Shown here: in pieces, positions 1-64,000 of the stretch
How positions within the stretch are numbered: position 1 is the first letter of the stretch
How the letters are laid out: every line of letters starts with the position of its first letter
Assembly (NCBI GenBank): GCA_027315365.1
Contig: DAHUYF010000156.1
Coordinates: 1 to 64,000, forward strand
Direction: 5' to 3'
DNA length: 64,000 nt
Source: Rhodospirillales bacterium
GTDB lineage: Bacteria; Pseudomonadota; Alphaproteobacteria; ATCC43930; CGMCC-115725
Made by a program: the position numbers and the translations under genes
Notes under the pieces: model-generated
Told to the model about the DNA's origin: nothing
Seen by the model: only the letters and a program-made list of their open reading frames with translations
The model's database searches: none

Positions 1-372
1 GCGCGTGCGGTCCGACAGCAACATGCGGACGTTCTTCAGGAAGGCCTCGCGCATGTTGTCGTGGAGTTCCATGTAGTCGGCGAAGGTGATCTCGCCGCTC
101 GGCTGCAGCAGGCTGACATGGCCCGACGCGGTGGCGGTATCGGTGCGCTGATTGTAGGTGACGGTGTCGGCGAGCAGGATCTGATCGCGCTGGGTCAGCT
201 CGACGTTGCCTTTGGCGACGATGAGGCCGAGATCCTCGTCGTACTGCACTTCGTCGGCGCTGAACAGCACCGGGGACGCCTGGTTGGCGGGCGGGCCGGT
301 TTCGGCAGCGGCCAGCGGCAACGGCGTCGCCGCGAGCAGTACCCCCACGCAGAAAGCGGCCCCCCGACGCAT
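1..372 (-). CDS. lptD: LPS-assembly protein LptD, N-terminal part (truncated by window edge)
   Basis: LptD is the outer-membrane component that, with LptE, inserts lipopolysaccharide into the outer leaflet. Only the first 124 codons lie in the window; the gene continues past base 1. The translation begins with a signal peptide (MRRGAAFCVGVLLAATPLPL, then AAA) followed by an OstA/LptA-like beta-jellyroll segment (FSADEVQYDEDLGLIVAKGN, then VELTQRDQILLADTVTYNQR). The ATG lies 5 bp after the stop of lptG, so the three lpt genes read as one minus-strand operon lptF-lptG-lptD. The assignment rests on the OstA-like motif and the operon; the barrel domain is not visible here. Confidence 0.88.
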   Translation of the reverse strand, partial: MRRGAAFCVGVLLAATPLPLAAAETGPPANQASPVLFSADEVQYDEDLGLIVAKGNVELTQRDQILLADTVTYNQRTDTATASGHVSLLQPSGEITFADYMELHDNMREAFLKNVRMLLSDRTR

Positions 373-377
373 CCCGC

Positions 378-1472
378 TCAGCCGTCCTCGAGGTGCAGCA
401 GCAGGCTGGCGCCCAGCAGCCAGCTTACGCCGGTCGGCGTCCAGGCGGCGAGCGCAACGGGGATCGTGGCGGCCAGCCCAAGGGCGAAGATGACGTTGGA
501 CAGCAGGTAGAGCAGGAAGCCGCTGATGATTCCGCCGGCGATCATCAGCGTCGTGCCACCGCGGCGCTGCATGCGCAGGCTGAAGGTGGCGGCGATCAGC
601 ACCATCGCCGAGAACAGGAACGGCAGCGCCAGCAGCCGGTTGAAATAGAGCCGGTGTCGCTGCGCGCCGAAGCCGGAGCTCTCGAGCAGCTGGATGAAGC
701 CCGGCAGCTCCCAGAACGACATCGTCTCCGGCGAGGCGAAGCTCTCCTGGATCTTGGCCGGCGTCAGATTGGTCGGCACCACCATCTGCTTGAACGGTTC
801 CGGCGGCCGGCTCGGGGTCCAACGGGTACCGTCGGTCACCTGCCAGCGCCCGGATACGAGCACCGCTCGCTTGGCGTCGATGCGGCCGACGAGTTTCAGG
901 TCGTCGAAGGACAGGATCATCACGTCTTCGAGCACGGGATGCTTCGGCAGCAGGCGCTCGGCGTGCACCACCGAGTTGTCGCCGTCATTTTCGCTCTGGC
1001 GCAGCCACAGCCCGGCACGCGACAGGCTCAACTGGTCTCCGGAGCCGCGCAGGATGCGGCCCTCCAGGGCCTCGTAGCGCGACTGCATGATCGAGGCGAT
1101 CGGGTTGAAGATCGTCACCGTGATGACGCCGACGAACACTGCACCGGCGAGCGGCGGGGTCAGGAACTGCCACACCGACACGCCGGCGGCGCGCGCGACG
1201 ACCAGCTCGTTCATCCGTGTCATCCGCCAGAACGCCATCATCGTGCCGAAAAGGACGGCGAAAGGCAGGATCTGCTCGGCCATGTGCGGCTGCTTCAGCG
1301 CCGCCATCTCCAGCAGCACGAGCAGCGTCGCCTCCGGCCGGTTGCCGCCGCGACGGATCAGCTCGATGTAGTCGAGCAGGAAAACGATGAGCAGCATCGC
1401 CAGGAACACCGCGGCGCACCACGTGAAGAACTGCTGTACGATGTAGCGGAACAGCGTTTTCCAGGGCGACAT
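378..1472 (-). CDS. lptG: LPS export ABC transporter permease LptG
   Basis: One of the two YjgP/YjgQ-family permeases of the LptB2FG complex, which extracts LPS from the inner membrane and pushes it onto the LptC-LptA bridge. The 364-residue protein has the family layout: membrane segments near residues 15-35, 60-80 and 100-120, a large periplasmic beta-jellyroll domain from about 130 to 265, and three C-terminal membrane helices. The start ATG lies 3 bp after the lptF stop, and lptD follows after 5 bp. LptF and LptG are paralogues; the designation follows the usual alphaproteobacterial order lptF-lptG-lptD and is less certain than the family. Confidence 0.9.
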   Translation of the reverse strand: MSPWKTLFRYIVQQFFTWCAAVFLAMLLIVFLLDYIELIRRGGNRPEATLLVLLEMAALKQPHMAEQILPFAVLFGTMMAFWRMTRMNELVVARAAGVSVWQFLTPPLAGAVFVGVITVTIFNPIASIMQSRYEALEGRILRGSGDQLSLSRAGLWLRQSENDGDNSVVHAERLLPKHPVLEDVMILSFDDLKLVGRIDAKRAVLVSGRWQVTDGTRWTPSRPPEPFKQMVVPTNLTPAKIQESFASPETMSFWELPGFIQLLESSGFGAQRHRLYFNRLLALPFLFSAMVLIAATFSLRMQRRGGTTLMIAGGIISGFLLYLLSNVIFALGLAATIPVALAAWTPTGVSWLLGASLLLHLEDG

Positions 1473-1475
1473 GGG

Positions 1476-2591
1476 CTATTCGGCGGGGACGGGCGGCCGC
1501 GCGAGACGCGGCGGCATGACGCCGCTGCTGTCGCGCCAGAGCAGCCAGCCGGTGATCATGATCGGCGCCAGCACGTTGAGATAGAGGAACGGAACCGCGG
1601 TGATGGTGCGGCCGGCGAGATTCTTGAAGGCAATGTCGAGCGCCTCGAAAACGAAGGCCATCAGCACCGACAGCAGTACCCGCTTTGTCTGACCGCGCCG
1701 GTTGAACTCGCCGGTGAGCAGGCAGGCGATCGGAATGGCGCAGAAGGCGAGGGCGGTCAGCGGATTGACCAGGCGCAGATTCGCTTCGATGAACCGGCTG
1801 GTGTCGCCCGGCGGCGCCCGCCGGAACAACAGCTCGCTCAGGAACAGCTCGTCGGGCTGGCGGTCGCGGAAGTCCTCGGCGTCGCGATAGGCGGCGAGAT
1901 CGAGGCTGTATTTCTCGAAGGTGAGCACCGAGAGCTTGCCGGTGGTGCGGTCGTATTGCTGCCGGCTGCCGTTCGCCATCAGCACCCGCGGTCCGCTGTC
2001 GGTGTCGACGAAGGTGCCGCGTTCGGCGACGATGGTGATGGGCTTGTCCGGATCGCGCGTCTCGTGGATAAGGAGGCCGGTCAGCTCGCCGTTGGGATCG
2101 CGCCCGTGCACATAGATGGTGAGACTGTCGGACAGGGTGTTGAACATCCCCTCCTGCAGCAGCACCGAGGCGAAGCGGTTGCGGATCTCGAATTGCAGAT
2201 CCTTGAACGCGCGGTTCGCCGCCGGGAGGAAATAGATCGAGAAAGAGAGCAGCACCGTGAAGCCCGCGGCGCCGGCGATCAGGGCAGGGCGGGCGAGCGC
2301 CGCCTGGCTCATCCCGGTGGCGCGCATGACGATGAGCTCGCTCTCAGACATCAGGCGGTTGTAGGTGAACAGGATAGAGATGAACACCGCGATTGGCAGC
2401 ACCACGTCGATGAAGCGCGGCAGGATCAGCACCGCCAGATAGAGGAAGAGGCCGAGCGAGAGCCCGCGATTGACGATGAGGTCGATGAGCCGCAGCGACT
2501 GCACAAGCCAAACCGCCGCCGTGAAGCTCACGGCGACGAACAGCATGATCGCCAAGGCCTGGCGCAGGATGTAACGGGTGATCCCGTTCAT
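1476..2591 (-). CDS. lptF: LPS export ABC transporter permease LptF
   Basis: First gene of the lptF-lptG-lptD operon and partner permease of LptG in the inner-membrane LPS extractor. The 371-residue protein starts MNGITRYILRQALAIMLFVA, typical of LptF, followed by the conserved segment SLRLIDLIVNRGLS and two further membrane spans; the periplasmic jellyroll runs about 135-270 and the last three helices about 280-360. It is divergent from the membrane protein gene at 2744, leaving about 150 bp for promoters. The stop is 3 bp before lptG, which suggests translational coupling. Confidence 0.9.
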   Translation of the reverse strand: MNGITRYILRQALAIMLFVAVSFTAAVWLVQSLRLIDLIVNRGLSLGLFLYLAVLILPRFIDVVLPIAVFISILFTYNRLMSESELIVMRATGMSQAALARPALIAGAAGFTVLLSFSIYFLPAANRAFKDLQFEIRNRFASVLLQEGMFNTLSDSLTIYVHGRDPNGELTGLLIHETRDPDKPITIVAERGTFVDTDSGPRVLMANGSRQQYDRTTGKLSVLTFEKYSLDLAAYRDAEDFRDRQPDELFLSELLFRRAPPGDTSRFIEANLRLVNPLTALAFCAIPIACLLTGEFNRRGQTKRVLLSVLMAFVFEALDIAFKNLAGRTITAVPFLYLNVLAPIMITGWLLWRDSSGVMPPRLARPPVPAE

Positions 2592-2743
2592 GGCGGCCGA
2601 TTATAGAAGCGGCGGCTCGGTCGAGCATAGCCCGGATTTCTTCCGCCGCCGCGAGCGCAATGGTCCACGCTGCGCTTGCCGCAGCCGGCACGGCGTGGGA
2701 CGCTGCGCCGCCGCACCGTGGAGCGCAAGGGAAGGAGGGGAGG

Positions 2744-4285
2744 ATGGCCGAGGCTGCCGCCGGTTCGCCGGCCGGCCCGGATCGGGTCGTGCCCTTGTTC
2801 GCGGCGCTGTTCGCCGCCGCGGCGCTGCCCGTGCTGCTCTGCGACACCTTGCCGCTGTTCGACTATCCCAATCACCTCGCGCGCATGCACGTGCTTGCGG
2901 CTATCGCCGACTCCGAACCGTTGCGGCGCTACTACGAGGTCGCCTGGCGGCCGCTGCCCAATCTGGCGATGGACCTCATCGTGCCGCCGCTCGCGCGGCT
3001 GATGCCGCTCGCCTGGGCCGGCAAGTTCTTCGTGCTGCTCACGTTCTTTCTGCTGGCAGGCGGTGCCGTGACGCTCGGCCGTGTCCTCTTCGGCCGCTGG
3101 TCGGCATGGCCGTGCCTCGCCTTTCTGTTTCTCTACAGCCGGACGCTGCTATGGGGCTTTCTCAATTACCTGTTCGGGCTCGGGCTTGGACTGTTCGCGC
3201 TGGCGCTGTGGATTGCGCTATCGCGCCGCGGCGCCGCATTACGCATGGCGGTCGGCGCGGTGCTGGCGCTGGCGCTGTTCTTCGCCCATCTCCTGGCCTG
3301 CGGTCTCTACGGCGTGCTGGTGGCGGGCCATGCCGCAGGCGTCGCCTGGCGCCGCCGGGCCTCGCCGGCCCAGGCGCTTGGTGAGCTGCTGATCGCCGGA
3401 CTCCCTTTCGTTCCAGCGCTCGCCATCCTCGTGCTGTCGACTCCGGGCAGCGCCGGCGGCGCGGTTGCCTACGGTGCGATGCTGCGCAAGCTGGATCTGC
3501 TGTTCGGCGTCTTCGACAACTACAACCGACCGTTCGACGTCACCTGCTTCGTGCTTGCGGTGCTGGCGCTACTGCTCGCCTTCTGGCGGCGCTGGGTGCG
3601 GCTGGAGCCGTCCATGGCCGCGCCGCTGGGCTTGCTGGCGCTGGTCTATCTCGCCATGCCGTCCCAGCTTGCCACCGCCTCGGGCGCCGATCATCGCATC
3701 CCGGTAATGCTGGGGCTGGTCCTGGTGGCGTCGAGTCGCTGGGTGGCGCCGTCGCGCGGGGAGCGGCTGTTTCTGATCGCCGCGCTGATACTTTTCCTGC
3801 TGCGTCTGGGCGTGGTCGGGGTCCAATGGCAGGCGAGCGACCGGGTCTATGCCGGCCTGCTGCCGGCGCTCGACTCTCTGCCGCAGGGAAGCCGTCTCGC
3901 CGTCGCCTATCCTGCGGACGCGGTCAACTCGCAGCCGACGCCGCTGGTCCATTTTCCCGCCCTCGCGGTCGTCCGTCGCGATGCCTTCGTGCCGACGCTC
4001 TTCGCCTTTCCGACGCAGCAGCCCCTGGCGCTCCGGCCGGGCTGGCGGGCGTTGCGCGATCAGCTGTCGCCCGAGCGGCTGTGGTCGGCCTTCCTCGGCG
4101 GCGGCCCGCCGCTCGATCCCGCGGAGCGCGCCGCGCTCGCCCGCTACGACCATGTGGTCTTCGTCGGACGCACCGCCTTCGTCCCGCCTGCGGCGCCGCT
4201 GCTGCTGCCGCTGTTCGCCGCGCCGCGCTTCGCGCTCTTTGCCGTGGCGCGAGGCTCCCTTGACGCGCCCGGCGGCGCCCGATAG
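2744..4285 (+). CDS. Polytopic membrane protein, glycosyltransferase-C-like, unknown function
   Basis: A 513-residue integral membrane protein with roughly ten to eleven predicted hydrophobic helices spread over residues 15-390 and a soluble C-terminal part of about 120 residues. I chose the ATG at 2744 because it sits behind a strong purine-rich site (GAAGGAGGGGAGG); the frame is open further upstream without such a site. The layout resembles membrane glycosyltransferases of the GT-C type, and an early acidic segment (PLFDYPNHLARMHVL) after the first helix is suggestive of their acidic loop, but I recognise no family with certainty. It is followed after 40 bp by another protein of the same general build, so the two may work together on an envelope glycan. 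Confidence 0.6.
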   Translation: MAEAAAGSPAGPDRVVPLFAALFAAAALPVLLCDTLPLFDYPNHLARMHVLAAIADSEPLRRYYEVAWRPLPNLAMDLIVPPLARLMPLAWAGKFFVLLTFFLLAGGAVTLGRVLFGRWSAWPCLAFLFLYSRTLLWGFLNYLFGLGLGLFALALWIALSRRGAALRMAVGAVLALALFFAHLLACGLYGVLVAGHAAGVAWRRRASPAQALGELLIAGLPFVPALAILVLSTPGSAGGAVAYGAMLRKLDLLFGVFDNYNRPFDVTCFVLAVLALLLAFWRRWVRLEPSMAAPLGLLALVYLAMPSQLATASGADHRIPVMLGLVLVASSRWVAPSRGERLFLIAALILFLLRLGVVGVQWQASDRVYAGLLPALDSLPQGSRLAVAYPADAVNSQPTPLVHFPALAVVRRDAFVPTLFAFPTQQPLALRPGWRALRDQLSPERLWSAFLGGGPPLDPAERAALARYDHVVFVGRTAFVPPAAPLLLPLFAAPRFALFAVARGSLDAPGGAR

Positions 4286-4325
4286 ACCGGCGCTCGCTCT
4301 CGCGGCACCACCTCTTCTTTGGTCG

Positions 4326-6179
4326 ATGGAACTGTTGATCCCCAGCTGGGGCGAACTCGTCGGATGGGGCGGCGTGTTCGTCGCGACGCTCCTCTTCGTC
4401 GGCTTCGGCCGGCTGGTCGCGGCCGGCCGCGCAGCGCCGGAGACGGCGCTGGTCGCCGGCTGGGGTGGCGCCTGCGTGGTCCTCACCTTCTGGGGCATCG
4501 CCAGCATGGCCTCGCTGCTGATTCCGGCGGCGCTGGTCATGCTGCTCGGTGTCGCCGGTTGCCTGCTGCCGCGGCTGGCGCCGCAGCCGCCGGCGTGGCG
4601 CGGCATGGGACGCGTCCTGGCCGTCAGCCTACCTCTGCTGGCGGTGATGGCGAGCGCGCGGCCGAGCCTGCCGGACACGTTTCTCAACCTGCTGCCCAAC
4701 GCCGTCTATCTTTACGACCACGGCTTCTTTCCGGCCGACGATCGTGCGCCCAGCTATTCGTTTCTGCCGGGCGCCCCCTACAACATGCAGCTCGCCGGCT
4801 TCGTCATCTCCGCTATCGCCCGGCGCCTCGCGCTCAACGCGATGATCGGTTTCAACATCGTGCTGCAGCTCGCCCTGGCGCTGCTGCTGGCGCGGCTGGT
4901 CTCGGGCCTCGAAGAGGAGGAAGCCGCGGTCCCCTCCTGGGGCGCGGCGGCGCTCGGCGTGCTGCTCGCCACGCTGCTCAACCCCGGATTCGTCGCGCGC
5001 TATCACTTCTCCGCCTACAGCGAGGCCTCGGTCAGCGTCGTCACGGCGTTCGCCGGCTGGCTTGCCGCCGGCGCGCTGGCGCGGCTCGGTGCCGGACGCG
5101 AAGCCCGACGCGAGCTCGTCTTGCTGGCGCTGACGCTCGCAGCACTCGTCAACATCAAGCAGGACAGCGTGGCGCTCGCCGCCGGCCTCGTAGCCTCGTC
5201 GCTGGTGCTGGCGCTGCTGCTGAAGCCGGCGGCGCGCGGGCGGGCGATCGCGGCGGTGCTGCTTGCCGCGGTGCCGGCGGCGGCGCTTTATCTGGCGTGG
5301 CGCGGCTACGTGCTCGGTCATTTCGCCGTCGGCGAACTCAAGCTTCTGCCGGTCGGGCAGTGGCAGTTCCATCTCGTCCCGGTCATCCTGCGCAGCATGG
5401 CCGCGGTGATCGTGGAGAAGGCGTGGTTCTTTCTCGTCGCGGCGCTGGTGCTGGCCGGGCTGGTCCGGCGCTGGCGGCGGCACGGCCTCGATCGCGCGAC
5501 CCTCGTCGCCGCGCTCTTCGCCGGCGTCGGGTTGTGCTACAACGCCGCCATCTTCTTCACTTATATCGCACATTTCGACGGCACGATGGGCGCGTCGGCG
5601 CATTCCTATTTCCGCTACAACACGCATCTGGGACCGCTGTTGACGGTGAGCCTGGTGCTGTTGCTGCGCGAGGCGGCCTGGGCGCGCGGCTGGACGCTTG
5701 TCGGCGCCATGCGCACGACGGCGATCGTCACGACGCTGGCGAGTCCCGTCGTCTTCTTCCCGTATCTGCGCTTCGATCTCGACGCGCCGCAGCAGCGGGC
5801 CTGGCTGCTGGCCGCCGCCGCCGCCCCCGCACTCGACCGCGACCGGCGTCTTGCGCTGCTGCTGCCGGGCGATAATGAGAGCCTTGCGACGATGCTCGAC
5901 GCTCTGATTCGCTTCACGCCGCCGCGTCACCTCGATGCCGAACTCCTCCCGGTCGAGCGCCTCGCGCCGGATACGCTGGAGCGGCTCGCCGCCCGCGGCT
6001 ATCGCTTCGCGCTGCTCTCCTGCGCCCCGCCGGGCTTTGCCGGCGTGCCGCCGGCGCATGCCGCGCTGCTCGAGCGCGAGAACGGGGAGTGGCGCGCCGT
6101 CTCGGTCTGGTCCTATCCGGTCGGGCATCTGCTGCTGCGTCCGTCGCATGTCGTCGCGGAAGCGCCGGTCTGTCTCTAG
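4326..6179 (+). CDS. Large polytopic membrane protein, unknown function
   Basis: A 617-residue protein with at least twelve hydrophobic helices over residues 10-480 and a hydrophilic C-terminal domain of about 130 residues. The segment DHGFFPADDRAPSYSFLPGA after the third or fourth helix has the look of the acidic luminal loop of GT-C enzymes, and a second extracytoplasmic stretch contains HFSAYSEAS. No catalytic signature is clear. The ATG at 4326 is the first in-frame start after the preceding gene and has only a weak ribosome-binding site. Together with the gene at 2744 it forms a plus-strand pair inserted between the lpt operon and pepA. Confidence 0.55.
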   Translation: MELLIPSWGELVGWGGVFVATLLFVGFGRLVAAGRAAPETALVAGWGGACVVLTFWGIASMASLLIPAALVMLLGVAGCLLPRLAPQPPAWRGMGRVLAVSLPLLAVMASARPSLPDTFLNLLPNAVYLYDHGFFPADDRAPSYSFLPGAPYNMQLAGFVISAIARRLALNAMIGFNIVLQLALALLLARLVSGLEEEEAAVPSWGAAALGVLLATLLNPGFVARYHFSAYSEASVSVVTAFAGWLAAGALARLGAGREARRELVLLALTLAALVNIKQDSVALAAGLVASSLVLALLLKPAARGRAIAAVLLAAVPAAALYLAWRGYVLGHFAVGELKLLPVGQWQFHLVPVILRSMAAVIVEKAWFFLVAALVLAGLVRRWRRHGLDRATLVAALFAGVGLCYNAAIFFTYIAHFDGTMGASAHSYFRYNTHLGPLLTVSLVLLLREAAWARGWTLVGAMRTTAIVTTLASPVVFFPYLRFDLDAPQQRAWLLAAAAAPALDRDRRLALLLPGDNESLATMLDALIRFTPPRHLDAELLPVERLAPDTLERLAARGYRFALLSCAPPGFAGVPPAHAALLERENGEWRAVSVWSYPVGHLLLRPSHVVAEAPVCL

Positions 6180-6193
6180 CGCCGCCCCGGCGG

Positions 6194-6222
6194 TTGACAT
6201 GGGGCGCCGCTCTGTCTATCGG
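6194..6222 (+). promoter_or_regulatory. Sigma-70-type promoter for pepA-holC
   Basis: TTGACA at 6194-6199 matches the -35 consensus exactly; 17 bp later TATCGG at 6217-6222 is a weak -10 element. Transcription would start near 6229, giving a 20-25 nt leader with the site GGGGGAG before the pepA ATG at 6252. Confidence 0.5.
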
Positions 6223-6251
6223 CGGCACAGTACCGTCAGGGGGAGCCCGTC

Positions 6252-7754
6252 ATGAGGATCGTCTTTGCCGAGCCCGGCCGGCCCAAATCCGGCACCATCG
6301 TCGTCGGCGTGCTCGATGAGCGCAAGCTCTCGCCGACCGCCGCGGCGCTCGACAAGGACACCGGCGGCGCGATCAAGCGCGCGATCGCCGCGAGCCGCTT
6401 CACCGGGCGCAAGGACGAGGTGCTGGGCGTGCTGGCGCCGCCGGGGCTGGCGCTGGGGCGAGTGCTGCTGCTGGGCCTGGGCAAGACGCAGGCGCTCGAC
6501 GAGGCGGCGCTGCAGAGTCTGGGCGGCAACATCGTGGCGCAGCTCAACAGCGTCGGCGAGAGCGAGGCCGCGGTGGTGCTCGACAAGCTCGACGGCATGG
6601 CGCTGAAGCCGCCCGAGGCGGCGGCCAATCTCGCCTATGGCGCGCGGCTGCGCAGCTACCGCTTCGACAAGTACCGCACCAAGGAAAAGCCCGAGCAGAA
6701 GCCGAGCCTGAAGACGCTCGCGGTCATGAACCGTGACCCCGCCGGCGCCCGGCGCGCTTTCGCGCCGCTGGAGAAGATCGCGGAGGGCGTGTTCTTCACC
6801 CGCGATCTCGTCTCTGAGCCGGCCAATATCATCTATCCCGAGACGCTCGCTGCCGCCGCGCGTTCGCTCGCCAAGCTCGGCGTCGAGGTCGAAGTGCTCG
6901 ACGAGCGGCAGATGAAGAAGCTCGGCATGGGCGCGCTGCTCGGCGTGGCGCAGGGCAGCGCACGCCCGCCGCGGCTCGTCGTCATGCAATGGAAAGGCGG
7001 CTCCAAGAGCAAGGGGGCGCAGCCGATCGCCTTCCTCGGCAAGGGCGTGACCTTCGACAGCGGCGGCATCTCGATCAAGCCCGCCGACGGCATGTGGGAC
7101 ATGAAATGGGACATGGGCGGCGCCGGCGTCGTCATCGGCCTGATGCGCGCTCTCGCCGGGCGCAAGGCGAAGGTCAATGTGGTGGGCATCGTCGGACTGG
7201 TCGAGAACATGCCGTCGGGGACGGCGCAGCGTCCCGGCGACATCGTCACCTCGATGTCCGGTCAGACGGTAGAGGTGCTCAACACCGATGCCGAGGGCCG
7301 GCTGGTCCTCGCCGACGCGCTGTGGTACTGCCAGGATCGCTTCAAGCCGAAATTCATGGTCGATCTGGCGACGCTCACCGGCGCCATCATCATCGCGCTG
7401 GGCGGCGAGCATGCCGGGCTCTTCAGCAACAATGACGAGCTTGCCGCCCGCCTTGCCGAGGCCGGCGCCGCGGTCGGCGAGAAGCTCTGGCGCATGCCGC
7501 TGGCCGATGCGTACGACCGCATGATGGACAGCGACGCCGCCGACATCAAGAACATCAGCGGCGGCCGCGATGCCGGCAGCATCACCGCCGCGCAGTTCCT
7601 GCAGCGCTTCGTCAACAACGTGCCCTGGGCGCATCTCGACATCGCCGGCACTACCTGGTCGAAGAAGGACGCCGCCACCGTGCCGAAAGGCGCCACCGCC
7701 TTCGGCGTGCGGCTGCTCGAGCGCCTTGTCGCCGAGCATTACGAGCAGGGATGA
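6252..7754 (+). CDS. pepA: Leucyl aminopeptidase (M17 family)
   Basis: Cytosolic dinuclear-metal aminopeptidase that releases N-terminal residues from peptides. The 500-residue protein has the family length. The C-terminal catalytic domain carries the metal and active-site segments GKGVTFDSGGISIKP (about residue 262) and the M17 signature NTDAEGRL at 344-351; the N-terminal macro-like domain is less conserved. In many alpha- and gammaproteobacteria pepA is followed by holC, as here, where the two genes overlap by 4 bp (ATGA). A clear GGGGGAG site precedes the ATG. Confidence 0.95.
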   Translation: MRIVFAEPGRPKSGTIVVGVLDERKLSPTAAALDKDTGGAIKRAIAASRFTGRKDEVLGVLAPPGLALGRVLLLGLGKTQALDEAALQSLGGNIVAQLNSVGESEAAVVLDKLDGMALKPPEAAANLAYGARLRSYRFDKYRTKEKPEQKPSLKTLAVMNRDPAGARRAFAPLEKIAEGVFFTRDLVSEPANIIYPETLAAAARSLAKLGVEVEVLDERQMKKLGMGALLGVAQGSARPPRLVVMQWKGGSKSKGAQPIAFLGKGVTFDSGGISIKPADGMWDMKWDMGGAGVVIGLMRALAGRKAKVNVVGIVGLVENMPSGTAQRPGDIVTSMSGQTVEVLNTDAEGRLVLADALWYCQDRFKPKFMVDLATLTGAIIIALGGEHAGLFSNNDELAARLAEAGAAVGEKLWRMPLADAYDRMMDSDAADIKNISGGRDAGSITAAQFLQRFVNNVPWAHLDIAGTTWSKKDAATVPKGATAFGVRLLERLVAEHYEQG

Positions 7755-8209
7755 GCGAAATCGGCTTCTACCATCTGCGCACCTTGCCGCTCGAGCGGGC
7801 GCTGCCGAGCATTCTCGAGCGAGCGCTCGCCGCCGGGCACCGCATCGTGGTCATGGCGGGATCGCCGGAGCGGGTCGAGCACCTGAACGACCTGCTCTGG
7901 ACCTACAGCGAGGCGAGCTTCCTGCCGCACGGCAGCGCGCGCGACGGCAATGCCGAGCGGCAACCGATCTGGCTCACCGCCGCCGACGAGAATCCCAACG
8001 GTGCCGGCATGCTGGTGCTGGTCGACGGCGCCGCCTCGACCCGGCTCGCCGAGTTCGTGCGCTGCTGCGACATCTTCGACGGCAATGACGAGACCGCCGT
8101 TGCCGCGGCGCGCCGGCGCTGGAAGGAGGCGAAGGAGGCCGGCCACCAGCTGGTCTATTGGGAGCAGAGCGACGGCAAGTGGCAGAAGCGCGGCGGCGAG
8201 ACGAGTTGA
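7751..8209 (+). CDS. holC: DNA polymerase III subunit chi
   Basis: HolC links the clamp loader, through psi, to single-stranded DNA-binding protein in the replisome. The 152-residue product starts MSEIGFYHLRTLPLERALPS, the standard beginning of the family, and contains the conserved LLWTYSEASFLPHG and PIWLTAADENPNGA segments seen in chi proteins. It overlaps pepA by 4 bp, so its translation is probably coupled. The -35 of the likely ndk promoter overlaps its stop codon. Confidence 0.9.
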   Translation: MSEIGFYHLRTLPLERALPSILERALAAGHRIVVMAGSPERVEHLNDLLWTYSEASFLPHGSARDGNAERQPIWLTAADENPNGAGMLVLVDGAASTRLAEFVRCCDIFDGNDETAVAAARRRWKEAKEAGHQLVYWEQSDGKWQKRGGETS

Positions 8210-8234
8210 TCGGCCGCGGCGGCGCGGCTATAAC
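8206..8234 (+). promoter_or_regulatory. Sigma-70-type promoter for ndk
   Basis: TTGATC at 8206-8211, a 17-bp spacer and TATAAC at 8229-8234 make a good promoter match. The start point would fall near 8241 and leave a leader of about 30 nt with the site CAGGAG before the ndk ATG. The -35 overlaps the holC stop codon. Confidence 0.55.
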
Positions 8235-8272
8235 CCGCGGAAATTCCCCGTCCCTCAGGAGTTGACCCGCTC

Positions 8273-8695
8273 ATGGCCGTCGAACGCACCTTGTCGATCA
8301 TCAAGCCCGACGCAACGCGCCGGAACCTGACCGGCAAGATCAACGCCCGCTTCGAGGAGCGCGGCCTGCGCATCGTCGCGCAAAAGCGGCTGCGGCTGAC
8401 GCGCGACAAGGCCGAGCAGTTCTACGCCGTCCACCGCGAGCGGCCGTTTTTCCGCGACCTCGTGACCTTCATGACCTCCGGACCGGTGGTCGTCCAGGTG
8501 CTCGAGGGCGACAACGCCGTCGCGCTCAACCGCGAGATCATGGGCGCCACCAACCCGGCCAATGCCGCGCCGGGGACGATCCGCAAGGATTTCGCGGAGT
8601 CGATCGAGGCGAATTCCGTGCACGGTTCGGACTCGGCAGAGAACGCCCGCACCGAGGTCGCGTTCTTCTTCACCGACGCCGAGATCTGTCCCTAG
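8273..8695 (+). CDS. ndk: Nucleoside diphosphate kinase
   Basis: Transfers the terminal phosphate of ATP to nucleoside diphosphates through a phosphohistidine. The 140-residue protein has the family length, starts [20 protein letters not shown], and contains the catalytic histidine H117 in the context [15 protein letters not shown] site precedes the ATG. It has its own likely promoter and is followed by two tandem hairpins (8698-8748) before a convergent gene. Confidence 0.96.
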
Positions 8696-8697
8696 CG

Positions 8698-8748
8698 CGA
8701 GCGCGCAGCGCTCGTCGCTGGCGGCGTCAGCGGTTGCGCAGCAACCGC
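8698..8748. terminator. Two tandem perfect hairpins between convergent genes
   Basis: CGAGCGC-GCA-GCGCTCG (8698-8714, 7-bp stem) and GCGGTTGC-GCA-GCAACCGC (8730-8748, 8-bp stem) are perfect inverted repeats with the same 3-nt loop GCA. They lie just behind ndk and ahead of the stop of the minus-strand gene at 8774. There is no uridine run, so this is either a weak bidirectional terminator or a REP-like element. Confidence 0.5.
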
Positions 8749-8773
8749 GGGAGCCGCCCGGCGGGGGTTGGCT

Positions 8774-9157
8774 TTAATTCGCCCGCGGCGTCTCGCGCAT
8801 CAGGATCGGGCTGGAGTGGTGGTGGATCAGCCGCCACTCACCTTCCTCCTTGGTGAACACATTGGTGGCGGCGAGGTTGGCGCCGGTCAGCTCCTCCTCG
8901 CATTGCACGACCGCGATCTCGCCATAGAGATAGGCGGCATCGTCGTGACACATGACGAGCGGTGCGTCGGGGTTGGAGAGAATGCCGTGCCAGCTCGCCA
9001 TCACCGCGCTGCGGCCGGAGAGCGGGATCCAGCCGGGATGAGTGCAGAGCACGATCGCCTTGCGTGCCCATAGGCGGTCCATGGCGGCGAAATCGCGCGA
9101 GGTGAAGGCGCGATAGAATTCGAGGTTGGCGGCCAGCACAGCATCGGTTTCGGTCAT
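8774..9157 (-). CDS. NTF2-like / SnoaL-fold protein (DUF4440 type)
   Basis: A 127-residue soluble protein of the NTF2-like alpha+beta barrel superfamily. The pattern is typical of DUF4440/SnoaL-like members: AANLEFYRAFTSRDFAAMDR at the N-terminus, LWARKAIVLCTHPGWIPLSG, then the strand TNVFTKEEGEWRLIHHHSSP near the C-terminus. Such proteins can be small-molecule isomerases, hydrolases or ligand-binding proteins, and nothing here fixes the substrate. The start is preceded by GGAGGAG at somewhat long spacing. It is convergent with ndk. Confidence 0.72.
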   Translation of the reverse strand: MTETDAVLAANLEFYRAFTSRDFAAMDRLWARKAIVLCTHPGWIPLSGRSAVMASWHGILSNPDAPLVMCHDDAAYLYGEIAVVQCEEELTGANLAATNVFTKEEGEWRLIHHHSSPILMRETPRAN

Positions 9158-9237
9158 GGAGCGGCACTCCTCCGCAGGTTGCCTGCTGCCGATGATGGAG
9201 CAGCCGCGGCGCGGAAGCCAGCGCCGGCAGGAAGCCT

Positions 9238-9543
9238 CTAAAACGGTGTGCAGCCCTTCTGCGCGGCGAGGCGGGCCAGGGCCGCGTCGCGCCTGCGCAG
9301 CGTATCGGCGGCGCTCGAATTGCCCAGGGCCTGCAGGCTCTGGGCGATGCCGGCGTGCTCGGTCTCGATGGTGTCGCAGGTCATGATCGTGCTCGCCGCC
9401 GCTGGACTTTCCGAAACGGTCGGGTCGGGCCCGTTCTGCGACGCCGGTACGGCCGGCATCGTCACCTTGCCGCCGCAGCCGGAAAGCGCCAGGACGGCGA
9501 GCGCCAGCGCGGGTAGGAGCCGTGCCAATCCGGCCTGCGTCAT
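9238..9543 (-). CDS. Small putative lipoprotein, unknown function
   Basis: A 101-residue protein starting MTQAGLARLLPALALAVLAL and then SGC: a signal peptide ending in a lipobox (L-S-G-C), so lipidation and envelope attachment are expected. The mature part contains TIMTCDTIETEHAGIAQSLQ and ends QKGCTPF, with two further cysteines and a helical, charged stretch. The ATG at 9543 is chosen because of a GGGGGAG site upstream and because the signal peptide begins there; the frame is open further upstream. I do not recognise a family. It is divergent from the ThDP enzyme gene. Confidence 0.7.
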   Translation of the reverse strand: MTQAGLARLLPALALAVLALSGCGGKVTMPAVPASQNGPDPTVSESPAAASTIMTCDTIETEHAGIAQSLQALGNSSAADTLRRRDAALARLAAQKGCTPF

Positions 9544-9744
9544 GATCTCCCCCCTCGTGCGGTGACCATCGAGCATCGCCGAGCGGTCCTCCGGGCGCAA
9601 CTTAACTCTCTGTAAGCTAAAATGAATTGCCGGTCCCGCCGGAGCATCCCCGCGGCCGGAGGCGGCGCCCGCCGGCGGCGAGGGGGATTGCCCGCGGCGG
9701 CAAACTCCAATACCTCTGATGCGAGAAAGCGGAAGAGGATGCCC

Positions 9745-11415
9745 ATGAACCGCCGCAGCGGCGCACAAATCCTAGTCGATCAGCTGAAGATCCACGGCGC
9801 CGATACCGTCTTCTGCGTCCCTGGCGAAAGCTACCTCGCCGTGCTCGACGCGCTCTACGACGCCAACTCGGTCGGCCTCGTCACCTGCCGCCAGGAGGGC
9901 GGGGCGACGATGATGGCGGACGCCTACGGCAAGCTCACCGGCCGGCCCGGGATCGTCATGGTGACGCGCGGCCCCGGTGCCACCAATGCCAGCGCCGGGC
10001 TGCATGTGGCGATGCAGGATTCGACGCCGCTCATCCTGTTCATCGGCCAGGTCGCGCGCGGCGCGCTGGAGCGCGAGGCTTTCCAGGAGATCGACTACCG
10101 CCGCATGTTCGGCCAGCTCGCCAAATGGGTGGCCGAGGTCGACGATCCCTGCCGCATCCCCGAATTCCTCAGCCGCGCCTTCCACACCGCCACCGGAGGC
10201 CGTCCGGGCCCGGTGGTGCTGGCGCTGCCCGAGGACATGCTGACCGAGACCGCGGAGGTGGCCGACGCCCGGCCCTACGTCCGGGTCGAGACCTGGCCGG
10301 GCGACGCGCCGATGGCGCGGTTGCGCGCCCTGCTCGCCGCGGCCAAGCGCCCCTTCCTGCTGCTCGGCGGCGGCGGCTGGGATGCCGAGGGCGTCGCCGC
10401 CATCGAGCGCTTTGCCGATGCCAACCGGCTCCCGGTCGGCTGCGCCTTCCGCCGCCAGGACCGTTTCGACAATACCCATCCCTGTTATGCCGGCGATGTC
10501 GGCATCGGCATCAACCCGAAGCTTGCACAGCGCATCGGCGAGGCGGATTTGCTGATCGCGCTCGGCCCGCGGCTCGGCGAGATGACCACCGGCGGCTACA
10601 CCCTCCTCGACATACCGACGCCCCGGCAGCCGCTGGTGCATGTCCATGCCGATCCCGAGGAGCTTGGCCGCGTCTATCAGACGGTGCTGCCGATCAATGC
10701 CACCCCGAGCGCCTTCGCCCGCGCCGCGGCGGCGCTGGCGCCGGTCGAGAGCGCGGCCTGGGCGGCGGCCACCGAGGCGGCGCATCAGGATTTCCTCGCC
10801 TTCCGCAAGGCGCCGCGCTCGCCCGGCGCGCTGCAGATGGGCGAGATCATGCTGTGGCTGGACGAGCACCTGCCGGCCGATGCCATCATCACCAACGGCG
10901 CCGGCAATTTCGCCACCTGGGTCCACCGCTTCCGCCGCTATCGCCGCTTCGGTTCCCAGCTCGCGCCCACCAGCGGATCGATGGGCTACGGTTTCCCCGC
11001 GGCGATCGCGGCGAAGATCGTCCATCCCGAGCGCACCGTGGTCTGCGTCGCCGGCGACGGCGACTTTTTGATGACGGGACAGGAGCTGGCGACGGCGGTG
11101 CAGCGGCGGCTGGGCATCGTCGTGCTGCTGGTCAACAACGGCATGTACGGCACTATCCGCATGCATCAGGAGCGCCACCACCCCGGCCGGGTCATCGCGA
11201 CCGAGCTGCACAACCCAGATTTCGCCGCTCTGGCGCAGGCCTATGGCGCCCATGGCGAGGTGGTGGAACGCACCGAGGATTTCGCCGCCGCCTTCGAGCG
11301 CGCCCGCGCCGCCGGCGCCCCGGCGATCATCGAGCTGCGCATCGATCCCGAGGCGCTCACCATCCGCCAGTCGCTGTCCGAGATCCGGGCCGCGGCGTTG
11401 GCGCAGCAGCATTGA
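9745..11415 (+). CDS. Thiamine-diphosphate-dependent enzyme, acetolactate-synthase-like
   Basis: A 556-residue member of the acetolactate synthase/benzoylformate decarboxylase superfamily with PYR, central and PP domains in order. Visible motifs are the cofactor-activating glutamate E51 (CRQEGGATMMADAYG) and the ThDP/Mg site GDGDF (from residue 437) running to NN at 464-465. It is not obviously IlvB: there is no neighbouring ilvN and the next gene is a DHDPS-like aldolase, so a decarboxylase or carboligase acting on a 2-oxo acid is more likely. The ATG at 9745 is preferred over the one at 9739 because GGAAGAGG ends at 9738, six bases before it. Confidence 0.85.
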   Translation: MNRRSGAQILVDQLKIHGADTVFCVPGESYLAVLDALYDANSVGLVTCRQEGGATMMADAYGKLTGRPGIVMVTRGPGATNASAGLHVAMQDSTPLILFIGQVARGALEREAFQEIDYRRMFGQLAKWVAEVDDPCRIPEFLSRAFHTATGGRPGPVVLALPEDMLTETAEVADARPYVRVETWPGDAPMARLRALLAAAKRPFLLLGGGGWDAEGVAAIERFADANRLPVGCAFRRQDRFDNTHPCYAGDVGIGINPKLAQRIGEADLLIALGPRLGEMTTGGYTLLDIPTPRQPLVHVHADPEELGRVYQTVLPINATPSAFARAAAALAPVESAAWAAATEAAHQDFLAFRKAPRSPGALQMGEIMLWLDEHLPADAIITNGAGNFATWVHRFRRYRRFGSQLAPTSGSMGYGFPAAIAAKIVHPERTVVCVAGDGDFLMTGQELATAVQRRLGIVVLLVNNGMYGTIRMHQERHHPGRVIATELHNPDFAALAQAYGAHGEVVERTEDFAAAFERARAAGAPAIIELRIDPEALTIRQSLSEIRAAALAQQH

Positions 11416-11434
11416 CGACCAGAGGAGGAACCGT

Positions 11435-12397
11435 ATGGCCCGTCTCGGCAGCTTCGTTCCCGCCGGTGTCATTCCCGCCTGTCTGCTGCCCTTCGACGAG
11501 GATTTCGCCATCGATGCCGGCGAGTATCGCAAGCATCTGCGCGACATTGCGTCGGTGCCGGGCCTCGCCGCCATCACCACCAACGCGCACGCGTCCGAGG
11601 TGCATGCCTGCAGCGTCGAGGAGCAGCGGCGTGTGCTCGACCTCACCCTCGACGAGGTCGGCGATCGTCTGCCGGTCGTGGCGGGCATTTATGCCGATGG
11701 CAGCCTCGCTGCGGCGGAAATCGCCGGCATGGCCGCCCGCGCCGGCGCCGCGGCGCTGCTGGTGTTTCCGCCCAACAGCATGAGCATGGGCGGCCAGCTG
11801 CGCCCGGAGATGGCGCTCGCGCATTTCCAGCGCGTCGCCGATGCCGCCGGCCTGCCGCTTATCCTCTTCCAGTATTCGCTGGTGAGCGGCTTGGGCTATC
11901 CGCTGGAGACGCTGCTGCGCCTCGTCGATTCGGTGCCGAGCATCCTGGCGATCAAAGATTGGTGCAATGACGGCATGCTGCACGAGCGCCATGTTCGCAC
12001 GCTGCAGGGCTTGCCGCGGCCGGTCAACGTGCTGACCACCCACAGCACCTGGCTGATGAGCTCGCTGGTGCTGGGCTGCAAAGGGCTGCTGTCGGGCGCC
12101 GGCAGCGTGATCGCCGATCTCCAGGCGGCGTTGTGGCGGGCGGTCGAGGCCAGGGATCTGGCCGCGGCGCAGGCGCACTCGGAGCGCATCTATCCCGTGA
12201 TCCAGGCCTTCTACGCGCCGCCCTTCCTCGACATGCACAACCGCATGAAGGAAGCGCTGGTGCTGCTCGGCCGCCTGAAGCGCGCCGTGGTGCGGCCGCC
12301 GCTGATCAAGCTTCCCGCGAGCGAGGTTGCCAGGATCCGGGCGGCGCTCGCCCAGGCGCGCATCACCACTGCCGGCGCCTTCGACCGGGCCGCTTAG
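11435..12397 (+). CDS. Dihydrodipicolinate synthase family aldolase
   Basis: A 320-residue (beta/alpha)8 class I aldolase of the DapA/NanA superfamily. The Schiff-base lysine is K174 (SILAIKDW) and the partner tyrosine is Y147 (ILFQYSLVSG). The usual YG(T)TGE nucleophile-binding motif of DapA is replaced by ITTNAHASE, so a substrate other than aspartate semialdehyde is expected; this group includes 2-keto-3-deoxy-acid aldolases and dehydratases. GAGGAGGAA precedes the ATG. It starts 19 bp after the ThDP enzyme, so the two probably form an operon. Confidence 0.85.
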   Translation: MARLGSFVPAGVIPACLLPFDEDFAIDAGEYRKHLRDIASVPGLAAITTNAHASEVHACSVEEQRRVLDLTLDEVGDRLPVVAGIYADGSLAAAEIAGMAARAGAAALLVFPPNSMSMGGQLRPEMALAHFQRVADAAGLPLILFQYSLVSGLGYPLETLLRLVDSVPSILAIKDWCNDGMLHERHVRTLQGLPRPVNVLTTHSTWLMSSLVLGCKGLLSGAGSVIADLQAALWRAVEARDLAAAQAHSERIYPVIQAFYAPPFLDMHNRMKEALVLLGRLKRAVVRPPLIKLPASEVARIRAALAQARITTAGAFDRAA

Positions 12398-12413
12398 CGC
12401 CGGGTCCGGGGCA

Positions 12414-12551
12414 TCAGAGCGGGACCGGGTATCGCGGCCGGCGCCGCAGCACGCGGCTCATCAGCGCGGCGGAGATCACCGCCACGAGCGTGACGGGGAG
12501 CACGATGTCGACGGCGAACCACGCACCGGGATGCAGCAGGGCGGGATACAT
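12414..12551 (-). CDS. Candidate 45-aa single-span membrane protein behind the MFS gene
   Basis: Directly downstream of the MFS stop codon, in the same frame, an ATG at 12551 opens 45 codons ending at 12414. The product is MYPALLHPGAWFAVDIVLPV, then TLVAVISAALMSRVLRR and a short basic tail: one hydrophobic helix followed by positive charges. A TTG start at 12563 would add four residues. Some OFA-family carriers are accompanied by a small membrane partner gene, which makes this position suggestive, but I do not recognise the sequence and there is no strong ribosome-binding site. It may be a chance reading frame. Confidence 0.35.
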   Translation of the reverse strand: MYPALLHPGAWFAVDIVLPVTLVAVISAALMSRVLRRRPRYPVPL

Positions 12552-12593
12552 CGCCAGCGCCAAGCCCGGCGGGCGAACCGGGCGATACCGGGC

Positions 12594-13856
12594 TCAGCCG
12601 GCGGCGCGCAGATGGCGTTCGCGCATGCCTTTCAGCACGGTGATCGCCAGCAGCGCGGTGAGCGCGTCGAGGCAGGCGACGATGATGAAGACGGTGAGCC
12701 AGCTTCCCGTCTGCTGCTTGAGGAAGGCCGCCGCCGGGCCGCCCAGGATCGAGCCGATGCCTTGGGCGATGTAGAGGCAGCCGTAATTCGTCGCCGCGAA
12801 TTTCGGTCCGAAGGTGTCGGTGAGCGTCGATGGGAAGAGCGAAAAGATCTCGCCCCAGCCGAAAAAGACCAGGCCGGTCAACACGACGAAGAGCACGGGA
12901 TTGGCGAGGAAGGCGAAGAGCACCAGGATCGCCACCCCCTCCAGCGCGAAGGCGAGGGCCATCGTCGCCTCGCGGCCGATATGGTCGGAGATCCAGCCAA
13001 AAAACGGGCGGGTCAGCCCGTTGGTGACGCGCGACAGCGTCAGCGACAGCGGCAGCGCCGCCATCAGCCCGAGCACCACCACGTCGGCGACCTTGAACTC
13101 CTTGGCGAAGGGGCCGACGTTCGAGGTCACCATCAGCCCGCTGGTCGACATCATCGACATCATGACGAAAAGCAGCCAGAAGACCGGGCTCCTCAGCATC
13201 TCCGTCGGCGTGTAGCTGCGCCGCGACTGCGTCTCGGGTTGCGTCGCCGCGGCGGGATGGCCGGCCTCGGGCGGCAAGCGCAATCCCAGCGCCGCCAGCA
13301 CGCCGAGCACGCCCTGTACCACGCCCCAGACGAGCAGCGTGTGCTGATAGCCCGAACTCTTGATCATGCTGTCGATGGGGAAGCTGGTGAAGAACGCGCC
13401 GAAACCATAGCCCGCGGCGGCAAGCCCGGTGGCGAGGCCACGGCGGTCGGGGAACCAGCGCACCATCAAACCGATAATCCCGACATAGATGATGCCGGTG
13501 CCGAAGCCGCCGATGACGCCGTAGGTGAGGTAGAGCATCTGGAGGCTGCCGACAACGGACGCGAGCACCCAGCTCCCACCCGAGAGAATCGCGCCGGCGG
13601 CGATCAGGTTGCGCGGGCCGAAGCGGTCGACGAGATAGGCCTGCAGCGGCGACAGGAAGGTCTGCAGGATGACCAGCAGCGAGAAGGTCCATTGGATCTC
13701 GGCGAGCGTCGTGCCAAGCCGCTGGTTGAGCGGGCCGGTGAACAGCGTCCAGGTGTATTGCGGGCTCGAGATCGCCATCATGGCGATGACCCCGAGCAGC
13801 AATTGCCACCAGCGCCGGTGGGCGGCCTCGCCGGAGGATACCGCGGATGCCGACAT
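12594..13856 (-). CDS. MFS transporter, oxalate/formate antiporter (OFA) family
   Basis: A 420-residue twelve-helix major facilitator. The OFA-type features are the N-terminal PQYTWTLFTGPLNQRLG segment, the conserved YGVIGGFGTGIIYVG in helix 4, and KFAATNYGCLYIAQGIGSIL in helix 11, which resemble OxlT-like carriers. OFA proteins exchange or import small carboxylates; the actual substrate is unknown. The start at 13856 is chosen because of a GGGGAG site and because helix 1 follows shortly. It lies opposite the ThDP/DHDPS-like pair and diverges from a gamma-glutamyltransferase-like gene, so it may feed this catabolic block. Confidence 0.85.
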   Translation of the reverse strand: MSASAVSSGEAAHRRWWQLLLGVIAMMAISSPQYTWTLFTGPLNQRLGTTLAEIQWTFSLLVILQTFLSPLQAYLVDRFGPRNLIAAGAILSGGSWVLASVVGSLQMLYLTYGVIGGFGTGIIYVGIIGLMVRWFPDRRGLATGLAAAGYGFGAFFTSFPIDSMIKSSGYQHTLLVWGVVQGVLGVLAALGLRLPPEAGHPAAATQPETQSRRSYTPTEMLRSPVFWLLFVMMSMMSTSGLMVTSNVGPFAKEFKVADVVVLGLMAALPLSLTLSRVTNGLTRPFFGWISDHIGREATMALAFALEGVAILVLFAFLANPVLFVVLTGLVFFGWGEIFSLFPSTLTDTFGPKFAATNYGCLYIAQGIGSILGGPAAAFLKQQTGSWLTVFIIVACLDALTALLAITVLKGMRERHLRAAG

Positions 13857-14012
13857 GTGCTTCGTCTCCCCTGGTTGACGAGCCGGTGTCTGCTGGCGAC
13901 AGTTGAGCCAGCATAACCGCGCTTCTCCGGTTGCGGCCAGCGCGGCTTGGCCTGGCCGATCAATGCAAGCGGTATGCCAGCGCGGCGGAAGCATCGTCTC
14001 GAGGGGTTATTT

Positions 14013-15839
14013 TTGGCCGCTTTCACCACCCGTCCCGAGATTCGCGGCACCTTCGGCGTCGTCGCCTCGACCCACTGGCTCGCCTCGGCTGCTGGCATGG
14101 GCGTGCTCGAGCGCGGCGGCAACGCCTTCGACGCGGCGGCGGCGGCCGGCTTCGTGCTCCAGGTGGTGGAGCCGCATCTCAACGGTCCCGCCGGCGAGGC
14201 GCCAATGCTGCTGTGGGATCGCCGATGCGGCGCGGTCGAGGTGATCTGCGGCCAGGGGGTGAGCCCGGCCGGCGCCACCATCGCCGCGTTCCGGCAGCTC
14301 GGGCTCGACCTCATCCCCGGCACCGGCCTGCTAGCCGCCTGCGTGCCCGGCGCCTTCGACGCCTGGATGCGCCTGCTGCTCGAGCACGGCACGCTCCGCC
14401 TCGCCGACATCCTGGCGCCGGCGCTAGGTTATGCCAGCCAGGGCTATCCCGTGGTGCCGCGCATCGCCGACGCCATCGAGACGGTGCGGCCGCTTTTCGA
14501 GACGGAATGGCCGAGCTCGGCGGCCATATATCTGCCTGGCGGAAACGCGCCGCAGCCCGGCCGGCTCTTCCGCAACCCGGTTCTGGCCGCGACCTATCGG
14601 CGTCTGCTCGGCGAGGCCGAGGCGGCGAGCCCCGAGCGCGACGGCCAGATCGAGGCGGCGCGGCGCATCTGGGCGGAAGGCTTCGTCGCCGGGGCGGTCG
14701 ACCGCTTCTGCCGCGCAGAGACGGTGATGGACAGCTCCGGCCGGCGCCATCGCGGCCTGCTCACCGGCGAGGACATGGCGCGCTGGCGCGCCTCGATCGA
14801 GGCGCCGCTCGCCCTCGATTATCACGGCTATACCGTGTGCAAATGCGGGCCCTGGACGCAGGGCCCGGCGCTGCTGCAGACGCTGTCGCTGCTCGACGGG
14901 GTGGATCTCGGAGCCATGGACCCGACCGGTCCCGATTTCGTCCACGCCGTGGTCGAGAGCGCCAAGCTCGCCTTCGCCGATCGCGAGGCGTGGTACGGCG
15001 ATCCTGACGTGGTCGATGTGCCTATGGCCGAACTGCTGAGCCCGGGCTACGCCCGCGAGCGGCGCCGGCTCGTCGGCGAGCGCGCCTCGCTCGAGCTGTG
15101 CCCCGGTGCGCCCGGCGGCCGGCAGCCGCGGCTCTATGGCGGTCCGACCGGCGCCGCGCTCGGCACCGGCGAGCCGACGCTGGCGCACCGCGGCGCCGGC
15201 GAGCCCACCACCGCCGAGCTGCGCATCGATGCGCGCGGCGCCACAATCGGCGACACCTGCCATCTCGACGTCATCGACCGCTGGGGCAACATGGTCGCGG
15301 CGACGCCCAGCGGCGGCTGGCTGCACAGCTCGCCGGCGATCCCCGAGCTGGGATTCGCGCTCGGCACGCGGCTGCAGATGTTCTGGCTGGAGGAAGGGCT
15401 GCCGCTGAGCCTGGCCCCCGGGCGCCGGCCGCGCAGCACCTTGACTCCATCCTTCGCCTTGAAGGCGGGCGAGCCCTACCTGGCGTTCGGCACGCCCGGC
15501 GGCGATCAGCAGGACCAATGGTCGCTGCTGCTCTTCCTGCATCATGTGCATCACGGCATGAACCTGCAGGAGGCGATCGACTGCCCCGCCTTTCACACGG
15601 AGCACATGCCGAGCTCGTTCTGGCCGCGCGCGGCGACGCCCGGTCTCGTCGTGCTCGAAGGACGCTTCCCGCCGGCGACGGTCGACGCCCTGCGCCAGCG
15701 CGGCCACGAGGTGCAGCTCGGCGAGGAATGGTCCGAGGGAAGGCTCTCGGCCTGCGCCATCGAGCGCACGCCAGAAGGCCCGGTGCTCAAGGCCGCTGCG
15801 AACCCCCGCGGCATGCAGGGCTACGCGGTAGGACGATGA
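14013..15839 (+). CDS. Gamma-glutamyltransferase family protein (no signal peptide)
   Basis: A 608-residue N-terminal-nucleophile hydrolase of the gamma-glutamyltranspeptidase superfamily, expected to self-cleave before a threonine. The large-subunit start GVVASTHWLASAAGMGVLER and the junction AGDT-type motif, here GDTCHLDVIDRWGNMVA with T415 as the likely nucleophile, are visible, as is the glycine-rich GTPGGDQQDQW segment in the small subunit. I chose the TTG at 14013 because GAGGGG lies seven bases before it and homologues begin near AAFTTRPEIRG; an ATG at 13974 or 13947 is possible. No signal peptide is present with any start, unlike periplasmic Ggt, so a cytosolic amidohydrolase role is likely. 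Confidence 0.82.
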   Translation: MAAFTTRPEIRGTFGVVASTHWLASAAGMGVLERGGNAFDAAAAAGFVLQVVEPHLNGPAGEAPMLLWDRRCGAVEVICGQGVSPAGATIAAFRQLGLDLIPGTGLLAACVPGAFDAWMRLLLEHGTLRLADILAPALGYASQGYPVVPRIADAIETVRPLFETEWPSSAAIYLPGGNAPQPGRLFRNPVLAATYRRLLGEAEAASPERDGQIEAARRIWAEGFVAGAVDRFCRAETVMDSSGRRHRGLLTGEDMARWRASIEAPLALDYHGYTVCKCGPWTQGPALLQTLSLLDGVDLGAMDPTGPDFVHAVVESAKLAFADREAWYGDPDVVDVPMAELLSPGYARERRRLVGERASLELCPGAPGGRQPRLYGGPTGAALGTGEPTLAHRGAGEPTTAELRIDARGATIGDTCHLDVIDRWGNMVAATPSGGWLHSSPAIPELGFALGTRLQMFWLEEGLPLSLAPGRRPRSTLTPSFALKAGEPYLAFGTPGGDQQDQWSLLLFLHHVHHGMNLQEAIDCPAFHTEHMPSSFWPRAATPGLVVLEGRFPPATVDALRQRGHEVQLGEEWSEGRLSACAIERTPEGPVLKAAANPRGMQGYAVGR

Positions 15840-15848
15840 GCGACGCAG

Positions 15849-15872
15849 CCCCCTCCCGCAAGCGGGAGGGGG
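15849..15872. terminator. GC-rich bidirectional terminator hairpin
   Basis: CCCCCTCCCG (15849-15858) and CGGGAGGGGG (15863-15872) form a perfect 10-bp stem with loop CAAG. It lies between two convergent genes, the gamma-glutamyltransferase-like gene and the oxidase subunit IV gene. There is only a short TT after the stem. Confidence 0.6.
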
Positions 15873-15879
15873 GTTAGCC

Positions 15880-16002
15880 TCAGAGCAGGAAAAACGCCAT
15901 CAGCAGCAGCGTGATGACGACGATCGCGATGCCCCATTTCATCAGCCTGGTGAAGCCGATCCAGACTTCCTTGTGGCGCTGCAGTTCCTGGTCCATCGTC
16001 AT
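15880..16002 (-). CDS. aa3-type cytochrome c oxidase subunit IV (small membrane subunit)
   Basis: A 40-residue protein, [20 protein letters not shown] then MKWGIAIVVITLLLMAFFLL: a short amphipathic N-terminus followed by one membrane helix. This matches the alphaproteobacterial aa3-oxidase subunit IV family (H-x3-W-x-GF-T-x-L-x-x-W-G pattern), which packs against the core subunits. The ATG at 16002 overlaps the stop of the preceding minus-strand gene (ATGA) and has GGGGG upstream; an internal ATG at 15996 is possible. It is not next to other oxidase genes here. Confidence 0.85.
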   Translation of the reverse strand: MTMDQELQRHKEVWIGFTRLMKWGIAIVVITLLLMAFFLL

Positions 16003-17182
16003 CGCAAATCCCCCTGTCGAGCCGGTCGGCTGGCGGATTGGTATAACGCCGCCGCGGCGCTTGGCAAGCGCTCCGGCGCCAGCACAGCTCCGAGGAGCGC
16101 GGCCAGCAGCGGCAGCCACCAGAGCTGGTAGTTGTGATGCGCCGCCGGCCCGGCCAGGATGGCGGCCAGCATCAGCATCGCCGCCAGCCCGCAGCGGCCG
16201 GCGAGACTGGGCGGGCGCCGCCAGACGGCGGCGAAAGCGCCGAAATAGGCCAGCGCCACCGCGGCATGGGCGAGCGTCGCGGCAAGCGGCGGCGCGGCGA
16301 AGAGCCAGCTCGTGCTGTCGGCCGGCCGCACCAGGTTGAAGACCACGATGTTGTCGACGAGCGCCCGCGGCGCCTCGACCAGGAACGGCAGCACCGGCAG
16401 CAGCCCCAGGCCGATCCCCAGCAGATAGGCGAGCCGCGCCCGCGGCGCCCCCGGCAGGCAGCAGGGCAGCAGCAGCGCGCCCGGCAGGAGCTTTGCCGAC
16501 AGCGACAGGCCGAGGCAGAGCCCGGCGGGGAGCGCGCTCCGCTCGGCCAGCAGCAGTGCCACCAGCGCCGGCACCACCGCGACCGGATCGGTGACCCCCT
16601 TGGCGAAGAGCTGGAACGGCACCAGCGGCAGCGCGAGGTAGAGCAGCGCCGCGAGCGCGCCGCCGCGCGGGCCGGCCATGGCGCTTGCCAGGCGGAAGAT
16701 CAGCCAGATCGTGGCGAGATGCAGCAGCAGGTTGGTGAGGACGATGCCGCGCTCGGCAAGCGGCGCGCCCAGCGGCAGGTAGGCGAGGAAGGTCAGCGGC
16801 AGGTATTTGTAGCCGGCATAGCGCGCCTCGCCGGTCGCGCCGCGCGCCACCGCATCGAGCGGCGCGGCGTAGGGATCGCCGCCGTCGCGCACCATCGCCT
16901 GGGCGGCCAGCGTCGTGGTCGCGGCGTCGATCAGCGAGGGACGGCGCAGCTCCTTCACCGCATAGGCCGCGTGAAGCGCAAGCAGCGCCGCGACCGCCAG
17001 CAGGAGCGGGTGCGAGGCCGGCCGGCTCTCGCCCGGCTGCCGGCGCCGCGCGGTGGCGACAGCGACGGGCGTCGCGGCCAGCAGCGCGAGCAGCACCAGC
17101 GCCTTGTAGCCGCCGAGATCCCAGTTGAGCTTCTGGATCAGCGCCACGGCAATCCAGAACGCCGCTGCCGCGGCGAGCTTGG

Positions 17183-17186
<4 letters not shown>
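15999..17186 (-). CDS. Membrane glycosyltransferase-like protein (DUF2029/GT87 type)
   Basis: A 395-residue polytopic protein with about ten hydrophobic helices. The extracytoplasmic loop after the second or third helix holds [20 protein letters not shown] and [15 protein letters not shown], a pattern resembling the DUF2029/GT87 polyprenol-phosphate-mannose-dependent mannosyltransferases (acidic loop, then Y-x-Y-x-P). The start ATG overlaps the purM stop (ATGA), and the stop overlaps the oxidase subunit IV start in the same way, so all three are co-translated. Its glycan substrate is unknown. Confidence 0.62.
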
Positions 17187-18250
<1,064 letters not shown>

Positions 18251-18328
18251 GGCGCCCTCGACCGTTATAGGCTATTACCGCCCCAGGCGCGGCACGGGGA
18301 CAATACTGGCGATGCGGAACGGTTTGCA

Positions 18329-19450
18329 ATGCTTCTGAGACGCCGGCTCGCGCTGGCGGCGTTGGTCTGCGTCGCGCTTGCCAACCCCGCCTCGGCGCAG
18401 CAGTCGCCGCGCCGCGTCGATATCTACACCATTGCGCCGGTGCCGGTCGACGTGACCGCCGCCAGCGCCGCCGCGGCCCGCGATCAGGCGATCGTCGAGG
18501 GCGAAAGCCGCGGCTTCGATCTGCTGATGCGGCGCCTGACGCTTGCCGGCGACCGAAGCCGGCTGCCGCCGGTCAATGCGGCGCTGCTCAATGACCTCGT
18601 GCAAGGCTTCGAGGTGGCGCATGAGCGCCGCTCCAGCGTCCGCTACCTCGCCGATTTCACCATCCATTTCCGGCCCGAGGCGGTGCGCCAGATGCTGCGC
18701 CAAGCCGGCATCGGCTTCGCCGAGACGCCGAGCAAGCCGGTCGTCGTGCTGCCGGTGATGCATCTGGGCGAGCAGTCGACGCTATGGGAGGATCCCAACC
18801 CGTGGCGCGACGCCTGGGCGAATGCCAGCCCGGTGCCCGGCCTGGTGCCGCTGGTGCGGCCTTTGGGCGAGCTCGAGGACGTGCAGGCGATCGACGCCGA
18901 CGCGGCGGTTCGCGGCGAGGACGAGCGGCTGCAGGCGATCTCGCATCGCTATGGCGGCGCCGACGTGCTGGTGACCCAGGCGACGCTCAAGACCGACGGG
19001 CCGCAGCACACGCTCGACATCACCAGCACGCGCTACACGCCGGGCCAATCCGGCACCGAGCAGACTTGGGTCGATACCGCCGCCGCCCAGCCCGGCGAGA
19101 GCGATAGCGACCTGATGATCCGTGCCGCCGCCGAGGTCGTCGCGCAGGTGGAGGACGCCTGGAAGGCGGCGAACATCCTCGACCTCAGCCAGAGCGGCAC
19201 GCTGACGGCGCGGGTGCCGGTGCACTCGCTGGCGGATTGGGTCGCGGTGCGCGACCGGCTTGGCGGCATTCCGGCGGTGCGCAGCAGCCGGCTTCTCTCG
19301 CTCGATCGCGAGGAGGCGCGGGTCGAGATCCGCTATGTCGGCGATCCCGGGCAGCTTCGCCTGGCGCTCGCCCAGCGCGATCTCGAGCTGGACGGCACCG
19401 ATCCCGACTGGGTGCTGCAGCGGCGCACCGGCCCGCCTCCGCCCCGCTGA
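18329..19450 (+). CDS. DUF2066 domain-containing secreted protein
   Basis: A 373-residue protein starting MLLRRRLALAALVCVALANP and then ASAQ, a signal peptide with an A-x-A cleavage site, so periplasmic. The rest matches the DUF2066 pattern: VDIYTIAPVPVDVTAASAAA, AARDQAIVEGESRGFDLLMR, VRYLADFTIHFRPEAVRQML, and a C-terminal RLGGIPAVRSSRLLSLDREE repeat-like strand region. Its biochemical role is not known. In alpha- and gammaproteobacteria DUF2066 genes sit beside purM, a CDP-alcohol phosphatidyltransferase, a PerM-like permease and hda, exactly as here. It is divergent from purM. Confidence 0.82.
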   Translation: MLLRRRLALAALVCVALANPASAQQSPRRVDIYTIAPVPVDVTAASAAAARDQAIVEGESRGFDLLMRRLTLAGDRSRLPPVNAALLNDLVQGFEVAHERRSSVRYLADFTIHFRPEAVRQMLRQAGIGFAETPSKPVVVLPVMHLGEQSTLWEDPNPWRDAWANASPVPGLVPLVRPLGELEDVQAIDADAAVRGEDERLQAISHRYGGADVLVTQATLKTDGPQHTLDITSTRYTPGQSGTEQTWVDTAAAQPGESDSDLMIRAAAEVVAQVEDAWKAANILDLSQSGTLTARVPVHSLADWVAVRDRLGGIPAVRSSRLLSLDREEARVEIRYVGDPGQLRLALAQRDLELDGTDPDWVLQRRTGPPPPR

Positions 19451-19460
19451 GGCGCCGCCG

Positions 19461-20006
19461 GTGAACCTGCCCAACCTCATCACCCTCGGGCGGCTGCTGA
19501 GCGTGCCGGTGGCGATCTGGCTGGTGCTGTCCGGCGAGCTCGCCGCCGCCTTCTGGCTGTTCATCGTCGCCGGACTGTCCGACGCGATCGACGGCTTCGT
19601 CGCCAAGCGCTTCGATCAGCGCTCGCGCCTGGGCGCATTGCTCGATCCCATCGCCGACAAGACGCTGCTCGTCAGCATGTACGTGACGCTCGGCATCTCG
19701 GGCCGCCTGCCGACCTGGCTCGTCATCCTCGTCGTCTTCCGCGACGCCCTGATCGTCGGCGGTTTTCTGCTGGTGGCGGCGCTTGGCCATCCCATGCGCT
19801 GGGAGCCGCTGCTGGTGAGCAAGCTCAACACCGCGCTGCAGATCGCGCTGATCGGCGCGGTGCTGGCCGAGCTCGGCCTCGGCCTCGCCGTGCACGGGCT
19901 GGCTTCCGTCCTGGTCTATGCCACGGGAGCGACGACGGTGATCTCCGGCGCCGGCTACCTCATCCGCTGGAGCCGCGCGCTGGCGGGCGCGGAGACGGCG
20001 TCGTGA
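19461..20006 (+). CDS. CDP-alcohol phosphatidyltransferase
   Basis: A 181-residue membrane enzyme of phospholipid synthesis that swaps CMP of a CDP-linked lipid for an alcohol. The active-site motif is DAIDGFVAKR...G-x3-D-x3-D (SDAIDGFVAKRFDQRSRLGA then LLDPIAD), with the first basic residue after the alanine being K rather than the common R. NLPNLITLGRLLSVPV at the start is typical of PgsA-like members, but short relatives can also be cardiolipin or phosphatidylinositol-phosphate synthases. The GTG at 19461 is 10 bp after the DUF2066 stop, and its stop overlaps the next GTG start. Confidence 0.85.
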   Translation: MNLPNLITLGRLLSVPVAIWLVLSGELAAAFWLFIVAGLSDAIDGFVAKRFDQRSRLGALLDPIADKTLLVSMYVTLGISGRLPTWLVILVVFRDALIVGGFLLVAALGHPMRWEPLLVSKLNTALQIALIGAVLAELGLGLAVHGLASVLVYATGATTVISGAGYLIRWSRALAGAETAS

Positions 20007-21085
20007 CCGCCGGGCAGCGGCAGCAGATCTGGTTCTGGCTGGGGGCGCTCGTCTTCTTCTTCCTGCTCGTCTATCTCCTGAGCCCGATCCTGCTGCCCTT
20101 CGCCGCCGGCTCCGCCATCGCCTATTTCCTCGATCCGGTGGTCCACCGCCTGGAGCGCTGGCACGTCCCGCGCAGCCTTGCCACCGTGCTGGCGCTGCTG
20201 ATCTTCGTGCTGGTGCTGCTGGTGATCTTCGCGCTGCTGGTGCCGCTGGTGGAGCTGCAGACGGCGGAGCTGTCGCGCCGCGTGCCCGGTCTGGTCGCCG
20301 ACGCACGCAGCCGCGTCGAGCAGCTCATGCAATTCGCCGAGCAGCAGCTGGCGCCGGCGGATGTGGCCAAGCTGCGCGACGCGCTGAGCTCCGGCGTCGG
20401 CGACGTTGCCGCCTGGCTGGCACGCTTCATCCAGAGCGTGCTGTCCAGCGGTCTCGCGCTCGCCAATCTGCTCTCGCTGCTGTTCATCACGCCGGTGGTG
20501 GCCTTCTTCCTGCTGCGCGACTGGGACCATCTCGTCGGCCGCATCGACGGCTGGCTGCCGCGCCAGTATGCCGCCACCATCCGCGAGCAGGCGCGGCTGG
20601 TCGACGCCACGCTGGCGGGGTATCTGCACGGCCAGCTTCTGGTCTGCCTCGGCGTCGGCATCTACTATGCTGCGGCGCTGACCCTGATCCGCCTCGAATT
20701 CGGTCTCATCATCGGCATCCTCGCCGGCATTCTCACCTTCATCCCCTATGTCGGATTCGCCACCGGGCTGGTGCTGGCGCTGAGCCTGGCGTTCCTCCAG
20801 TTCGGCAGCTTCTCCGGGCTGCTGCTGGTGATCGTCGTCTTCGCCATCGGCCAGGTGCTGGAATCGAACGTGCTGGCGCCAAAGCTGGTCGGCAAGCGCG
20901 TCCATCTCCATCCGGTCTGGGTGATCTTCGCATTGCTCGCCTTCGGCAGCGTCTTCGGCTTTCTCGGCGTGCTGCTGGCGCTGCCGACGGCGGCGGTGAT
21001 CGGCGTGCTCATCCGCTTCGCTCTGGCGCGCTATCTCGCCAGCCCGCTCTACGATCCCCGCAACCGCCATTCCTCGTCGGACTAG
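20003..21085 (+). CDS. AI-2E family / PerM-like permease
   Basis: A 360-residue membrane protein of the AI-2E transporter superfamily (PerM/YdiK/TqsA). It has two N-terminal helices (residues 8-40), a third near 60-80, a long amphipathic region (LVPLVELQTAELSRRVPGLV, residues 75-145), and four to five C-terminal helices with the characteristic LIIGILAGILTFIPYVGFAT and GQVLESNVLAPKLVGKRVHL motifs. Substrates of this subgroup are not established. The GTG overlaps the preceding stop by 4 bp and hdaA follows after 10 bp, giving a four-gene operon. Confidence 0.87.
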   Translation: MTAGQRQQIWFWLGALVFFFLLVYLLSPILLPFAAGSAIAYFLDPVVHRLERWHVPRSLATVLALLIFVLVLLVIFALLVPLVELQTAELSRRVPGLVADARSRVEQLMQFAEQQLAPADVAKLRDALSSGVGDVAAWLARFIQSVLSSGLALANLLSLLFITPVVAFFLLRDWDHLVGRIDGWLPRQYAATIREQARLVDATLAGYLHGQLLVCLGVGIYYAAALTLIRLEFGLIIGILAGILTFIPYVGFATGLVLALSLAFLQFGSFSGLLLVIVVFAIGQVLESNVLAPKLVGKRVHLHPVWVIFALLAFGSVFGFLGVLLALPTAAVIGVLIRFALARYLASPLYDPRNRHSSSD

Positions 21086-21095
21086 GCGCCGGGCG

Positions 21096-21758
21096 ATGGC
21101 GCAGCTGCCGCTCGACCTGCCGCACCGGCCAGCGCTGGGCCGCGCCGATTTCCTGGTGGCGCCGTGCAACGCGGCGGCGGTCGCCTGGCTCGACCACTGG
21201 CCGCGCTGGCCGGCGCCGGCGCTGGCGCTGTCGGGTCCGCCCGGCAGCGGCAAGAGCCATCTGGCGCAGGTCTTCGCCGGCCGCGCGGCGGCGCGCTTCA
21301 TCGATCCCGCGGCGCTCACCACCGCCGCCGTGCCGGCGCTCCTCGGCAATGCTTCGGCGGCGATCGTCGACGACGCCGATCGCGCCAGCGCCGAGCCGCT
21401 CCTCCATCTCTATAACCTGCTGGCCGAGCGCCGCGGTCATCTGCTCGTCGCCGCGCGCGAGGCGCCGGCGCGCTGGCCGCTGACCCTGGCCGATCTCCGC
21501 TCGCGCCTCGTCGCCGCGCCCGCCGTTGCCGTGGCGGCGCCGGACGAGGCGCTGGTCGCCGCGCTGCTGATCAAGCTGTTCGCCGACCGCCAGCTCCAGG
21601 TGGGCGAGGGGGTGGTGGCCTATCTGGCGCTGCAGCTCGAACGGTCCTTTGCCGCCGTGCAGCGCGCGGTGGCGGCGCTCGACGCGGCGGCGCTCGCCGA
21701 GCATCGCCGCATTACGGTGCCGCTGGCGAAGCGGGTGCTGAAGATTGAGTCCGGTTGA
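21096..21758 (+). CDS. hdaA: DnaA regulatory inactivator homologue (HdaA)
   Basis: A 220-residue AAA+ protein related to the ATPase domain of DnaA; Hda/HdaA with the sliding clamp stimulates ATP hydrolysis by DnaA after initiation. It begins with a clamp-binding-like motif, QLPLDLPHRPALGRADFLVA, followed by a Walker A GPPGSGKSH (about residue 48) and a Walker B-like region AIVDDADRA. The C-terminus DRQLQVGEGVVAYLALQLER with SFAAVQRAVAALDAAAL matches the Hda lid domain. Its place after PerM and before ppk is the usual alphaproteobacterial arrangement. Confidence 0.88.
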   Translation: MAQLPLDLPHRPALGRADFLVAPCNAAAVAWLDHWPRWPAPALALSGPPGSGKSHLAQVFAGRAAARFIDPAALTTAAVPALLGNASAAIVDDADRASAEPLLHLYNLLAERRGHLLVAAREAPARWPLTLADLRSRLVAAPAVAVAAPDEALVAALLIKLFADRQLQVGEGVVAYLALQLERSFAAVQRAVAALDAAALAEHRRITVPLAKRVLKIESG

Positions 21759-21778
21759 GCCCGCCGCCCCGACGGATC

Positions 21779-22300
21779 TCAGTCGGCGCCGCGCAGCAGC
21801 GCCTTCGGCGCCACCACCTCGATCAGCCGCGCGCGGCGTCGGTCGAGCGCCGCCCACGGGACTTCGACCCCGAAACTCGCCAGCGCCCCGGTGGGAAAGC
21901 CCGCGAGTCGGGCGATCAGCGGCCCCGTAGAAACTTCTGATAGAAGAACTGCCAGTTCATAAAATCCAGGATTGTGGCCCACCACCATGACTTCCTCGAT
22001 CTCATCCGGTAGCTCGCGCAACCGGGCGAGGAGCTGGCGCGCCGAGGCGAGATAAAGCCCCTCCTCGAACAGGATCTGCGGCGCGCGCTTTAAGGAAGAT
22101 GCAACGATATCCAGGGTTTGGCGGGTACGCAGCGCGGGCGAGCACAGCACCAGCGCCGGCGCCAGACGGTGCTCGGCGACCCAGTGCGCCACCGCCTGCG
22201 CCGCCCGCCGCCCGCGCTTTTCCAACGGCCGGTCGCGGTCGGCGCCAGCCTCCTCCTGGGGTACGGCCTTGGCATGGCGCAGCAGATGGAGCGTGCTCAT
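21779..22300 (-). CDS. sixA: SixA-type phosphohistidine phosphatase
   Basis: A 173-residue histidine phosphatase superfamily member. The catalytic RHG-type motif is LLRHAKAVP near the N-terminus, with later conserved residues in SPALRTRQTLDI and the second histidine in MVVGHNPGFYELA. SixA proteins dephosphorylate phosphohistidine, for instance on HPt or NPr proteins. The start MSTLHLLRHAK at 22300 is preferred over a longer frame because homologues begin there and AAAAGGA precedes it. It is divergent from ppk and convergent with hdaA. Confidence 0.85.
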   Translation of the reverse strand: MSTLHLLRHAKAVPQEEAGADRDRPLEKRGRRAAQAVAHWVAEHRLAPALVLCSPALRTRQTLDIVASSLKRAPQILFEEGLYLASARQLLARLRELPDEIEEVMVVGHNPGFYELAVLLSEVSTGPLIARLAGFPTGALASFGVEVPWAALDRRRARLIEVVAPKALLRGAD

Positions 22301-22380
22301 GATCCTTTTGCCGCCTGCCATGACATCGCCATCCGGCCGTTATAAACTGGCGCACCCGGGCAGGGAATGGGGAGCAGAAC

Positions 22381-24537
22381 GTGGCTCAGGCTTTGCGTGC
22401 CGCGGCGTCGTCGATCGACGCTCAATCGCCGGCGCGGTTCATCAATCGCGAGCTGAGCTGGCTCGCCTTCAACGAGCGCGTGCTCGCGGAGGCCGATAGT
22501 CCACGCCATCCCCTGCTCGAGCGGTTGCGCTTCCTGTCGATCTCGGCCAACAATCTCGACGAGTTCTTCATGGTGCGCGTCGCCGGCCTGAAGGGGCAGG
22601 TGCTCGCCGGGATCGCGACGCCCAGCCAGGACGGGCTCACCCCGGCGCAGCAGCTCGCCGCGATCAACCAGCGCGCCGGCAAACTGATGCGCGACCAGCA
22701 GGTGACGTGGCGGGTGCTGCGCCAGCAGATGGCCGAAGCCGGGATCGGCGTGATCGGGCCCGAGGACCTGGCCGCGGAGGACCGCGCCTGGCTCGAAGAG
22801 CGCTTCATGACCGAGATTTTTCCGGTGCTGACGCCGCTCGCCATCGACCCCGCTCATCCCTTTCCCTTCATCGCCAATCTCGGACTCGGCCTCGCGTTGC
22901 AGCTGAGCCGCGCCAGCGACGGCAACCGGATGGAAGCGCTGCTGCTGATTCCCGGCACGGTCAACCGCTTCGTCCGCCTGCCCGGCAAGTCGGTGCGCTT
23001 CCTGCCGCTCGAGCAGATGATCGGGCTCTATCTCGACCATCTCTTCCCGGGCTTCTCGGTGGTCGGGCAGGGCATGTTCCGCATCCTGCGCGACAGCGAC
23101 ATCGAGATCGAGGAGGAAGCGGAGGATCTCGTCCGGCTGTTCGAATCGGCGCTGAAGCGCCGGCGGCGCGGCCATGTCATCCGCCTCGCCGTCGATGCCG
23201 AGATGCCCGAGGATCTGCGTGCCTTCCTGGTCGAGCAACTCGACGCCTCGCCCGACGACATCTTCCCCTCGGAAGGTCTGCTCGGACTCGCCGACACCAG
23301 GCAGCTCATCGTCGACGAGCGGCCCGACCTCATCTACACCCCGTACAATCCGCGCTTTCCCGAGCGCATCCGCGATTTCGGCGGCGATTGCTTCGCCGCC
23401 ATCCGCCAGAAGGACATCGTCGTCCACCACCCCTATGAGAGCTTCGACGTGGTGGTGCAGTTTGTCCGCCAGGCGGCGCGCGACCCTGCCGTGGTGGCGG
23501 TGAAGCAGACGCTCTATCGCACCAGCGACGACAGCCCGATCGTTCGCGCGCTGATCGAGGCGGCCGAGGCCGGCAAGTCGGTGACGGCGCTGGTCGAGCT
23601 CAAGGCGCGCTTCGACGAAGAGCAGAACATCCGCTGGGCGCGCGACCTCGAGCGCGCCGGCGTGCAGGTGGTCTACGGCTTTCTCGAGCTCAAGACCCAC
23701 GCCAAGGTGTCGCTGGTGGTGCGGCGCGAGGCCGGCGCGCTGCGCTCCTATGTGCATTTCGGCACCGGCAACTATCATCCCTATACCGCGCGGGTCTACA
23801 CCGATCTGAGTTTCTTCACCTGCGATCCCGCGCTCTGCCGCGACGCGCAGCGGCTGTTCAACTACATGACCGGCTATGCCACGCCGGCGACGCTGGAGAA
23901 GATCGCGGTGGCGCCGATCAATTTGCGCCAGCGCCTGGTCGAGCTGATCGAGGCGGAGATCGAGCACGCGCGCGCCGGGCGCCCGGCGCAGATCTGGGGC
24001 AAGGTCAACGCGCTGGTCGATCCCGCCATCATCGATCTCCTCTACCGCGCCTCGCAGGCGGGGGTGCAGATCGACCTGGTCGTGCGCGGCATCTGCTGCC
24101 TGCGCCCCGGCGTTCCAGGCCTCTCCGAGAACATCCGGGTCAAGAGCATCATCGGCCGCTTCCTCGAGCATGGCCGCATCGTCTGCTTCGGCAACGGCCA
24201 CAAGCTGCCCTCGGACGAGGCCAAGGTGTTCATCTCCTCGGCCGACTGGATGCCGCGCAACCTCGACTGGCGGGTCGAGGCGCTGGTGCCGATCGAGAAC
24301 GAGACGGTGCATCGCCAGGTGCTGGACGAGATCATGGGTGCCAATCTGCGCGACCAGGCGTTGTCGTGGCAGCTTCTGCCCGATGGTGAATACGTGCGGG
24401 AGAGCCTGGCACCCGATGCGTTCAGCGCCCATACCTATTTCATGACCAATCCCAGCCTGTCCGGCCGCGGCAGCGCGCTGCAGCGCGCCCGCCCCGCCCC
24501 GCGGCTGGTGACCGGGTCAGAGAAGGCCGAGCTCTGA
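22381..24537 (+). CDS. ppk: Polyphosphate kinase 1
   Basis: Reversibly polymerises the terminal phosphate of ATP into polyphosphate at the inner membrane. The 718-residue protein shows the four-domain family structure: N-terminal [20 protein letters not shown], head domain, then the two phospholipase-D-like catalytic domains. The two active histidines are H440 ([14 protein letters not shown]) and H597 ([14 protein letters not shown]). Translation begins at GTG 22381 behind GGGGAG. The exopolyphosphatase gene follows after 14 bp, a common pairing, and sixA is divergent. TATAAA at 22341-22346 may be the -10 of its promoter. Confidence 0.96.
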
Positions 24538-24551
24538 GCCGGGCATTGCGC

Positions 24552-26060
24552 ATGCGCAGCCTGCCGCGGCGCGCGTCGCCGGTGAAGCCCCGTGCGGCGC
24601 GGCGCGGCAACGTGGCGGTGGTCGATATCGGCTCCAACTCGCTGCGCCTCGTCGTCTATGACGGCATCCGCCGCGCGCCGCGCACCCTCTTCAACGAGAA
24701 GGTCATGTGCGGGCTCGGGCGCAATCTCGAGGCGACGGGCCGGCTCGACCCCGACGGCCTCGCGCTGGTGCGCGAGAACCTGCAGCGCTTCGTGGCGCTG
24801 GCGCGCAGCATCGGCGTACGCCGGCTCGACGTGCTCGCCACCGCCGCGGTGCGCGACGCCGGCGACGGCCGCAGCTTCGTCGCCGAGGTCGAGCGCCGCC
24901 ACCGCCTCAAGGTGAAGGTGCTGGCCGGCACCGAGGAGGGCCGGCTCTCGGCCTATGGCGTGCTCGCCGGCATTCCCGAGGCGAATGGCATCGTCGGCGA
25001 CCTCGGCGGCGGCAGCGTCGAGCTGGCGCCGGTGGCGGGCGGCCAGGTGGGCGCGGCCGCGACGCTGCCGATCGGGCCGCTGCGGCTTGCGCAGCTGGCC
25101 GGCGACGAGCGCAAGCTGCGCGACGCCATCGACAAGCACCTCGCCGCGGTGCCCTGGCTCGGCGCCAAGGTCGACGGCGGCGCCTTCTACGCCGTCGGCG
25201 GCGCCTGGCGCGCGCTCGCCCGCATCCACATGGAGCAGACGCGCTATCCGCTCCACATCATTCAGCATTACACGGTACCGCGCGGCGAGGCGGAGGATTT
25301 CCTCGACATCATCGCACGACAGTCGCGCAAATCGCTGGAGAAGATCACCACCGTCTCGCGCAAGCGCCTGGACGTCGTGCCGATCGCCGCGCGCGTGCTG
25401 CAGCGGCTGCTGCGCCGCATCGGGCCGAAGCAGCTCGTCTTCTCCGCCTTCGGCCTGCGCGAGGGCCATATCTTCAGCCTGCTGCGCCCCGAGGCGCAGC
25501 GCGAGGATCCCCTGCTCGCCGCCTGCGCCGACCTGGCGGTGACGAACCGGCGCTTCGGCGCCGGCGGGGACGAGGTCTTCGGCTGGACCGGCCCGCTCTT
25601 TTCCGGCGAGAGCGAGAGCCGCCGCCGGCTGCGGCATGCGGCGGCGCTGCTGGGCGATTTCGCATGGCACGAGCATCCCGACTATCGCGCCGAGCAGGCG
25701 CTGCACAGCGTGCTCTACATGCCGGTCGCCGGGGTCGATCACGGCGAGCGCGCCTGGCTCGCCGCTACGCTGCATGCGCGCTATGGCGGCAACGAGAGCG
25801 GCGTCGACATGCTGCACGCGCTGCTCGACGGGGAAGCGCTCGCCGGCGCGCGCGTGACCGGCCTGGCGCTGCGCCTTGCCTTCACCCTGTCGGGCGGCGT
25901 GCCGGGGCTGCTGGCGCGCAGCAAGCTCGGCTTCGACGGAAATATCCTGGTGCTGACGCTCGGCGCCGAGGCGGCGAAGCGGTATGGCGAGAGCGTGCAG
26001 CGCCGTCTCGACGGGCTCGGCCGCGCGCTGGGCAGGCGGACCGAGCTGCGCCGGGGATAG
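24552..26060 (+). CDS. ppx: Ppx/GppA exopolyphosphatase
   Basis: Hydrolyses terminal phosphate from polyphosphate, and in some relatives pppGpp. The 502-residue protein has the ASKHA phosphate loops VAVVDIGSNSLRLVVYDGIR (residues 20-40) and GIVGDLGGGSVELAPV (about 150), followed by the C-terminal HD-like helical region (residues about 300-490) seen in alphaproteobacterial Ppx. The ATG at 24552 is used; a TTG six bases upstream is possible. The gene follows ppk closely, so synthesis and degradation of polyphosphate are probably co-transcribed. Confidence 0.92.
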   Translation: MRSLPRRASPVKPRAARRGNVAVVDIGSNSLRLVVYDGIRRAPRTLFNEKVMCGLGRNLEATGRLDPDGLALVRENLQRFVALARSIGVRRLDVLATAAVRDAGDGRSFVAEVERRHRLKVKVLAGTEEGRLSAYGVLAGIPEANGIVGDLGGGSVELAPVAGGQVGAAATLPIGPLRLAQLAGDERKLRDAIDKHLAAVPWLGAKVDGGAFYAVGGAWRALARIHMEQTRYPLHIIQHYTVPRGEAEDFLDIIARQSRKSLEKITTVSRKRLDVVPIAARVLQRLLRRIGPKQLVFSAFGLREGHIFSLLRPEAQREDPLLAACADLAVTNRRFGAGGDEVFGWTGPLFSGESESRRRLRHAAALLGDFAWHEHPDYRAEQALHSVLYMPVAGVDHGERAWLAATLHARYGGNESGVDMLHALLDGEALAGARVTGLALRLAFTLSGGVPGLLARSKLGFDGNILVLTLGAEAAKRYGESVQRRLDGLGRALGRRTELRRG

Positions 26061-26091
26061 AGGCGGGGCTCGGCCCCCGAGTGGCGCGACT

Positions 26092-26109
26092 TTAAGCAAT
26101 ATTAACCAT
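26092..26109 (+). promoter_or_regulatory. Possible CtrA-like site upstream of the CgeB-like gene
   Basis: TTAA at 26092-26095 and TTAACCAT at 26102-26109. The second block equals the CtrA half-site consensus of Caulobacter relatives, but the spacer between the TTAA blocks is 6 rather than the canonical 7 bp. It lies 58-75 bp before the ATG at 26167. Confidence 0.3.
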
Positions 26110-26166
26110 TGTCATCGACACTGGCCGGCACGCGATCGAGCTTCTCACGCCGGGCAAACGCCGCCG

Positions 26167-27306
26167 ATGAACCCTTATGGCCGCACCTACCGCCGCGTCT
26201 TCGTCATGACCGGCGGTGACGCCGCCGGCGTGGCGCAGGCGATGACAGCCGAGATCCATGCCGGCTTCCGCGCGATCGGCGTCAATTCGACCCTGCTGCG
26301 GGTCGAAGAATTCCACGAGGCCTTCGCCCGCCCGATCGGCGAGCGCTACGCCATGATCAGCCTCAACAACCGGCTGCGGCTGCCCGGCGTGCGCAAATTC
26401 GGCGTCATGGTCGACCATCCCTGCACTCGCTACGCCGATCTCGTCGAGGGCGAGCCGACGACCTCCACCCTGGGCTGGGTGGACCTGTCGCACCTGCCTG
26501 CCGCGGCGGCGCTGTCGCCTGGCTACGCGGCGGTCTTCCTGCCGCATGCCGGGCCCGATCCGGTGCCCGATCCGCTGCCTGCCTCGCAGCGGCCGATCGA
26601 TCTCTTCTTTTCCGGCATGCTGGCGCCGAGCTGGGATCGCGCGACCTGGTCGGCGCTTAACCCCGCGGCCCCGCCGGCCCTGGTCGAACTCGTCTTCGAA
26701 ACCGCGGAGCGCCTGGCGGAGACGCTCGAGCCCGTGCTGCCCATCTTCGCTGCCGTCTGCGCCGAGCACGGCATCGATGCCCGGCGCGATTTCAAACCGG
26801 AAGTGTTCTGCTGGATCGTCACCAAGATCCACGAACTCGCCGAACTGAGCCGTCGCAACGCCGTGCTGGAGGCGCTGCCCGACATCGCGATCACCATCGC
26901 CGCGAACCACCTGCCGGCCTCGCTGCGCGACCGCAAGAACCTTCGCTATCTCGGCCATGTCGACGATTTCGCCGAGATCCGCCGGCTGATGGGACGCGCC
27001 AAGGTGGTGCTCAATACCACCAGCAAATTTCCCATCGGCTCGCATGAGCGCATCTGGTTCGGCATGGCGGAAGGTGCCGCCATCCTGGCCGATCGCAGCT
27101 CTTATCTCGACCGGCAGTTCGGGCACCTCGCCAGCATGCTTTTCCTGCCGCAGAGGCCGATCGCCGCCGGCGATCTCGACTACCTTGCGGATCTCCTCCA
27201 TGACAATTCCGCGCTCGGCGCGATCACCGACCGCGCCGCCGTTCTCTACCGCGATAATCACACCTGGACGCAGCGCGTCCAGGTGATCGACGAGGCGCTC
27301 AACTGA
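26167..27306 (+). CDS. Glycosyltransferase, CgeB-like (GT-B fold)
   Basis: A 379-residue soluble protein. The N-terminus reads like the first Rossmann domain of a CgeB-type GT-B enzyme, and the C-terminal third has KNLRYLGHVDDFAEIRRLMG, AKVVLNTTSKFPIGSHERIW and FGMAEGAAILADRSSYLDRQ, typical of the glycosyl-transferase group 1 family related to spore-maturation protein CgeB. Members modify flagellin or surface glycans in some bacteria; the acceptor here is unknown. The ATG at 26167 follows a 106-bp gap that contains a CtrA-like motif. Confidence 0.65.
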   Translation: MNPYGRTYRRVFVMTGGDAAGVAQAMTAEIHAGFRAIGVNSTLLRVEEFHEAFARPIGERYAMISLNNRLRLPGVRKFGVMVDHPCTRYADLVEGEPTTSTLGWVDLSHLPAAAALSPGYAAVFLPHAGPDPVPDPLPASQRPIDLFFSGMLAPSWDRATWSALNPAAPPALVELVFETAERLAETLEPVLPIFAAVCAEHGIDARRDFKPEVFCWIVTKIHELAELSRRNAVLEALPDIAITIAANHLPASLRDRKNLRYLGHVDDFAEIRRLMGRAKVVLNTTSKFPIGSHERIWFGMAEGAAILADRSSYLDRQFGHLASMLFLPQRPIAAGDLDYLADLLHDNSALGAITDRAAVLYRDNHTWTQRVQVIDEALN

Positions 27307-27346
27307 CGCGCGCCCGGCCGCGCCGCCGCGCCGCTCGCCGTCGACG

Positions 27347-28456
27347 TCAGGCGATCGCGGCCGCCGGCGCCGCCGGCGGCACGAGATGCGCCAGCCTGGG
27401 CATCACCTCCGTCGCGAGCAGCGTCATCGATTGCAGCCACGCCCGGGGGTTGTCGGCGTAGTCGAAGCCGAACAGCAGCAGGCAGCCGAAGCCGCCGAGC
27501 TCGTGATAGACCTGCTCCAGCCGCTCGGCCACGGTGCGCGGCGAGCCGACGATCCAGTTGTGCTTGGCGCAATACTCGGGCGTCACATCGCTGTCGCCGA
27601 CCTCCGGGCGATGCTTCAGATACTCCTTGAAGCCGAAGGCGCCGAGCAGCGGCAGAAAGTACTCGCCATACATCCGCCCCATCATGCCGCCGACCGAGAG
27701 CCGCCACGCCTCGGCGTCGGTCTCGGCGACGAACACCTCGCGCACGATGCGCCATTCCCGCCGGCTGGGCCGGCGCCCGGTGCGCTGCGCCCCGGCCTCG
27801 ACGCTGTCCCAATGGCTCGCGACATAGGCGGGGTTGAGGTTGAGGCTCATCGGAATGAAGCCGCGCTCGCCCGCGAGCTTGAGCGTATCGGAGTTCTTGG
27901 AGAGGCCGGCGACGCCGATCGGCGGGTGCGGCGTCTGGAACGGCTTGATGTGCGGCCGGAGCAGGCCGAGCATTTCGGCCGGCCGGTCCACCTTCCAGAA
28001 TTTGCCGTCATAATGGAAGGGTTCGGCGGCGCTCCATAGCTTCAAGATGATGTCGAGGGCTTCGCGCGTCATCTCGCGGTTCTGGCCGGACATGCCGTCG
28101 ACATTGAACATCTGCCAGTCGCTCGGCAATCCGCTGGCCGCGACGCCGAAATTGAGCCGGCCCTGGGCCAGGTGATCGAGCATGGCGACGCGGTTGGCAA
28201 GCTCGGCCGGATGGTGATAGGGCAGCAGGAAGCCGCCGGGGCCGATGCGCATGGTTTTGGTCTGCATCAGTGCCTGCGCCACCAGCAGGTCGGGGGTCGG
28301 ATTGGGCTCCCAGGGCGCGGTATGGTGTTCGCCGATCCAGGCCTCGCTGAAGCCGAGTTCGTCCGCCCAGCGCAGCACCTGCAAATCCCATTGCTGCCCG
28401 TTGTAGAGGCTGCGCTCCGGCGGATGGGACGGCATCGTGAATAAGCCGAGTTGCAT
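27347..28456 (-). CDS. LLM class flavin-dependent oxidoreductase
   Basis: A 369-residue luciferase-like monooxygenase (TIM barrel, FMNH2-using). Family segments are MQLGLFTMPSHPPERSLYNG at the start, ELGFSEAWIGEHHTAPWEPN, LNFGVAASGLPSDWQMFNVD and the C-terminal FGFDYADNPRAWLQSMTLLA. The substrate cannot be deduced; members oxidise long-chain aldehydes, sulfonates, amines or aromatic compounds. It stands alone, divergent from the pyruvoyl arginine decarboxylase gene with a 156-bp gap and convergent with the CgeB-like gene. Confidence 0.85.
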   Translation of the reverse strand: MQLGLFTMPSHPPERSLYNGQQWDLQVLRWADELGFSEAWIGEHHTAPWEPNPTPDLLVAQALMQTKTMRIGPGGFLLPYHHPAELANRVAMLDHLAQGRLNFGVAASGLPSDWQMFNVDGMSGQNREMTREALDIILKLWSAAEPFHYDGKFWKVDRPAEMLGLLRPHIKPFQTPHPPIGVAGLSKNSDTLKLAGERGFIPMSLNLNPAYVASHWDSVEAGAQRTGRRPSRREWRIVREVFVAETDAEAWRLSVGGMMGRMYGEYFLPLLGAFGFKEYLKHRPEVGDSDVTPEYCAKHNWIVGSPRTVAERLEQVYHELGGFGCLLLFGFDYADNPRAWLQSMTLLATEVMPRLAHLVPPAAPAAAIA

Positions 28457-28612
28457 CGTCTCCTCCCGATTTTGCTTGTCGTTCCGGCCTCGAGCGGCCA
28501 GGACGCGGGAAAAAGCGTAGGCTTGTCGGCGGCAGCCCGCAATGCGCCTTATTCATAGTGTCATCGTCATTCCCTAGCATGACAGTCCGGCTTCAGCATG
28601 GGGGGCAAGGCA

Positions 28613-29173
28613 ATGTTTCCAATCCCGACCAGCGTCTTTCTCACCAGCGGCGTGGGCATCCACCGGCACCGGCTCACCGCCTTCGAATTCGCGCTGCGCG
28701 CGGCCGATATCGAGCAGCAGAACCTCGTCACCGTCTCGTCGATCCTGCCGCCCGGCTGCGAGCTGACCCCGGCGGCGGTCGGGATCGAGACCCTGAAGCC
28801 GGGCGAGATCACCTTCTGCGTGCTGGCCCGCGCCGAGACAAACGAGCCGGGCCGGCGGGTCCATGCCAGCATCGGCTTGGCGCGGCCGGCCGATCCCGGG
28901 ATGTACGGCTACATCTCCGAGCATCACGGCTTCGGCATGACGCGCGAGCAGAGCGGCGACTACGCGGAAGACCTCGCCGCGACCATGCTGGCCTCGACGC
29001 TCGGCATCGATTTCGATCCTGAGTCGGCTTGGGACGAGCGCAAGAAGCTCTACCAGCACAGCCATCTCATCATCGACAGCATGTCGCTGACCGCCGCGGC
29101 CGAGGGCGATGCGGGCGGCCGCTGGACCTGCGCCGTCGCCGTGGCGGTGTTCCGCTTCGCGCCCGGCGCCTAG
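28613..29173 (+). CDS. Pyruvoyl-dependent arginine decarboxylase
   Basis: Converts arginine to agmatine using a pyruvoyl group made by self-cleavage. The 186-residue proenzyme begins MFPIPTSVFLTSGVGIHRHR and carries the cleavage site NLVTVSSILPPG with Ser42-Ser43 as the probable scissile pair, matching the PvlArgDC family first described from methanogens. An ATG at 28598 is in frame, but 28613 fits homologues and has GGGGGGCAAGG upstream. Its 3' end overlaps the convergent agmatinase gene: both TAG stops lie within CTAG (29170-29173). Together the pair would make putrescine from arginine. Confidence 0.88.
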   Translation: MFPIPTSVFLTSGVGIHRHRLTAFEFALRAADIEQQNLVTVSSILPPGCELTPAAVGIETLKPGEITFCVLARAETNEPGRRVHASIGLARPADPGMYGYISEHHGFGMTREQSGDYAEDLAATMLASTLGIDFDPESAWDERKKLYQHSHLIIDSMSLTAAAEGDAGGRWTCAVAVAVFRFAPGA

Positions 29174-30057
29174 CCGGCGACGAGGGCGAGGTATTCCCAG
29201 GCGACGGTAGCGGCGGCGAGCGCGCTGATCTCGGCCCAATCATAGGCCGGCGCGACCTCCACCACGTCCATGCCGCAGAAGCCAAGCCCGGCGAGCCGCC
29301 GCAGGATCGCCTGCGCCTGCCAGGTGGCGAGGCCGCCGATCTCCGGCGTGCCGGTGCCCGGCGCGAACGCCGGATCGAGCGCATCGATATCGAAGCTGAG
29401 ATAGGCGGGGGCGTCGCCGACAACCTCGCGGATGCGCGCCGCGATCGCGGCGGGGCCGGCGATGTGCACCTCTTCGGCCGTCAGGATCGTCACGCCTTTG
29501 CCGATCGTCCAGTCGTGGACGCTCCTTGGCACCGGCGAACGGATGCCGATCTGCGCCATGCGGCGCGGATCGACCAGCCCTTCCTCGATCGCGTGATAGA
29601 AGACGGAGCCGTGGCCGTAGGGTTGGCCGAAGCTGTCAGGCCAGGTGTCGACATGCGCGTCGAAATGGACAAGCGCCACCGGTCCGTGCCGCCGCGTCAG
29701 CGCACGCAGCAGCGCCAGCGTGATCGAATGGTCGCCGCCCAGCGCCAGCAGATGCTCGATGCCCTGCGCCTGGTCGGCGATCGCGGCAAGGCTGCCGGCG
29801 ATGTCGCCCAGCGGCAGTGCAAAATTGCCGATATCGGCGAGCGCCAGCGCGGCGGGTTCGATCCAGTGCCCGGGATGCGCGCCGTCGACGAGCATGCGGC
29901 TGGCCTGGCGGATCGCCTGGGGACCGAAGCGGGCGCCGCTGCGGTTGGTCGTGCCAAGATCGAAAGGAATGCCGGCGACCGAAAAGGCGGCGCCGCGATC
30001 CGTCCGCGCGACGCCGAGGAAGGAGCCGGGGAGGGCAAAGGTCGGGGTGGTGGACAT
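29170..30057 (-). CDS. speB: Agmatinase (ureohydrolase family)
   Basis: A 295-residue binuclear manganese ureohydrolase that splits agmatine into putrescine and urea. All metal motifs are visible: GGDHSITLALLRAL, VHFDAHVDTWPD and SFDIDALDPAFAPGTGTPEI. The family also contains guanidinobutyrase and formiminoglutamase-type enzymes; the convergent pyruvoyl arginine decarboxylase supports agmatine as substrate. The last codon overlaps the decarboxylase stop through a shared CTAG. Confidence 0.88.
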   Translation of the reverse strand: MSTTPTFALPGSFLGVARTDRGAAFSVAGIPFDLGTTNRSGARFGPQAIRQASRMLVDGAHPGHWIEPAALALADIGNFALPLGDIAGSLAAIADQAQGIEHLLALGGDHSITLALLRALTRRHGPVALVHFDAHVDTWPDSFGQPYGHGSVFYHAIEEGLVDPRRMAQIGIRSPVPRSVHDWTIGKGVTILTAEEVHIAGPAAIAARIREVVGDAPAYLSFDIDALDPAFAPGTGTPEIGGLATWQAQAILRRLAGLGFCGMDVVEVAPAYDWAEISALAAATVAWEYLALVAG

Positions 30058-30138
30058 CGCCGTCCTGTCTGTGAGCTGCCAAGCAAGACTATAGCGCGAT
30101 CGGCGTAGGGCCGATGACGGCGCGCGACCGCCGGCCCG

Positions 30139-31311
30139 CTATTGCGCCGCTTCGCTCGCGGTGCCGGATCGCACCAGCTTGATCCGCTTGCCGGCGGCGG
30201 TCAGGGCCAGCCTGCCATGCTTGAGGTCGAGCGCGTCCTTGCCGAAGAGCTCGGCGCGCCAGCCCTGCAGCGCGCGCACCGGCGCCGCATCGTCGGCGGC
30301 GATCATCTCGAGATCTTCGGTGTCGGCGACGAGCTTCTGCGCCACGTCGTTCTCCTCGCAGCGCAGCTTCAGCAGCACGCGCAGCAGATCGACCAGCGGT
30401 CCGATCCCCGGCGGCGGTTCGCGGCGCGGCGGCGGCACCGGGTACTCGCTCTCGGGCAGCGCCAGCACTCGCTGGACGGCCGCCAGCACCTCGCCGCCGA
30501 GCCGACCCTCGGCGAAATTCTTGCCCAGACCTCGGGTGCGCGCCAGATCGGCGACGGTGGCGGGCGCGTGCGCGGCGATCTCCAGGATGGATTCGTCGCG
30601 CAGTAGCCGGTTGCGCGGCAGGTTGCGCTGCTGCGCTGCGACCTCGCGCCAGGCGGCAAGCTCGCGCACCAGCGCCAGCAGCTTGCGGTTGTTGCTGCGC
30701 AGCTTGAACCGCCGCCACGATTCCTGCGGATCCTGCCGGTAGGTCGCGGGGTCGGTGAGCACGGCCATCTCCTCGTCGAGCCACTGGGTGCGGCCGCTCT
30801 TGGCGAGGCGCTGGGCGAGCTTCTCGTAGACGGTGCGCAGCGGCACCACGTCGGTGAGCGCGTAGTGAAGCTGCCGCTCGGTCAGCGGGCGATGTGCCCA
30901 GTCGGTGAAGCGGGAGGATTTGTCGATCGCCGCGCCGGCAAGCCGCCCCGCCAGCGTCTCGTAGCTCACCGCGTCGCCGAAGCCGCAGACCATGGCCGCG
31001 ACCTGGGTGTCGAAGAGCGGCGTCGGCACCGCTCCGGCCATGTTGACGAAAATCTCGATGTCCTGGCGAGCGGCATGGAAGACCTTGAGCACGCCGGTGT
31101 CGGCCATCAGGGCGAACAGCGGGGCGAGGTCCAGGCCGGGCGCCAGCGGGTCGATGGCCGCGGCCTCCTCCGGCCCGGCGATCTGCACCAGGCAGAGCTG
31201 CGGCCAGTAGGTCTTGTCGCGCATGAACTCGGTATCGACGGTGACGTAGTCGGCTTGGGCCTGGCGGCGGCAGAAGGCGGCCAGCGCGTCGGCAGAATCG
31301 ATCGGAATCAT
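30139..31311 (-). CDS. rnd: Ribonuclease D
   Basis: A 390-residue 3'-5' exoribonuclease of the DEDDy group that trims tRNA and small RNA ends. The exonuclease domain holds the acidic residues D26 and E28 (VTVDTEFMRDKTYWPQL), then FHAARQDIEIFVNMAG and the DEDDy tyrosine region RQLHYALTDVVPLRTVY. An HRDC domain follows (RDESILEIAAHAPATVADLA, about residue 215-290). The gene diverges from aspS, an order found in many alphaproteobacteria. Confidence 0.93.
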   Translation of the reverse strand: MIPIDSADALAAFCRRQAQADYVTVDTEFMRDKTYWPQLCLVQIAGPEEAAAIDPLAPGLDLAPLFALMADTGVLKVFHAARQDIEIFVNMAGAVPTPLFDTQVAAMVCGFGDAVSYETLAGRLAGAAIDKSSRFTDWAHRPLTERQLHYALTDVVPLRTVYEKLAQRLAKSGRTQWLDEEMAVLTDPATYRQDPQESWRRFKLRSNNRKLLALVRELAAWREVAAQQRNLPRNRLLRDESILEIAAHAPATVADLARTRGLGKNFAEGRLGGEVLAAVQRVLALPESEYPVPPPRREPPPGIGPLVDLLRVLLKLRCEENDVAQKLVADTEDLEMIAADDAAPVRALQGWRAELFGKDALDLKHGRLALTAAGKRIKLVRSGTASEAAQ

Positions 31312-31441
31312 ACCGTGCTATACACCGAAAGTTGCTCCCGTCAAACTGACCAGCCGGCCCGGCGGGCCGGCCCCGGCGGGCAGCCGGGGCAACCGCCGGC
31401 CGGGGCGGCGCCCGGGGGTCGCCACCGCCGGGCGGAAGCGC

Positions 31442-31470
31442 TTGACAAAGCCGTGCTTCCGTGTGTTTTT
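31442..31470 (+). promoter_or_regulatory. Likely aspS promoter
   Basis: A perfect TTGACA at 31442-31447 lies 56 bp before the aspS ATG. At 17 bp spacing the -10 would be GTTTTT (31465-31470), a poor match, so the assignment rests mainly on the -35. The sequence just upstream (31350-31440) is a dense run of GC palindromes. Confidence 0.4.
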
Positions 31471-31502
31471 GCCCTCCCTCCACGACGAGCGGATACGCGC
31501 CG

Positions 31503-33290
31503 ATGCATGTCTATCGCACTCACACCTGCGGCGAGCTGCGCCTCGCTCATGCCGGGGGCACGGCGCGGCTGTCGGGCTGGGTGCATCGCAAGCGCGACCA
31601 CGGGTCGCTGCTGTTCATCGACCTGCGCGACCACTACGGGTTGACGCAATGCGTCATCGACCGCTCGAGCCCGATCTTCGCGCTCGCCGATGCGCAGCGG
31701 CTGGAAAGCGTCATCACTGTCGCCGGCACGGTGGTCAAGCGCTCGCCCGAGACCGTCAACCCGAAGCTGCCGACCGGCGAGATCGAGCTGCAGATCGCCG
31801 AGCTCGCCGTGCAGGCGGAGGCGGAGCCGCTTCCGCTGCCGGTCAACACCGAGGCGGATTACCCCGAGGAGATGCGGCTCAAATATCGCTTCCTCGACCT
31901 GCGGCGCGACAGCATCCACATGAACATCGTGCTGCGCTCTAAGGTCATCGCCTCGATCCGCCGGCGCATGATCGAGCAGGGCTTCATGGAGTTCCAGACG
32001 CCGATCCTGACGGCGAGTTCGCCGGAGGGCGCGCGCGATTACCTCGTGCCGAGCCGCATCCATCCCGGCAAGTTCTATGCCCTGCCGCAGGCGCCGCAGC
32101 AGTTCAAGCAGCTGCTGATGGTGGCGGGCTTCGACCGTTATTTCCAGATCGCCCCGTGCTTCCGCGACGAGGCGAGCCGGGCCGACCGCTCGCCGGGCGA
32201 ATTCTATCAGCTCGATTTCGAGATGTCTTTCGTGACGCAGGAGGATGTCTTTGCCGCGATCGAGCCGGTGCTGCACGGCATCTTCGTCGAGTTCGGCGGC
32301 GACAAGGCGGTGACACCGCCGCCCTTTCCGCGCATCACCTATGACGACGCGCTGCTGAAATACGGCAGCGACAAGCCCGATCTGCGCAACCCGCTGCTGA
32401 TCTCCGAGGTGGCCGAGGTGTTCCGCGGCTCCGGCTTCAAGGTCTTTGCCGGGGCGGTCGACAGCGGCGCCGTGGTGCGCGCCATCGCCGTGCCGGGCGT
32501 CGCCGCGCAGCCGCGCAGCTTCTTCGATAAGCTCAACGACTGGGCGCGCGGCGAAGGCGCCCCGGGCCTCGGCTACATCGTCTTCGCCGAGGGCGCGGCC
32601 AAGGGGCCGATCGCCAAGTTCCTCGATCCGCCGCGGCTCGAGCGGCTCAAGGCGCTGACCGGTCTCGGGGATGGCGACGCCGTCTTCTTCGTCTGCGACA
32701 AGAAGGCGCCGGCGGCGAAGCTCGCCGGCGCGGCACGCACCAGGATCGCCCAGGAACTCGGCCTGATCGCGGGCAACGCGTTCAAATTCTGCTGGATCGT
32801 CGACTTCCCGATGTACGAATTCAACGAGGAGACGCGGCGGATCGATTTCAGCCACAACCCCTTCTCGATGCCGCAGGGCGGTCTCGAGGCGCTGACGACG
32901 CGCGATCCGCTGACCATCAAGGCCTACCAGTACGACATCGTCTGCAACGGCGTCGAGCTCAGCTCCGGGGCGATCCGCAACCATCGTCCCGAGATCATGT
33001 ACAAGGCCTTCGAGATCGCGGGTTATTCGGCCGCCGAGGTCGAGGCGCGATTCGGCGGCATGCTGAACGCCTTCAAATTCGGCGCGCCGCCGCATGGCGG
33101 GTCGGCCCCGGGCATCGACCGCATCGTCATGCTGCTCGCCGACACGCCCAACATCCGCGAGGTCGTCGCCTTCCCGATGAACCAGCAGGCGCAGGATTTG
33201 CTGATGCAGGCGCCGTCGGAAGTGCCGCCCGAGCGGTTGAAGGAGTTGCATATCCGCCTGGCGTTGCCGTCGGCGCCGGCCAAGGGCTGA
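31503..33290 (+). CDS. aspS: Aspartate-tRNA ligase, probably non-discriminating (Asp/Asn)
   Basis: Class II synthetase charging tRNA with aspartate. The 595-residue protein has the N-terminal OB-fold anticodon domain ([20 protein letters not shown]), motif 2 ([20 protein letters not shown]), the bacterial GAD insertion (about 290-420) and motif 3 ([14 protein letters not shown]). Residue H33 in RKRDHGS occupies the site where a histidine is associated with non-discriminating AspRS and a leucine with discriminating enzymes, so it may also make Asp-tRNA(Asn) for GatCAB. The ATG at 31503 fits the homologous start [13 protein letters not shown]. Confidence 0.95.
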
Positions 33291-33372
33291 GAACAAGGCT
33301 TCCGGCTCTTTTTCTTGCTTTGTTCTGCCGCTTCGGCGAGACTCCGCGCGCCGCAACCGTCAGGGCCGTTTC

Positions 33373-33876
33373 TTGCGCACTTTTCGGGGGTTCCTTCCGC
33401 CGCTGCTGCCGCTTCTGGCAGTCGGCTGCGCCGTGCCGCCGGCGGTCACCATCGCTTCGCTCGCTGCCGACGGGGTGAGCTACGTCACCACCGGCAAATC
33501 GGTTACCGATCACGGCATCTCCGCCGCGACCGGCCATGATTGCGCGCTGCTTCGCCCGGTGCTCCGGGACAAGCCGATCTGCGACACCAGCCCCAGCGAG
33601 CATGCCCGCGAGGTCCCGGTCGAGCTCGGTCGCGCCTCGGCGCCGCGTCCCGACGTTGCAGCGGTGGCGCCGGCGGCGGTCGATCAGACTCGCTACGTCG
33701 CGGTGGGAAGTTTCCTCGATCCGGGCAATGCCGCGCGTGCGGCGGCGCGTTATGCCGATCTCCACGCCATGATCGTTCCGGCCGAGGTGCGTGGCCGACA
33801 ATTCCACCGCGTCGTGGTGGGCCCGCTGTCGAGCGAGGCGGCGGCCGCGCTCAAGCTCCGGCTCGCGGCGCTCTGA
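33373..33876 (+). CDS. SPOR-domain putative lipoprotein
   Basis: A 167-residue protein with signal peptide and lipobox (PLLPLLAVGC), so membrane-anchored. Residues 104-166 resemble a SPOR repeat fold (RYVAVGSFLDPGNAARAAAR, then FHRVVVGPLSSEAAAALKLR), which binds denuded glycan strands of peptidoglycan at division sites. The middle part, AADGVSYVTTGKSVTDHGIS followed by ATGHDCALLRPVL, is found in related alphaproteobacterial envelope proteins. The start is a TTG at 33373; there is no better ATG. It follows aspS by 82 bp and ends just before repeat copy 1. Confidence 0.72.
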   Translation: MRTFRGFLPPLLPLLAVGCAVPPAVTIASLAADGVSYVTTGKSVTDHGISAATGHDCALLRPVLRDKPICDTSPSEHAREVPVELGRASAPRPDVAAVAPAAVDQTRYVAVGSFLDPGNAARAAARYADLHAMIVPAEVRGRQFHRVVVGPLSSEAAAALKLRLAAL

Positions 33877-33887
33877 GCCCCGGAGAG

Positions 33888-33967
33888 CCTCCTGGTGTTG
33901 CGGTTTTGACATTTGATCCCCGATCGAGTGTCGAAGCCGCAACGCAATCCTTTGAGTTTGCTGGTGT
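33888..33967. repeat. Dispersed intergenic repeat, copy 1
   Basis: This 80-bp unit matches 41099-41178 at 70 of 80 positions without gaps. Its core is a dyad, GCGGTTTTGACA (33899-33910) against TGTCGAAGCCGC, around the invariant loop segment TTTGATCCCCGATC. It lies between two convergent genes (SPOR lipoprotein and GGDEF protein). The right end runs into a 22-bp perfect palindrome starting at 33964. Confidence 0.75.
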
Positions 33968-34010
33968 TCCGACACTGACGCTTGATGCTCAAGCGTCAGT
34001 GTCGGAACAC
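33964..34010. repeat. Perfect 22-bp inverted repeat overlapping a gene end
   Basis: Left arm 33964-33985 (GTGTTCCGACACTGACGC then TTGA) and right arm 33989-34010 are exact reverse complements around the loop TGC. The right arm encodes the last six residues and the stop codon of the minus-strand GGDEF gene. It would form a very stable hairpin in either transcript and could serve as a terminator. Confidence 0.85.
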
Positions 34011-34666
34011 TTGACTTCGCGGCTGCTCCGCTTTTGCGCGTACATCGCCATGTCGGCTCGGTGCAGCAGCGCTTCCTGATCCTCGCTGCCGTCATAGTGC
34101 GCGAGGCCGAAGCTGGCGTTGAGCGGGATTGGCAGGCCGTCGATCTCCGGCGGCGTGGTGCCGAAGCTCCGCGCGAGGGAGAGGCATTTGCGCCGGGCGT
34201 TGGGCAGGCTGGCGCCGATCAGCAGCAGCGCGAACTCGTCGCCGCCGAGGCGACCGACCACGTCGTTCTTGCGCACGCGGCGGCGCAGCCCGGCGGCCAC
34301 CTGCCGCAGCACTTCGTTGCCGGCGCGATGGCCGTAGAGATCGTTGACCGCCTTGAAGCCGTCGAGGTCGCAGACGATGAGCACGCCCTGCGGCCCGCCG
34401 CGCGAGGCGGCGGCGATCGCCCGCGTCAGCTCGGTCAGGAAACCGCGGCGGTTGAGCACGGTGGTGAGTTCGTCGGTGACCGACAGGCCCTCGAGATAGG
34501 CCAGGCGCTCCTCGAGATCGGCGATGCGCTGCTCCGCGGCGGCGGCGGCGGCGAGCGCCCAATCGAGCAGCGCCGGCTGGTCATCCGGGCCGGGAGCGGG
34601 AGGGGGGATGAGGCGGGCGATGCCGCTCTCGTCGGTATGCCAGCGACTTTCCGCGGGGACAGGCAT
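33989..34666 (-). CDS. GGDEF-domain protein, probable diguanylate cyclase
   Basis: A 225-residue soluble protein with a short coiled-coil-like N-terminus (ALAAAAAAEQRIADLEERLA, residues 38-57) followed by a complete GGDEF domain. The active-site motif GRLGGDEFALLL has GGDEF at 141-145, and the inhibitory RxxD site is present as RKND at 132-135, so it should make c-di-GMP with product inhibition. No sensory domain is visible. The ATG at 34666 follows GAGGACGAG. The C-terminal tail KCSDTDA comes from the inverted repeat at 33964-34010, so the natural end may have been altered by that element. Confidence 0.85.
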   Translation of the reverse strand: MPVPAESRWHTDESGIARLIPPPAPGPDDQPALLDWALAAAAAAEQRIADLEERLAYLEGLSVTDELTTVLNRRGFLTELTRAIAAASRGGPQGVLIVCDLDGFKAVNDLYGHRAGNEVLRQVAAGLRRRVRKNDVVGRLGGDEFALLLIGASLPNARRKCLSLARSFGTTPPEIDGLPIPLNASFGLAHYDGSEDQEALLHRADMAMYAQKRSSREVKCSDTDA

Positions 34667-34900
34667 GGTCTCGTCCTCGAGTGTTCGGCAGGATTTGCGC
34701 AAAACCCGTGCCAACCGGCGGAGGCGCGGAAATCCAACGATGTTGGCCGCGCGTCCGCTCGGCAGAACCTGCCGGGCGGCAGCGGCTGCCGGCAGGGCGT
34801 GCCGCTGCCGGACGGCTCGGCTACTACCTTCGGCGCGCGAAGCGTGACATACTCGGCGCCTTTCCCTCGCCGCCGCATCACGCCATCGGGATCGCTTGGA

Positions 34901-35713
34901 ATGACGTTTCGGCCCGCCTGTCTCATCGGACTAGCCGCCCTGTCCTGGCCTGTCGCACCGGCGGTTGCCGTCGACATCTCGCCCCATCGCGCGCTCTATA
35001 CGCTCAATCTCGCCTCGACCAGGCCTGCGAGCGGCGTCGTCGGCGCTACCGGCGCCATGGTCTATGAATGGGGCGAGACCTGCGACGGCTGGACGGTGCA
35101 GCAGCGCTTTCGGCTGCGCCTCGAATATTCCGAACAGGACAATGTCGAGGTGAGCTCGACGCTGGTGACCTGGGAATCGAAGGATGGGCTGCGCTATCGC
35201 TTCAACGAGCGCCGCCTGCGCAACGGCGACCTCGACGAGGAGATCAAGGGGGAGGCCAAGCTCGACGGCGCCGACAAGGGCGGCTCGGCCGATTTCACCA
35301 AGCCCGAGACGGCGACCTTGGCGCTGCCCGCCGGCACGCTCTTTCCGACGGCGCATACCGTGCTCCTGATTCAGCGCGCGCTGGCCGGCGACCAATTCGT
35401 TTCGCGCAAGGTGTTCGACGGCGCGACGGTGGAGAATGCCGGGCAGATCACCGCGGTGATCGGCCCCGAGCTCAAGCCCGGCCCCGGCACCGGCGACGAG
35501 AAGCTGCCGAAAAGCCCGCTGCTCGATCGTCCGTCCTGGCGCATGCGGCTCGCCTTCTTCCCCGCCGACAGCCGGCAGGAGCAGCCGGATTACGAACTCG
35601 GCATGCGCCTCCTGGACAATGGCGTGTCGCAGGACATGACGCTCGACTATGGCGACTATGTCATCCGCGCCAGGCTCGACGACATCGAGGCGCTGCCGCG
35701 CCCGAGCTGCTGA
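34901..35713 (+). CDS. eipB: EipB family cell-envelope protein (DUF1849)
   Basis: A 270-residue periplasmic protein with a signal peptide ending PAVAV. The pattern SPHRALYTLNLASTRPASGV, GAMVYEWGETCDGWTVQQRF, LVTWESKDGLRYRFNERRLR and DYGDYVIRARLDDIEAL is that of EipB/DUF1849, a beta-spiral protein needed for envelope integrity in Brucella. The two cysteines that form the conserved disulfide there correspond to C61 and the last residue C270. The ATG at 34901 has no strong ribosome-binding site but begins the signal peptide. Confidence 0.88.
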   Translation: MTFRPACLIGLAALSWPVAPAVAVDISPHRALYTLNLASTRPASGVVGATGAMVYEWGETCDGWTVQQRFRLRLEYSEQDNVEVSSTLVTWESKDGLRYRFNERRLRNGDLDEEIKGEAKLDGADKGGSADFTKPETATLALPAGTLFPTAHTVLLIQRALAGDQFVSRKVFDGATVENAGQITAVIGPELKPGPGTGDEKLPKSPLLDRPSWRMRLAFFPADSRQEQPDYELGMRLLDNGVSQDMTLDYGDYVIRARLDDIEALPRPSC

Positions 35714-35716
35714 GCG

Positions 35717-36988
35717 TCAGTCCGCGTCATCGTCTTCGGCGCGGATGACGCCGCGCCGGATTGCACCCGCGCCGAGGCGTCGGCGCACCGCCTCGGCGCC
35801 GGCAGCCAGCCGGGCGCCGGGATCGGCGGCGAAGAGATCGGGAGGGTCGGCAAGCGCCGCCTCGGCCAGGCGATCGGCGCCGATGCCGATCAGGCGGAAG
35901 GCGGTGCCGTCGGCCGCCGCGCGCAGCAGCGGCAACGCGGCACGATAGAGCGTTTCGGCGCGCTGCGTCGGGTCGGCGAGCTGGCGCGAACGGCTCAGGA
36001 CGCGGAAGTCGCCGGTCTTCAGCTTCAGCGTCACCGCTGCCGCCGCGCGTCCGGCACGCTCGAGGCGCAGCGCGAGGCTGGCGCAGAGCGGCTGCAGCTG
36101 CTCGGCCAGCCCGTCGAGGCGCGCGATGTCGCGCGTGAAAGTGGTCTCGACCGAAATGCTCTTCATCGGCGCGTCGGGATCGACCGGACGGTCGTCCTCG
36201 CCGCGGGCGAAGCGTGCGAGCCGACGTCCGATGGCGCCATAGCGCGCGGTCAGCTCGTGCTCGCTGCGCTGGCGCAGCTCGGCGATCGTGCTGATGCCGT
36301 CGCGCGCCAGCTTCTGCTGCAGCGCCGCGCCGACGCCCCAGATCAGGCCGACCGAGCGGGGGGCGAGAAAATCCATCGCCTCGCCGCGGCCGAGCACGGC
36401 GAAGCCGCGCGGCTTGTCTAGATCGGAGGCGATCTTCGCCAGGAACTTGTTGTAGGAGAGCCCGATCGACGCGGTGACGCCGATCTCGCGCTCGATGCGC
36501 CGGGCGAGGAGCGCCAGGGTGCGTGCCGCCGGTCCGCCATGGACGCGTTCGGTGCCGGCGAGATCGAGAAACGCCTCGTCGACCGACAGCGGCTGCACCA
36601 GCGGCGTGGTCGCTTGCATGAGCTCCCGGACCGCGCGCCCGACGGCGCGGTATTTCGCCATGTCGGGACGGATCACCACCGCGTCGGGGCAGGCCTTCAG
36701 CGCCTTGAACATCGGCATCGCGGAGCGGATGCCGGAAAGCCGCGCGACATAGCAGCAGGCGAGCACGACGCCGCGCGTGCCGCCGCCGACGATCACCGGC
36801 CGGTCGAGCAGCTCCGGGTGGTCGCGCTTCTCGACACTGGCATAGAAGGCGTCGCAATCGATATGCGCCAGCGACAGGCTCGCCAGCTCCGCATGGGCAA
36901 CCAGCCGCGGCGAGCCGCATTGCGCGCAGCGACCGCCTGCCGGCAGCGCTGCGGCCAAGGCGGCGCAATCGCGGCAGAGCGCGGTCAT
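35717..36988 (-). CDS. dinB: DNA polymerase IV with N-terminal zinc-ribbon-like extension
   Basis: A 423-residue Y-family translesion polymerase. The catalytic motifs are AHIDCDAFYASVEKRDHPEL (residues 41-60) and PLSVDEAFLDLAGTERVHG, with the helix-hairpin-helix region SVGLIWGVGAALQQKLARDG and a little-finger domain at the C-terminus. The first 35 residues carry two CxxC pairs (C5/C8, C21/C24), a likely zinc ribbon found in a subset of alphaproteobacterial DinB proteins. No beta-clamp motif is obvious at the extreme C-terminus. Its ATG overlaps the stop of the ROK kinase gene (ATGA). Confidence 0.9.
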   Translation of the reverse strand: MTALCRDCAALAAALPAGGRCAQCGSPRLVAHAELASLSLAHIDCDAFYASVEKRDHPELLDRPVIVGGGTRGVVLACCYVARLSGIRSAMPMFKALKACPDAVVIRPDMAKYRAVGRAVRELMQATTPLVQPLSVDEAFLDLAGTERVHGGPAARTLALLARRIEREIGVTASIGLSYNKFLAKIASDLDKPRGFAVLGRGEAMDFLAPRSVGLIWGVGAALQQKLARDGISTIAELRQRSEHELTARYGAIGRRLARFARGEDDRPVDPDAPMKSISVETTFTRDIARLDGLAEQLQPLCASLALRLERAGRAAAAVTLKLKTGDFRVLSRSRQLADPTQRAETLYRAALPLLRAAADGTAFRLIGIGADRLAEAALADPPDLFAADPGARLAAGAEAVRRRLGAGAIRRGVIRAEDDDAD

Positions 36989-37893
36989 GGCGTCTCGTCG
37001 GGGCCCCACAGCCAGGCCGCGCCGCGCACGCCGCTGGCATCGCCGTGGCGCGGCGGCACCAGCCGGGTCGCGACCCTGTCCGAAAAGACATAGGAGCCCC
37101 AGAGCTGCGGAACCCGCCGGTAGAGCCGGTCGATGCGACCGAGGCCGCCGCCGAGCACGACGGTCTCGGGATCGAGCAGATTGATCACCGTGGAGAGCGC
37201 GCGGGCGAGCCGGTCCTCGTAGCGCATCAGGCTCGCGGTCGCTGCCGCGTCGCCGGCGGCGGCGCGTCCGGCGATGGCGGCGGCGTCGAGCGCCTGCCCG
37301 GTCGCCCGGCGATGGTCGAGCGCCAGGCCCGGGCCCGACAGGAAGGTCTCGATGCAGCCATGCTTGCCGCAATAGCAGCGCGGACCCGGCCGTTCGTCGT
37401 CGCCGGGCCAGGGGAGGGGCGAATGGCCCCACTCGCCGGCGATGGCGTTGGCGCCGGTCAGCAGCGTCTTGTCGATGACGATGCCGCCGCCGACGCCGGT
37501 GCCGAGGATGACGCCGAACGCCGAGGCGGCGTCGGCGGCCGCGCCGTCGATCGCCTCGGACAGCGCGAAGCAATTTGCGTCATTGGCGAATCGCAGCGGA
37601 CGGTCCAGCGCCGTGGCGAGGTCGCGATCGAACGGCCGGCCGATCAGCCAGGTCGAGTTGGCGTTGCGGACCAGCCCGGTGGCCGGCGACAGCGTGCCCG
37701 GGATGCCGACGCCGACCGTGCAGCGTTGGCCGAGAGAGGCCTCGATCTCGGCCACGAGGCGGCGCACTGCCTCTATCGTGCCGGCGTAGTCGCCCGTCGG
37801 AGTTGTGATTCGTCTTTTAAGTTCGATTTTTCCGTGCGGATTGAGGGCCGCCGCCTCGATCTTCGTACCCCCGAGATCAACCCCGATGCGCAT
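36985..37893 (-). CDS. ROK family sugar kinase
   Basis: A 302-residue hexokinase-like kinase. The phosphate motif is VDLGGTKIE at the N-terminus, the catalytic aspartate is D105 (FANDANCFA), and zinc is bound by H157 with C173, C175 and C180 (CYCGKHGCIE). The length and the NSTWLIGRPF segment fit fructokinase/glucokinase-type ROK enzymes (Mak-like) rather than NagC regulators, since no helix-turn-helix is present. It overlaps dinB by 4 bp, an unusual functional pairing, and is divergent from divK. Confidence 0.87.
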   Translation of the reverse strand: MRIGVDLGGTKIEAAALNPHGKIELKRRITTPTGDYAGTIEAVRRLVAEIEASLGQRCTVGVGIPGTLSPATGLVRNANSTWLIGRPFDRDLATALDRPLRFANDANCFALSEAIDGAAADAASAFGVILGTGVGGGIVIDKTLLTGANAIAGEWGHSPLPWPGDDERPGPRCYCGKHGCIETFLSGPGLALDHRRATGQALDAAAIAGRAAAGDAAATASLMRYEDRLARALSTVINLLDPETVVLGGGLGRIDRLYRRVPQLWGSYVFSDRVATRLVPPRHGDASGVRGAAWLWGPDETP

Positions 37894-38059
37894 CGCGACC
37901 GGCCCCGCTCTGACATGATCCGCAAAAGTTACGAAATCTTAAGGTAAACCAAACTATAGGTATCGAAGCGCGGGAAGGCATGAGATTGTGAGGCCGCCGA
38001 AGGTGGGGGCCCGTGTTGCGGCGGTTTCGCTCTTGTCACGAGAACGCAAGGATCTTCCA

Positions 38060-38425
38060 ATGAGCAAACGGGTTCTCATCGTCGAGGACAACGACCTCAA
38101 CATGAAGCTCTTCCACGACCTCCTGGAAGCGCATGGCTACGCCACGCTGCAGACCAAGGACGGCATGGAGGCGTTGAAGCTGGCGCGCCAGCACCATCCT
38201 GACCTCATCCTCATGGACATTCAATTGCCCGAGGTATCCGGCCTCGAGGTGACGAAGTGGATCAAGGAGGATGACGACCTCAAGACGATCCCGATCATCG
38301 CCGTCACCGCCTTTGCCATGAAGGGCGACGAGGAGAAGATCCGGGAAGGCGGCTGCGAAGCCTATATCGCCAAGCCGATCTCGGTCGCCAATTTCCTGCA
38401 AACCGTCGAACGCTTCCTGAGCTGA
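38060..38425 (+). CDS. divK: Single-domain response regulator DivK
   Basis: A 121-residue receiver-only protein. The acidic pocket is E9/D10, the phosphoacceptor is D53 ([11 protein letters not shown]), with T84 (AVTAFAM) and K107 (YIAKPIS) completing the site. The sequence and the 121-residue length match DivK, which in Caulobacter relatives controls the DivL-CckA-CtrA cell-cycle pathway through PleC and DivJ. pleD follows 10 bp later, the same order as in other alphaproteobacteria. The ATG at 38060 is chosen from homologous starts ([14 protein letters not shown]). Confidence 0.93.
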
Positions 38426-38435
38426 GAGCGAGCCC

Positions 38436-39830
38436 ATGTCGGCGCGCGTGCTGGTCGTCGATGACGTCGAAGTGAACGTCCGATTGCTCGATGCCAAGCT
38501 GTCGAGCGAGTACTTCACCGTGATCACCGCCTCGGGCGGGCGCGAGGCGCTGGAGCTGGCGCGCAACGAACATCCCGACATCATCCTGCTCGACGTCATG
38601 ATGCCGGAGATGGACGGCTTCGATGTCTGCCGCAGGCTAAAGAGCGACCCCTCCACCGCGGACATTCCGGTGGTGATGGTGACGGCGCTGTCGGAAGTAT
38701 CCGATCGGGTGCGCGGGCTGCAGGCCGGCGCCGACGATTTTCTCACCAAGCCGGTCAACGACGTGGCTCTCTTCGCCCGCGTGCGCTCGCTGGTACGGCT
38801 GAAGCGCATGACCGAAGAATGGCGGCTGCGCGAAGAGGTCTATGGCCGGTTCGACAATGTCATCGCGGAGCCCCGGCGCGCCGAGGATCTGACGGCGGCG
38901 CGGGTCGTGCTGTGGGAGGAGAGCGGATTTGCCGCCGAGCGCGTCAGCGAGATGCTGCAGGCGGTCGCCGCGGCGGTGCTGCGCCCGACCGCGCCCGAGC
39001 AGCTGCCCGATATGGCCGACGGTTCGGTCGATCTGGTGATCCTGAGCCTCGCGGGCCAGCAGGACGCGCTGCGCCTGGTGGCGCAGCTGCGCGCCAACGA
39101 GGCGAGCCGGCTGGTGCCGATCCTGCTGGTCGCCGACGGCGACGAACTGCCGCGGCTCGCCAAGGGGTTGGACCTCGGCGCCAACGACTACATCGTGCGG
39201 CCGCTGGACAAGAACGAGCTCACCGCGCGCGCGCGTACCCAGATCCGGCGCAAGCGGCTGCAGGACCGGTTGCAGGACAACTATCAGCGCAGCCTGGCGC
39301 TGGCGCTCACCGACAGCCTTACCGGGCTCTACAACCGCCGCTACCTGATGGCCCATCTCGACGGCTTGATGAGGCGCGCCGCCGACGGCGCCCAGGGGCC
39401 GGCGGTGCTGATGCTCGATATCGACTACTTCAAGCGCGTCAACGACGAGCACGGCCATACCGCCGGCGACGCCGTGCTGCGCGAGGTGGCGGGCCGCATC
39501 GCTCGTCACGTGCGCGGCTTCGACCTCGTGGCGCGCTATGGCGGAGAGGAATTCGTCGTCGTCATGCCGGAGACGCAGCTCGCGGTTGCGGCGATGGTGG
39601 CGGAAAGACTGCGTTCCGTCGTCGCCGCCAAGCCGGTCGCGCTGGGCGAGGGAATGGGCGAGCTCAACCTGACGATCAGCGTCGGCCTCGCGGTGACGCG
39701 CGAGGGCGGCGATAGCGCCGCGGGGGTGCTGCAACGCGCCGACAAGGCGCTCTATGACGCCAAGGCCCGCGGCCGCAACTGCGTGTCCGGTTCGGTGGCG
39801 GAAATCCTGCCGGTGAGCCAGGCCTCTTAA
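38436..39830 (+). CDS. pleD: PleD-type response regulator diguanylate cyclase (REC-REC-GGDEF)
   Basis: A 464-residue protein with a first receiver (phosphoacceptor D53 in LLDVMMPEMDG), a second, degenerate receiver adaptor (about residues 150-270) and a GGDEF domain (about 290-455). The catalytic motif is GGEEF, preceded by the inhibitory site RGFD and the five residues LVARY, exactly the PleD spacing. Phosphorylation-driven dimerisation and c-di-GMP synthesis at the cell pole are known for the family. It is in an operon with divK and ends at a strong terminator. Confidence 0.93.
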   Translation: MSARVLVVDDVEVNVRLLDAKLSSEYFTVITASGGREALELARNEHPDIILLDVMMPEMDGFDVCRRLKSDPSTADIPVVMVTALSEVSDRVRGLQAGADDFLTKPVNDVALFARVRSLVRLKRMTEEWRLREEVYGRFDNVIAEPRRAEDLTAARVVLWEESGFAAERVSEMLQAVAAAVLRPTAPEQLPDMADGSVDLVILSLAGQQDALRLVAQLRANEASRLVPILLVADGDELPRLAKGLDLGANDYIVRPLDKNELTARARTQIRRKRLQDRLQDNYQRSLALALTDSLTGLYNRRYLMAHLDGLMRRAADGAQGPAVLMLDIDYFKRVNDEHGHTAGDAVLREVAGRIARHVRGFDLVARYGGEEFVVVMPETQLAVAAMVAERLRSVVAAKPVALGEGMGELNLTISVGLAVTREGGDSAAGVLQRADKALYDAKARGRNCVSGSVAEILPVSQAS

Positions 39831-39866
39831 GGCCCGCCGTCCCGGGCGCTCCCTCCGGAAACAAAA

Positions 39867-39897
39867 AAGCCGCCCTCGCCGGGGCGGCTTCTTTTTT
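39867..39897. terminator. Bidirectional Rho-independent terminator (pleD / rpmG)
   Basis: AAGCCGCCC (39867-39875) pairs with GGGCGGCTT (39882-39890) around a 6-nt loop, followed by CTTTTTT on the plus strand and an equivalent A-run (39863-39868) that gives U-residues on the minus strand. It serves both convergent genes. Confidence 0.9.
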
Positions 39898-39911
39898 ACA
39901 TCGGCGGCGCG

Positions 39912-40079
39912 CTACTTGATCTTCGATTCCTTGAAGACGACGTGCTTGCGCGCGACCGGATCGTATTTCTTGAGCTCGATCTTCTCGGTTTTCGCGCGGG
40001 GATTTTTCTTGGTTACGTAATAGTAACCGGTGTCCGCGCTGCTCACGAGCTTGATCAAGACGGTGTTGGACTTGGCCAT
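39912..40079 (-). CDS. rpmG: 50S ribosomal protein L33
   Basis: A 55-residue basic protein, [20 protein letters not shown] followed by [20 protein letters not shown], that matches L33 of alphaproteobacteria over its full length. It lacks the CxxC zinc motifs of the C+ form. The ATG at 40079 follows AAGGGA. It has a clear own promoter and a shared terminator, so it is probably monocistronic. Confidence 0.96.
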
Positions 40080-40106
40080 GGCCTGTATCCCTTGAGGCGA
40101 GCGGGC

Positions 40107-40134
40107 ACCATAGCGCGCCACCGGCGGCTGTCAA
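40107..40134 (-). promoter_or_regulatory. Sigma-70-type promoter for rpmG
   Basis: On the minus strand TTGACA (40134-40129), a 16-bp spacer and TATGGT (40112-40107) form a strong promoter, placing the start about 20 bp before the rpmG ATG at 40079. Confidence 0.65.
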
Positions 40135-40211
40135 GCGCGCTACCGGCGGGAACCTCGACGAAAAACCGGATGTTGAGCAACCATCGGCACCACCAGCCAA
40201 AGGGTATTTCC

Positions 40212-41093
40212 ATGCGTATCGGGGTCGTCGGCATCATCGCCTTGGGTATGCTTACCGCCGCTTGCGGTAGCAATACGACACAACGCACCGCCACCGCCAG
40301 CCTGACCGGCATAGGCGTCGGCGCTGCGGTCGGCGGTCCCATCGGCGCCTTGGTCGGCGGCGTGGCCGGCGCCGCCGGCGGCGCGATGATGCCGGAGGGC
40401 GCCGACACGATCGCCGAGAACGCGCTCCACCAGGAGCGCACCGCCGGACGCAGCACGCTGCGCGACGCCGGCCTGGCGCCGGCGGCGGGATCGTCGCAGG
40501 CGCCTCAGGCGCAGGCCTCCCAGACGCCGGCGGGCGAGCAACTGCGCCAGGCGCAGTCCGAGCTCAAGCAGCAGGGTCTCTACAAGGGCAAGGTCGACGG
40601 CATTCTCGGGCCGAAGACGAAGAACGCGCTCACCGCCTACCAGAAGCGCGAGGGCCTGCAACAGACCGCCAGCCTCGATCACGACACGCTCCAGCGTCTC
40701 GGCCTCGCCGCGGCGCCCATGGCGAGCGGCACCTCGGCCGCCACGGCGAACGGCACCTCGACGCCGCCGACGTCGGAGCTCGGCCCCTCCGATCTGCGCA
40801 CTCGGCTCCAGCAGCAGGGCTACAGCGACGTCAGCAACATCAAGCGCAATTCCGACAATAGCTGGAACGTCCAGGCGCGGCGCGGCGGCCAGGAGATGGC
40901 GCTGCGCGTCGATGGGCAAAGCGGGCGCGTGCTCTCCCAGCATGAGCTCGTCGCGGCCGGCCAGCCGCAGCCGTCGAACGCGCCGCCCGCGGCCGACAGC
41001 GGCTCGTCGAATTCGACCAATGCCGGCTCCGACAACAACAGCGGCAACAACCCCGGTACCGGCGACACCGGCAACAACCCGTCCGGCCACTGA
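40212..41093 (+). CDS. Lipoprotein with glycine-zipper and peptidoglycan-binding domains
   Basis: A 293-residue protein starting MRIGVVGIIALGMLTAACGS, a lipobox signal peptide. Residues 31-62 form a glycine-zipper (TGIGVGAAVGGPIGALVGGV then AGAAGGAM), residues about 108-160 a PG_binding_1 domain (LRQAQSELKQQGLYKGKVDG then ILGPKTKNALTAYQKREGL), and residues about 200-250 a PepSY-like or YMGG-like segment (RLQQQGYSDVSNIKRNSDNS). The C-terminus is a low-complexity tail rich in N, S and G. It is probably anchored to the outer membrane and binds the cell wall. The gene ends just before repeat copy 2. Confidence 0.78.
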   Translation: MRIGVVGIIALGMLTAACGSNTTQRTATASLTGIGVGAAVGGPIGALVGGVAGAAGGAMMPEGADTIAENALHQERTAGRSTLRDAGLAPAAGSSQAPQAQASQTPAGEQLRQAQSELKQQGLYKGKVDGILGPKTKNALTAYQKREGLQQTASLDHDTLQRLGLAAAPMASGTSAATANGTSTPPTSELGPSDLRTRLQQQGYSDVSNIKRNSDNSWNVQARRGGQEMALRVDGQSGRVLSQHELVAAGQPQPSNAPPAADSGSSNSTNAGSDNNSGNNPGTGDTGNNPSGH

Positions 41094-41098
41094 ACGGC

Positions 41099-41178
41099 CC
41101 TCCTCGTGTAGCGGTTTCGACATTTGATCCCCGATCATGTGTCGAAGCCGCAACACCACCCTTTGCGTTTGCCGGTGT
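41099..41178. repeat. Dispersed intergenic repeat, copy 2
   Basis: Ungapped match to 33888-33967 (70 of 80 positions). The dyad GCGGTTTCGACA / TGTCGAAGCCGC (41111-41122 and 41139-41150) pairs over 12 bp with a single G-U pair. Like copy 1 it sits between convergent genes (peptidoglycan-binding lipoprotein and ftsH), but it lacks the adjoining 22-bp palindrome. Confidence 0.75.
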
Positions 41179-41200
41179 CGGATCATTGGCGGCGGCGCAG

Positions 41201-43033
<1,833 letters not shown>

Positions 43034-43157
43034 CGGCTGTCTCCCATGCCTTGCGCTACATGGTACACCAGCCCCGATCCGCCAGCCATGCGGCCGCCCG
43101 AAAGGAAAAATTAACCAACCCGGCACAAGCTCGCGACATGCAATGCCGGAGTTTTTC

Positions 43158-44069
43158 ATGACGCTTCTCGTCAGCGGTGTGGTCACGCTGTCCAACGGCC
43201 CGGCGCGATGCCAGATCGCCCCCGGCGCGGGCGGCGCGGTTGCCGGCTTCTGGTGGGAGACCGGCGGTCGCCGTCTCGATTGGCTGCGCCCGGCCTCGCC
43301 TGCGGCGGTGGCGCGTGGCGATGCCGGCGAGATGGCGTCGTTTCCGCTGGTGCCCTATGGCAGCCGCATTCGCGACGCGCGTTTCCGGTTTTGCGGCCGC
43401 GAGGTCGTCGAGACGCCGGCCGACGGGCCCCGGCGCCATGCGCTGCACGGCCATGGCTGGCGGCAGCCTTGGGCGGTGACCGACCACGCCGACGACCGGC
43501 TGGTGCTCGAATACGATCACCCCGCCGACGCCTGGCCGTGGCCTTATCGCGCCCGGCAGAGCTTCGCCCTCACGCCGCAGGCGCTGGAGATCACGCTCGA
43601 GATCGAGAACCGGTCGGACGCGCTGATGCCCGCCGGCCTGGGATTTCATCCCTTCTTCCCGCGCACGCCCGAGGCGACGATTGCCGCGCGCACGAGCGGC
43701 GTGTGGCTCACCGACGCCGATCTGCTGCCGCGCGAACATGCCGCCGTGCCGTCGGACTGGGATCTCACCGGTGGCCGCCGTGTCGCCGATCTCGCGCTCG
43801 ACAACGTCTTCACCGGCTGGGCTGGCGAGGCGGTGGTGACCTGGCCCGAGCGCGCGGCGCGGCTCCACCTCGGCGCCACGCAGCCGCTGCTGTCGTTTCT
43901 CGTGCTCTATACGCCGCGCGAACGCGACTTCTTCTGCGTAGAGCCGGAAAGCCACGTCACCGACGCGATCAATCTCGCGCGCGAGGGTGTGGCCGAGACC
44001 GGGCTGCGCGTGCTGGCGCCCGATGCGCGGCGTGCCGCCCGCATGAGCCTGCGGCCGGAGCTCTTCTAG
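43158..44069 (+). CDS. Aldose 1-epimerase family protein
   Basis: A 303-residue galactose-mutarotase-like beta-sandwich enzyme that interconverts sugar anomers. The substrate residues are visible: arginine in YGSRIRDARF, histidines in HALHGHGWRQPW and GFHPFFP, and the catalytic glutamate in FCVEPESHVTDAIN. The ATG at 43158 is preferred over 43143 because GGAG lies six bases before it. It is divergent from ftsH and stands alone; the sugar is unknown. Confidence 0.87.
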   Translation: MTLLVSGVVTLSNGPARCQIAPGAGGAVAGFWWETGGRRLDWLRPASPAAVARGDAGEMASFPLVPYGSRIRDARFRFCGREVVETPADGPRRHALHGHGWRQPWAVTDHADDRLVLEYDHPADAWPWPYRARQSFALTPQALEITLEIENRSDALMPAGLGFHPFFPRTPEATIAARTSGVWLTDADLLPREHAAVPSDWDLTGGRRVADLALDNVFTGWAGEAVVTWPERAARLHLGATQPLLSFLVLYTPRERDFFCVEPESHVTDAINLAREGVAETGLRVLAPDARRAARMSLRPELF

Positions 44070-44130
44070 CGGAGCTGCGGTTCCGGCGGGCGATGCGTGC
44101 ACGCCGCGCAACCCGCCCGGCGGCGTATTT

Positions 44131-44811
44131 TCAGCCGCGCCCCTGCCTCCGGGTCGCGGTCTCCGCCGCGACCGCGAGTGCCAGCCGCAGCGCCCGCTCC
44201 ATCACCGCATGGTCCATCGAGGCGAGGTCGGCGCGCTGATGGATGTCGAGCCGACCGGCGCGCGCCTCGGCGAGCATCTCCGCCACCTGCTCGGGGAGAT
44301 AGGGGAGGTGGATGAAGCCGCAGGGGATATGCCAGCCGCGCCGTTCGACCGCGGCGAGCAGCGTGTAGAGCGCGGCGTTGCAAAGAAAGGCGCCGGCGGT
44401 GGCGGAGAGCCGCACGGGAATGCCGGCGGCGAGCAGTGCCTGCTCGATGGCGCGCAGCGGCAGCGTCGCGGCGAGCGCCGTGGTTCCCGCCGGGGCGATC
44501 GCCGCGTCCTCGAGGCGGGCGCCGGCGTTATCGGCGATCTCGAAATTCGCCAGGTTCAGACCGAAGCGCTCGAGCCGGATCATCGGCTCGCCGGGCCAGA
44601 GTCCGAGCGCGATGACCAGCCGTGGCCGCACCTGGTCGAGCATCGCCTCGAGCCGCGCGCCGAGCCCGGCGAAGGCCACCGGCAGGCTGCGGCCGACGAT
44701 GTCGAAGCCGCCGATGCGCGCGCCGTCGAGCGCCAAAGCCAGCTTTGCCGAGGGGTTCGCCGCGCGGCCGCCATAGGGCTCGAAGCCGGTGATGAGCGCG
44801 GTCTCGGCCAT
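44131..44811 (-). CDS. pcp: Pyroglutamyl-peptidase I (pyrrolidone-carboxylate peptidase)
   Basis: A 226-residue cysteine peptidase (C15) that removes N-terminal pyroglutamate. It begins LITGFEPYGGRAANPSAKLA, and the catalytic triad is E81 (RLERFGLNLANF), C144 (ATAGAFLCNAALY) and H168 (GFIHLPYLPEQ). The start at 44811 is chosen because the family motif begins within the first ten residues. It is convergent with the aldose epimerase and divergent from the YkoP-like gene. Confidence 0.9.
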   Translation of the reverse strand: MAETALITGFEPYGGRAANPSAKLALALDGARIGGFDIVGRSLPVAFAGLGARLEAMLDQVRPRLVIALGLWPGEPMIRLERFGLNLANFEIADNAGARLEDAAIAPAGTTALAATLPLRAIEQALLAAGIPVRLSATAGAFLCNAALYTLLAAVERRGWHIPCGFIHLPYLPEQVAEMLAEARAGRLDIHQRADLASMDHAVMERALRLALAVAAETATRRQGRG

Positions 44812-44954
44812 GCGGAATCCCCGTGAAAGATCGTCCCTCCGGTCATCTTGGCGGGTGAAAACCGCGAGGGTCAACCCGCGCCGCGGGGGGCCGCATTTCC
44901 GCGCCGAGCAACCCCTGGAATGCGCCCAACCAGAAATCACATTTCATGCGGGAA

Positions 44955-44998
44955 CCACGATCGGCCTGCTGCCGATTGTGGATCGTGGATAGTCCACG
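44955..44998. other. Two hairpins in the leader of the YkoP-like gene
   Basis: CCACGATCGGC (44955-44965) pairs with GCCGATTGTGG (44971-44981) over 11 bp with one G-U, loop CTGCT; directly after it CGTGGA-TAG-TCCACG (44984-44998) forms a 6-bp hairpin. They lie 22-65 bp upstream of the GTG at 45020 and could control its expression. Confidence 0.45.
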
Positions 44999-45019
44999 TG
45001 CCGCAAAGGAGCTGCGGGG

Positions 45020-45667
45020 GTGGCATATCTGGATCTTGGCTGGGCGGTGCGCGGAGTCGACTCCCTGTTGCGGCTGCGGCACGGCATCGAGGAATTCACC
45101 GCGGACGAGGAATGCGTCTTCCGCGTCTCGCGCGAGTTGGCGGGCCGGAGGGTGTCGCTGTCCGACGGCACCGAAATCGCCGAAGGCGCGCCCGTGCTGC
45201 ATCTCCACTTCTGGAACGAGCATTTGCCGCTGATGCCCAGCGAGGGGCCGAGCCCGGCCTGGGCTGCGCGGCTCAAGCGCCGCATGCGCGCCTCGCTCGG
45301 GGCGGTGGCGACCTATCTCGAGGGCGAGCCGACGCTTGACGCGGTCACGGCGCTGCACGGCGACCCTCCCTTCGGCAGCCGGCTGGGCGCCGTGCAGATG
45401 GCGCGCACCGCGCATCGTTTCGGCTTCGACGTGATCGAGGCCGATGCCTCGCGCGAATGGCGCGAGCACATCCATATCGTGTTCGACAGCCTGCTGCTCT
45501 GGGGGCTCGCCTATGCGTTCAACCCGGCCGGGCTCAAGACCAAGCGGCTGCTCCGCCAACGGCATCAACTCTGGATTTCCCGGCGCAAGCTGCTGCTGCG
45601 CTATGGCCGTGGGCTCGGTCTCGCCGGAGATCACCGTGCGCAGCCGACGCGGCGGACGGAGTCCTAG
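45020..45667 (+). CDS. YkoP-like domain protein
   Basis: A 215-residue soluble protein. The pattern LRLRHGIEEFTADEECVFRV, LSDGTEIAEGAPVLHLHFWN, EHLPLMPSEGPSPAWAARLK and LGAVQMARTAHRFGFDVIEA is that of the YkoP-like domain (named after Bacillus YkoP), whose function is not established; relatives are sometimes fused to or beside polysaccharide deacetylases or glycosyltransferases. The C-terminus has LKTKRLLRQRHQLWISRRKL, a strongly basic stretch. GTG 45020 follows AAAGGAG. The phosphatase gene starts 30 bp later, so they probably form an operon. Confidence 0.68.
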   Translation: MAYLDLGWAVRGVDSLLRLRHGIEEFTADEECVFRVSRELAGRRVSLSDGTEIAEGAPVLHLHFWNEHLPLMPSEGPSPAWAARLKRRMRASLGAVATYLEGEPTLDAVTALHGDPPFGSRLGAVQMARTAHRFGFDVIEADASREWREHIHIVFDSLLLWGLAYAFNPAGLKTKRLLRQRHQLWISRRKLLLRYGRGLGLAGDHRAQPTRRTES

Positions 45668-45697
45668 GCGTACTGGACCGCGGCACCCGGCTGCGCT

Positions 45698-46321
45698 ATG
45701 CGCTCGTCCGAGCAGCAAGGATCCGACCTCGTGACCAGCGCCGCCAGCGAATTCGTCGCCTTCCGTATCACCGTCTGCGGCATCGCCGAGCTTGCCAGCC
45801 ACAGCGCGGTCGGCGTCACCCACGTGCTCTCCATCCTCGACCCCGGCTTTCCCGATCCCGAGGCCTTCGGCGCCTTCGGCGAGCATGAACGGCTCGATCT
45901 GCGCTTCCACGACATCACCGAGGAGCGGCCGGCCATGCGGCTGGCGCAGCGCGAGGACGTCGCCGCGCTGCTGGAATTCGGCCGCGACCTCCAGCGCGAG
46001 CCCGATGCGCATCTGCTGGTCCATTGCCATATGGGCATCTCGCGCTCGACCGCGTCGATGGCGCTGATCCTGGCGCAGGCGCGCCCCGACCGGCCGGCGC
46101 TCGATGCGCTCGCCGAGGTGCGGCGCATCCGTGCCCAGATCTGGCCCAATTTGCACCTCATCGAGCTCGGCGACGAGCTGCTCGGCCGCAACGGCGAACT
46201 GGTCGCCGCGGCGGTCGCGCGCTACCGCCACGTCGTCGAGCGCCGGCCCGACATCGGCAAGATGATGGTCGAGATGGGGCGCGGCCGCGAAGTGGCCGCG
46301 GCGACGGCGCCGCCGGGCTGA
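45698..46321 (+). CDS. Tyrosine/dual-specificity phosphatase-like protein
   Basis: A 207-residue protein with the CX5R active-site loop HCHMGISRST (C110, R116) and an upstream aspartate D72 (LRFHDITEE) that could be the general acid. The order of elements fits compact cysteine-based phosphatases of the dual-specificity type found in alphaproteobacteria. The ATG at 45698 is used; a GTG at 45731 with AAGGA upstream would remove eleven residues and fits homologues equally well. It follows the YkoP-like gene and is convergent with the cyclase gene, 3 bp apart. Confidence 0.8.
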   Translation: MRSSEQQGSDLVTSAASEFVAFRITVCGIAELASHSAVGVTHVLSILDPGFPDPEAFGAFGEHERLDLRFHDITEERPAMRLAQREDVAALLEFGRDLQREPDAHLLVHCHMGISRSTASMALILAQARPDRPALDALAEVRRIRAQIWPNLHLIELGDELLGRNGELVAAAVARYRHVVERRPDIGKMMVEMGRGREVAAATAPPG

Positions 46322-46324
46322 TGC

Positions 46325-47101
46325 TCAGCCGCCGATGATCGCCACGGCGCGCGTCCAGCCCGCCGAGGCGCCGCGGATCTTCACTGGAAAGCAGCTCACG
46401 GTGAAACCCTGCGCCGGGAGCGCCTCGAGATTGTGCAGCTTCTCGAGATGGCAGTAGCCGATCTCGCGGCCGGCCTTGTGGCCTTCCCAGATCAGCGCGG
46501 CGTCGCCGCTGGCGCTGTACCTCTCCTGGGTGTGGACGAAGGGCGCGTCCCAGCTCCAGGCGTCGGTGCCGGTGAGCCGCACGCCGCGCTCCAGCAGATA
46601 GAGCGTCGCCTCGCGCCCCATGCCGCAGCCGGCGGCGACGTAGCCGGGCTTGCCGTAGGCCGAGCCGGCGCGGGTGTTGACGACGACGATATCGAGCGGC
46701 TGCAATCGATGACCGATGCGGCCGAGCTCGGCCTCGACCTCCGCGGCGGTGACGACATGGCCGTCCGGCAGGTGGCGGAAGTCGAGCTTGACCCCGGGCT
46801 GCAGGCACCAGTCGAGCGGCACTTCGTCGATGGTGATGGCGCGTTCGCCGCGGTTCATGGTGGAGTGGAAGTGATAGGGCGCGTCGAGATGCGTGCCGTT
46901 ATGGGTCATCAGCCGGATCCATTCGATCGCCCAGCCCTCGCCCTCGGGCAGATCGGTCGCCTCGAGCCCGGGAAAGAATTTCACGATGTCGGCGGCGGTG
47001 TCCTTGTGCGTGAGATAGTCAATCCGCGGCCCATAGCCCGGCGGATCGGAGACCACGTCGTTCTCGAGATGCATGGAGATGTCGATCAACCGGCGCGCCA
47101 T
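46325..47101 (-). CDS. Cyclase family protein (putative metal-dependent hydrolase)
   Basis: A 258-residue protein of the cyclase/kynurenine-formamidase superfamily. The metal motif HxGTHxDxPxH is [15 protein letters not shown] (H67, H71, D73, H77), and the N-terminus reads [20 protein letters not shown]. The subgroup hydrolyses formamides, amides or lactones; the substrate is not fixed by sequence. It follows the radical SAM gene with 76 bp between stop and start. Confidence 0.85.
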
Positions 47102-47177
47102 GTACTGCTCCTCCCGCGGGGTGCGCGCATCATAGCGCCGGCGCCGCCGCGGCAAAATCCTGCCCCGCCGCCGGCGC

Positions 47178-48785
47178 TCAGGCGCGGCGGCGTGTCGCCA
47201 GCGCCGCGGCGCGAGGGCGCGGCGCTCGCGCCTTGGCGGAATAGAACGAGGCATTCTGGCGGCCGGCGGCGGCCTCGCGCGCAAAAGTGACGAGATGATG
47301 CGCGACAAGCGCGACATGGATCACGTCCTCGACCCGCCCTTGTCGCAGCAGCGGCCACGCCATGCGCCAGAAGACGCGGCGGTAGTCGGCGATCACGCCG
47401 ACGCGCAGCAGGATGTTGGCCATGATGCGCAGCCCTTTGCGCAGATTGGCCCAGGAGGCGCGCTGCGGGCTGGCCGGCGGCTTGATGCGGTTGGGATAGG
47501 TGTACTCGACATTGTAGGCGAAGCGGCGATAGAGCGCCTCGGGCGCATAGGCCTCGGCAACGACGCGGCGCCAACCGGCGAGCACGCGGTCATAGGGCAG
47601 CAGGAAGTCGACATTCGATTCGCGCGTCGGCTCGTCGATCAGCCGGCCGGCGGCGGCCAGCCGCTGCCACAGCGGCGTGCGCGGCAGCGCCTGCAACAGG
47701 TTGACGGTAAGCATCGGGATGTTGGAGCGCTCGATGAAGTCGAGGATGCGCTGCGGCGTCTCGTGCGTGTCGCCATCGAGGCCCATGATGATGCCGGAGA
47801 CCACTTCGAGGCCGAAGCCGCCGAGCACGCGCACCGCCTCGATGATCGGCAGATCGTTGTTGTGATCCTTGGCCATAGCATGCAGTGCGTCCGCCTCCGG
47901 CGTCTCGATGCCGCAGAACACGGTGGTGAAGTAGGCCTCGCGCATCAGCGCGAGAAGGTCCGGATATTTGGCGATATTGAGCGTCGCTTCGCAGGCGAAC
48001 TCGACGGGGTAACCGTTGCGCCGCTGCCACTCGACAAGATGCGCCACCAATTCGCGCGCGGCACGGCGATGGGCGATGAAATTGTCGTCGACGAAATAGA
48101 CCGCGCCGGGATTGCCGTGGCGCAGCATGGTGTCGAGCTCGGCGGTGACCTGCGCGGGCGATTTGATGCGCGGCACGCGGCCATAGAGCGCCGGGATGTC
48201 GCAGAACTCGCAGCGATAGGGACAGCCGCTCGAGAACTGCACATTGGCGATGAAATACCGGTCGAGCGCGACGAGGTGATAGGCCGGCGACGGAAATGCG
48301 CCGAGCGGCAGGCGTTCCTGCGTCTCCAGACGCACCGGCGCCGGCGGCCGCGCCGGATCGGCGTCGAGCAGCGCGATCAGCCGGTCGGTGGCATCGCCAA
48401 GCTCGCCAATATGCAGGTAATCGAAATCGCCGTAGGGCGCAGGGTCGCCCGACACCGACGGACCGCCCAGCACCGTGGTCTTGCCCTGCGCATGGGCGCG
48501 GGCGTTGATGTCGAGGATCTTCGCACGCTGCACGTGCATGCCGCTAACCAGGATGGCGTCGGCCCAGCCGATCTCGCGCCGGCTCGCCGGGCGGATATTC
48601 TCGTCGACGAAGCGCACCTCCCAGTCCGCCGGGAGGTAGGCCGCGATGGTGAGCAGGCCCTGCGGCGGCATGAAGGCGCGCGTCGTGCCGAGCAGCGCAT
48701 AGGCGTTCTCGAAGGTACCGAAGGAAGGGCTGTAGGCGGGAAAAACGCAAAGTATCTTCCGTCGGTTGGCGGCGATCGGCGGCAT
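47178..48785 (-). CDS. B12-binding radical SAM protein, HpnP-like (DUF4070)
   Basis: A 535-residue protein with an N-terminal B12-binding Rossmann-like domain ([20 protein letters not shown], then [20 protein letters not shown]), a radical SAM core with the cluster motif C188-x3-C192-x2-C195 ([20 protein letters not shown]), and a DUF4070-like C-terminal region with [20 protein letters not shown]. The whole arrangement closely resembles HpnP, the hopanoid C-2 methylase. Related DUF4070 radical SAM proteins of other function exist and no hopanoid gene is nearby, so HpnP is a hypothesis. The ATG at 48785 is used from homologous starts. Confidence 0.78.
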
Positions 48786-48922
48786 CGCGGCGTCTCTCCC
48801 CGTTCTTGAAGGCACTCGGCTGGTGAACCACCGGGAGCGCGCGCAGGTTCATCGGCGGGAGCGCGCTGTTGCCGGCGAGGCGCGGAATGCTAGGCTCGCG
48901 TCGCCGGGCGGAGGACCGAGAC

Positions 48923-49342
48923 ATGCGTATGGCGCAGCATCACATCACGATCGCCACGCCGGGGCAGGGGCTGCACGAGATCACGCCGGTCGTGACCGGT
49001 TGGGTCGCGGCGCAGGGCATGGCCACAGGTCTCCTCACGCTCTACCTGCGGCACAGCTCGGCCTCGCTGCTGGTGCAGGAGAACGCGGCGTCCGAGGTGC
49101 GCGCCGATCTCGAGGATTTCCTGCGGACGCTCGCGCCCGAGGACCCGCGGCGCTATCGCCACGACGACGAGGGGCCCGACGACATGCCGGGACATATCCG
49201 CGCCGCGCTGCTGCCGACCCAGCTGTCGATTCCGCTCGCCGGAGGGCGGCTGGTGCTCGGCACCTGGCAGGGGCTGTACCTCGTCGAGCACCGCCGCGCG
49301 CCGCATCGGCGAGAGATCGTGCTGCACCTCCAGGGCGAGTAA
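48923..49342 (+). CDS. YjbQ family protein (secondary thiamine-phosphate synthase type)
   Basis: A 139-residue protein of the YjbQ/UPF0047 family. Conserved segments are GLHEITPVVTGWVAAQG, LTLYLRHSSASLLVQENAAS, YRHDDEGPDDMPGHIRAALL and LGTWQGLYLVEHRRAPHRRE, including the histidines thought to bind a ligand. Some members show weak thiamine-phosphate synthase activity; the physiological role is not settled. The ATG at 48923 lies seven bases after GGAGGA. It is convergent with the encapsulin gene, 5 bp apart. Confidence 0.88.
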   Translation: MRMAQHHITIATPGQGLHEITPVVTGWVAAQGMATGLLTLYLRHSSASLLVQENAASEVRADLEDFLRTLAPEDPRRYRHDDEGPDDMPGHIRAALLPTQLSIPLAGGRLVLGTWQGLYLVEHRRAPHRREIVLHLQGE

Positions 49343-49347
49343 GAGCG

Positions 49348-50196
49348 CTAGCGCGCCCGTTGGGGCCGGTCGTCCTTTCGCTCGCTCGCGCCGCCGGCGG
49401 TGCCGATAGTGCAGATCGCCCGCGGCTCGTCGATGCGCAGTACGATGCTTTCGCTGAGATAGAGGTGATAGTGAACGCCGTCCTGGCTGGCATAGCCGGC
49501 GCGCAGGTCCTGCCCGAGGATGAGCTCGCCGAGACGGGGATCGACCAGCACGCCGCCTTCGATCGGCGCCTTGTAGATGCCGCGCGTGCACAGCCGTCGC
49601 AGATGCTCGAGCTGCAGCATGTCGGTGCCGGGATAGAGGCGGAACAGCCCGTTGAACAGCGGCGGCGCCAGCGCCAGCGCGTAGGGGCCGCGATAGCCGG
49701 CCTCGTCGAGACGCGTCACCGCGGCCAGCACGTCGGCCAGCGCGCGCTCGACCGCCGACCAGTCGCCGCCCTCGATATGCTGGCGGCCCTCCTGCGTCAG
49801 CAGCCCCGGCAGATGGAAATCCGGCTGGCCGCGATAGATGAATTCCTCCTCGCGGTCGGCGACCGCTTCGGCCGCGTCCTCGGCCGGCGTCAGGTCGAGC
49901 GGCTGGCCGTTGTCCAGATGCGCGGCGACGCGGCGCACGCTGAGCCGGAAGCTCTTGCGCAGCATCGGCACCGACACGGCGCGCCCCATCACCGCACCTG
50001 CCTCATCGGCCGTCGGCTGGCGGCAGTAATCGTCATTGCCGACCTCGATGGCGGTGAGGCCGGGGCCGAACGGGCCTTCGAGGTCGAGGAAGCGGCGTCC
50101 CGTCAGCCGCTCGCGCGCGGCGTCGATGGCGGCCTCCTCGACCGCCCGCCAGATCGCTTCGGGAAGCGCCGCCGGATTGCGGTTGAGGCTGTCCAT
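49348..50196 (-). CDS. Encapsulin shell protein (linocin/CFP29 family)
   Basis: A 282-residue protein with the HK97-like capsid fold of bacterial encapsulins. Family segments are WRAVEEAAIDAARERLTGRR, FLDLEGPFGPGLTAIEVGND, FRLSVRRVAAHLDNGQPLDL, EEEFIYRGQPDFHLPGLLTQ and LGQDLRAGYASQDGVHYHLY. It should self-assemble into a small icosahedral compartment. The cargo gene, an encapsulated ferritin, ends 10 bp upstream on the same strand, so cargo and shell are co-expressed. AGGAG precedes the ATG. The C-terminus is about 15 residues longer than the fold needs and is charged (ASERKDDRPQRAR). Confidence 0.93.
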   Translation of the reverse strand: MDSLNRNPAALPEAIWRAVEEAAIDAARERLTGRRFLDLEGPFGPGLTAIEVGNDDYCRQPTADEAGAVMGRAVSVPMLRKSFRLSVRRVAAHLDNGQPLDLTPAEDAAEAVADREEEFIYRGQPDFHLPGLLTQEGRQHIEGGDWSAVERALADVLAAVTRLDEAGYRGPYALALAPPLFNGLFRLYPGTDMLQLEHLRRLCTRGIYKAPIEGGVLVDPRLGELILGQDLRAGYASQDGVHYHLYLSESIVLRIDEPRAICTIGTAGGASERKDDRPQRAR

Positions 50197-50206
50197 GGCG
50201 TCGCTC

Positions 50207-50569
50207 CTAGCGGTTCTCGTCGCGCAGCGTGCCTACGGTGAAGCCGTGCGCGCCGGGCTTGCCGTTGCCTTCGGCGTCGCTCTCGATCTCGAGGATCGGC
50301 TTCTCGGTGAACAGATAGGTCTTGAGATGGGTGGCGAAATCCGTATCGCTGCGCCTGATCCATTCCAGCAGCATCGAGGCGTGCTCCATCTCCTCGCGCA
50401 TGTTGTGCAGCAGCAGTCCCTTCAGCGCCTCGTCCTCGGTGTCGTCGGCGCGCTGGCGATACCAGTCGACGGCGTCGAGCTCCTCGATCAGCGAGACCAG
50501 CGCGTGGTGAAGCCGCAGCGCGTGCTTGGACAGGCGCTCGCGCGGCGCGTGCAGGGATTCGCTCGACAT
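50207..50569 (-). CDS. Encapsulated ferritin-like protein (EncFtn)
   Basis: A 120-residue two-helix ferritin-like protein that forms an annular ferroxidase and is packed into encapsulin. Aligned with Rhodospirillum rubrum EncFtn, the ferroxidase residues correspond to E30, E60 and H63 (SLIEELDAVDWYRQ and HNMREEMEHASMLLEW), and W36/Y37 of the entry site are present, with D32 in place of a glutamate. The C-terminal HGFTVGTLRDENR is the encapsulation tag. GGAG stands seven bases before the ATG. It oxidises Fe(II) for storage in the shell encoded just downstream. Confidence 0.94.
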   Translation of the reverse strand: MSSESLHAPRERLSKHALRLHHALVSLIEELDAVDWYRQRADDTEDEALKGLLLHNMREEMEHASMLLEWIRRSDTDFATHLKTYLFTEKPILEIESDAEGNGKPGAHGFTVGTLRDENR

Positions 50570-50676
50570 TCACCGTCTCCGCCGGATGGGACGCGCGGCG
50601 GTAGAACGAGGATCGCTCCGCCGGCGCGCGCCAAGCCAGAACGCCGGGCGCGGCGCGCGGGTTCCGGCAGGGTAGC

Positions 50677-50973
50677 TCAGGGCGGCGGCGGTGGGTTGGT
50701 CCAGACGCGCACCGCCATCAGCTCGCGCAGCGCAACCAACTCGCGGGCGATGGTGACGATCGCGGCGATGAAGCCGGAGAAGATGCCGGCGAGCGCCAGG
50801 CCGATGATGAAGCCGATCACCGTCCACAGCACCTGCTGCGCCAGGCCGGCGGGTGCGGCGAAATAGCTGCCGGCGAAATCGCCGCGATAGCCCTCCACCG
50901 TTGCCGAGATGATGATGAGCAGCGCCAGCAGCTTGTTGATGATGTCGAGGATGCCGATCAGCAGCCGGTTCAT
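50677..50973 (-). CDS. Small two-helix membrane protein beside the encapsulin locus
   Basis: A 98-residue protein with two hydrophobic segments: residues 3-25 (LLIGILDIINKLLALLIIIS) and 45-75 (AQQVLWTVIGFIIGLALAGI and FSGFIAAIVTIA). It ends in WTNPPPPP. I do not recognise a family. It lies 107 bp upstream of the ferritin gene on the same strand, so it may be transcribed with it, but this is unproved. A GGGAG site precedes the ATG. Confidence 0.65.
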   Translation of the reverse strand: MNRLLIGILDIINKLLALLIIISATVEGYRGDFAGSYFAAPAGLAQQVLWTVIGFIIGLALAGIFSGFIAAIVTIARELVALRELMAVRVWTNPPPPP

Positions 50974-51036
50974 CGGCGATCTCCCTGCGCAGTCCGCCCG
51001 CCGTCGACGCACCCGCGCGGGTACGCTCCCGCGGGT

Positions 51037-51372
51037 TCAGCGCCGCGCATGCAGCAGGTAGGCGAGGGCGTAGCCGATGGCGCCGGCGACGAGCAGCGCC
51101 AGCAGCGGCCGCTCCTCGACCCGCTCGGCGAGATCCTCGGCTCCCCGCCGTCCGCTGCGATAGGCGTGGTCGGCCAATCCTCGCGCGCTGGCGCCGGCCT
51201 TTTGCGCGACGTCCCAGGCCCCATTGCGTGCCTCGGCCAGCGCGCTCGCCGCTTCTCCGGCCATCGACGCCGCCTGCTGCGCCAGTTCCCGCGCGCGCTC
51301 GGTCATCTCCTCGGCGCCCGTCGACGCCCGCTTGACCAGCCGGTTCGCCTGATCCGCGATGTTTTTCGCCAT
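51037..51372 (-). CDS. YqjD/ElaB (DUF883)-like membrane-anchored protein
   Basis: A 111-residue protein with an alanine- and glutamate-rich helical N-terminus (RELAQQAASMAGEAASALAE, residues 28-47) and one C-terminal membrane helix after a conserved RPLLALLVAGAIGYALAYLL. This architecture matches the DUF883/YqjD family, tail-anchored proteins that in E. coli bind ribosomes in stationary phase. GAAGGAG precedes the ATG. It is 63 bp upstream of the two-helix membrane protein gene. Confidence 0.72.
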   Translation of the reverse strand: MAKNIADQANRLVKRASTGAEEMTERARELAQQAASMAGEAASALAEARNGAWDVAQKAGASARGLADHAYRSGRRGAEDLAERVEERPLLALLVAGAIGYALAYLLHARR

Positions 51373-51515
51373 GCCCGCTCCTTCCGCCCGTGGTGAGCCC
51401 GTTACCAGGGCAAACATCCGGCCGCGGCGGTCATCCCAGTGCGGCGGGGAGGAAACCCGACGGAAGCGGGTCGATCGCCACGGCTGCCGTAGAGGTTGGC
51501 GAGGCAGCCTGCGGT

Positions 51516-52046
51516 TTAGCGCAGCGTCGCCGCGGCGACGGCGAGCGGCTTGTCCAGGCGATGCTCCTGGAGCGGGTGGATCTCTTCGCTGACCGGGATC
51601 TCGCGGAAGTTGGCGGCGCCGAGCAGACCGTCGATGCGCCCCTCGCTTTCCGCCAGCGGCAGCAGGATGCTGCGATAGACGATCGGCTGCCCCTCATGGA
51701 TGCCGACCCCGCCGGTGCTGATCGGCACGCCTTTGGCGAGGACGCGCGCGGCGTACGAAGTGGCGACGTAGAGCAGCGTGCTCTCCTGGCATTCCGACAG
51801 GCTTTGCCGGTCGAGCGTCGGCCAGCTGGGATCGCGCAGGTTCTCGCCGACCGCGGCAAAGCGCGAGCATTCGAGTTTGGGGTCGACGTCGATCAGCAGG
51901 CAATTAGCCCAATCTTGGCCGAAAAACTGCGGATCGATCTGCGCCCGGCGGGGCAGCGCGCCGCCGCGGCACAGGCTGCGCCAGCGCGCCAGGACGCGCA
52001 ATACCAGGCGCTGTTCGCGGATCTGCAGATCCGTCATCGGTTCCAT
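51516..52046 (-). CDS. PAS-domain protein (PF07310 type)
   Basis: A 176-residue protein of the short PAS_5 family common in Rhodospirillales. Segments LRVLARWRSLCRGGALPRRA, WANCLLIDVDPKLECSRFAA and SILLPLAESEGRIDGLLGAA follow the family pattern. It has no output domain, so it is probably a partner protein in signalling; the ligand is unknown. The ATG at 52046 is used; one at 52037 is possible. It lies 143 bp before the YqjD-like gene on the same strand. Confidence 0.72.
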   Translation of the reverse strand: MEPMTDLQIREQRLVLRVLARWRSLCRGGALPRRAQIDPQFFGQDWANCLLIDVDPKLECSRFAAVGENLRDPSWPTLDRQSLSECQESTLLYVATSYAARVLAKGVPISTGGVGIHEGQPIVYRSILLPLAESEGRIDGLLGAANFREIPVSEEIHPLQEHRLDKPLAVAAATLR

Positions 52047-52093
52047 GGCATGTCCGCCGGAGGTGTCGGTCCGCCAGGGTAGGGGAGGGGCGG

Positions 52094-52420
52094 TTAAGGA
52101 AGGATTAGAGAGGGGGCCCCTCGGCGCCGCCCGCCGGAACCCGGCACGATCACCGGCACCGCCAGCGGCGGCGTGAAATAGGTCACCGGTGGCGCCGTCG
52201 AGGCGAGCGGCCCCGGCGTCAGCCCCGGCGGCGCATAGCCCGGCGGCACGAACGGCGCGAGCGGGCCCGCCACCACCCCGCCCGTCACCGGCTGCGGCGG
52301 CAGCAGCAGGATGCCGACGCGGGGACCGGCCAGGGCCGCCGGTATCGTTCCCGCCGCCAGCGCCAAAGCCAGCACCAGCAAAACCACCGCCATCCTCCTC
52401 CGGTCGATCGCGTGACGCAT
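52094..52420 (-). CDS. Small secreted proline-rich protein, unknown function
   Basis: A 108-residue protein with a signal peptide (MAVVLLVLALALAAGTIPAA, cleavage near ALA-GP) and a mature part rich in P, G and V (PGYAPPGLTPGPLASTAPPV). GGGAGG precedes the ATG. There is no recognisable domain and no cysteine. It is 47 bp upstream of the PAS gene, same strand, and divergent from the DUF2846-like lipoprotein gene. Confidence 0.55.
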   Translation of the reverse strand: MRHAIDRRRMAVVLLVLALALAAGTIPAALAGPRVGILLLPPQPVTGGVVAGPLAPFVPPGYAPPGLTPGPLASTAPPVTYFTPPLAVPVIVPGSGGRRRGAPSLILP

Positions 52421-52576
52421 CGTCGCCTCCCTCTCTCACGCACCGCAGATGGGACGTGCCGATGCGCCGGCAAGCAGGGTTTTCCGAAAGAGACAATTCG
52501 CGGCGAACTGAGCTAGATCAAGGGATGACGGCTGGGCTTGGGGCATAGGACAGGCTGGCTATGAAGGGGGACCGGA

Positions 52577-53026
52577 ATGAGGCGCGGCCTGCTCTCGATC
52601 ATCGTGTCGGCGGTGCTTGTGCTGGCCGCCTGCGCCGACGGTCCGTATCCCGGGGCGGAGCCGGCGCTGGCGCCCGACAAGGCGCGGCTTTACGTCTATC
52701 GCGCGCTCAATCCCAACGATTCGCTGCTGTGGACGACGGTGTCGCTCGATCGCCGGCCGATCGGCGCCTTGGGGCCCGGCACCGTCTTCTACCGCGATCT
52801 TCCGCCCGGCATGTACGAGATCGAGGTGCAAAGCGACCAGCTCTATCCCGGCCAGTTCAAGACCGTCCGCCTCGTCGCCGGCAGCCGCACCTATGCCGAG
52901 ATCCAGCAGCAGCCTTTCTGGGGCACTCCCAGTTACGAATGGCAGGGCTCGACCTTCCTCGTCGCCATCGTCAACCCGGTCGTCGGCGCGCGCCAGATCC
53001 AGCGCCTCCGCTTGACCGCGGGTTGA
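52577..53026 (+). CDS. DUF2846-like lipoprotein
   Basis: A 149-residue lipoprotein (signal peptide ending VLAACADG). The mature part follows the DUF2846 pattern: ARLYVYRALNPNDSLLWTTV, PIGALGPGTVFYRDLPPGMY and EIEVQSDQLYPGQFKTVRLV, a compact beta-sandwich found in envelope proteins. The role is unknown. GGGGGACCGG precedes the ATG. It stands alone, convergent with the HemD-like gene. Confidence 0.75.
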   Translation: MRRGLLSIIVSAVLVLAACADGPYPGAEPALAPDKARLYVYRALNPNDSLLWTTVSLDRRPIGALGPGTVFYRDLPPGMYEIEVQSDQLYPGQFKTVRLVAGSRTYAEIQQQPFWGTPSYEWQGSTFLVAIVNPVVGARQIQRLRLTAG

Positions 53027-53059
53027 CCGACCGGCGGCGGAAGGGCGAGAGAAGCGAGT

Positions 53060-53890
53060 TCAGCTCCCTTTCCGCCCTGCGGCGAAGGCGGCGGCGATGG
53101 CGCGGACCAGCGGCTTCATGAAATAGGCGTCCTGCGGTGCGATCGCGACCTTGACCTCGCGCGCCTCCAGCTCGGCCGCCACCACCGGGCCGACCGCGGC
53201 GACCAGCATCCGGGCGAAGGCGGTCTCGAGCGCCGCCGCGCGCCCGGCCGTCCGCGCCACCTCGAAGAGGCGGCGAACCTGCGGCGAACTGGTGAAGGCG
53301 ATGACGTCGACCCCGCCCGCTTCCATGCGGTCGATGACCTCGACCACCCGCCCGGCATCCGCCGACGAGGCGTAGGCATAGGGCAAGACCGGATCCGGCC
53401 GGGCGCCGGCCTCGGCGAGGAAGTCCAGCAGCCGGCGGTTGGGATTGTCGGGATAGAGCTGGACGCCGACCCGCCGGCCGCGCACATCCTCGGACGACAG
53501 CGCGGCGATGACGCCTTCGGTGGTCGGCTCCGCGGCGCGCAGATCGGGCTCGAGGCCGAGCGTGCGCAAGGCGGTCGCCGGCTTGGGCCCGCGGGTGATC
53601 TTGCGCGGCGGCGCGAGCGCGTGCAGGAACGCGCTTTCCGTCCCGGCGGCGCGTGCGGCGGCGTGGAGGCGGCGCAGCCCCTCGCCGGTCAGCAGGACGA
53701 GGTCGTCGCAGGGATCCCGGACGAAGCGCTCGAGCCAGGCCGCGACCGGCGCGGGATCCGGCGGGTCGACGATTGCCACCAGCGGGCAGCGGATGGCTTC
53801 GCCGCCTTCGGCCTCGATCAGCCGCGCGAGCAGGTCGAGCTCGCGGGTTTCCGGCAGAACGATCCGGCGTCCGGTCAACGATCCCTGCAT
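53060..53890 (-). CDS. Uroporphyrinogen-III synthase family protein (HemD-like) in the nitrate cluster
   Basis: A 276-residue protein with the two-domain HemD fold: LPETRELDLLARLIEAEGGE at the start, VLLTGEGLRRLHAAARAAGT in domain 2, and VDVIAFTSSPQVRRLFEVAR followed by VAAVGPVVAAELEAREVKVA near the end. HemD closes the tetrapyrrole ring for siroheme and heme; siroheme is the cofactor of NirB, whose gene lies upstream on the same strand. It starts 67 bp after the nitrate reductase gene, so it is likely the last gene of the nitrate operon and a second, pathway-dedicated HemD. Confidence 0.82.
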   Translation of the reverse strand: MQGSLTGRRIVLPETRELDLLARLIEAEGGEAIRCPLVAIVDPPDPAPVAAWLERFVRDPCDDLVLLTGEGLRRLHAAARAAGTESAFLHALAPPRKITRGPKPATALRTLGLEPDLRAAEPTTEGVIAALSSEDVRGRRVGVQLYPDNPNRRLLDFLAEAGARPDPVLPYAYASSADAGRVVEVIDRMEAGGVDVIAFTSSPQVRRLFEVARTAGRAAALETAFARMLVAAVGPVVAAELEAREVKVAIAPQDAYFMKPLVRAIAAAFAAGRKGS

Positions 53891-53957
53891 CGTCGCTCCG
53901 CGGCCTCCGCGTGTCGCCGGCCAGCTTTACCGGCCGCCGGCGGAAATTGCAAAGCGG

Positions 53958-56657
53958 TCAGGCGGCGCCCGGCTCGGCTGCGGCGAGCGTATCGCGGAGG
54001 ATCTCTGCGAGTTCGGGCAGGCAGGAGCCGCAATTGGTGCCGGCGCGCAGGCAGGCGCCGATTTCGGCCGCGCTGGTCAGGCGGCGGCTGCGGATGGCGT
54101 CGTGCAGCGCGCGCAGGCCGATGCCGAAGCAGGCGCAGACCAGCCTGCCGCGCTCGGCCACCGCGCCGGTCGGCTGGGCGGCGACCAGCCCGGCGCGGGC
54201 GCCGGGCTCGACCGTCTGGCCCAGCAATGCCGCCAGCACGTCGCGCTCGGGCAGGCCGGCCTCGCTGCGGCCGAGGAACAGGACCGCGGCCAGGCGCCCG
54301 TCGGCGAGGCTGGCATAGCGGAATACGCCGCGGCGGGGATCGGCGTAGATGACCTGCTCCGCATCATCCGGCGCGGCGAGCAGCGCCGCGATCCAGGCCT
54401 CCGACGACGCGCCGCCGGGCAGCGGCTGCCAGCCCGCGAGCGCGAAGCTCTGCCCCGCCGCCACCGGAATTCGCGACCAGTGGAAGCCGCCGGCGAGCGG
54501 CGCCTCGTTCTGCCGCAGCAGGATGCCGTGCCACAGCGTCGCCACCGGCGCGACGCTGACCGGCGTCGCCTTGAGCTCGGGCTGGCCCGAGACCGGATCG
54601 ACCGCGGCGCCGACGAGCCGGTCGATCGGACCGGAGGAAGCGAAGCGGTCGGTCCAATGCATCGGCGCGAAGACCTCGCCTGGCCGCTGTTCGCGCGACA
54701 GGCGGACGCGCAGCACCGCCGCGCCGTGCCGGCTCTCGATCCGCGCGAGTCCGCCCGCGTCGACGCCGCAGCGCGCCGCATCCTCGGGGTGGATGTCGAG
54801 CAGCGGCTCCTCGGCATGGAGCATCAGCCGCGCGACCCGGCCGGTGCGCGTCATGGTGTGCCATTGGTCGCGCACCCGGCCGGTATTGAGCAGCAGCGGC
54901 CGGCGAGCGTCAGGCCGCTCCGCGGTCGGGCGCCACGGCGTAGCGACGAAGCGCGCGCGGCCGTCCGCGGTGGCAAAGCCGCCGGCCGCGAAGAGCCGCC
55001 CGTCCGCGCTCGCGCCGCCGCCGCGCGGCAGCGGCCAGCGAACCGGCGCCAGCCGGCCGTAGGCCGCATCATCGAGCGTGGCGAGCGCGCCGATATCGAA
55101 GACGCGGCGATGGTCGCCGTCATTCTCGAAGCCGGAGAGCGCCGCATGCTCGCGAAAGATGTCGGCGGGATTCCGATAGCGGAAGGCCGACGCCCAGCCC
55201 ATGCGGCGCGCCACCTCGCTCAGCATCCACCAATCCGGCCGCGCCTCGCCCGGCGCCGCGCGAAAGGCGCGCTGGCGCGAGATCTGCCGCGCCGAATTGG
55301 TGACCGTGCCGTCCTTTTCGCCCCAGCCGGCGGCGGGCAGCACCACCTTGGCATAGCGCGTCGTGTCGGTCGGCCAGCAATCGGCGACGGCGACGAAGGG
55401 GCAGGCGGCGAGCGCCGCGCGCACGCGGTCGGCGCGCGGCATGCTGGCGGCCGGGTTGGTGCCCATGATCCACAGCGCCTTGATGCGGCCGTCGAGCACG
55501 GCGTCGAACAGGTCGACTGCCTTGCGGCCGGGCTGCTGCGCCAGGCGCGGCGCCTGCCAGAAGCGTCGCAGCCGGTCGAGGTCGGCCGGCCGGTCGAAGC
55601 TCATATGCGCGGCAAGCTGGTTGGCGAGGCCGCCCACCTCGCGCCCGCCCATCGCGTTGGGCTGCCCGGTCAGCGAAAACGGCCCGGTGCCGGCGCGGCC
55701 GATGCGGCCGGTGGCGAGATGGCAGTTGATGATCGCATTGACCTTGTCGCTGCCGGCGGCGGATTGGTTGACCCCCTGCGAATAGAGCGTGACCGTGCGG
55801 TCGGTCGCGGCAAACCAGGCATAGAAGGTTTCGACGGCGGCGCGCTCGACGCCGGCGATGGCGGCGACGGCGGCAATGTCGGGGGCGCAGGCTCGCGCCG
55901 CGTCGAGCGCGGCCTCCAATCCTGCGCCGTGGCGCGCCACCCAGGCGCGATCGACGCGGCGCTGCGCCGCAAGATGCACCAGCAGCCCGTCGAACAGCGC
56001 CACGTCGCTGCCGGCGCCGATCGGCAGATGCAGATCGGCGATCTCGCAGGTGGCGGTACGGCGGGGATCGATCACCACGATCCGCGTGCCGCGCGCCGCC
56101 TTGGCCGCCGCCAGCCGCTGGAACAGCACGGGATGGCACCAGGCGGCGTTGCTGCCGACGAGCACGACGAGATCCGCCTCCTCGACATCTTCATAGCAGC
56201 CGGGGACGATGTCCTCGCCGAAGGCGCGGATGTGGCCCGCCACCGAGGACGCCATGCAGAGGCGCGAATTGGTGTCGATGTTGGCCGAGCCGATGTAGCC
56301 TTTCATCAGCTTGTTGGCGACGTAGTAGTCCTCGGTCAGGAACTGTCCCGAGAGATAGAAGGCGACGGCGTCGGGCCCGTGCTCGCGGATGACGCCGGCG
56401 AAGCGCTCGGCGACGAGATCGAGCGCCGCCGCCCAGCTTGCGCGGCGGCCATCGATCTCGGGATGGATGAGTCGCCCGGCCGGGTCGAGCGTCTCGCCGA
56501 GCGCCGCGCCTTTCGAGCACAGCCGGCCGCGATTGGCCGGATGGTCGGGATCGCCGGCGATGCTGCCGTCGGCGCGCGCGAGGACGCCGCAGCCGACGCC
56601 GCAATAGGGGCAGGTGGTGCGGGTTGCGGCGCTCGCCTCCGCTGCCGCCGGCGTCAC
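53958..56657 (-). CDS. nasA: Assimilatory nitrate reductase catalytic subunit with C-terminal [2Fe-2S] domain
   Basis: An 899-residue cytoplasmic molybdopterin enzyme that reduces nitrate to nitrite. The N-terminal [4Fe-4S] motif is CPYCGVGC...C (with RGRLCSKGAAL), followed by the Mo-bis-MGD domains (GSNAAWCHPVLFQRLAAAKA, LTGQPNAMGGREVGGLANQL) and the dinucleotide-binding C-terminal domain (LLLNTGRVRDQWHTMTRTGR). Residues about 835-895 form a BFD-like [2Fe-2S] domain (CACFGIGLRALHDAI...NCGSCLPEL). Translation starts at GTG 56657, overlapping the nirD stop by 4 bp. No signal peptide, as expected for NasA/NarB. Confidence 0.92.
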   Translation of the reverse strand: MTPAAAEASAATRTTCPYCGVGCGVLARADGSIAGDPDHPANRGRLCSKGAALGETLDPAGRLIHPEIDGRRASWAAALDLVAERFAGVIREHGPDAVAFYLSGQFLTEDYYVANKLMKGYIGSANIDTNSRLCMASSVAGHIRAFGEDIVPGCYEDVEEADLVVLVGSNAAWCHPVLFQRLAAAKAARGTRIVVIDPRRTATCEIADLHLPIGAGSDVALFDGLLVHLAAQRRVDRAWVARHGAGLEAALDAARACAPDIAAVAAIAGVERAAVETFYAWFAATDRTVTLYSQGVNQSAAGSDKVNAIINCHLATGRIGRAGTGPFSLTGQPNAMGGREVGGLANQLAAHMSFDRPADLDRLRRFWQAPRLAQQPGRKAVDLFDAVLDGRIKALWIMGTNPAASMPRADRVRAALAACPFVAVADCWPTDTTRYAKVVLPAAGWGEKDGTVTNSARQISRQRAFRAAPGEARPDWWMLSEVARRMGWASAFRYRNPADIFREHAALSGFENDGDHRRVFDIGALATLDDAAYGRLAPVRWPLPRGGGASADGRLFAAGGFATADGRARFVATPWRPTAERPDARRPLLLNTGRVRDQWHTMTRTGRVARLMLHAEEPLLDIHPEDAARCGVDAGGLARIESRHGAAVLRVRLSREQRPGEVFAPMHWTDRFASSGPIDRLVGAAVDPVSGQPELKATPVSVAPVATLWHGILLRQNEAPLAGGFHWSRIPVAAGQSFALAGWQPLPGGASSEAWIAALLAAPDDAEQVIYADPRRGVFRYASLADGRLAAVLFLGRSEAGLPERDVLAALLGQTVEPGARAGLVAAQPTGAVAERGRLVCACFGIGLRALHDAIRSRRLTSAAEIGACLRAGTNCGSCLPELAEILRDTLAAAEPGAA

Positions 56658-57028
56658 GCCGTCTGTCCCCGTTCCGCCGCTGTCGGGCCCGGCGCCTCGG
56701 CGAAAGCGTCGGCCGCGAGGAAGATCCGGCGGTCGACCAGCTTCACCGCGATCGCCGGCGCGCAGCCGACATCCGGCGCGCGCGCCTGACCGCCGTCGAG
56801 ATCGATCACCCAATTGTGCAACGGGCAGGCGACGCTTTTGCCCGACACGATGCCCTCCGACAGCGGGCCGCCGCGATGCGGGCAGCGGTCGATCAGCGCG
56901 AAGATCTCGTCGTCCGCGGTGCGGAAGACGGCGACGGGCTTTCCGCCCGTCCGCACGGTGCGGGCGCCGCGCGCCGGAATGTCGTCGATGCCGCCGATGT
57001 CGATCCAGTCGGGGGTCGCGTCGGCCAC
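56654..57028 (-). CDS. nirD: Nitrite reductase small subunit (Rieske) NirD
   Basis: A 124-residue protein carrying a Rieske-type [2Fe-2S] motif: C49-P-H51-RGGPLSEG and C68-P-L-H71. NirD is the small partner of the NADH-dependent siroheme nitrite reductase NirB. The GTG at 57028 is chosen because it begins one base after the nirB stop (TGACGTG) and leaves a protein of family length; the frame is open further upstream without a good site. The stop overlaps the nitrate reductase start. Confidence 0.9.
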   Translation of the reverse strand: MADATPDWIDIGGIDDIPARGARTVRTGGKPVAVFRTADDEIFALIDRCPHRGGPLSEGIVSGKSVACPLHNWVIDLDGGQARAPDVGCAPAIAVKLVDRRIFLAADAFAEAPGPTAAERGQTA

Positions 57029-57029
57029 G

Positions 57030-59495
57030 TCAACCAGCCCTTCCCAGGGCGGCGAATTCGTGCGCCTCCACGCCGCGTTCGGCGCGCTCGGCCCAGGGAT
57101 CGACCTGTACGAATTCCTGCGAATGGAGAAAGCGCCGGTGAAGCGCGCGCCGCTGCGGCGCGTCGGCAACGATCCGCTGCCTGACGTAGTCGATCCCGAC
57201 CCGCGCGATCCACGGCGCCGTGCGCTCGAGATAACGCGCCTCCTCGCGATAGAGCTGCAGGAACGCGCCGACATGTTCGAGCACATCGGCCTCGCTCGCG
57301 ACGCGGACGAGATGGTCGGTCACCCGGACCTCGACGCCGCCATTGCCGCCGACGACGATGTCGTAGCCGGCCTCGACGCAGATCACCCCGAGATCCTTGA
57401 TCGTCGCTTCGGCGCAATTGCGCGGACAGCCCGAAACCGCCAGCTTGACCTTGTGCGGCGTCCACGAGCCCCAGCACATCTTCTCGATCCTGACGCCCAG
57501 CCCGGTCGAATCCTGCGTCCCGAAGCGGCACCATTCGCTGCCGACGCAGGTCTTCACCGTGCGCAGGCCCTTGGCGTAGGCGTGTCCCGAGACCAGGCCG
57601 GCGCGGTTGAGATCGGCCCAGACCGCCGGCAGCTGCTCCTTGCGGACGCCGAGCAGGTCGATGCGCTGGCCGCCGGTGACCTTGACGGTCGGGATGCGAT
57701 GTTTCTCGGCCGCGTCGGCGATCGCCCGCAGCTCCGCCGGGGTGGTCAGGCCGCCCCACATGCGGGGCACGACGGAATAGGTCCCGTCCTTTTGGATGTT
57801 CGCATGCACGCGCTCGTTGACGAAGCGCGATCGCGGGTCGTCGCCATACTCGCCCGGCCAGGCGCAGAGCAGATAGTAGTTCAAGGCCGGGCGGCATTTG
57901 TGGCAGCCATCCGCGGCCTTCCAGCCCAGGGCGGCGCGCACCGCCGCCATCGATTTCAGTTTTTGCTCGCCGATGGCGCGGCGGACCGCGTCATGTCCGT
58001 GCTCGGTGCAGGGGCACAGCGCCGGCTCCCGACCGGTCGCCGCGGCGGCCTCCGCGCCGACGATGTGGACCAGGATCGCCTCGACGGTGCCGGTGCATTG
58101 GCCGCAGGAGGCCGACGCCTTGGTATGGGCGCGCACATCCTCGAGCGTGGTCAGATTCCGATCGAGGATGGTGCGGCAGATCCTTCCTTTCGACACGCCG
58201 TTGCAGCCGCAGACCTGCGCGTCCTCCGCCATGGCGGCGATGTCGATCCCGGCCGGGACCGTCGCGTCGCCGCCGGCCGCCGTCTGGCCGAAGACGAGGC
58301 GGTCGCGCAGCGCCGCGATGTCGGCGCCCTCGCGCATCAGCTGGACGTACCAGGAGCCGTCGGCGGTGTCGCCGTAGAGGACGGCGCCGACCAGCCTGTC
58401 GCCGCGCAGCACCAGCTTCTTGTAGACGCCGCGCTTGGCGTCATGGAAGGTGATCTCGTCATCGGCGTTGTCCGCCGCCGCCAGCGCGCCCGCCGAGAAC
58501 ACGTCGACGCCGGTGATCTTGAGCTTGGTGAAGAGCGGCGGCGTCGCATAGGCGGCGCCGTCATCGCCGGCCAGGCGGGCGGCGCAGATTCTGGCCTGCT
58601 CCCAGAGCGGCGCCACGAGGCCGAAGACCTGTCCGTTGTGTTCGACGCATTCGCCGACCGCGAAAATCCGCCGGTCGCTGGTGCGGAGATCGTCGCCCAC
58701 GAGAATGCCGCGGTTGACGTCGATGCCGGCCTTGCGCGCCAGATCGATATTGGGCCGTATGCCGATCGCCAGCACGACGAGATCGGCGGGCACCTCCCGC
58801 CCGTCGGCGAGGCGCACGCCTTCGGCGCGCTCGCCGCCCAGGATCTCCTCGGTCTGTCCGTTGGTGAAGAAGGCGATCCCGCGCTTGTCCAGGTCGCGCT
58901 GCAGCAGCTGGGCGGCGGCGACGTCGAGCTGACGCTCCATCAGCGTCGGCATCAGATGCACGACCGCCACGGACATGCCGCGGCGCTTCAATCCCCAGGC
59001 CGCCTCGAGGCCGAGGAGCCCGCCGCCGATCACCACGGCACGCCTGCCGTGCTGCGCGGCGGCGATCATCGTCTCGACATCGGCGATGTCGCGGAAGGCG
59101 CACACCCCCGGCAGGTCGAGGCCCGGAATGGGCGGCGCCAGCGGCTTCGATCCCGTCGCCAGCAGCAGCCGGTCGTAGGCCAGCGCGCGCCCCCCGGCCG
59201 AGCGCACCACGCCCGCCGCCGCGTCGAGCGACACGACCGGGTCGCCGGCGATGAGATCGATGCCGTTCTCCTCGTACCAGGAGCGCGGATTGATGACGAT
59301 CTCGTCGAGCGACTTTTCGCCGGCCAGCACCGCGGAGAGCAGGATGCGGTTGTAATTGGGATGCGGCTCGGCGCCGAACACGGTGATGTCGAACCGCGCC
59401 GGAGCGCGCTCCAGCAATTCCGCCACCGTGCGCATGCCGGCCATGCCGTTGCCGATCACGATCAGGCGTTCGCGCCGGGGAGAGTGCATGTCCAT
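57030..59495 (-). CDS. nirB: Nitrite reductase [NAD(P)H] large subunit NirB
   Basis: An 821-residue assimilatory nitrite reductase that reduces nitrite to ammonium with NADH. FAD/NAD-binding motifs are VIGNGMAGMRTVAELLERAP and VVIGGGLLGLEAAWGLKRRG; a BFD-like [2Fe-2S] domain follows (VCGCNGVSKGRICRTI...SCGQCTG), and the C-terminal sulfite/nitrite reductase hemoprotein domain contains the siroheme-[4Fe-4S] motif KTCVGSEWCRFGTQDS with GCPRNCAEATIKDLG. The ATG at 59495 is used; one at 59489 is possible. It starts 37 bp after the transporter stop. Confidence 0.95.
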   Translation of the reverse strand: MDMHSPRRERLIVIGNGMAGMRTVAELLERAPARFDITVFGAEPHPNYNRILLSAVLAGEKSLDEIVINPRSWYEENGIDLIAGDPVVSLDAAAGVVRSAGGRALAYDRLLLATGSKPLAPPIPGLDLPGVCAFRDIADVETMIAAAQHGRRAVVIGGGLLGLEAAWGLKRRGMSVAVVHLMPTLMERQLDVAAAQLLQRDLDKRGIAFFTNGQTEEILGGERAEGVRLADGREVPADLVVLAIGIRPNIDLARKAGIDVNRGILVGDDLRTSDRRIFAVGECVEHNGQVFGLVAPLWEQARICAARLAGDDGAAYATPPLFTKLKITGVDVFSAGALAAADNADDEITFHDAKRGVYKKLVLRGDRLVGAVLYGDTADGSWYVQLMREGADIAALRDRLVFGQTAAGGDATVPAGIDIAAMAEDAQVCGCNGVSKGRICRTILDRNLTTLEDVRAHTKASASCGQCTGTVEAILVHIVGAEAAAATGREPALCPCTEHGHDAVRRAIGEQKLKSMAAVRAALGWKAADGCHKCRPALNYYLLCAWPGEYGDDPRSRFVNERVHANIQKDGTYSVVPRMWGGLTTPAELRAIADAAEKHRIPTVKVTGGQRIDLLGVRKEQLPAVWADLNRAGLVSGHAYAKGLRTVKTCVGSEWCRFGTQDSTGLGVRIEKMCWGSWTPHKVKLAVSGCPRNCAEATIKDLGVICVEAGYDIVVGGNGGVEVRVTDHLVRVASEADVLEHVGAFLQLYREEARYLERTAPWIARVGIDYVRQRIVADAPQRRALHRRFLHSQEFVQVDPWAERAERGVEAHEFAALGRAG

Positions 59496-59532
59496 GGCAG
59501 GGGTCCTGATGAAAGCGGGGAGGGGAGTGGCG

Positions 59533-60747
59533 TCAGACCCGGGCCGCGCCGAGAGCGGCGGCGGCGCCCCAGGTGGCGCGCCAGCGCTTCTTGACGCCGG
59601 TGAGGCCGACGAGCGCGACCGCGGCAAGCGCTGCGAAGACGAGGAATCCCGCCTGGTAGCTGCCGGTGAACTGCTTGGAATATCCCAGGCTCGAGGCGAG
59701 ATAGAAGCCGCCGACGCCGCCGGTCATGCCGACCAGGCCGGTCATCACGCCGATCTCGCCGCGAAAGCGCTGCGGCACGAGTTGGAATACCGCGCCATTG
59801 CCCATGCCGAGCGCCAGCATGCCGATGACGAAGACCGCGAGCGCCATCCAGGCCTGCGGCAATCCCACGCTGACCAGCGCGATCGCGGCCGCGGCCACGA
59901 CATACATGGCCGAGAGCGAGCGGACGCCGCCGACGCGGTCGGCGATGGCGCCGCCGACCGGCCGCACCATCGAGCCGGCGAAGACGCAGGCGGCGGTGAA
60001 GTATCCCGCGGCGACTGCGCCCAGCCCGAACTGGTCGTTGAAATAGATGGTGAGCGAGGCGGCCAGGCCGACGAAGCCGCCGAAGGTGACACTGTAGAAG
60101 AACATGAACCACCAGGCGTCGCCGATCCGCAGCACCTTGAAGTACTCGGCGAGCGGCTTGGGCGGCGGGCAGGCGGGGCTGTCCTTGGCGAGCAGAAGAT
60201 AGACCGCGAGCGTCAGCGTCAGCGGGATCGCGGCGAGGCCCAGCACCGTCTGCCAGCCATAGGCCGCGGCGAGCGACGGCGCGAACAGCGCCGCCAGCAC
60301 GGTGCCGGAATTGCCGGCGCCGGCGATGCCGAGCGCGGTTCCCTGATACTGCGGCGGATACCAGCGGGAGGCCAGCGGCAGGGCGATGGCGAACGAGGCG
60401 CCGGCGACGCCGAGGACGATTCCGAGGAGCAGCACCTGCGCGAAGCTGTGCACGCCGAAATGCCATGCCGCGATCAGCCCGGCGATGACGACAATCTGCG
60501 CCCCGGTGCCGGTCAGCTTGGGCTTCAGCCGATCCACCAGCACGCCGTTGACGATGCGCAGCAGCGCGCCCGAGAGCACGGGGACGGCGACCATCAGGCC
60601 TTTCTCGCCGGCGTTCAGATGCAGGTCGCGGGCGATCTGCACGCCGAGCGGCCCGAGCATCACCCAGACCATGAAGCTCAGGTCGAAATAGAGGAACGCG
60701 GCGATCAGCGTCGGCAGGTGACCGGCCTTGAGAAACCCTCTGCTCAT
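59533..60747 (-). CDS. Nitrate/nitrite transporter, NarK/NasA (NNP) family
   Basis: A 404-residue twelve-helix MFS carrier of the nitrate/nitrite porter family. Family signatures are the helix 1-2 region FLYFDLSFMVWVMLGPLGVQ, the nitrate signature GVAGASFAIALPLASRWYPP with GIAGAGNSGTVLAALFAPSL, and a second GMGNGAVFQLVPQRFRGEIG with MTGLVGMTGGVGGFYL in the C-terminal half. Its cotranscription with nirB, nirD and nitrate reductase indicates uptake for assimilation. It is the first gene behind the 434-bp structured leader. Confidence 0.92.
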   Translation of the reverse strand: MSRGFLKAGHLPTLIAAFLYFDLSFMVWVMLGPLGVQIARDLHLNAGEKGLMVAVPVLSGALLRIVNGVLVDRLKPKLTGTGAQIVVIAGLIAAWHFGVHSFAQVLLLGIVLGVAGASFAIALPLASRWYPPQYQGTALGIAGAGNSGTVLAALFAPSLAAAYGWQTVLGLAAIPLTLTLAVYLLLAKDSPACPPPKPLAEYFKVLRIGDAWWFMFFYSVTFGGFVGLAASLTIYFNDQFGLGAVAAGYFTAACVFAGSMVRPVGGAIADRVGGVRSLSAMYVVAAAAIALVSVGLPQAWMALAVFVIGMLALGMGNGAVFQLVPQRFRGEIGVMTGLVGMTGGVGGFYLASSLGYSKQFTGSYQAGFLVFAALAAVALVGLTGVKKRWRATWGAAAALGAARV

Positions 60748-61181
60748 GCAGCAACCTCGCAGGATGGCGGCGCCGTCCGCGACGACATCGCGACCGGGGG
60801 TCGCGTGCGTAACCATGTCTTGGACATGCGCAGAAAAGCGCCTCAGCGCGACGGGCCGTCCTTGACCCATCCGATCGACGAAGCGGGCGCCGCCAGAAGC
60901 TGAAACGCCCGAGGACGGAACCGCGCCGCCATTGTCGCGGTTCCCGCGCGCCCGGCCGCCAGAAGCGCGGTCGACCGCCGCGACGCTTTCTTGCAAGCGG
61001 CGGGCCAAAGTCGCGGACGCGAGCAAACGCTGCAAGCGCCGCCGGTTTCCGCCGATTCTCCGTGCCCGCCGCCGCGGCGCCGCTTGCGCTCGATGCTCAA
61101 AGCTCGGGCAAGCCGAGATCAAAAATAGTGCAGCGCAGCATCGGCCGGCCAGCGGAGGGCCCGCCTCCCATCCGCGCGTCG
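60748..61181 (-). promoter_or_regulatory. 434-bp GC-rich leader with several hairpins before the nitrate operon
   Basis: No convincing gene is present. Stem-loops visible (plus-strand positions): 60789-60805 (CGCGACC/GGTCGCG), 60814-60828 (CATGTC/GACATG), 60917-60944 (GGAACCGCG/CGCGGTTCC, 10-nt loop), 60975-61003 (CCGCCGC/GCGGCGG) and 61103-61117 (CTCGG/CCGAG). A short A/T-rich block (AAAAATAG, 61120-61127) near the nasS end may contain the promoter. NasT proteins are ANTAR RNA-binding antiterminators acting on such leaders, and nasT is encoded just upstream, so this is a likely target. I could not identify the paired ANTAR hexaloops with confidence. Confidence 0.5.
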
Positions 61182-62399
61182 TTACCGCCTTGCCCAGGGA
61201 TCGAAGACGGCGCCGTCGCAGAAGCGATCGGGGCCCATGGCGACGGCGGCGCCGGAGGTGGGCAGCATCCAGCCGGCGCCGTGCACGCCCTCGCTTTTCA
61301 TCTCCGCCAGCGGCAGCGGCGCGCCGACCGCCGCGGCGGCGCTGCGGTAGAGCTCCGGACGATAGACCGCGGCGGCGGCGGCGGCGAGGTCGAGCGCCCC
61401 GTCGATATAGCCCCAGCGCGCCATCTCGCGCAGGAACCACAGCGCCTGCGAGCGCCACGGGAAATTTGCCGCATTGGCGAAGAAGGTGGAGATGTCGGCG
61501 ATGCCGGGCGCGCCTGCGGCGGCGCCGGGCAACGACGCCCGCACCGCCGCCGGGTCGAGCGCCAAGCTCCGGGCGACGCACTCGGCGACGGGCTCGGCAT
61601 TCGCGGGTTCGTCGCAATAACGCGCCGCCCGCAACAGCGCGCGCAGCAGGCGCTGCAGCGGCTCGGGGTGCTTCTGCGCCCAGCGCCGGCTCACCGCCAG
61701 CACCTTTTCCGGATGGTTGTTCCAGATGCCGGAGGTCACCGCCACGGTCCGGCCGATGCCGGCACGGGCGGCCGCCGCGCCCCAGGGCGCTCCGGCGCAG
61801 AAGCCGGCGATGGCGCCGGCGGCCAGCGCATCGACCACCTGGGCCGGCGGCACCACGACAAGCTCGACATCGCCGGCGGGATCGAGGCCGCCGGCGGCGA
61901 GCCAGTAGCGCAGCAGCAGATTATGCGTCGAATAGGCGTGGACCACGGCCAGCGCCGGCCGGGCGCCGCGGCGTGCGGCAAGGGAAGCGGCAAAGCGGCG
62001 AGCGGCCTCGAGCGCCGTCGGCATCCGGTCGCCGCCGGGCGCGATGTCGGCGGCCAGCCGGTCCGCCAGGGTGACGGTGTTGCCGTTGAGGCTGAGGGAC
62101 ATCGGCACCAGCAGCGGCGTCGCGCCGCCGCGCAGCCCGAGGCTGACGGCAAAGGCGAGCGGCGGCAGCATGACCGCGCCGTCGATCAGGCCATAGGCGA
62201 TCTTGTCGGCGATATTCGCCCAGGAGGGCTCGATCGAGAGCCGCACCTCGACGCCCTCCGCGGCGAAGGCGCCGATCGCCTCGGCAAGGACGAGCGGCGC
62301 GGCGTCGGCGAGCCGCAGCAGGCCGAGCGTGATGTGTCGCGCCGCGCCGCCGCGCCCGTCGCCGTCCTGCCGTCGCGATATCGCCCTCGACCCGCTCAT
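61182..62399 (-). CDS. nasS: Nitrate sensor NasS (cytoplasmic NrtA/CmpA-like)
   Basis: A 405-residue periplasmic-binding-protein fold of the nitrate/bicarbonate type without a signal peptide, which fits NasS, the cytoplasmic sensor that holds NasT in an inactive complex until nitrate binds. Segments are ITLGLLRLADAAPLVLAEAI, SIEPSWANIADKIAYGLIDG, AYSTHNLLLRYWLAAGGLDP and ISTFFANAANFPWRSQALWF. The ATG at 62399 follows GGAGGTG at six bases; the upstream ATG at 62417 overlaps the nasT stop (ATGA). It sits between nasT and the leader of the nitrate operon. Confidence 0.88.
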   Translation of the reverse strand: MSGSRAISRRQDGDGRGGAARHITLGLLRLADAAPLVLAEAIGAFAAEGVEVRLSIEPSWANIADKIAYGLIDGAVMLPPLAFAVSLGLRGGATPLLVPMSLSLNGNTVTLADRLAADIAPGGDRMPTALEAARRFAASLAARRGARPALAVVHAYSTHNLLLRYWLAAGGLDPAGDVELVVVPPAQVVDALAAGAIAGFCAGAPWGAAAARAGIGRTVAVTSGIWNNHPEKVLAVSRRWAQKHPEPLQRLLRALLRAARYCDEPANAEPVAECVARSLALDPAAVRASLPGAAAGAPGIADISTFFANAANFPWRSQALWFLREMARWGYIDGALDLAAAAAAVYRPELYRSAAAAVGAPLPLAEMKSEGVHGAGWMLPTSGAAVAMGPDRFCDGAVFDPWARR

Positions 62400-62413
62400 C
62401 GCGTCACCTCCGC

Positions 62414-63013
62414 TCATCGCTCGGCGTCCTCCAGTACCTCGCCGGCGATCTCGGCGATCCGCCGCCCGGCGGCCATGGCGCGGCGCTGCAGCCAGCGGTG
62501 GGCCTCCGGCTCGCTCATCCTGCGCCGTTTCATCAGCACGGCCTTCGCCTGATCGATCAGCCGGCGCTCGGCCAGCGAGTCCTCGGCGCGGCGCAGCTCG
62601 GCCTCGAGCTGGCGGTGCCGCTGGAAGATGGCGACCGCCGTGCGGACGATCGGCTTCACGTCGGGCAGCGCCGCGCCGACCACGTTATAGGAGCTGACCC
62701 CGGCGGCGACCGCGGCCTCCATGAAGGCGGGATCGTCCTGATCGACGAAGAGCACGATCGGCCGCGGCTCCCGCGCCGCGACCGCGCGTACGCTGTCGAG
62801 CGCGTCTCGGTCCGGCCGCGACATGTCGACGATGATGACGTCGGGCGCCGAGGCCTTGACCGCCTCGGTCAGGGTCTCGTCCGCTCCCAGCCTGATCACC
62901 GCCGCCGGCATGGCGCCGTCGCCGAGCAGGCTGCGTTCGACCGCCGCGGCCCGCTCCGCGTCGGTGTCGGCGAGCAAGACCCGCAGGCGAGGTTTCGGCA
63001 CCGGGCTGTCCAC
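62414..63013 (-). CDS. nasT: ANTAR-domain response regulator NasT (antiterminator)
   Basis: A 199-residue protein with a receiver-like N-terminal domain (LRVLLADTDAERAAAVERSL; VIIVDMSRPDRDALDSVRAV) and a C-terminal ANTAR three-helix RNA-binding domain (LAERRLIDQAKAVLMKRRRM then SEPEAHRWLQRRAMAAGRRI). NasT binds leader RNA and prevents premature termination of the nitrate operon when NasS releases it. The acidic pocket is partly changed (DTD rather than DDD), so it is probably not phosphorylated. GTG 63013 is used as start. nasS follows, overlapping by 4 bp if its first ATG is used. Confidence 0.92.
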   Translation of the reverse strand: MDSPVPKPRLRVLLADTDAERAAAVERSLLGDGAMPAAVIRLGADETLTEAVKASAPDVIIVDMSRPDRDALDSVRAVAAREPRPIVLFVDQDDPAFMEAAVAAGVSSYNVVGAALPDVKPIVRTAVAIFQRHRQLEAELRRAEDSLAERRLIDQAKAVLMKRRRMSEPEAHRWLQRRAMAAGRRIAEIAGEVLEDAER

Positions 63014-63049
63014 CCCGCCGCCGAAGCAAATTCCAGGCCACTGCGTCGG

Positions 63050-64000
63050 CTAGCCCGAGCGGCGGGCGGCCTCGTCGCGCGCTCGCGGGCGAAGCTCCGC
63101 GGCGGCCGGTTTGGCGTCGATCTCGATGCGCTGGCGCGGCAGCGCCTGGGGATAGTCCTGCTGCAGGAACGCGATCATCTTCTCGCGCACCAGGCAGCGC
63201 AGATCCCAGGCCTGGCCGGAATCGTTCGCCGATACCAGCGCGCGCAGCTCCATCGTGCCGGCCAGCGCATGCGTCACCTGCAGCACCGCGACCTTGCCGC
63301 TCCACAGCGGCGTGGCGCGCACGATCTCGTCGAGCTTGCGGCGGAGCGCGTCGACCGGCACCGTGTAGTCGACGTTCCAATGCACCGTGCCGATCAGCTC
63401 GGCATTGGCCCGCGTCCAGTTCTCGAAGGGCTGCTCCAGCAGCCAGGCGAGCGGCACGATCATCCGCTGCCAGTTCCAGATCCGCACCACGATGTATGTG
63501 GCGGTGATCTCCTCGATCCAGCCCCACTGGCCGTTGATGACGACGGCGTCCTCGATGCGCAGCGGCTGGGTGAGCGCGAGCTGGATGCCGGCGATCAGGT
63601 TCGACAGCACCGGCCGCGCCGCCAGCCCGAGCACGATGCCGGCCGCGCCGGCCGAGGCGAGCAGGCTGACGCCGTATTTGCGCACCGCCGGGAACGCCAT
63701 CAGCGCCATGGCCAGCGTCAGCAGCACGATCAGCATATGCGACACGCGGCGCAGCACCTGCCACTGCGTCGTGTGCTTGCGCGCCATGACGTCGGTCTGG
63801 ATGTTCTTGCTCTGGCGCGAGATCTGATGCTCGCTCAGCACGTCGATGGCGACCAGCGCGGCCCAGCCGAGCACGCCGAAGAACGCCGCGCTCAGCGCGT
63901 GCAGCGCCACGAACTGCGCGGTGACGGAGAGCGGCGCCGCCGGCGCCACGCCGCTCAGCAGCGCGATCGCCAGCGCCCAGAACAGCAGCCCCTGGGTGCG
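63050..64000 (-). CDS. MscS-family mechanosensitive channel (5' end beyond window)
   Basis: A membrane channel protein of at least 316 residues within the window; the frame stays open to the right edge, where another hydrophobic helix is encoded, so the start lies outside. The conserved pore-lining helix and beta domain are visible: VSLLASAGAAGIVLGLAARP, VLSNLIAGIQLALTQPLRIE, DAVVINGQWGWIEEITATYI and VRIWNWQRMIVPLAWLLEQP. The C-terminal part fits the MscS cytoplasmic domain. Its stop is 36 bp before nasT on the same strand; any link to nitrate metabolism is unproved. Confidence 0.87.
   Translation of the reverse strand, partial: RTQGLLFWALAIALLSGVAPAAPLSVTAQFVALHALSAAFFGVLGWAALVAIDVLSEHQISRQSKNIQTDVMARKHTTQWQVLRRVSHMLIVLLTLAMALMAFPAVRKYGVSLLASAGAAGIVLGLAARPVLSNLIAGIQLALTQPLRIEDAVVINGQWGWIEEITATYIVVRIWNWQRMIVPLAWLLEQPFENWTRANAELIGTVHWNVDYTVPVDALRRKLDEIVRATPLWSGKVAVLQVTHALAGTMELRALVSANDSGQAWDLRCLVREKMIAFLQQDYPQALPRQRIEIDAKPAAAELRPRARDEAARRSG

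What the first reader, a model, noticed from the sequence alone, without database searches (positions are those of the whole stretch)
49348..52046. Encapsulin-EncFtn iron compartment flanked by uncharacterised membrane and PAS proteins
The EncFtn gene (E30, E60, H63 conserved, C-terminal targeting tag) and the shell gene are 10 bp apart, a known iron-storage module. Upstream on the same strand lie a two-helix membrane protein, a YqjD-like tail-anchored protein and a PAS protein, with gaps of 107, 63 and 143 bp. These may localise, load or regulate the compartment, but nothing is known of them in this setting.
Basis: partly seen in the sequence, partly recalled or inferred. Interest (0 to 1): 0.5.

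Follow-up and report, generated by a model that had tools for sequence, protein, structure and literature searches.

The report
Iron-storing protein cage, stress-type promoter
A bacterium carries a two-gene kit for a protein cage that stores iron; its shell belongs to a branch known from larger cages, it has what looks like its own stress-response promoter, and the genes beside it are probably bystanders.

Summary
In detail: EncFtn (50207-50569) and a family-1 encapsulin shell (49348-50196) lie 10 bp apart below a membrane gene, a tail-anchored gene and a PAS gene. That these neighbours serve the compartment is not supported: relatives do not keep them beside EncFtn (one tail-anchored homologue lies 1.3 kb away), and a same-genus contig has YjbQ and PAS 33 bp apart with no EncFtn block between. 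The core pair is more interesting. (1) The shell groups with EncA/IMEF (T=3/T=4) shells, not with the other EncFtn shells of the same bacterial family, yet its E-loop is as short as theirs. (2) Tag follows shell: T before [IV]G in 26 of 26 type-A cargos, G/R/N in 21 of 21 type-B. (3) Untagged close relatives (56 loci) have no shell beside them, and 0 of 50 such genomes show a family-1 shell. (4) EcfG-type promoter matches precede 18 of 47 encapsulated EncFtn genes, including this one, but 1 of 56 untagged ones (0.16-0.31 expected per group). I read it as a stress-induced iron store, a new shell-cargo combination of a known kind; cage size is open.

The parts
49348..50196 (-). Family-1 encapsulin shell protein (282 aa), EncA/IMEF lineage, short E-loop
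   Evidence: PF04454 E 3.3e-59, NF041155 E 2.9e-72; PDB ranking; tree; AF2 model pLDDT 81.4 and fold search
50207..50569 (-). EncFtn, encapsulated-ferritin family, ferroxidase residues E30/E60/H63, C-terminal tag FTVGTL
   Evidence: PF22277 E 2.5e-34; PDB 7oe2 E 2.1e-34, 5n5f E 3.6e-32; alignment; tag counts
50640..50665 (-). EcfG-type promoter match GGAAC-N17-CGTT, 70 bases before the EncFtn start, in the TM2-EncFtn gap
   Evidence: Only exact match in 64 kb; 0.37 expected, and 32 of 100 shuffles have at least one, so alone it is not significant; support comes from enrichment at spacing 16/17 before encapsulated EncFtn genes of relatives; consensus in PMC6599016
50677..50973 (-). Two-helix membrane protein (helices judged from the sequence), no known family; inside the block absent from same-genus G001, not conserved beside EncFtn
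51037..51372 (-). Ala-rich protein with C-terminal hydrophobic segment (YqjD-like by appearance only); inside the same block
51516..52046 (-). PAS_5 protein; bystander, kept in same-genus genomes in which EncFtn was not found
   Evidence: PF07310, 22.7 bits, cut-off 22; 87% and 84% orthologues in G001 and G003
48869..49342 (+). YjbQ/UPF0047 gene, convergent with the shell gene; other border of the block
   Evidence: TIGR00149 E 1.4e-36; adjacent to PAS in G001

Best explanation
EncFtn and the shell are a stand-alone two-gene iron-storage compartment, transcribed from their own EcfG-type (general stress response) promoter. EncFtn oxidises Fe(II) at its dimer-interface ferroxidase centre, its xT[IV]GxL tag docks it inside the shell, and the oxidised iron is stored in the cage. 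The shell comes from the EncA/IMEF lineage, known from T=3 and T=4 cages, rather than from the lineage used by other EncFtn systems in the same bacterial family; tag and shell type go together. Shown by sequence: families, residues, tag, lineage, neighbour turnover, promoter-motif enrichment. Inferred: iron storage, loading, stress induction. Open: cage size.
For: Families and residues. Shell scores: 139.7 bits for 6nj8 and 132.7 for EncA, against 87.9 for the best T=1-side shell (K. pneumoniae), 79.7 for T. maritima and 78.3 for H. ochraceum. A type-B shell of the same order does the reverse: 305.7 for 9ry4, 58.0 for EncA. Tree: the branch between 26 type-A shells plus 4 EncA/IMEF-side references and 22 type-B shells plus 3 references of the other side has 100/100 support. 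Tags: T before [IV]G in 26 of 26 type-A, G/R/N in 21 of 21 type-B, like EncB/EncC/IMEF (TVGSL) and R. rubrum/H. ochraceum (LGIGSL) in PMC11202242 Table 2 (passage). Type-A shells found by searching with the shell: 5 of 5 (window, L126-L128, L182) have EncFtn just upstream; in the other type-A loci the search was for EncFtn, so adjacency there is partly built in. EcfG-type site (YGTT form) in 7 of 26 type-A (the window's one of them), 11 of 21 type-B, 1 of 56 untagged loci; of spacings 8-27 only 16 and 17 give hits, apart from one hit at 10 and one at 20. Empty site in G001.
Against: No measured transcription, iron loading or cage. The window's own promoter match is not significant alone (32 of 100 shuffles have one). 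19 of 26 type-A loci lack the motif, and in three of the seven it is more than 100 bases from the start codon. The motif was first seen by eye in type-A upstream sequences, so the type-A count is not blind; type-B and untagged loci had not been looked at. Some untagged loci are from outside Alphaproteobacteria, where EcfG is not expected (PMC3892343 abstract). In this genome NepR scored below cut-off (23.2 of 25.7 bits, inside an ORF beside another ECF sigma factor) and no PhyR with a receiver domain was seen; only ECF sigma factors with a PhyR_sigma2-like region. E-loop length speaks against T=3/T=4. EncFtn is below the NCBIfam cut-off of TIGR04535 (112.8 of 125). TM2 and the tail-anchored gene came or went within the same block, so a role for them is not excluded.
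Confidence: 0.7

Rival explanations
1. One reading: the membrane protein, tail-anchored protein and PAS protein form a functional unit with the compartment, placing it at the membrane, loading it or regulating it.
For: Same strand, short gaps. The first two lie inside the 2.2-kb difference from G001 together with the pair. All 3 genomes with TM2 hold type-A EncFtn, though with 23 of 43 genomes holding EncFtn this would happen by chance about one time in seven. One tail-anchored homologue lies 1.28 kb from EncFtn in G031.
Against: None of the three found in the flanks of 23 other EncFtn loci. In the two other TM2 genomes it is on another contig than EncFtn. PAS is kept in G001 and G003, where EncFtn was not found. 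Promoter match between TM2 and EncFtn.
Confidence: 0.12
2. The compartment is a T=1 cage like other EncFtn encapsulins: the EncA-lineage shell has a short E-loop and A-domain loop and builds 60-mers.
For: E-loop segment 43 residues in 24 of 26 type-A shells, 42-44 in 22 type-B, 50-51 in 4 EncA/IMEF-side references; A-domain segment 28 in 26 of 26 against 33 in those references and 31 in type B. EncA itself forms T=1 and T=3 without cargo (PMC11202242 passage); PDB titles 7s21, 8v4n.
Against: One reference of the T=1 side (9ry4) has 48 residues there, so length does not map cleanly to T number. The papers speak of E-loop arrangement, not length. Lineage. Part of the loop is below pLDDT 50 in the model.
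Confidence: 0.45
3. The GGAAC-N16/17-YGTT match in the window is chance or is read by another ECF sigma factor, and the pair is controlled by iron or peroxide regulators.
For: 32 of 100 shuffles of the window have a match; NepR and PhyR not confirmed in this genome; 19 of 26 type-A loci lack the motif.
Against: 18 of 47 encapsulated loci against 1 of 56 untagged; background from the same loci predicts 0.16 for the 26, 0.31 for 22 type-B rows and 0.22 for the 56; hits almost only at spacings 16 and 17; 14 of 36 clusters at 85% identity against 1 of 44.
Confidence: 0.25

Closest known systems
EncFtn-encapsulin of Rhodospirillum rubrum and Haliangium ochraceum
   Same: Same cargo family and ferroxidase residues; tagged EncFtn with a family-1 shell
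   Different: T=1 for both in PMC11202242 Table 1 (R. rubrum from negative stain; passage); tag LGIGSL rather than FTVGTL; window shell 27-28% identical to the H. ochraceum shell
Myxococcus xanthus EncA with EncB/EncC
   Same: Shell lineage and xTVGSL tag form; ferritin-like cargo in an EncA-type shell
   Different: Cargo here is the EncFtn subfamily (PF22277): only E 3.8e-8 to EncC and below the EncB_fam cut-off, 68 of 90 bits; E-loop segment about 8 residues shorter
IMEF encapsulin of Quasibacillus thermotolerans (T=4)
   Same: Closest solved shell by sequence (6nj8)
   Different: Its cargo is IMEF, a four-helix ferritin-like protein of another class (PMC11202242); longer E-loop and A-domain segments
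s-FLP (Nitrosomonas europaea NE0167, 3k6c)
   Same: The untagged close relatives of the window EncFtn fit its description: short, no tag
   Different: The window protein has a longer tail with a tag, and a shell partner

Membership tests
Family-1 encapsulin | Linocin_M18 HK97-fold shell protein | tested here: met
   PF04454 E 3.3e-59 and NF041155 over cut-off; fold search
[quoted passage not shown]
   10-bp gap, FTVGTL tail; 26 of 26 type-A cargos carry the motif
Family-1 encapsulin | Self-assembles into an icosahedral cage that takes up the cargo | not testable with these tools
   needs expression and electron microscopy
EncFtn | PF22277 domain with ferroxidase Glu/Glu/His | tested here: met
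   E 2.5e-34; E30, E60, H63 invariant in 13 of 13; they fall on E32, E62, H65 of R. rubrum by the two-residue offset (residue numbers from PMC11202242 passage)
EncFtn | NCBIfam TIGR04535 cut-off | tested here: not met
   112.8 bits against 125; the Pfam cut-off is met, so membership rests on PF22277
EncA/IMEF shell lineage | Groups with EncA and IMEF shells rather than with T=1 shells | tested here: met
   100/100, 55 rows; type-A shells form their own group (94/94) on that side; bootstrap not fully settled (0.974) and several long branches
EncA/IMEF shell lineage | E-loop segment of 50-51 residues as in the four references | tested here: not met
   43 residues
EncA/IMEF shell lineage | T=3 or T=4 cage | not testable with these tools
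   needs electron microscopy
EcfG regulon | GGAAC-N16/17-(C/T)GTT before the operon | tested here: met
   50640-50665 (-), weak alone; consensus GGAAC-N17-20-GTT in PMC6599016 passage
EcfG regulon | EcfG, NepR and PhyR in the genome | tested here: inconclusive
   ECF sigma factors with PhyR_sigma2-like region; NepR below cut-off; no PhyR seen
YqjD/ElaB (DUF883) | match to the family model | tested here: not met
   no such model among matches to E 0.1 in Pfam or NCBIfam

The most novel reading that the evidence does not exclude
A distinct lineage of stress-induced iron compartments in which EncFtn left its T=1 shell lineage and was matched, tag included, to an EncA-lineage shell whose shortened E-loop changed the cage size; close untagged EncFtn relatives work with no shell at all. 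One protein family would then show three packaging states among close relatives, making shell size, tag recognition and loss of encapsulation directly testable.
Probability: 0.45. Interest if true: 0.65.

Novelty: new variant of a known kind. Interest (0 to 1): 0.48.

Why it matters
It separates cargo family from shell lineage in iron encapsulins. It gives a natural test of what sets cage size (lineage against E-loop). It suggests that alphaproteobacterial encapsulated ferritins are part of the general stress response. It also bears on a question left open in PMC11202242 (passage): in 50 genomes with an untagged EncFtn no family-1 shell was found, so such proteins most likely work unencapsulated.

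Tried and rejected
Plasmid context: EncFtn in 7 plasmid records, all under 60% identity; nothing bearing on the window. Sigma-70 promoters: 0 found, 0.3 expected; the one terminator-like site, 52510-52494 (0.9 expected), is outside the block. Mobile-element ends: no repeat pair marks the block borders among the repeats listed (20 direct families, 25 of 29 inverted pairs shown); insertion in the window or deletion in G001 was not resolved. Family-2 shell in genomes of untagged EncFtn: 0 of 50 with NF041162, but the control rang nowhere, so this shows nothing. NepR hit in the own genome judged unreliable. T number by sequence: rejected as undecidable; one T=1-side reference, 9ry4, has a 48-residue E-loop segment. 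T numbers of 9i8e, 9fy6, 9ry4, 9i8d and 9fn9 come from no call; their sides are recalled or inferred from the tree. Fold comparison is only mild support: Foldseek puts EncA-side chains in ranks 1-27, but by VIA-align the T=1-side shells reach Z 24.9 while wild-type 6nj8 has 23.0 and 4pt2 22.5. Direction of change between tagged and untagged EncFtn: starred branches force at least 3 changes of either label, but 97 columns cannot order them. There H. ochraceum EncFtn and one type-B row (L134) fall nearer the type-A and untagged rows, so cargo and shell trees do not match perfectly. One type-A shell (L046) lacks most of the E-loop segment and looks like a broken or misassembled gene. One type-A row (L062) is mostly N upstream. 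One type-B tag match (RGVGGI) may be a misparse.

Rows left out before counts. L001-L024 except L020 and L024, L025-L035 (same contigs as named loci), L125, L128, L130; the same duplicates, plus L102 and L109 (under 1 kb downstream), L022, L023; 50 of the 56 untagged loci; left out L036, L054, L082, L105, L110, L115; completeness of those genomes is not told. On checking I lowered two odds: best explanation 0.75 to 0.7 (the window's own motif match is not significant alone), T=1 cage 0.5 to 0.45 (9ry4), and raised the chance-promoter rival 0.2 to 0.25.
Full report
The window lies in an assembly of 4.97 Mb with one EncFtn gene; that it is alphaproteobacterial is inferred from the titles of relatives. 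The shell is a family-1 encapsulin and the cargo is EncFtn; the three ferroxidase residues are invariant in 13 of 13 aligned sequences.

Neighbours. EncFtn occurs in 24 of 61 genomes searched and in 23 of 43 genomes of the order, the window's own counted in both. In the 23 loci other than the window, with flanks of up to 1.5 kb (shorter at contig ends), none of the three upstream proteins was found. In longer stretches G031 has a tail-anchored homologue (37%) 1.28 kb upstream of EncFtn on the opposite strand, and L101, an untagged locus, has a weak PAS match (25%) about 0.9 kb away. In the order, TM2 is in 3 of 43 genomes, PAS in 11, the tail-anchored protein in 19. EncFtn was not found in the three same-genus genomes (78-82% complete). 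In G001 the YjbQ gene ends at L176:3106 and the convergent PAS gene ends at 3140, 33 bp on; in the window 2,173 bp holding shell, EncFtn, TM2 and the tail-anchored gene lie between the same two genes. In G003 the PAS gene is followed by unrelated sequence without YjbQ. PAS is therefore a bystander; the other two travel inside the block here but are not kept beside EncFtn elsewhere. In 80 named loci the only recurrent partner besides the shell was an ABC ATPase cluster in 9.

Shell lineage. Sequence search of the PDB ranks Q. thermotolerans (6nj8), D. quercicolus (9i8e) and EncA-type shells first for the window shell and for the 23-row profile (organism names). A type-B shell from the same order ranks the other side first and EncA far below. 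The 55-row tree separates type A plus four EncA/IMEF-side references from type B plus three others with 100/100 support; the bootstrap had not fully settled and some branches are long. The AlphaFold2 model (mean pLDDT 81.4) gives mild support: Foldseek ranks 1-27 are EncA-side chains, but VIA-align Z-scores overlap (27.8 for an engineered chain, 8rvj, whose aligned sequence is that of 6nj8; 27.4 for 9i8e and EncA 8vjo; 24.9 and below for T=1-side shells; 23.0 for 6nj8 itself). Against a T=3/T=4 cage, the E-loop segment is 43 residues in 24 of 26 type-A shells (one has 42, one broken gene 6), as in type B (42-44), while the four EncA/IMEF-side references have 50-51 and the three others 42, 42 and 48. 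PMC6668986 and PMC11202242 (passages) tie T number to E-loop arrangement; using its length is my extrapolation. EncA forms T=1 and T=3 particles without cargo (PMC11202242), and pore mutants give tetrahedral and T=4 cages (PDB titles). I leave cage size open.

Tags. In 26 of 26 type-A cargos the residue before [IV]G is T; in 21 of 21 type-B cargos it is G, R or N (pattern set after seeing the tails). Table 2 of PMC11202242 (passage) lists TVGSL forms for EncB, EncC and IMEF and LGIGSL for R. rubrum and H. ochraceum, so tag and shell type go together. Type-A shells found by searching with the shell itself have EncFtn just upstream in 5 of 5 cases: the window, L126-L128 and L182, the last in another class.

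Untagged relatives. Of the 80 best named EncFtn loci (of 305 found) 23 have a type-A shell beside them and 57 have no shell in the stretch held; 37 of the 57 have at least 5 kb on both sides. Fifty-six untagged loci were analysed and none has the tag motif. In 50 of their genomes no family-1 shell was found, while the control rang in 3 of 14 known genomes. PMC11202242 (passage) says it is unclear whether such s-FLPs are encapsulated; these counts argue that they are not, at least not in a family-1 shell.

Promoter. GGAAC-N17-CGTT at 50640-50665 (-) is the only exact match in the window; 0.37 are expected and 32 of 100 shuffles have at least one. With NGTT there are 5 matches, 1.06 expected, and no shuffle reaches 5. 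I first saw the motif by eye in type-A upstream sequences, then tested all groups. In up to 200 bases upstream of EncFtn, YGTT forms occur in 7 of 26 type-A, 11 of 21 type-B and 1 of 56 untagged loci (NGTT: 7, 13 and 2); background from the same loci predicts 0.16 of 26, 0.31 of 22 and 0.22 of 56; of spacings 8-27, hits fall at 16 and 17, with one at 10 and one at 20. After clustering at 85% identity: 5 of 19, 9 of 17, 1 of 44. Rows remain related and some untagged loci are not from Alphaproteobacteria, so the Fisher values (1e-6 for encapsulated against untagged, 0.001 for type A against untagged) are only a guide. PMC6599016 (passages) gives the EcfG consensus GGAAC-N17-20-GTT, counting the C as part of N. 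No paper in the held library contains both 'EcfG' and 'encapsulin'. In this genome four places match PhyR_sigma2 over cut-off; the two best are ECF sigma factors; NepR and PhyR were not confirmed.

Verdict. An EncFtn iron store, a known kind of system, in a shell-cargo combination for which I saw no description in the papers searched. The neighbour hypothesis fails its own test on gene order. Reading of papers: PMC6668986, PMC8346489, PMC11202242 and PMC6599016, passages only; PMC3892343, start of abstract in a listing; the others search listings only.

Noticed in passing
57 of the 80 loci L045-L124, and L036: Close EncFtn relatives without targeting tag or shell are common in Alphaproteobacteria and also appear in records titled Planctomycetota, Marinimicrobia, Deltaproteobacteria and Lysobacterales.
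   Followed up: yes
L102 and L105, EncFtn C-terminus: Two untagged EncFtn proteins end in a repeated DRGSPIK-like motif, possibly another docking sequence.
   Followed up: no
window 43036-44971 and 46313-48888: Two further window segments (the second includes the B12/radical SAM gene) have no counterpart in the otherwise collinear same-genus contig L176.
   Followed up: no
G000:C118:77950, C36:9893, C41:110697: The PAS protein has three paralogues in the same genome, one 56% identical with an in-frame stop in the match.
   Followed up: no
window 617, 40149, 60917-60944: Other looser EcfG-type motif matches; the pair at 60917-60944 matches on both strands.
   Followed up: no
L140 and L142 (one genome, G099): This genome has two type-B shells, one beside EncFtn and one without EncFtn nearby that groups with the Arthrobacter and Cfp29 shells.
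   Followed up: partly
L132 and L138: Two type-B loci have a weak match (30% and 28%) to the window's DUF2846-like protein (52577-53026) just upstream of EncFtn on the opposite strand.
   Followed up: no
L177:1-490: In same-genus G003 the stretch beyond the PAS gene is unrelated to the window and holds a short frame that looks like the start of an IS110-type transposase (recalled, not searched).
   Followed up: no
window 52094-52420 (-): Proline-rich, secreted-looking protein of 108 aa with no Pfam or NCBIfam match to E 0.1.
   Followed up: no
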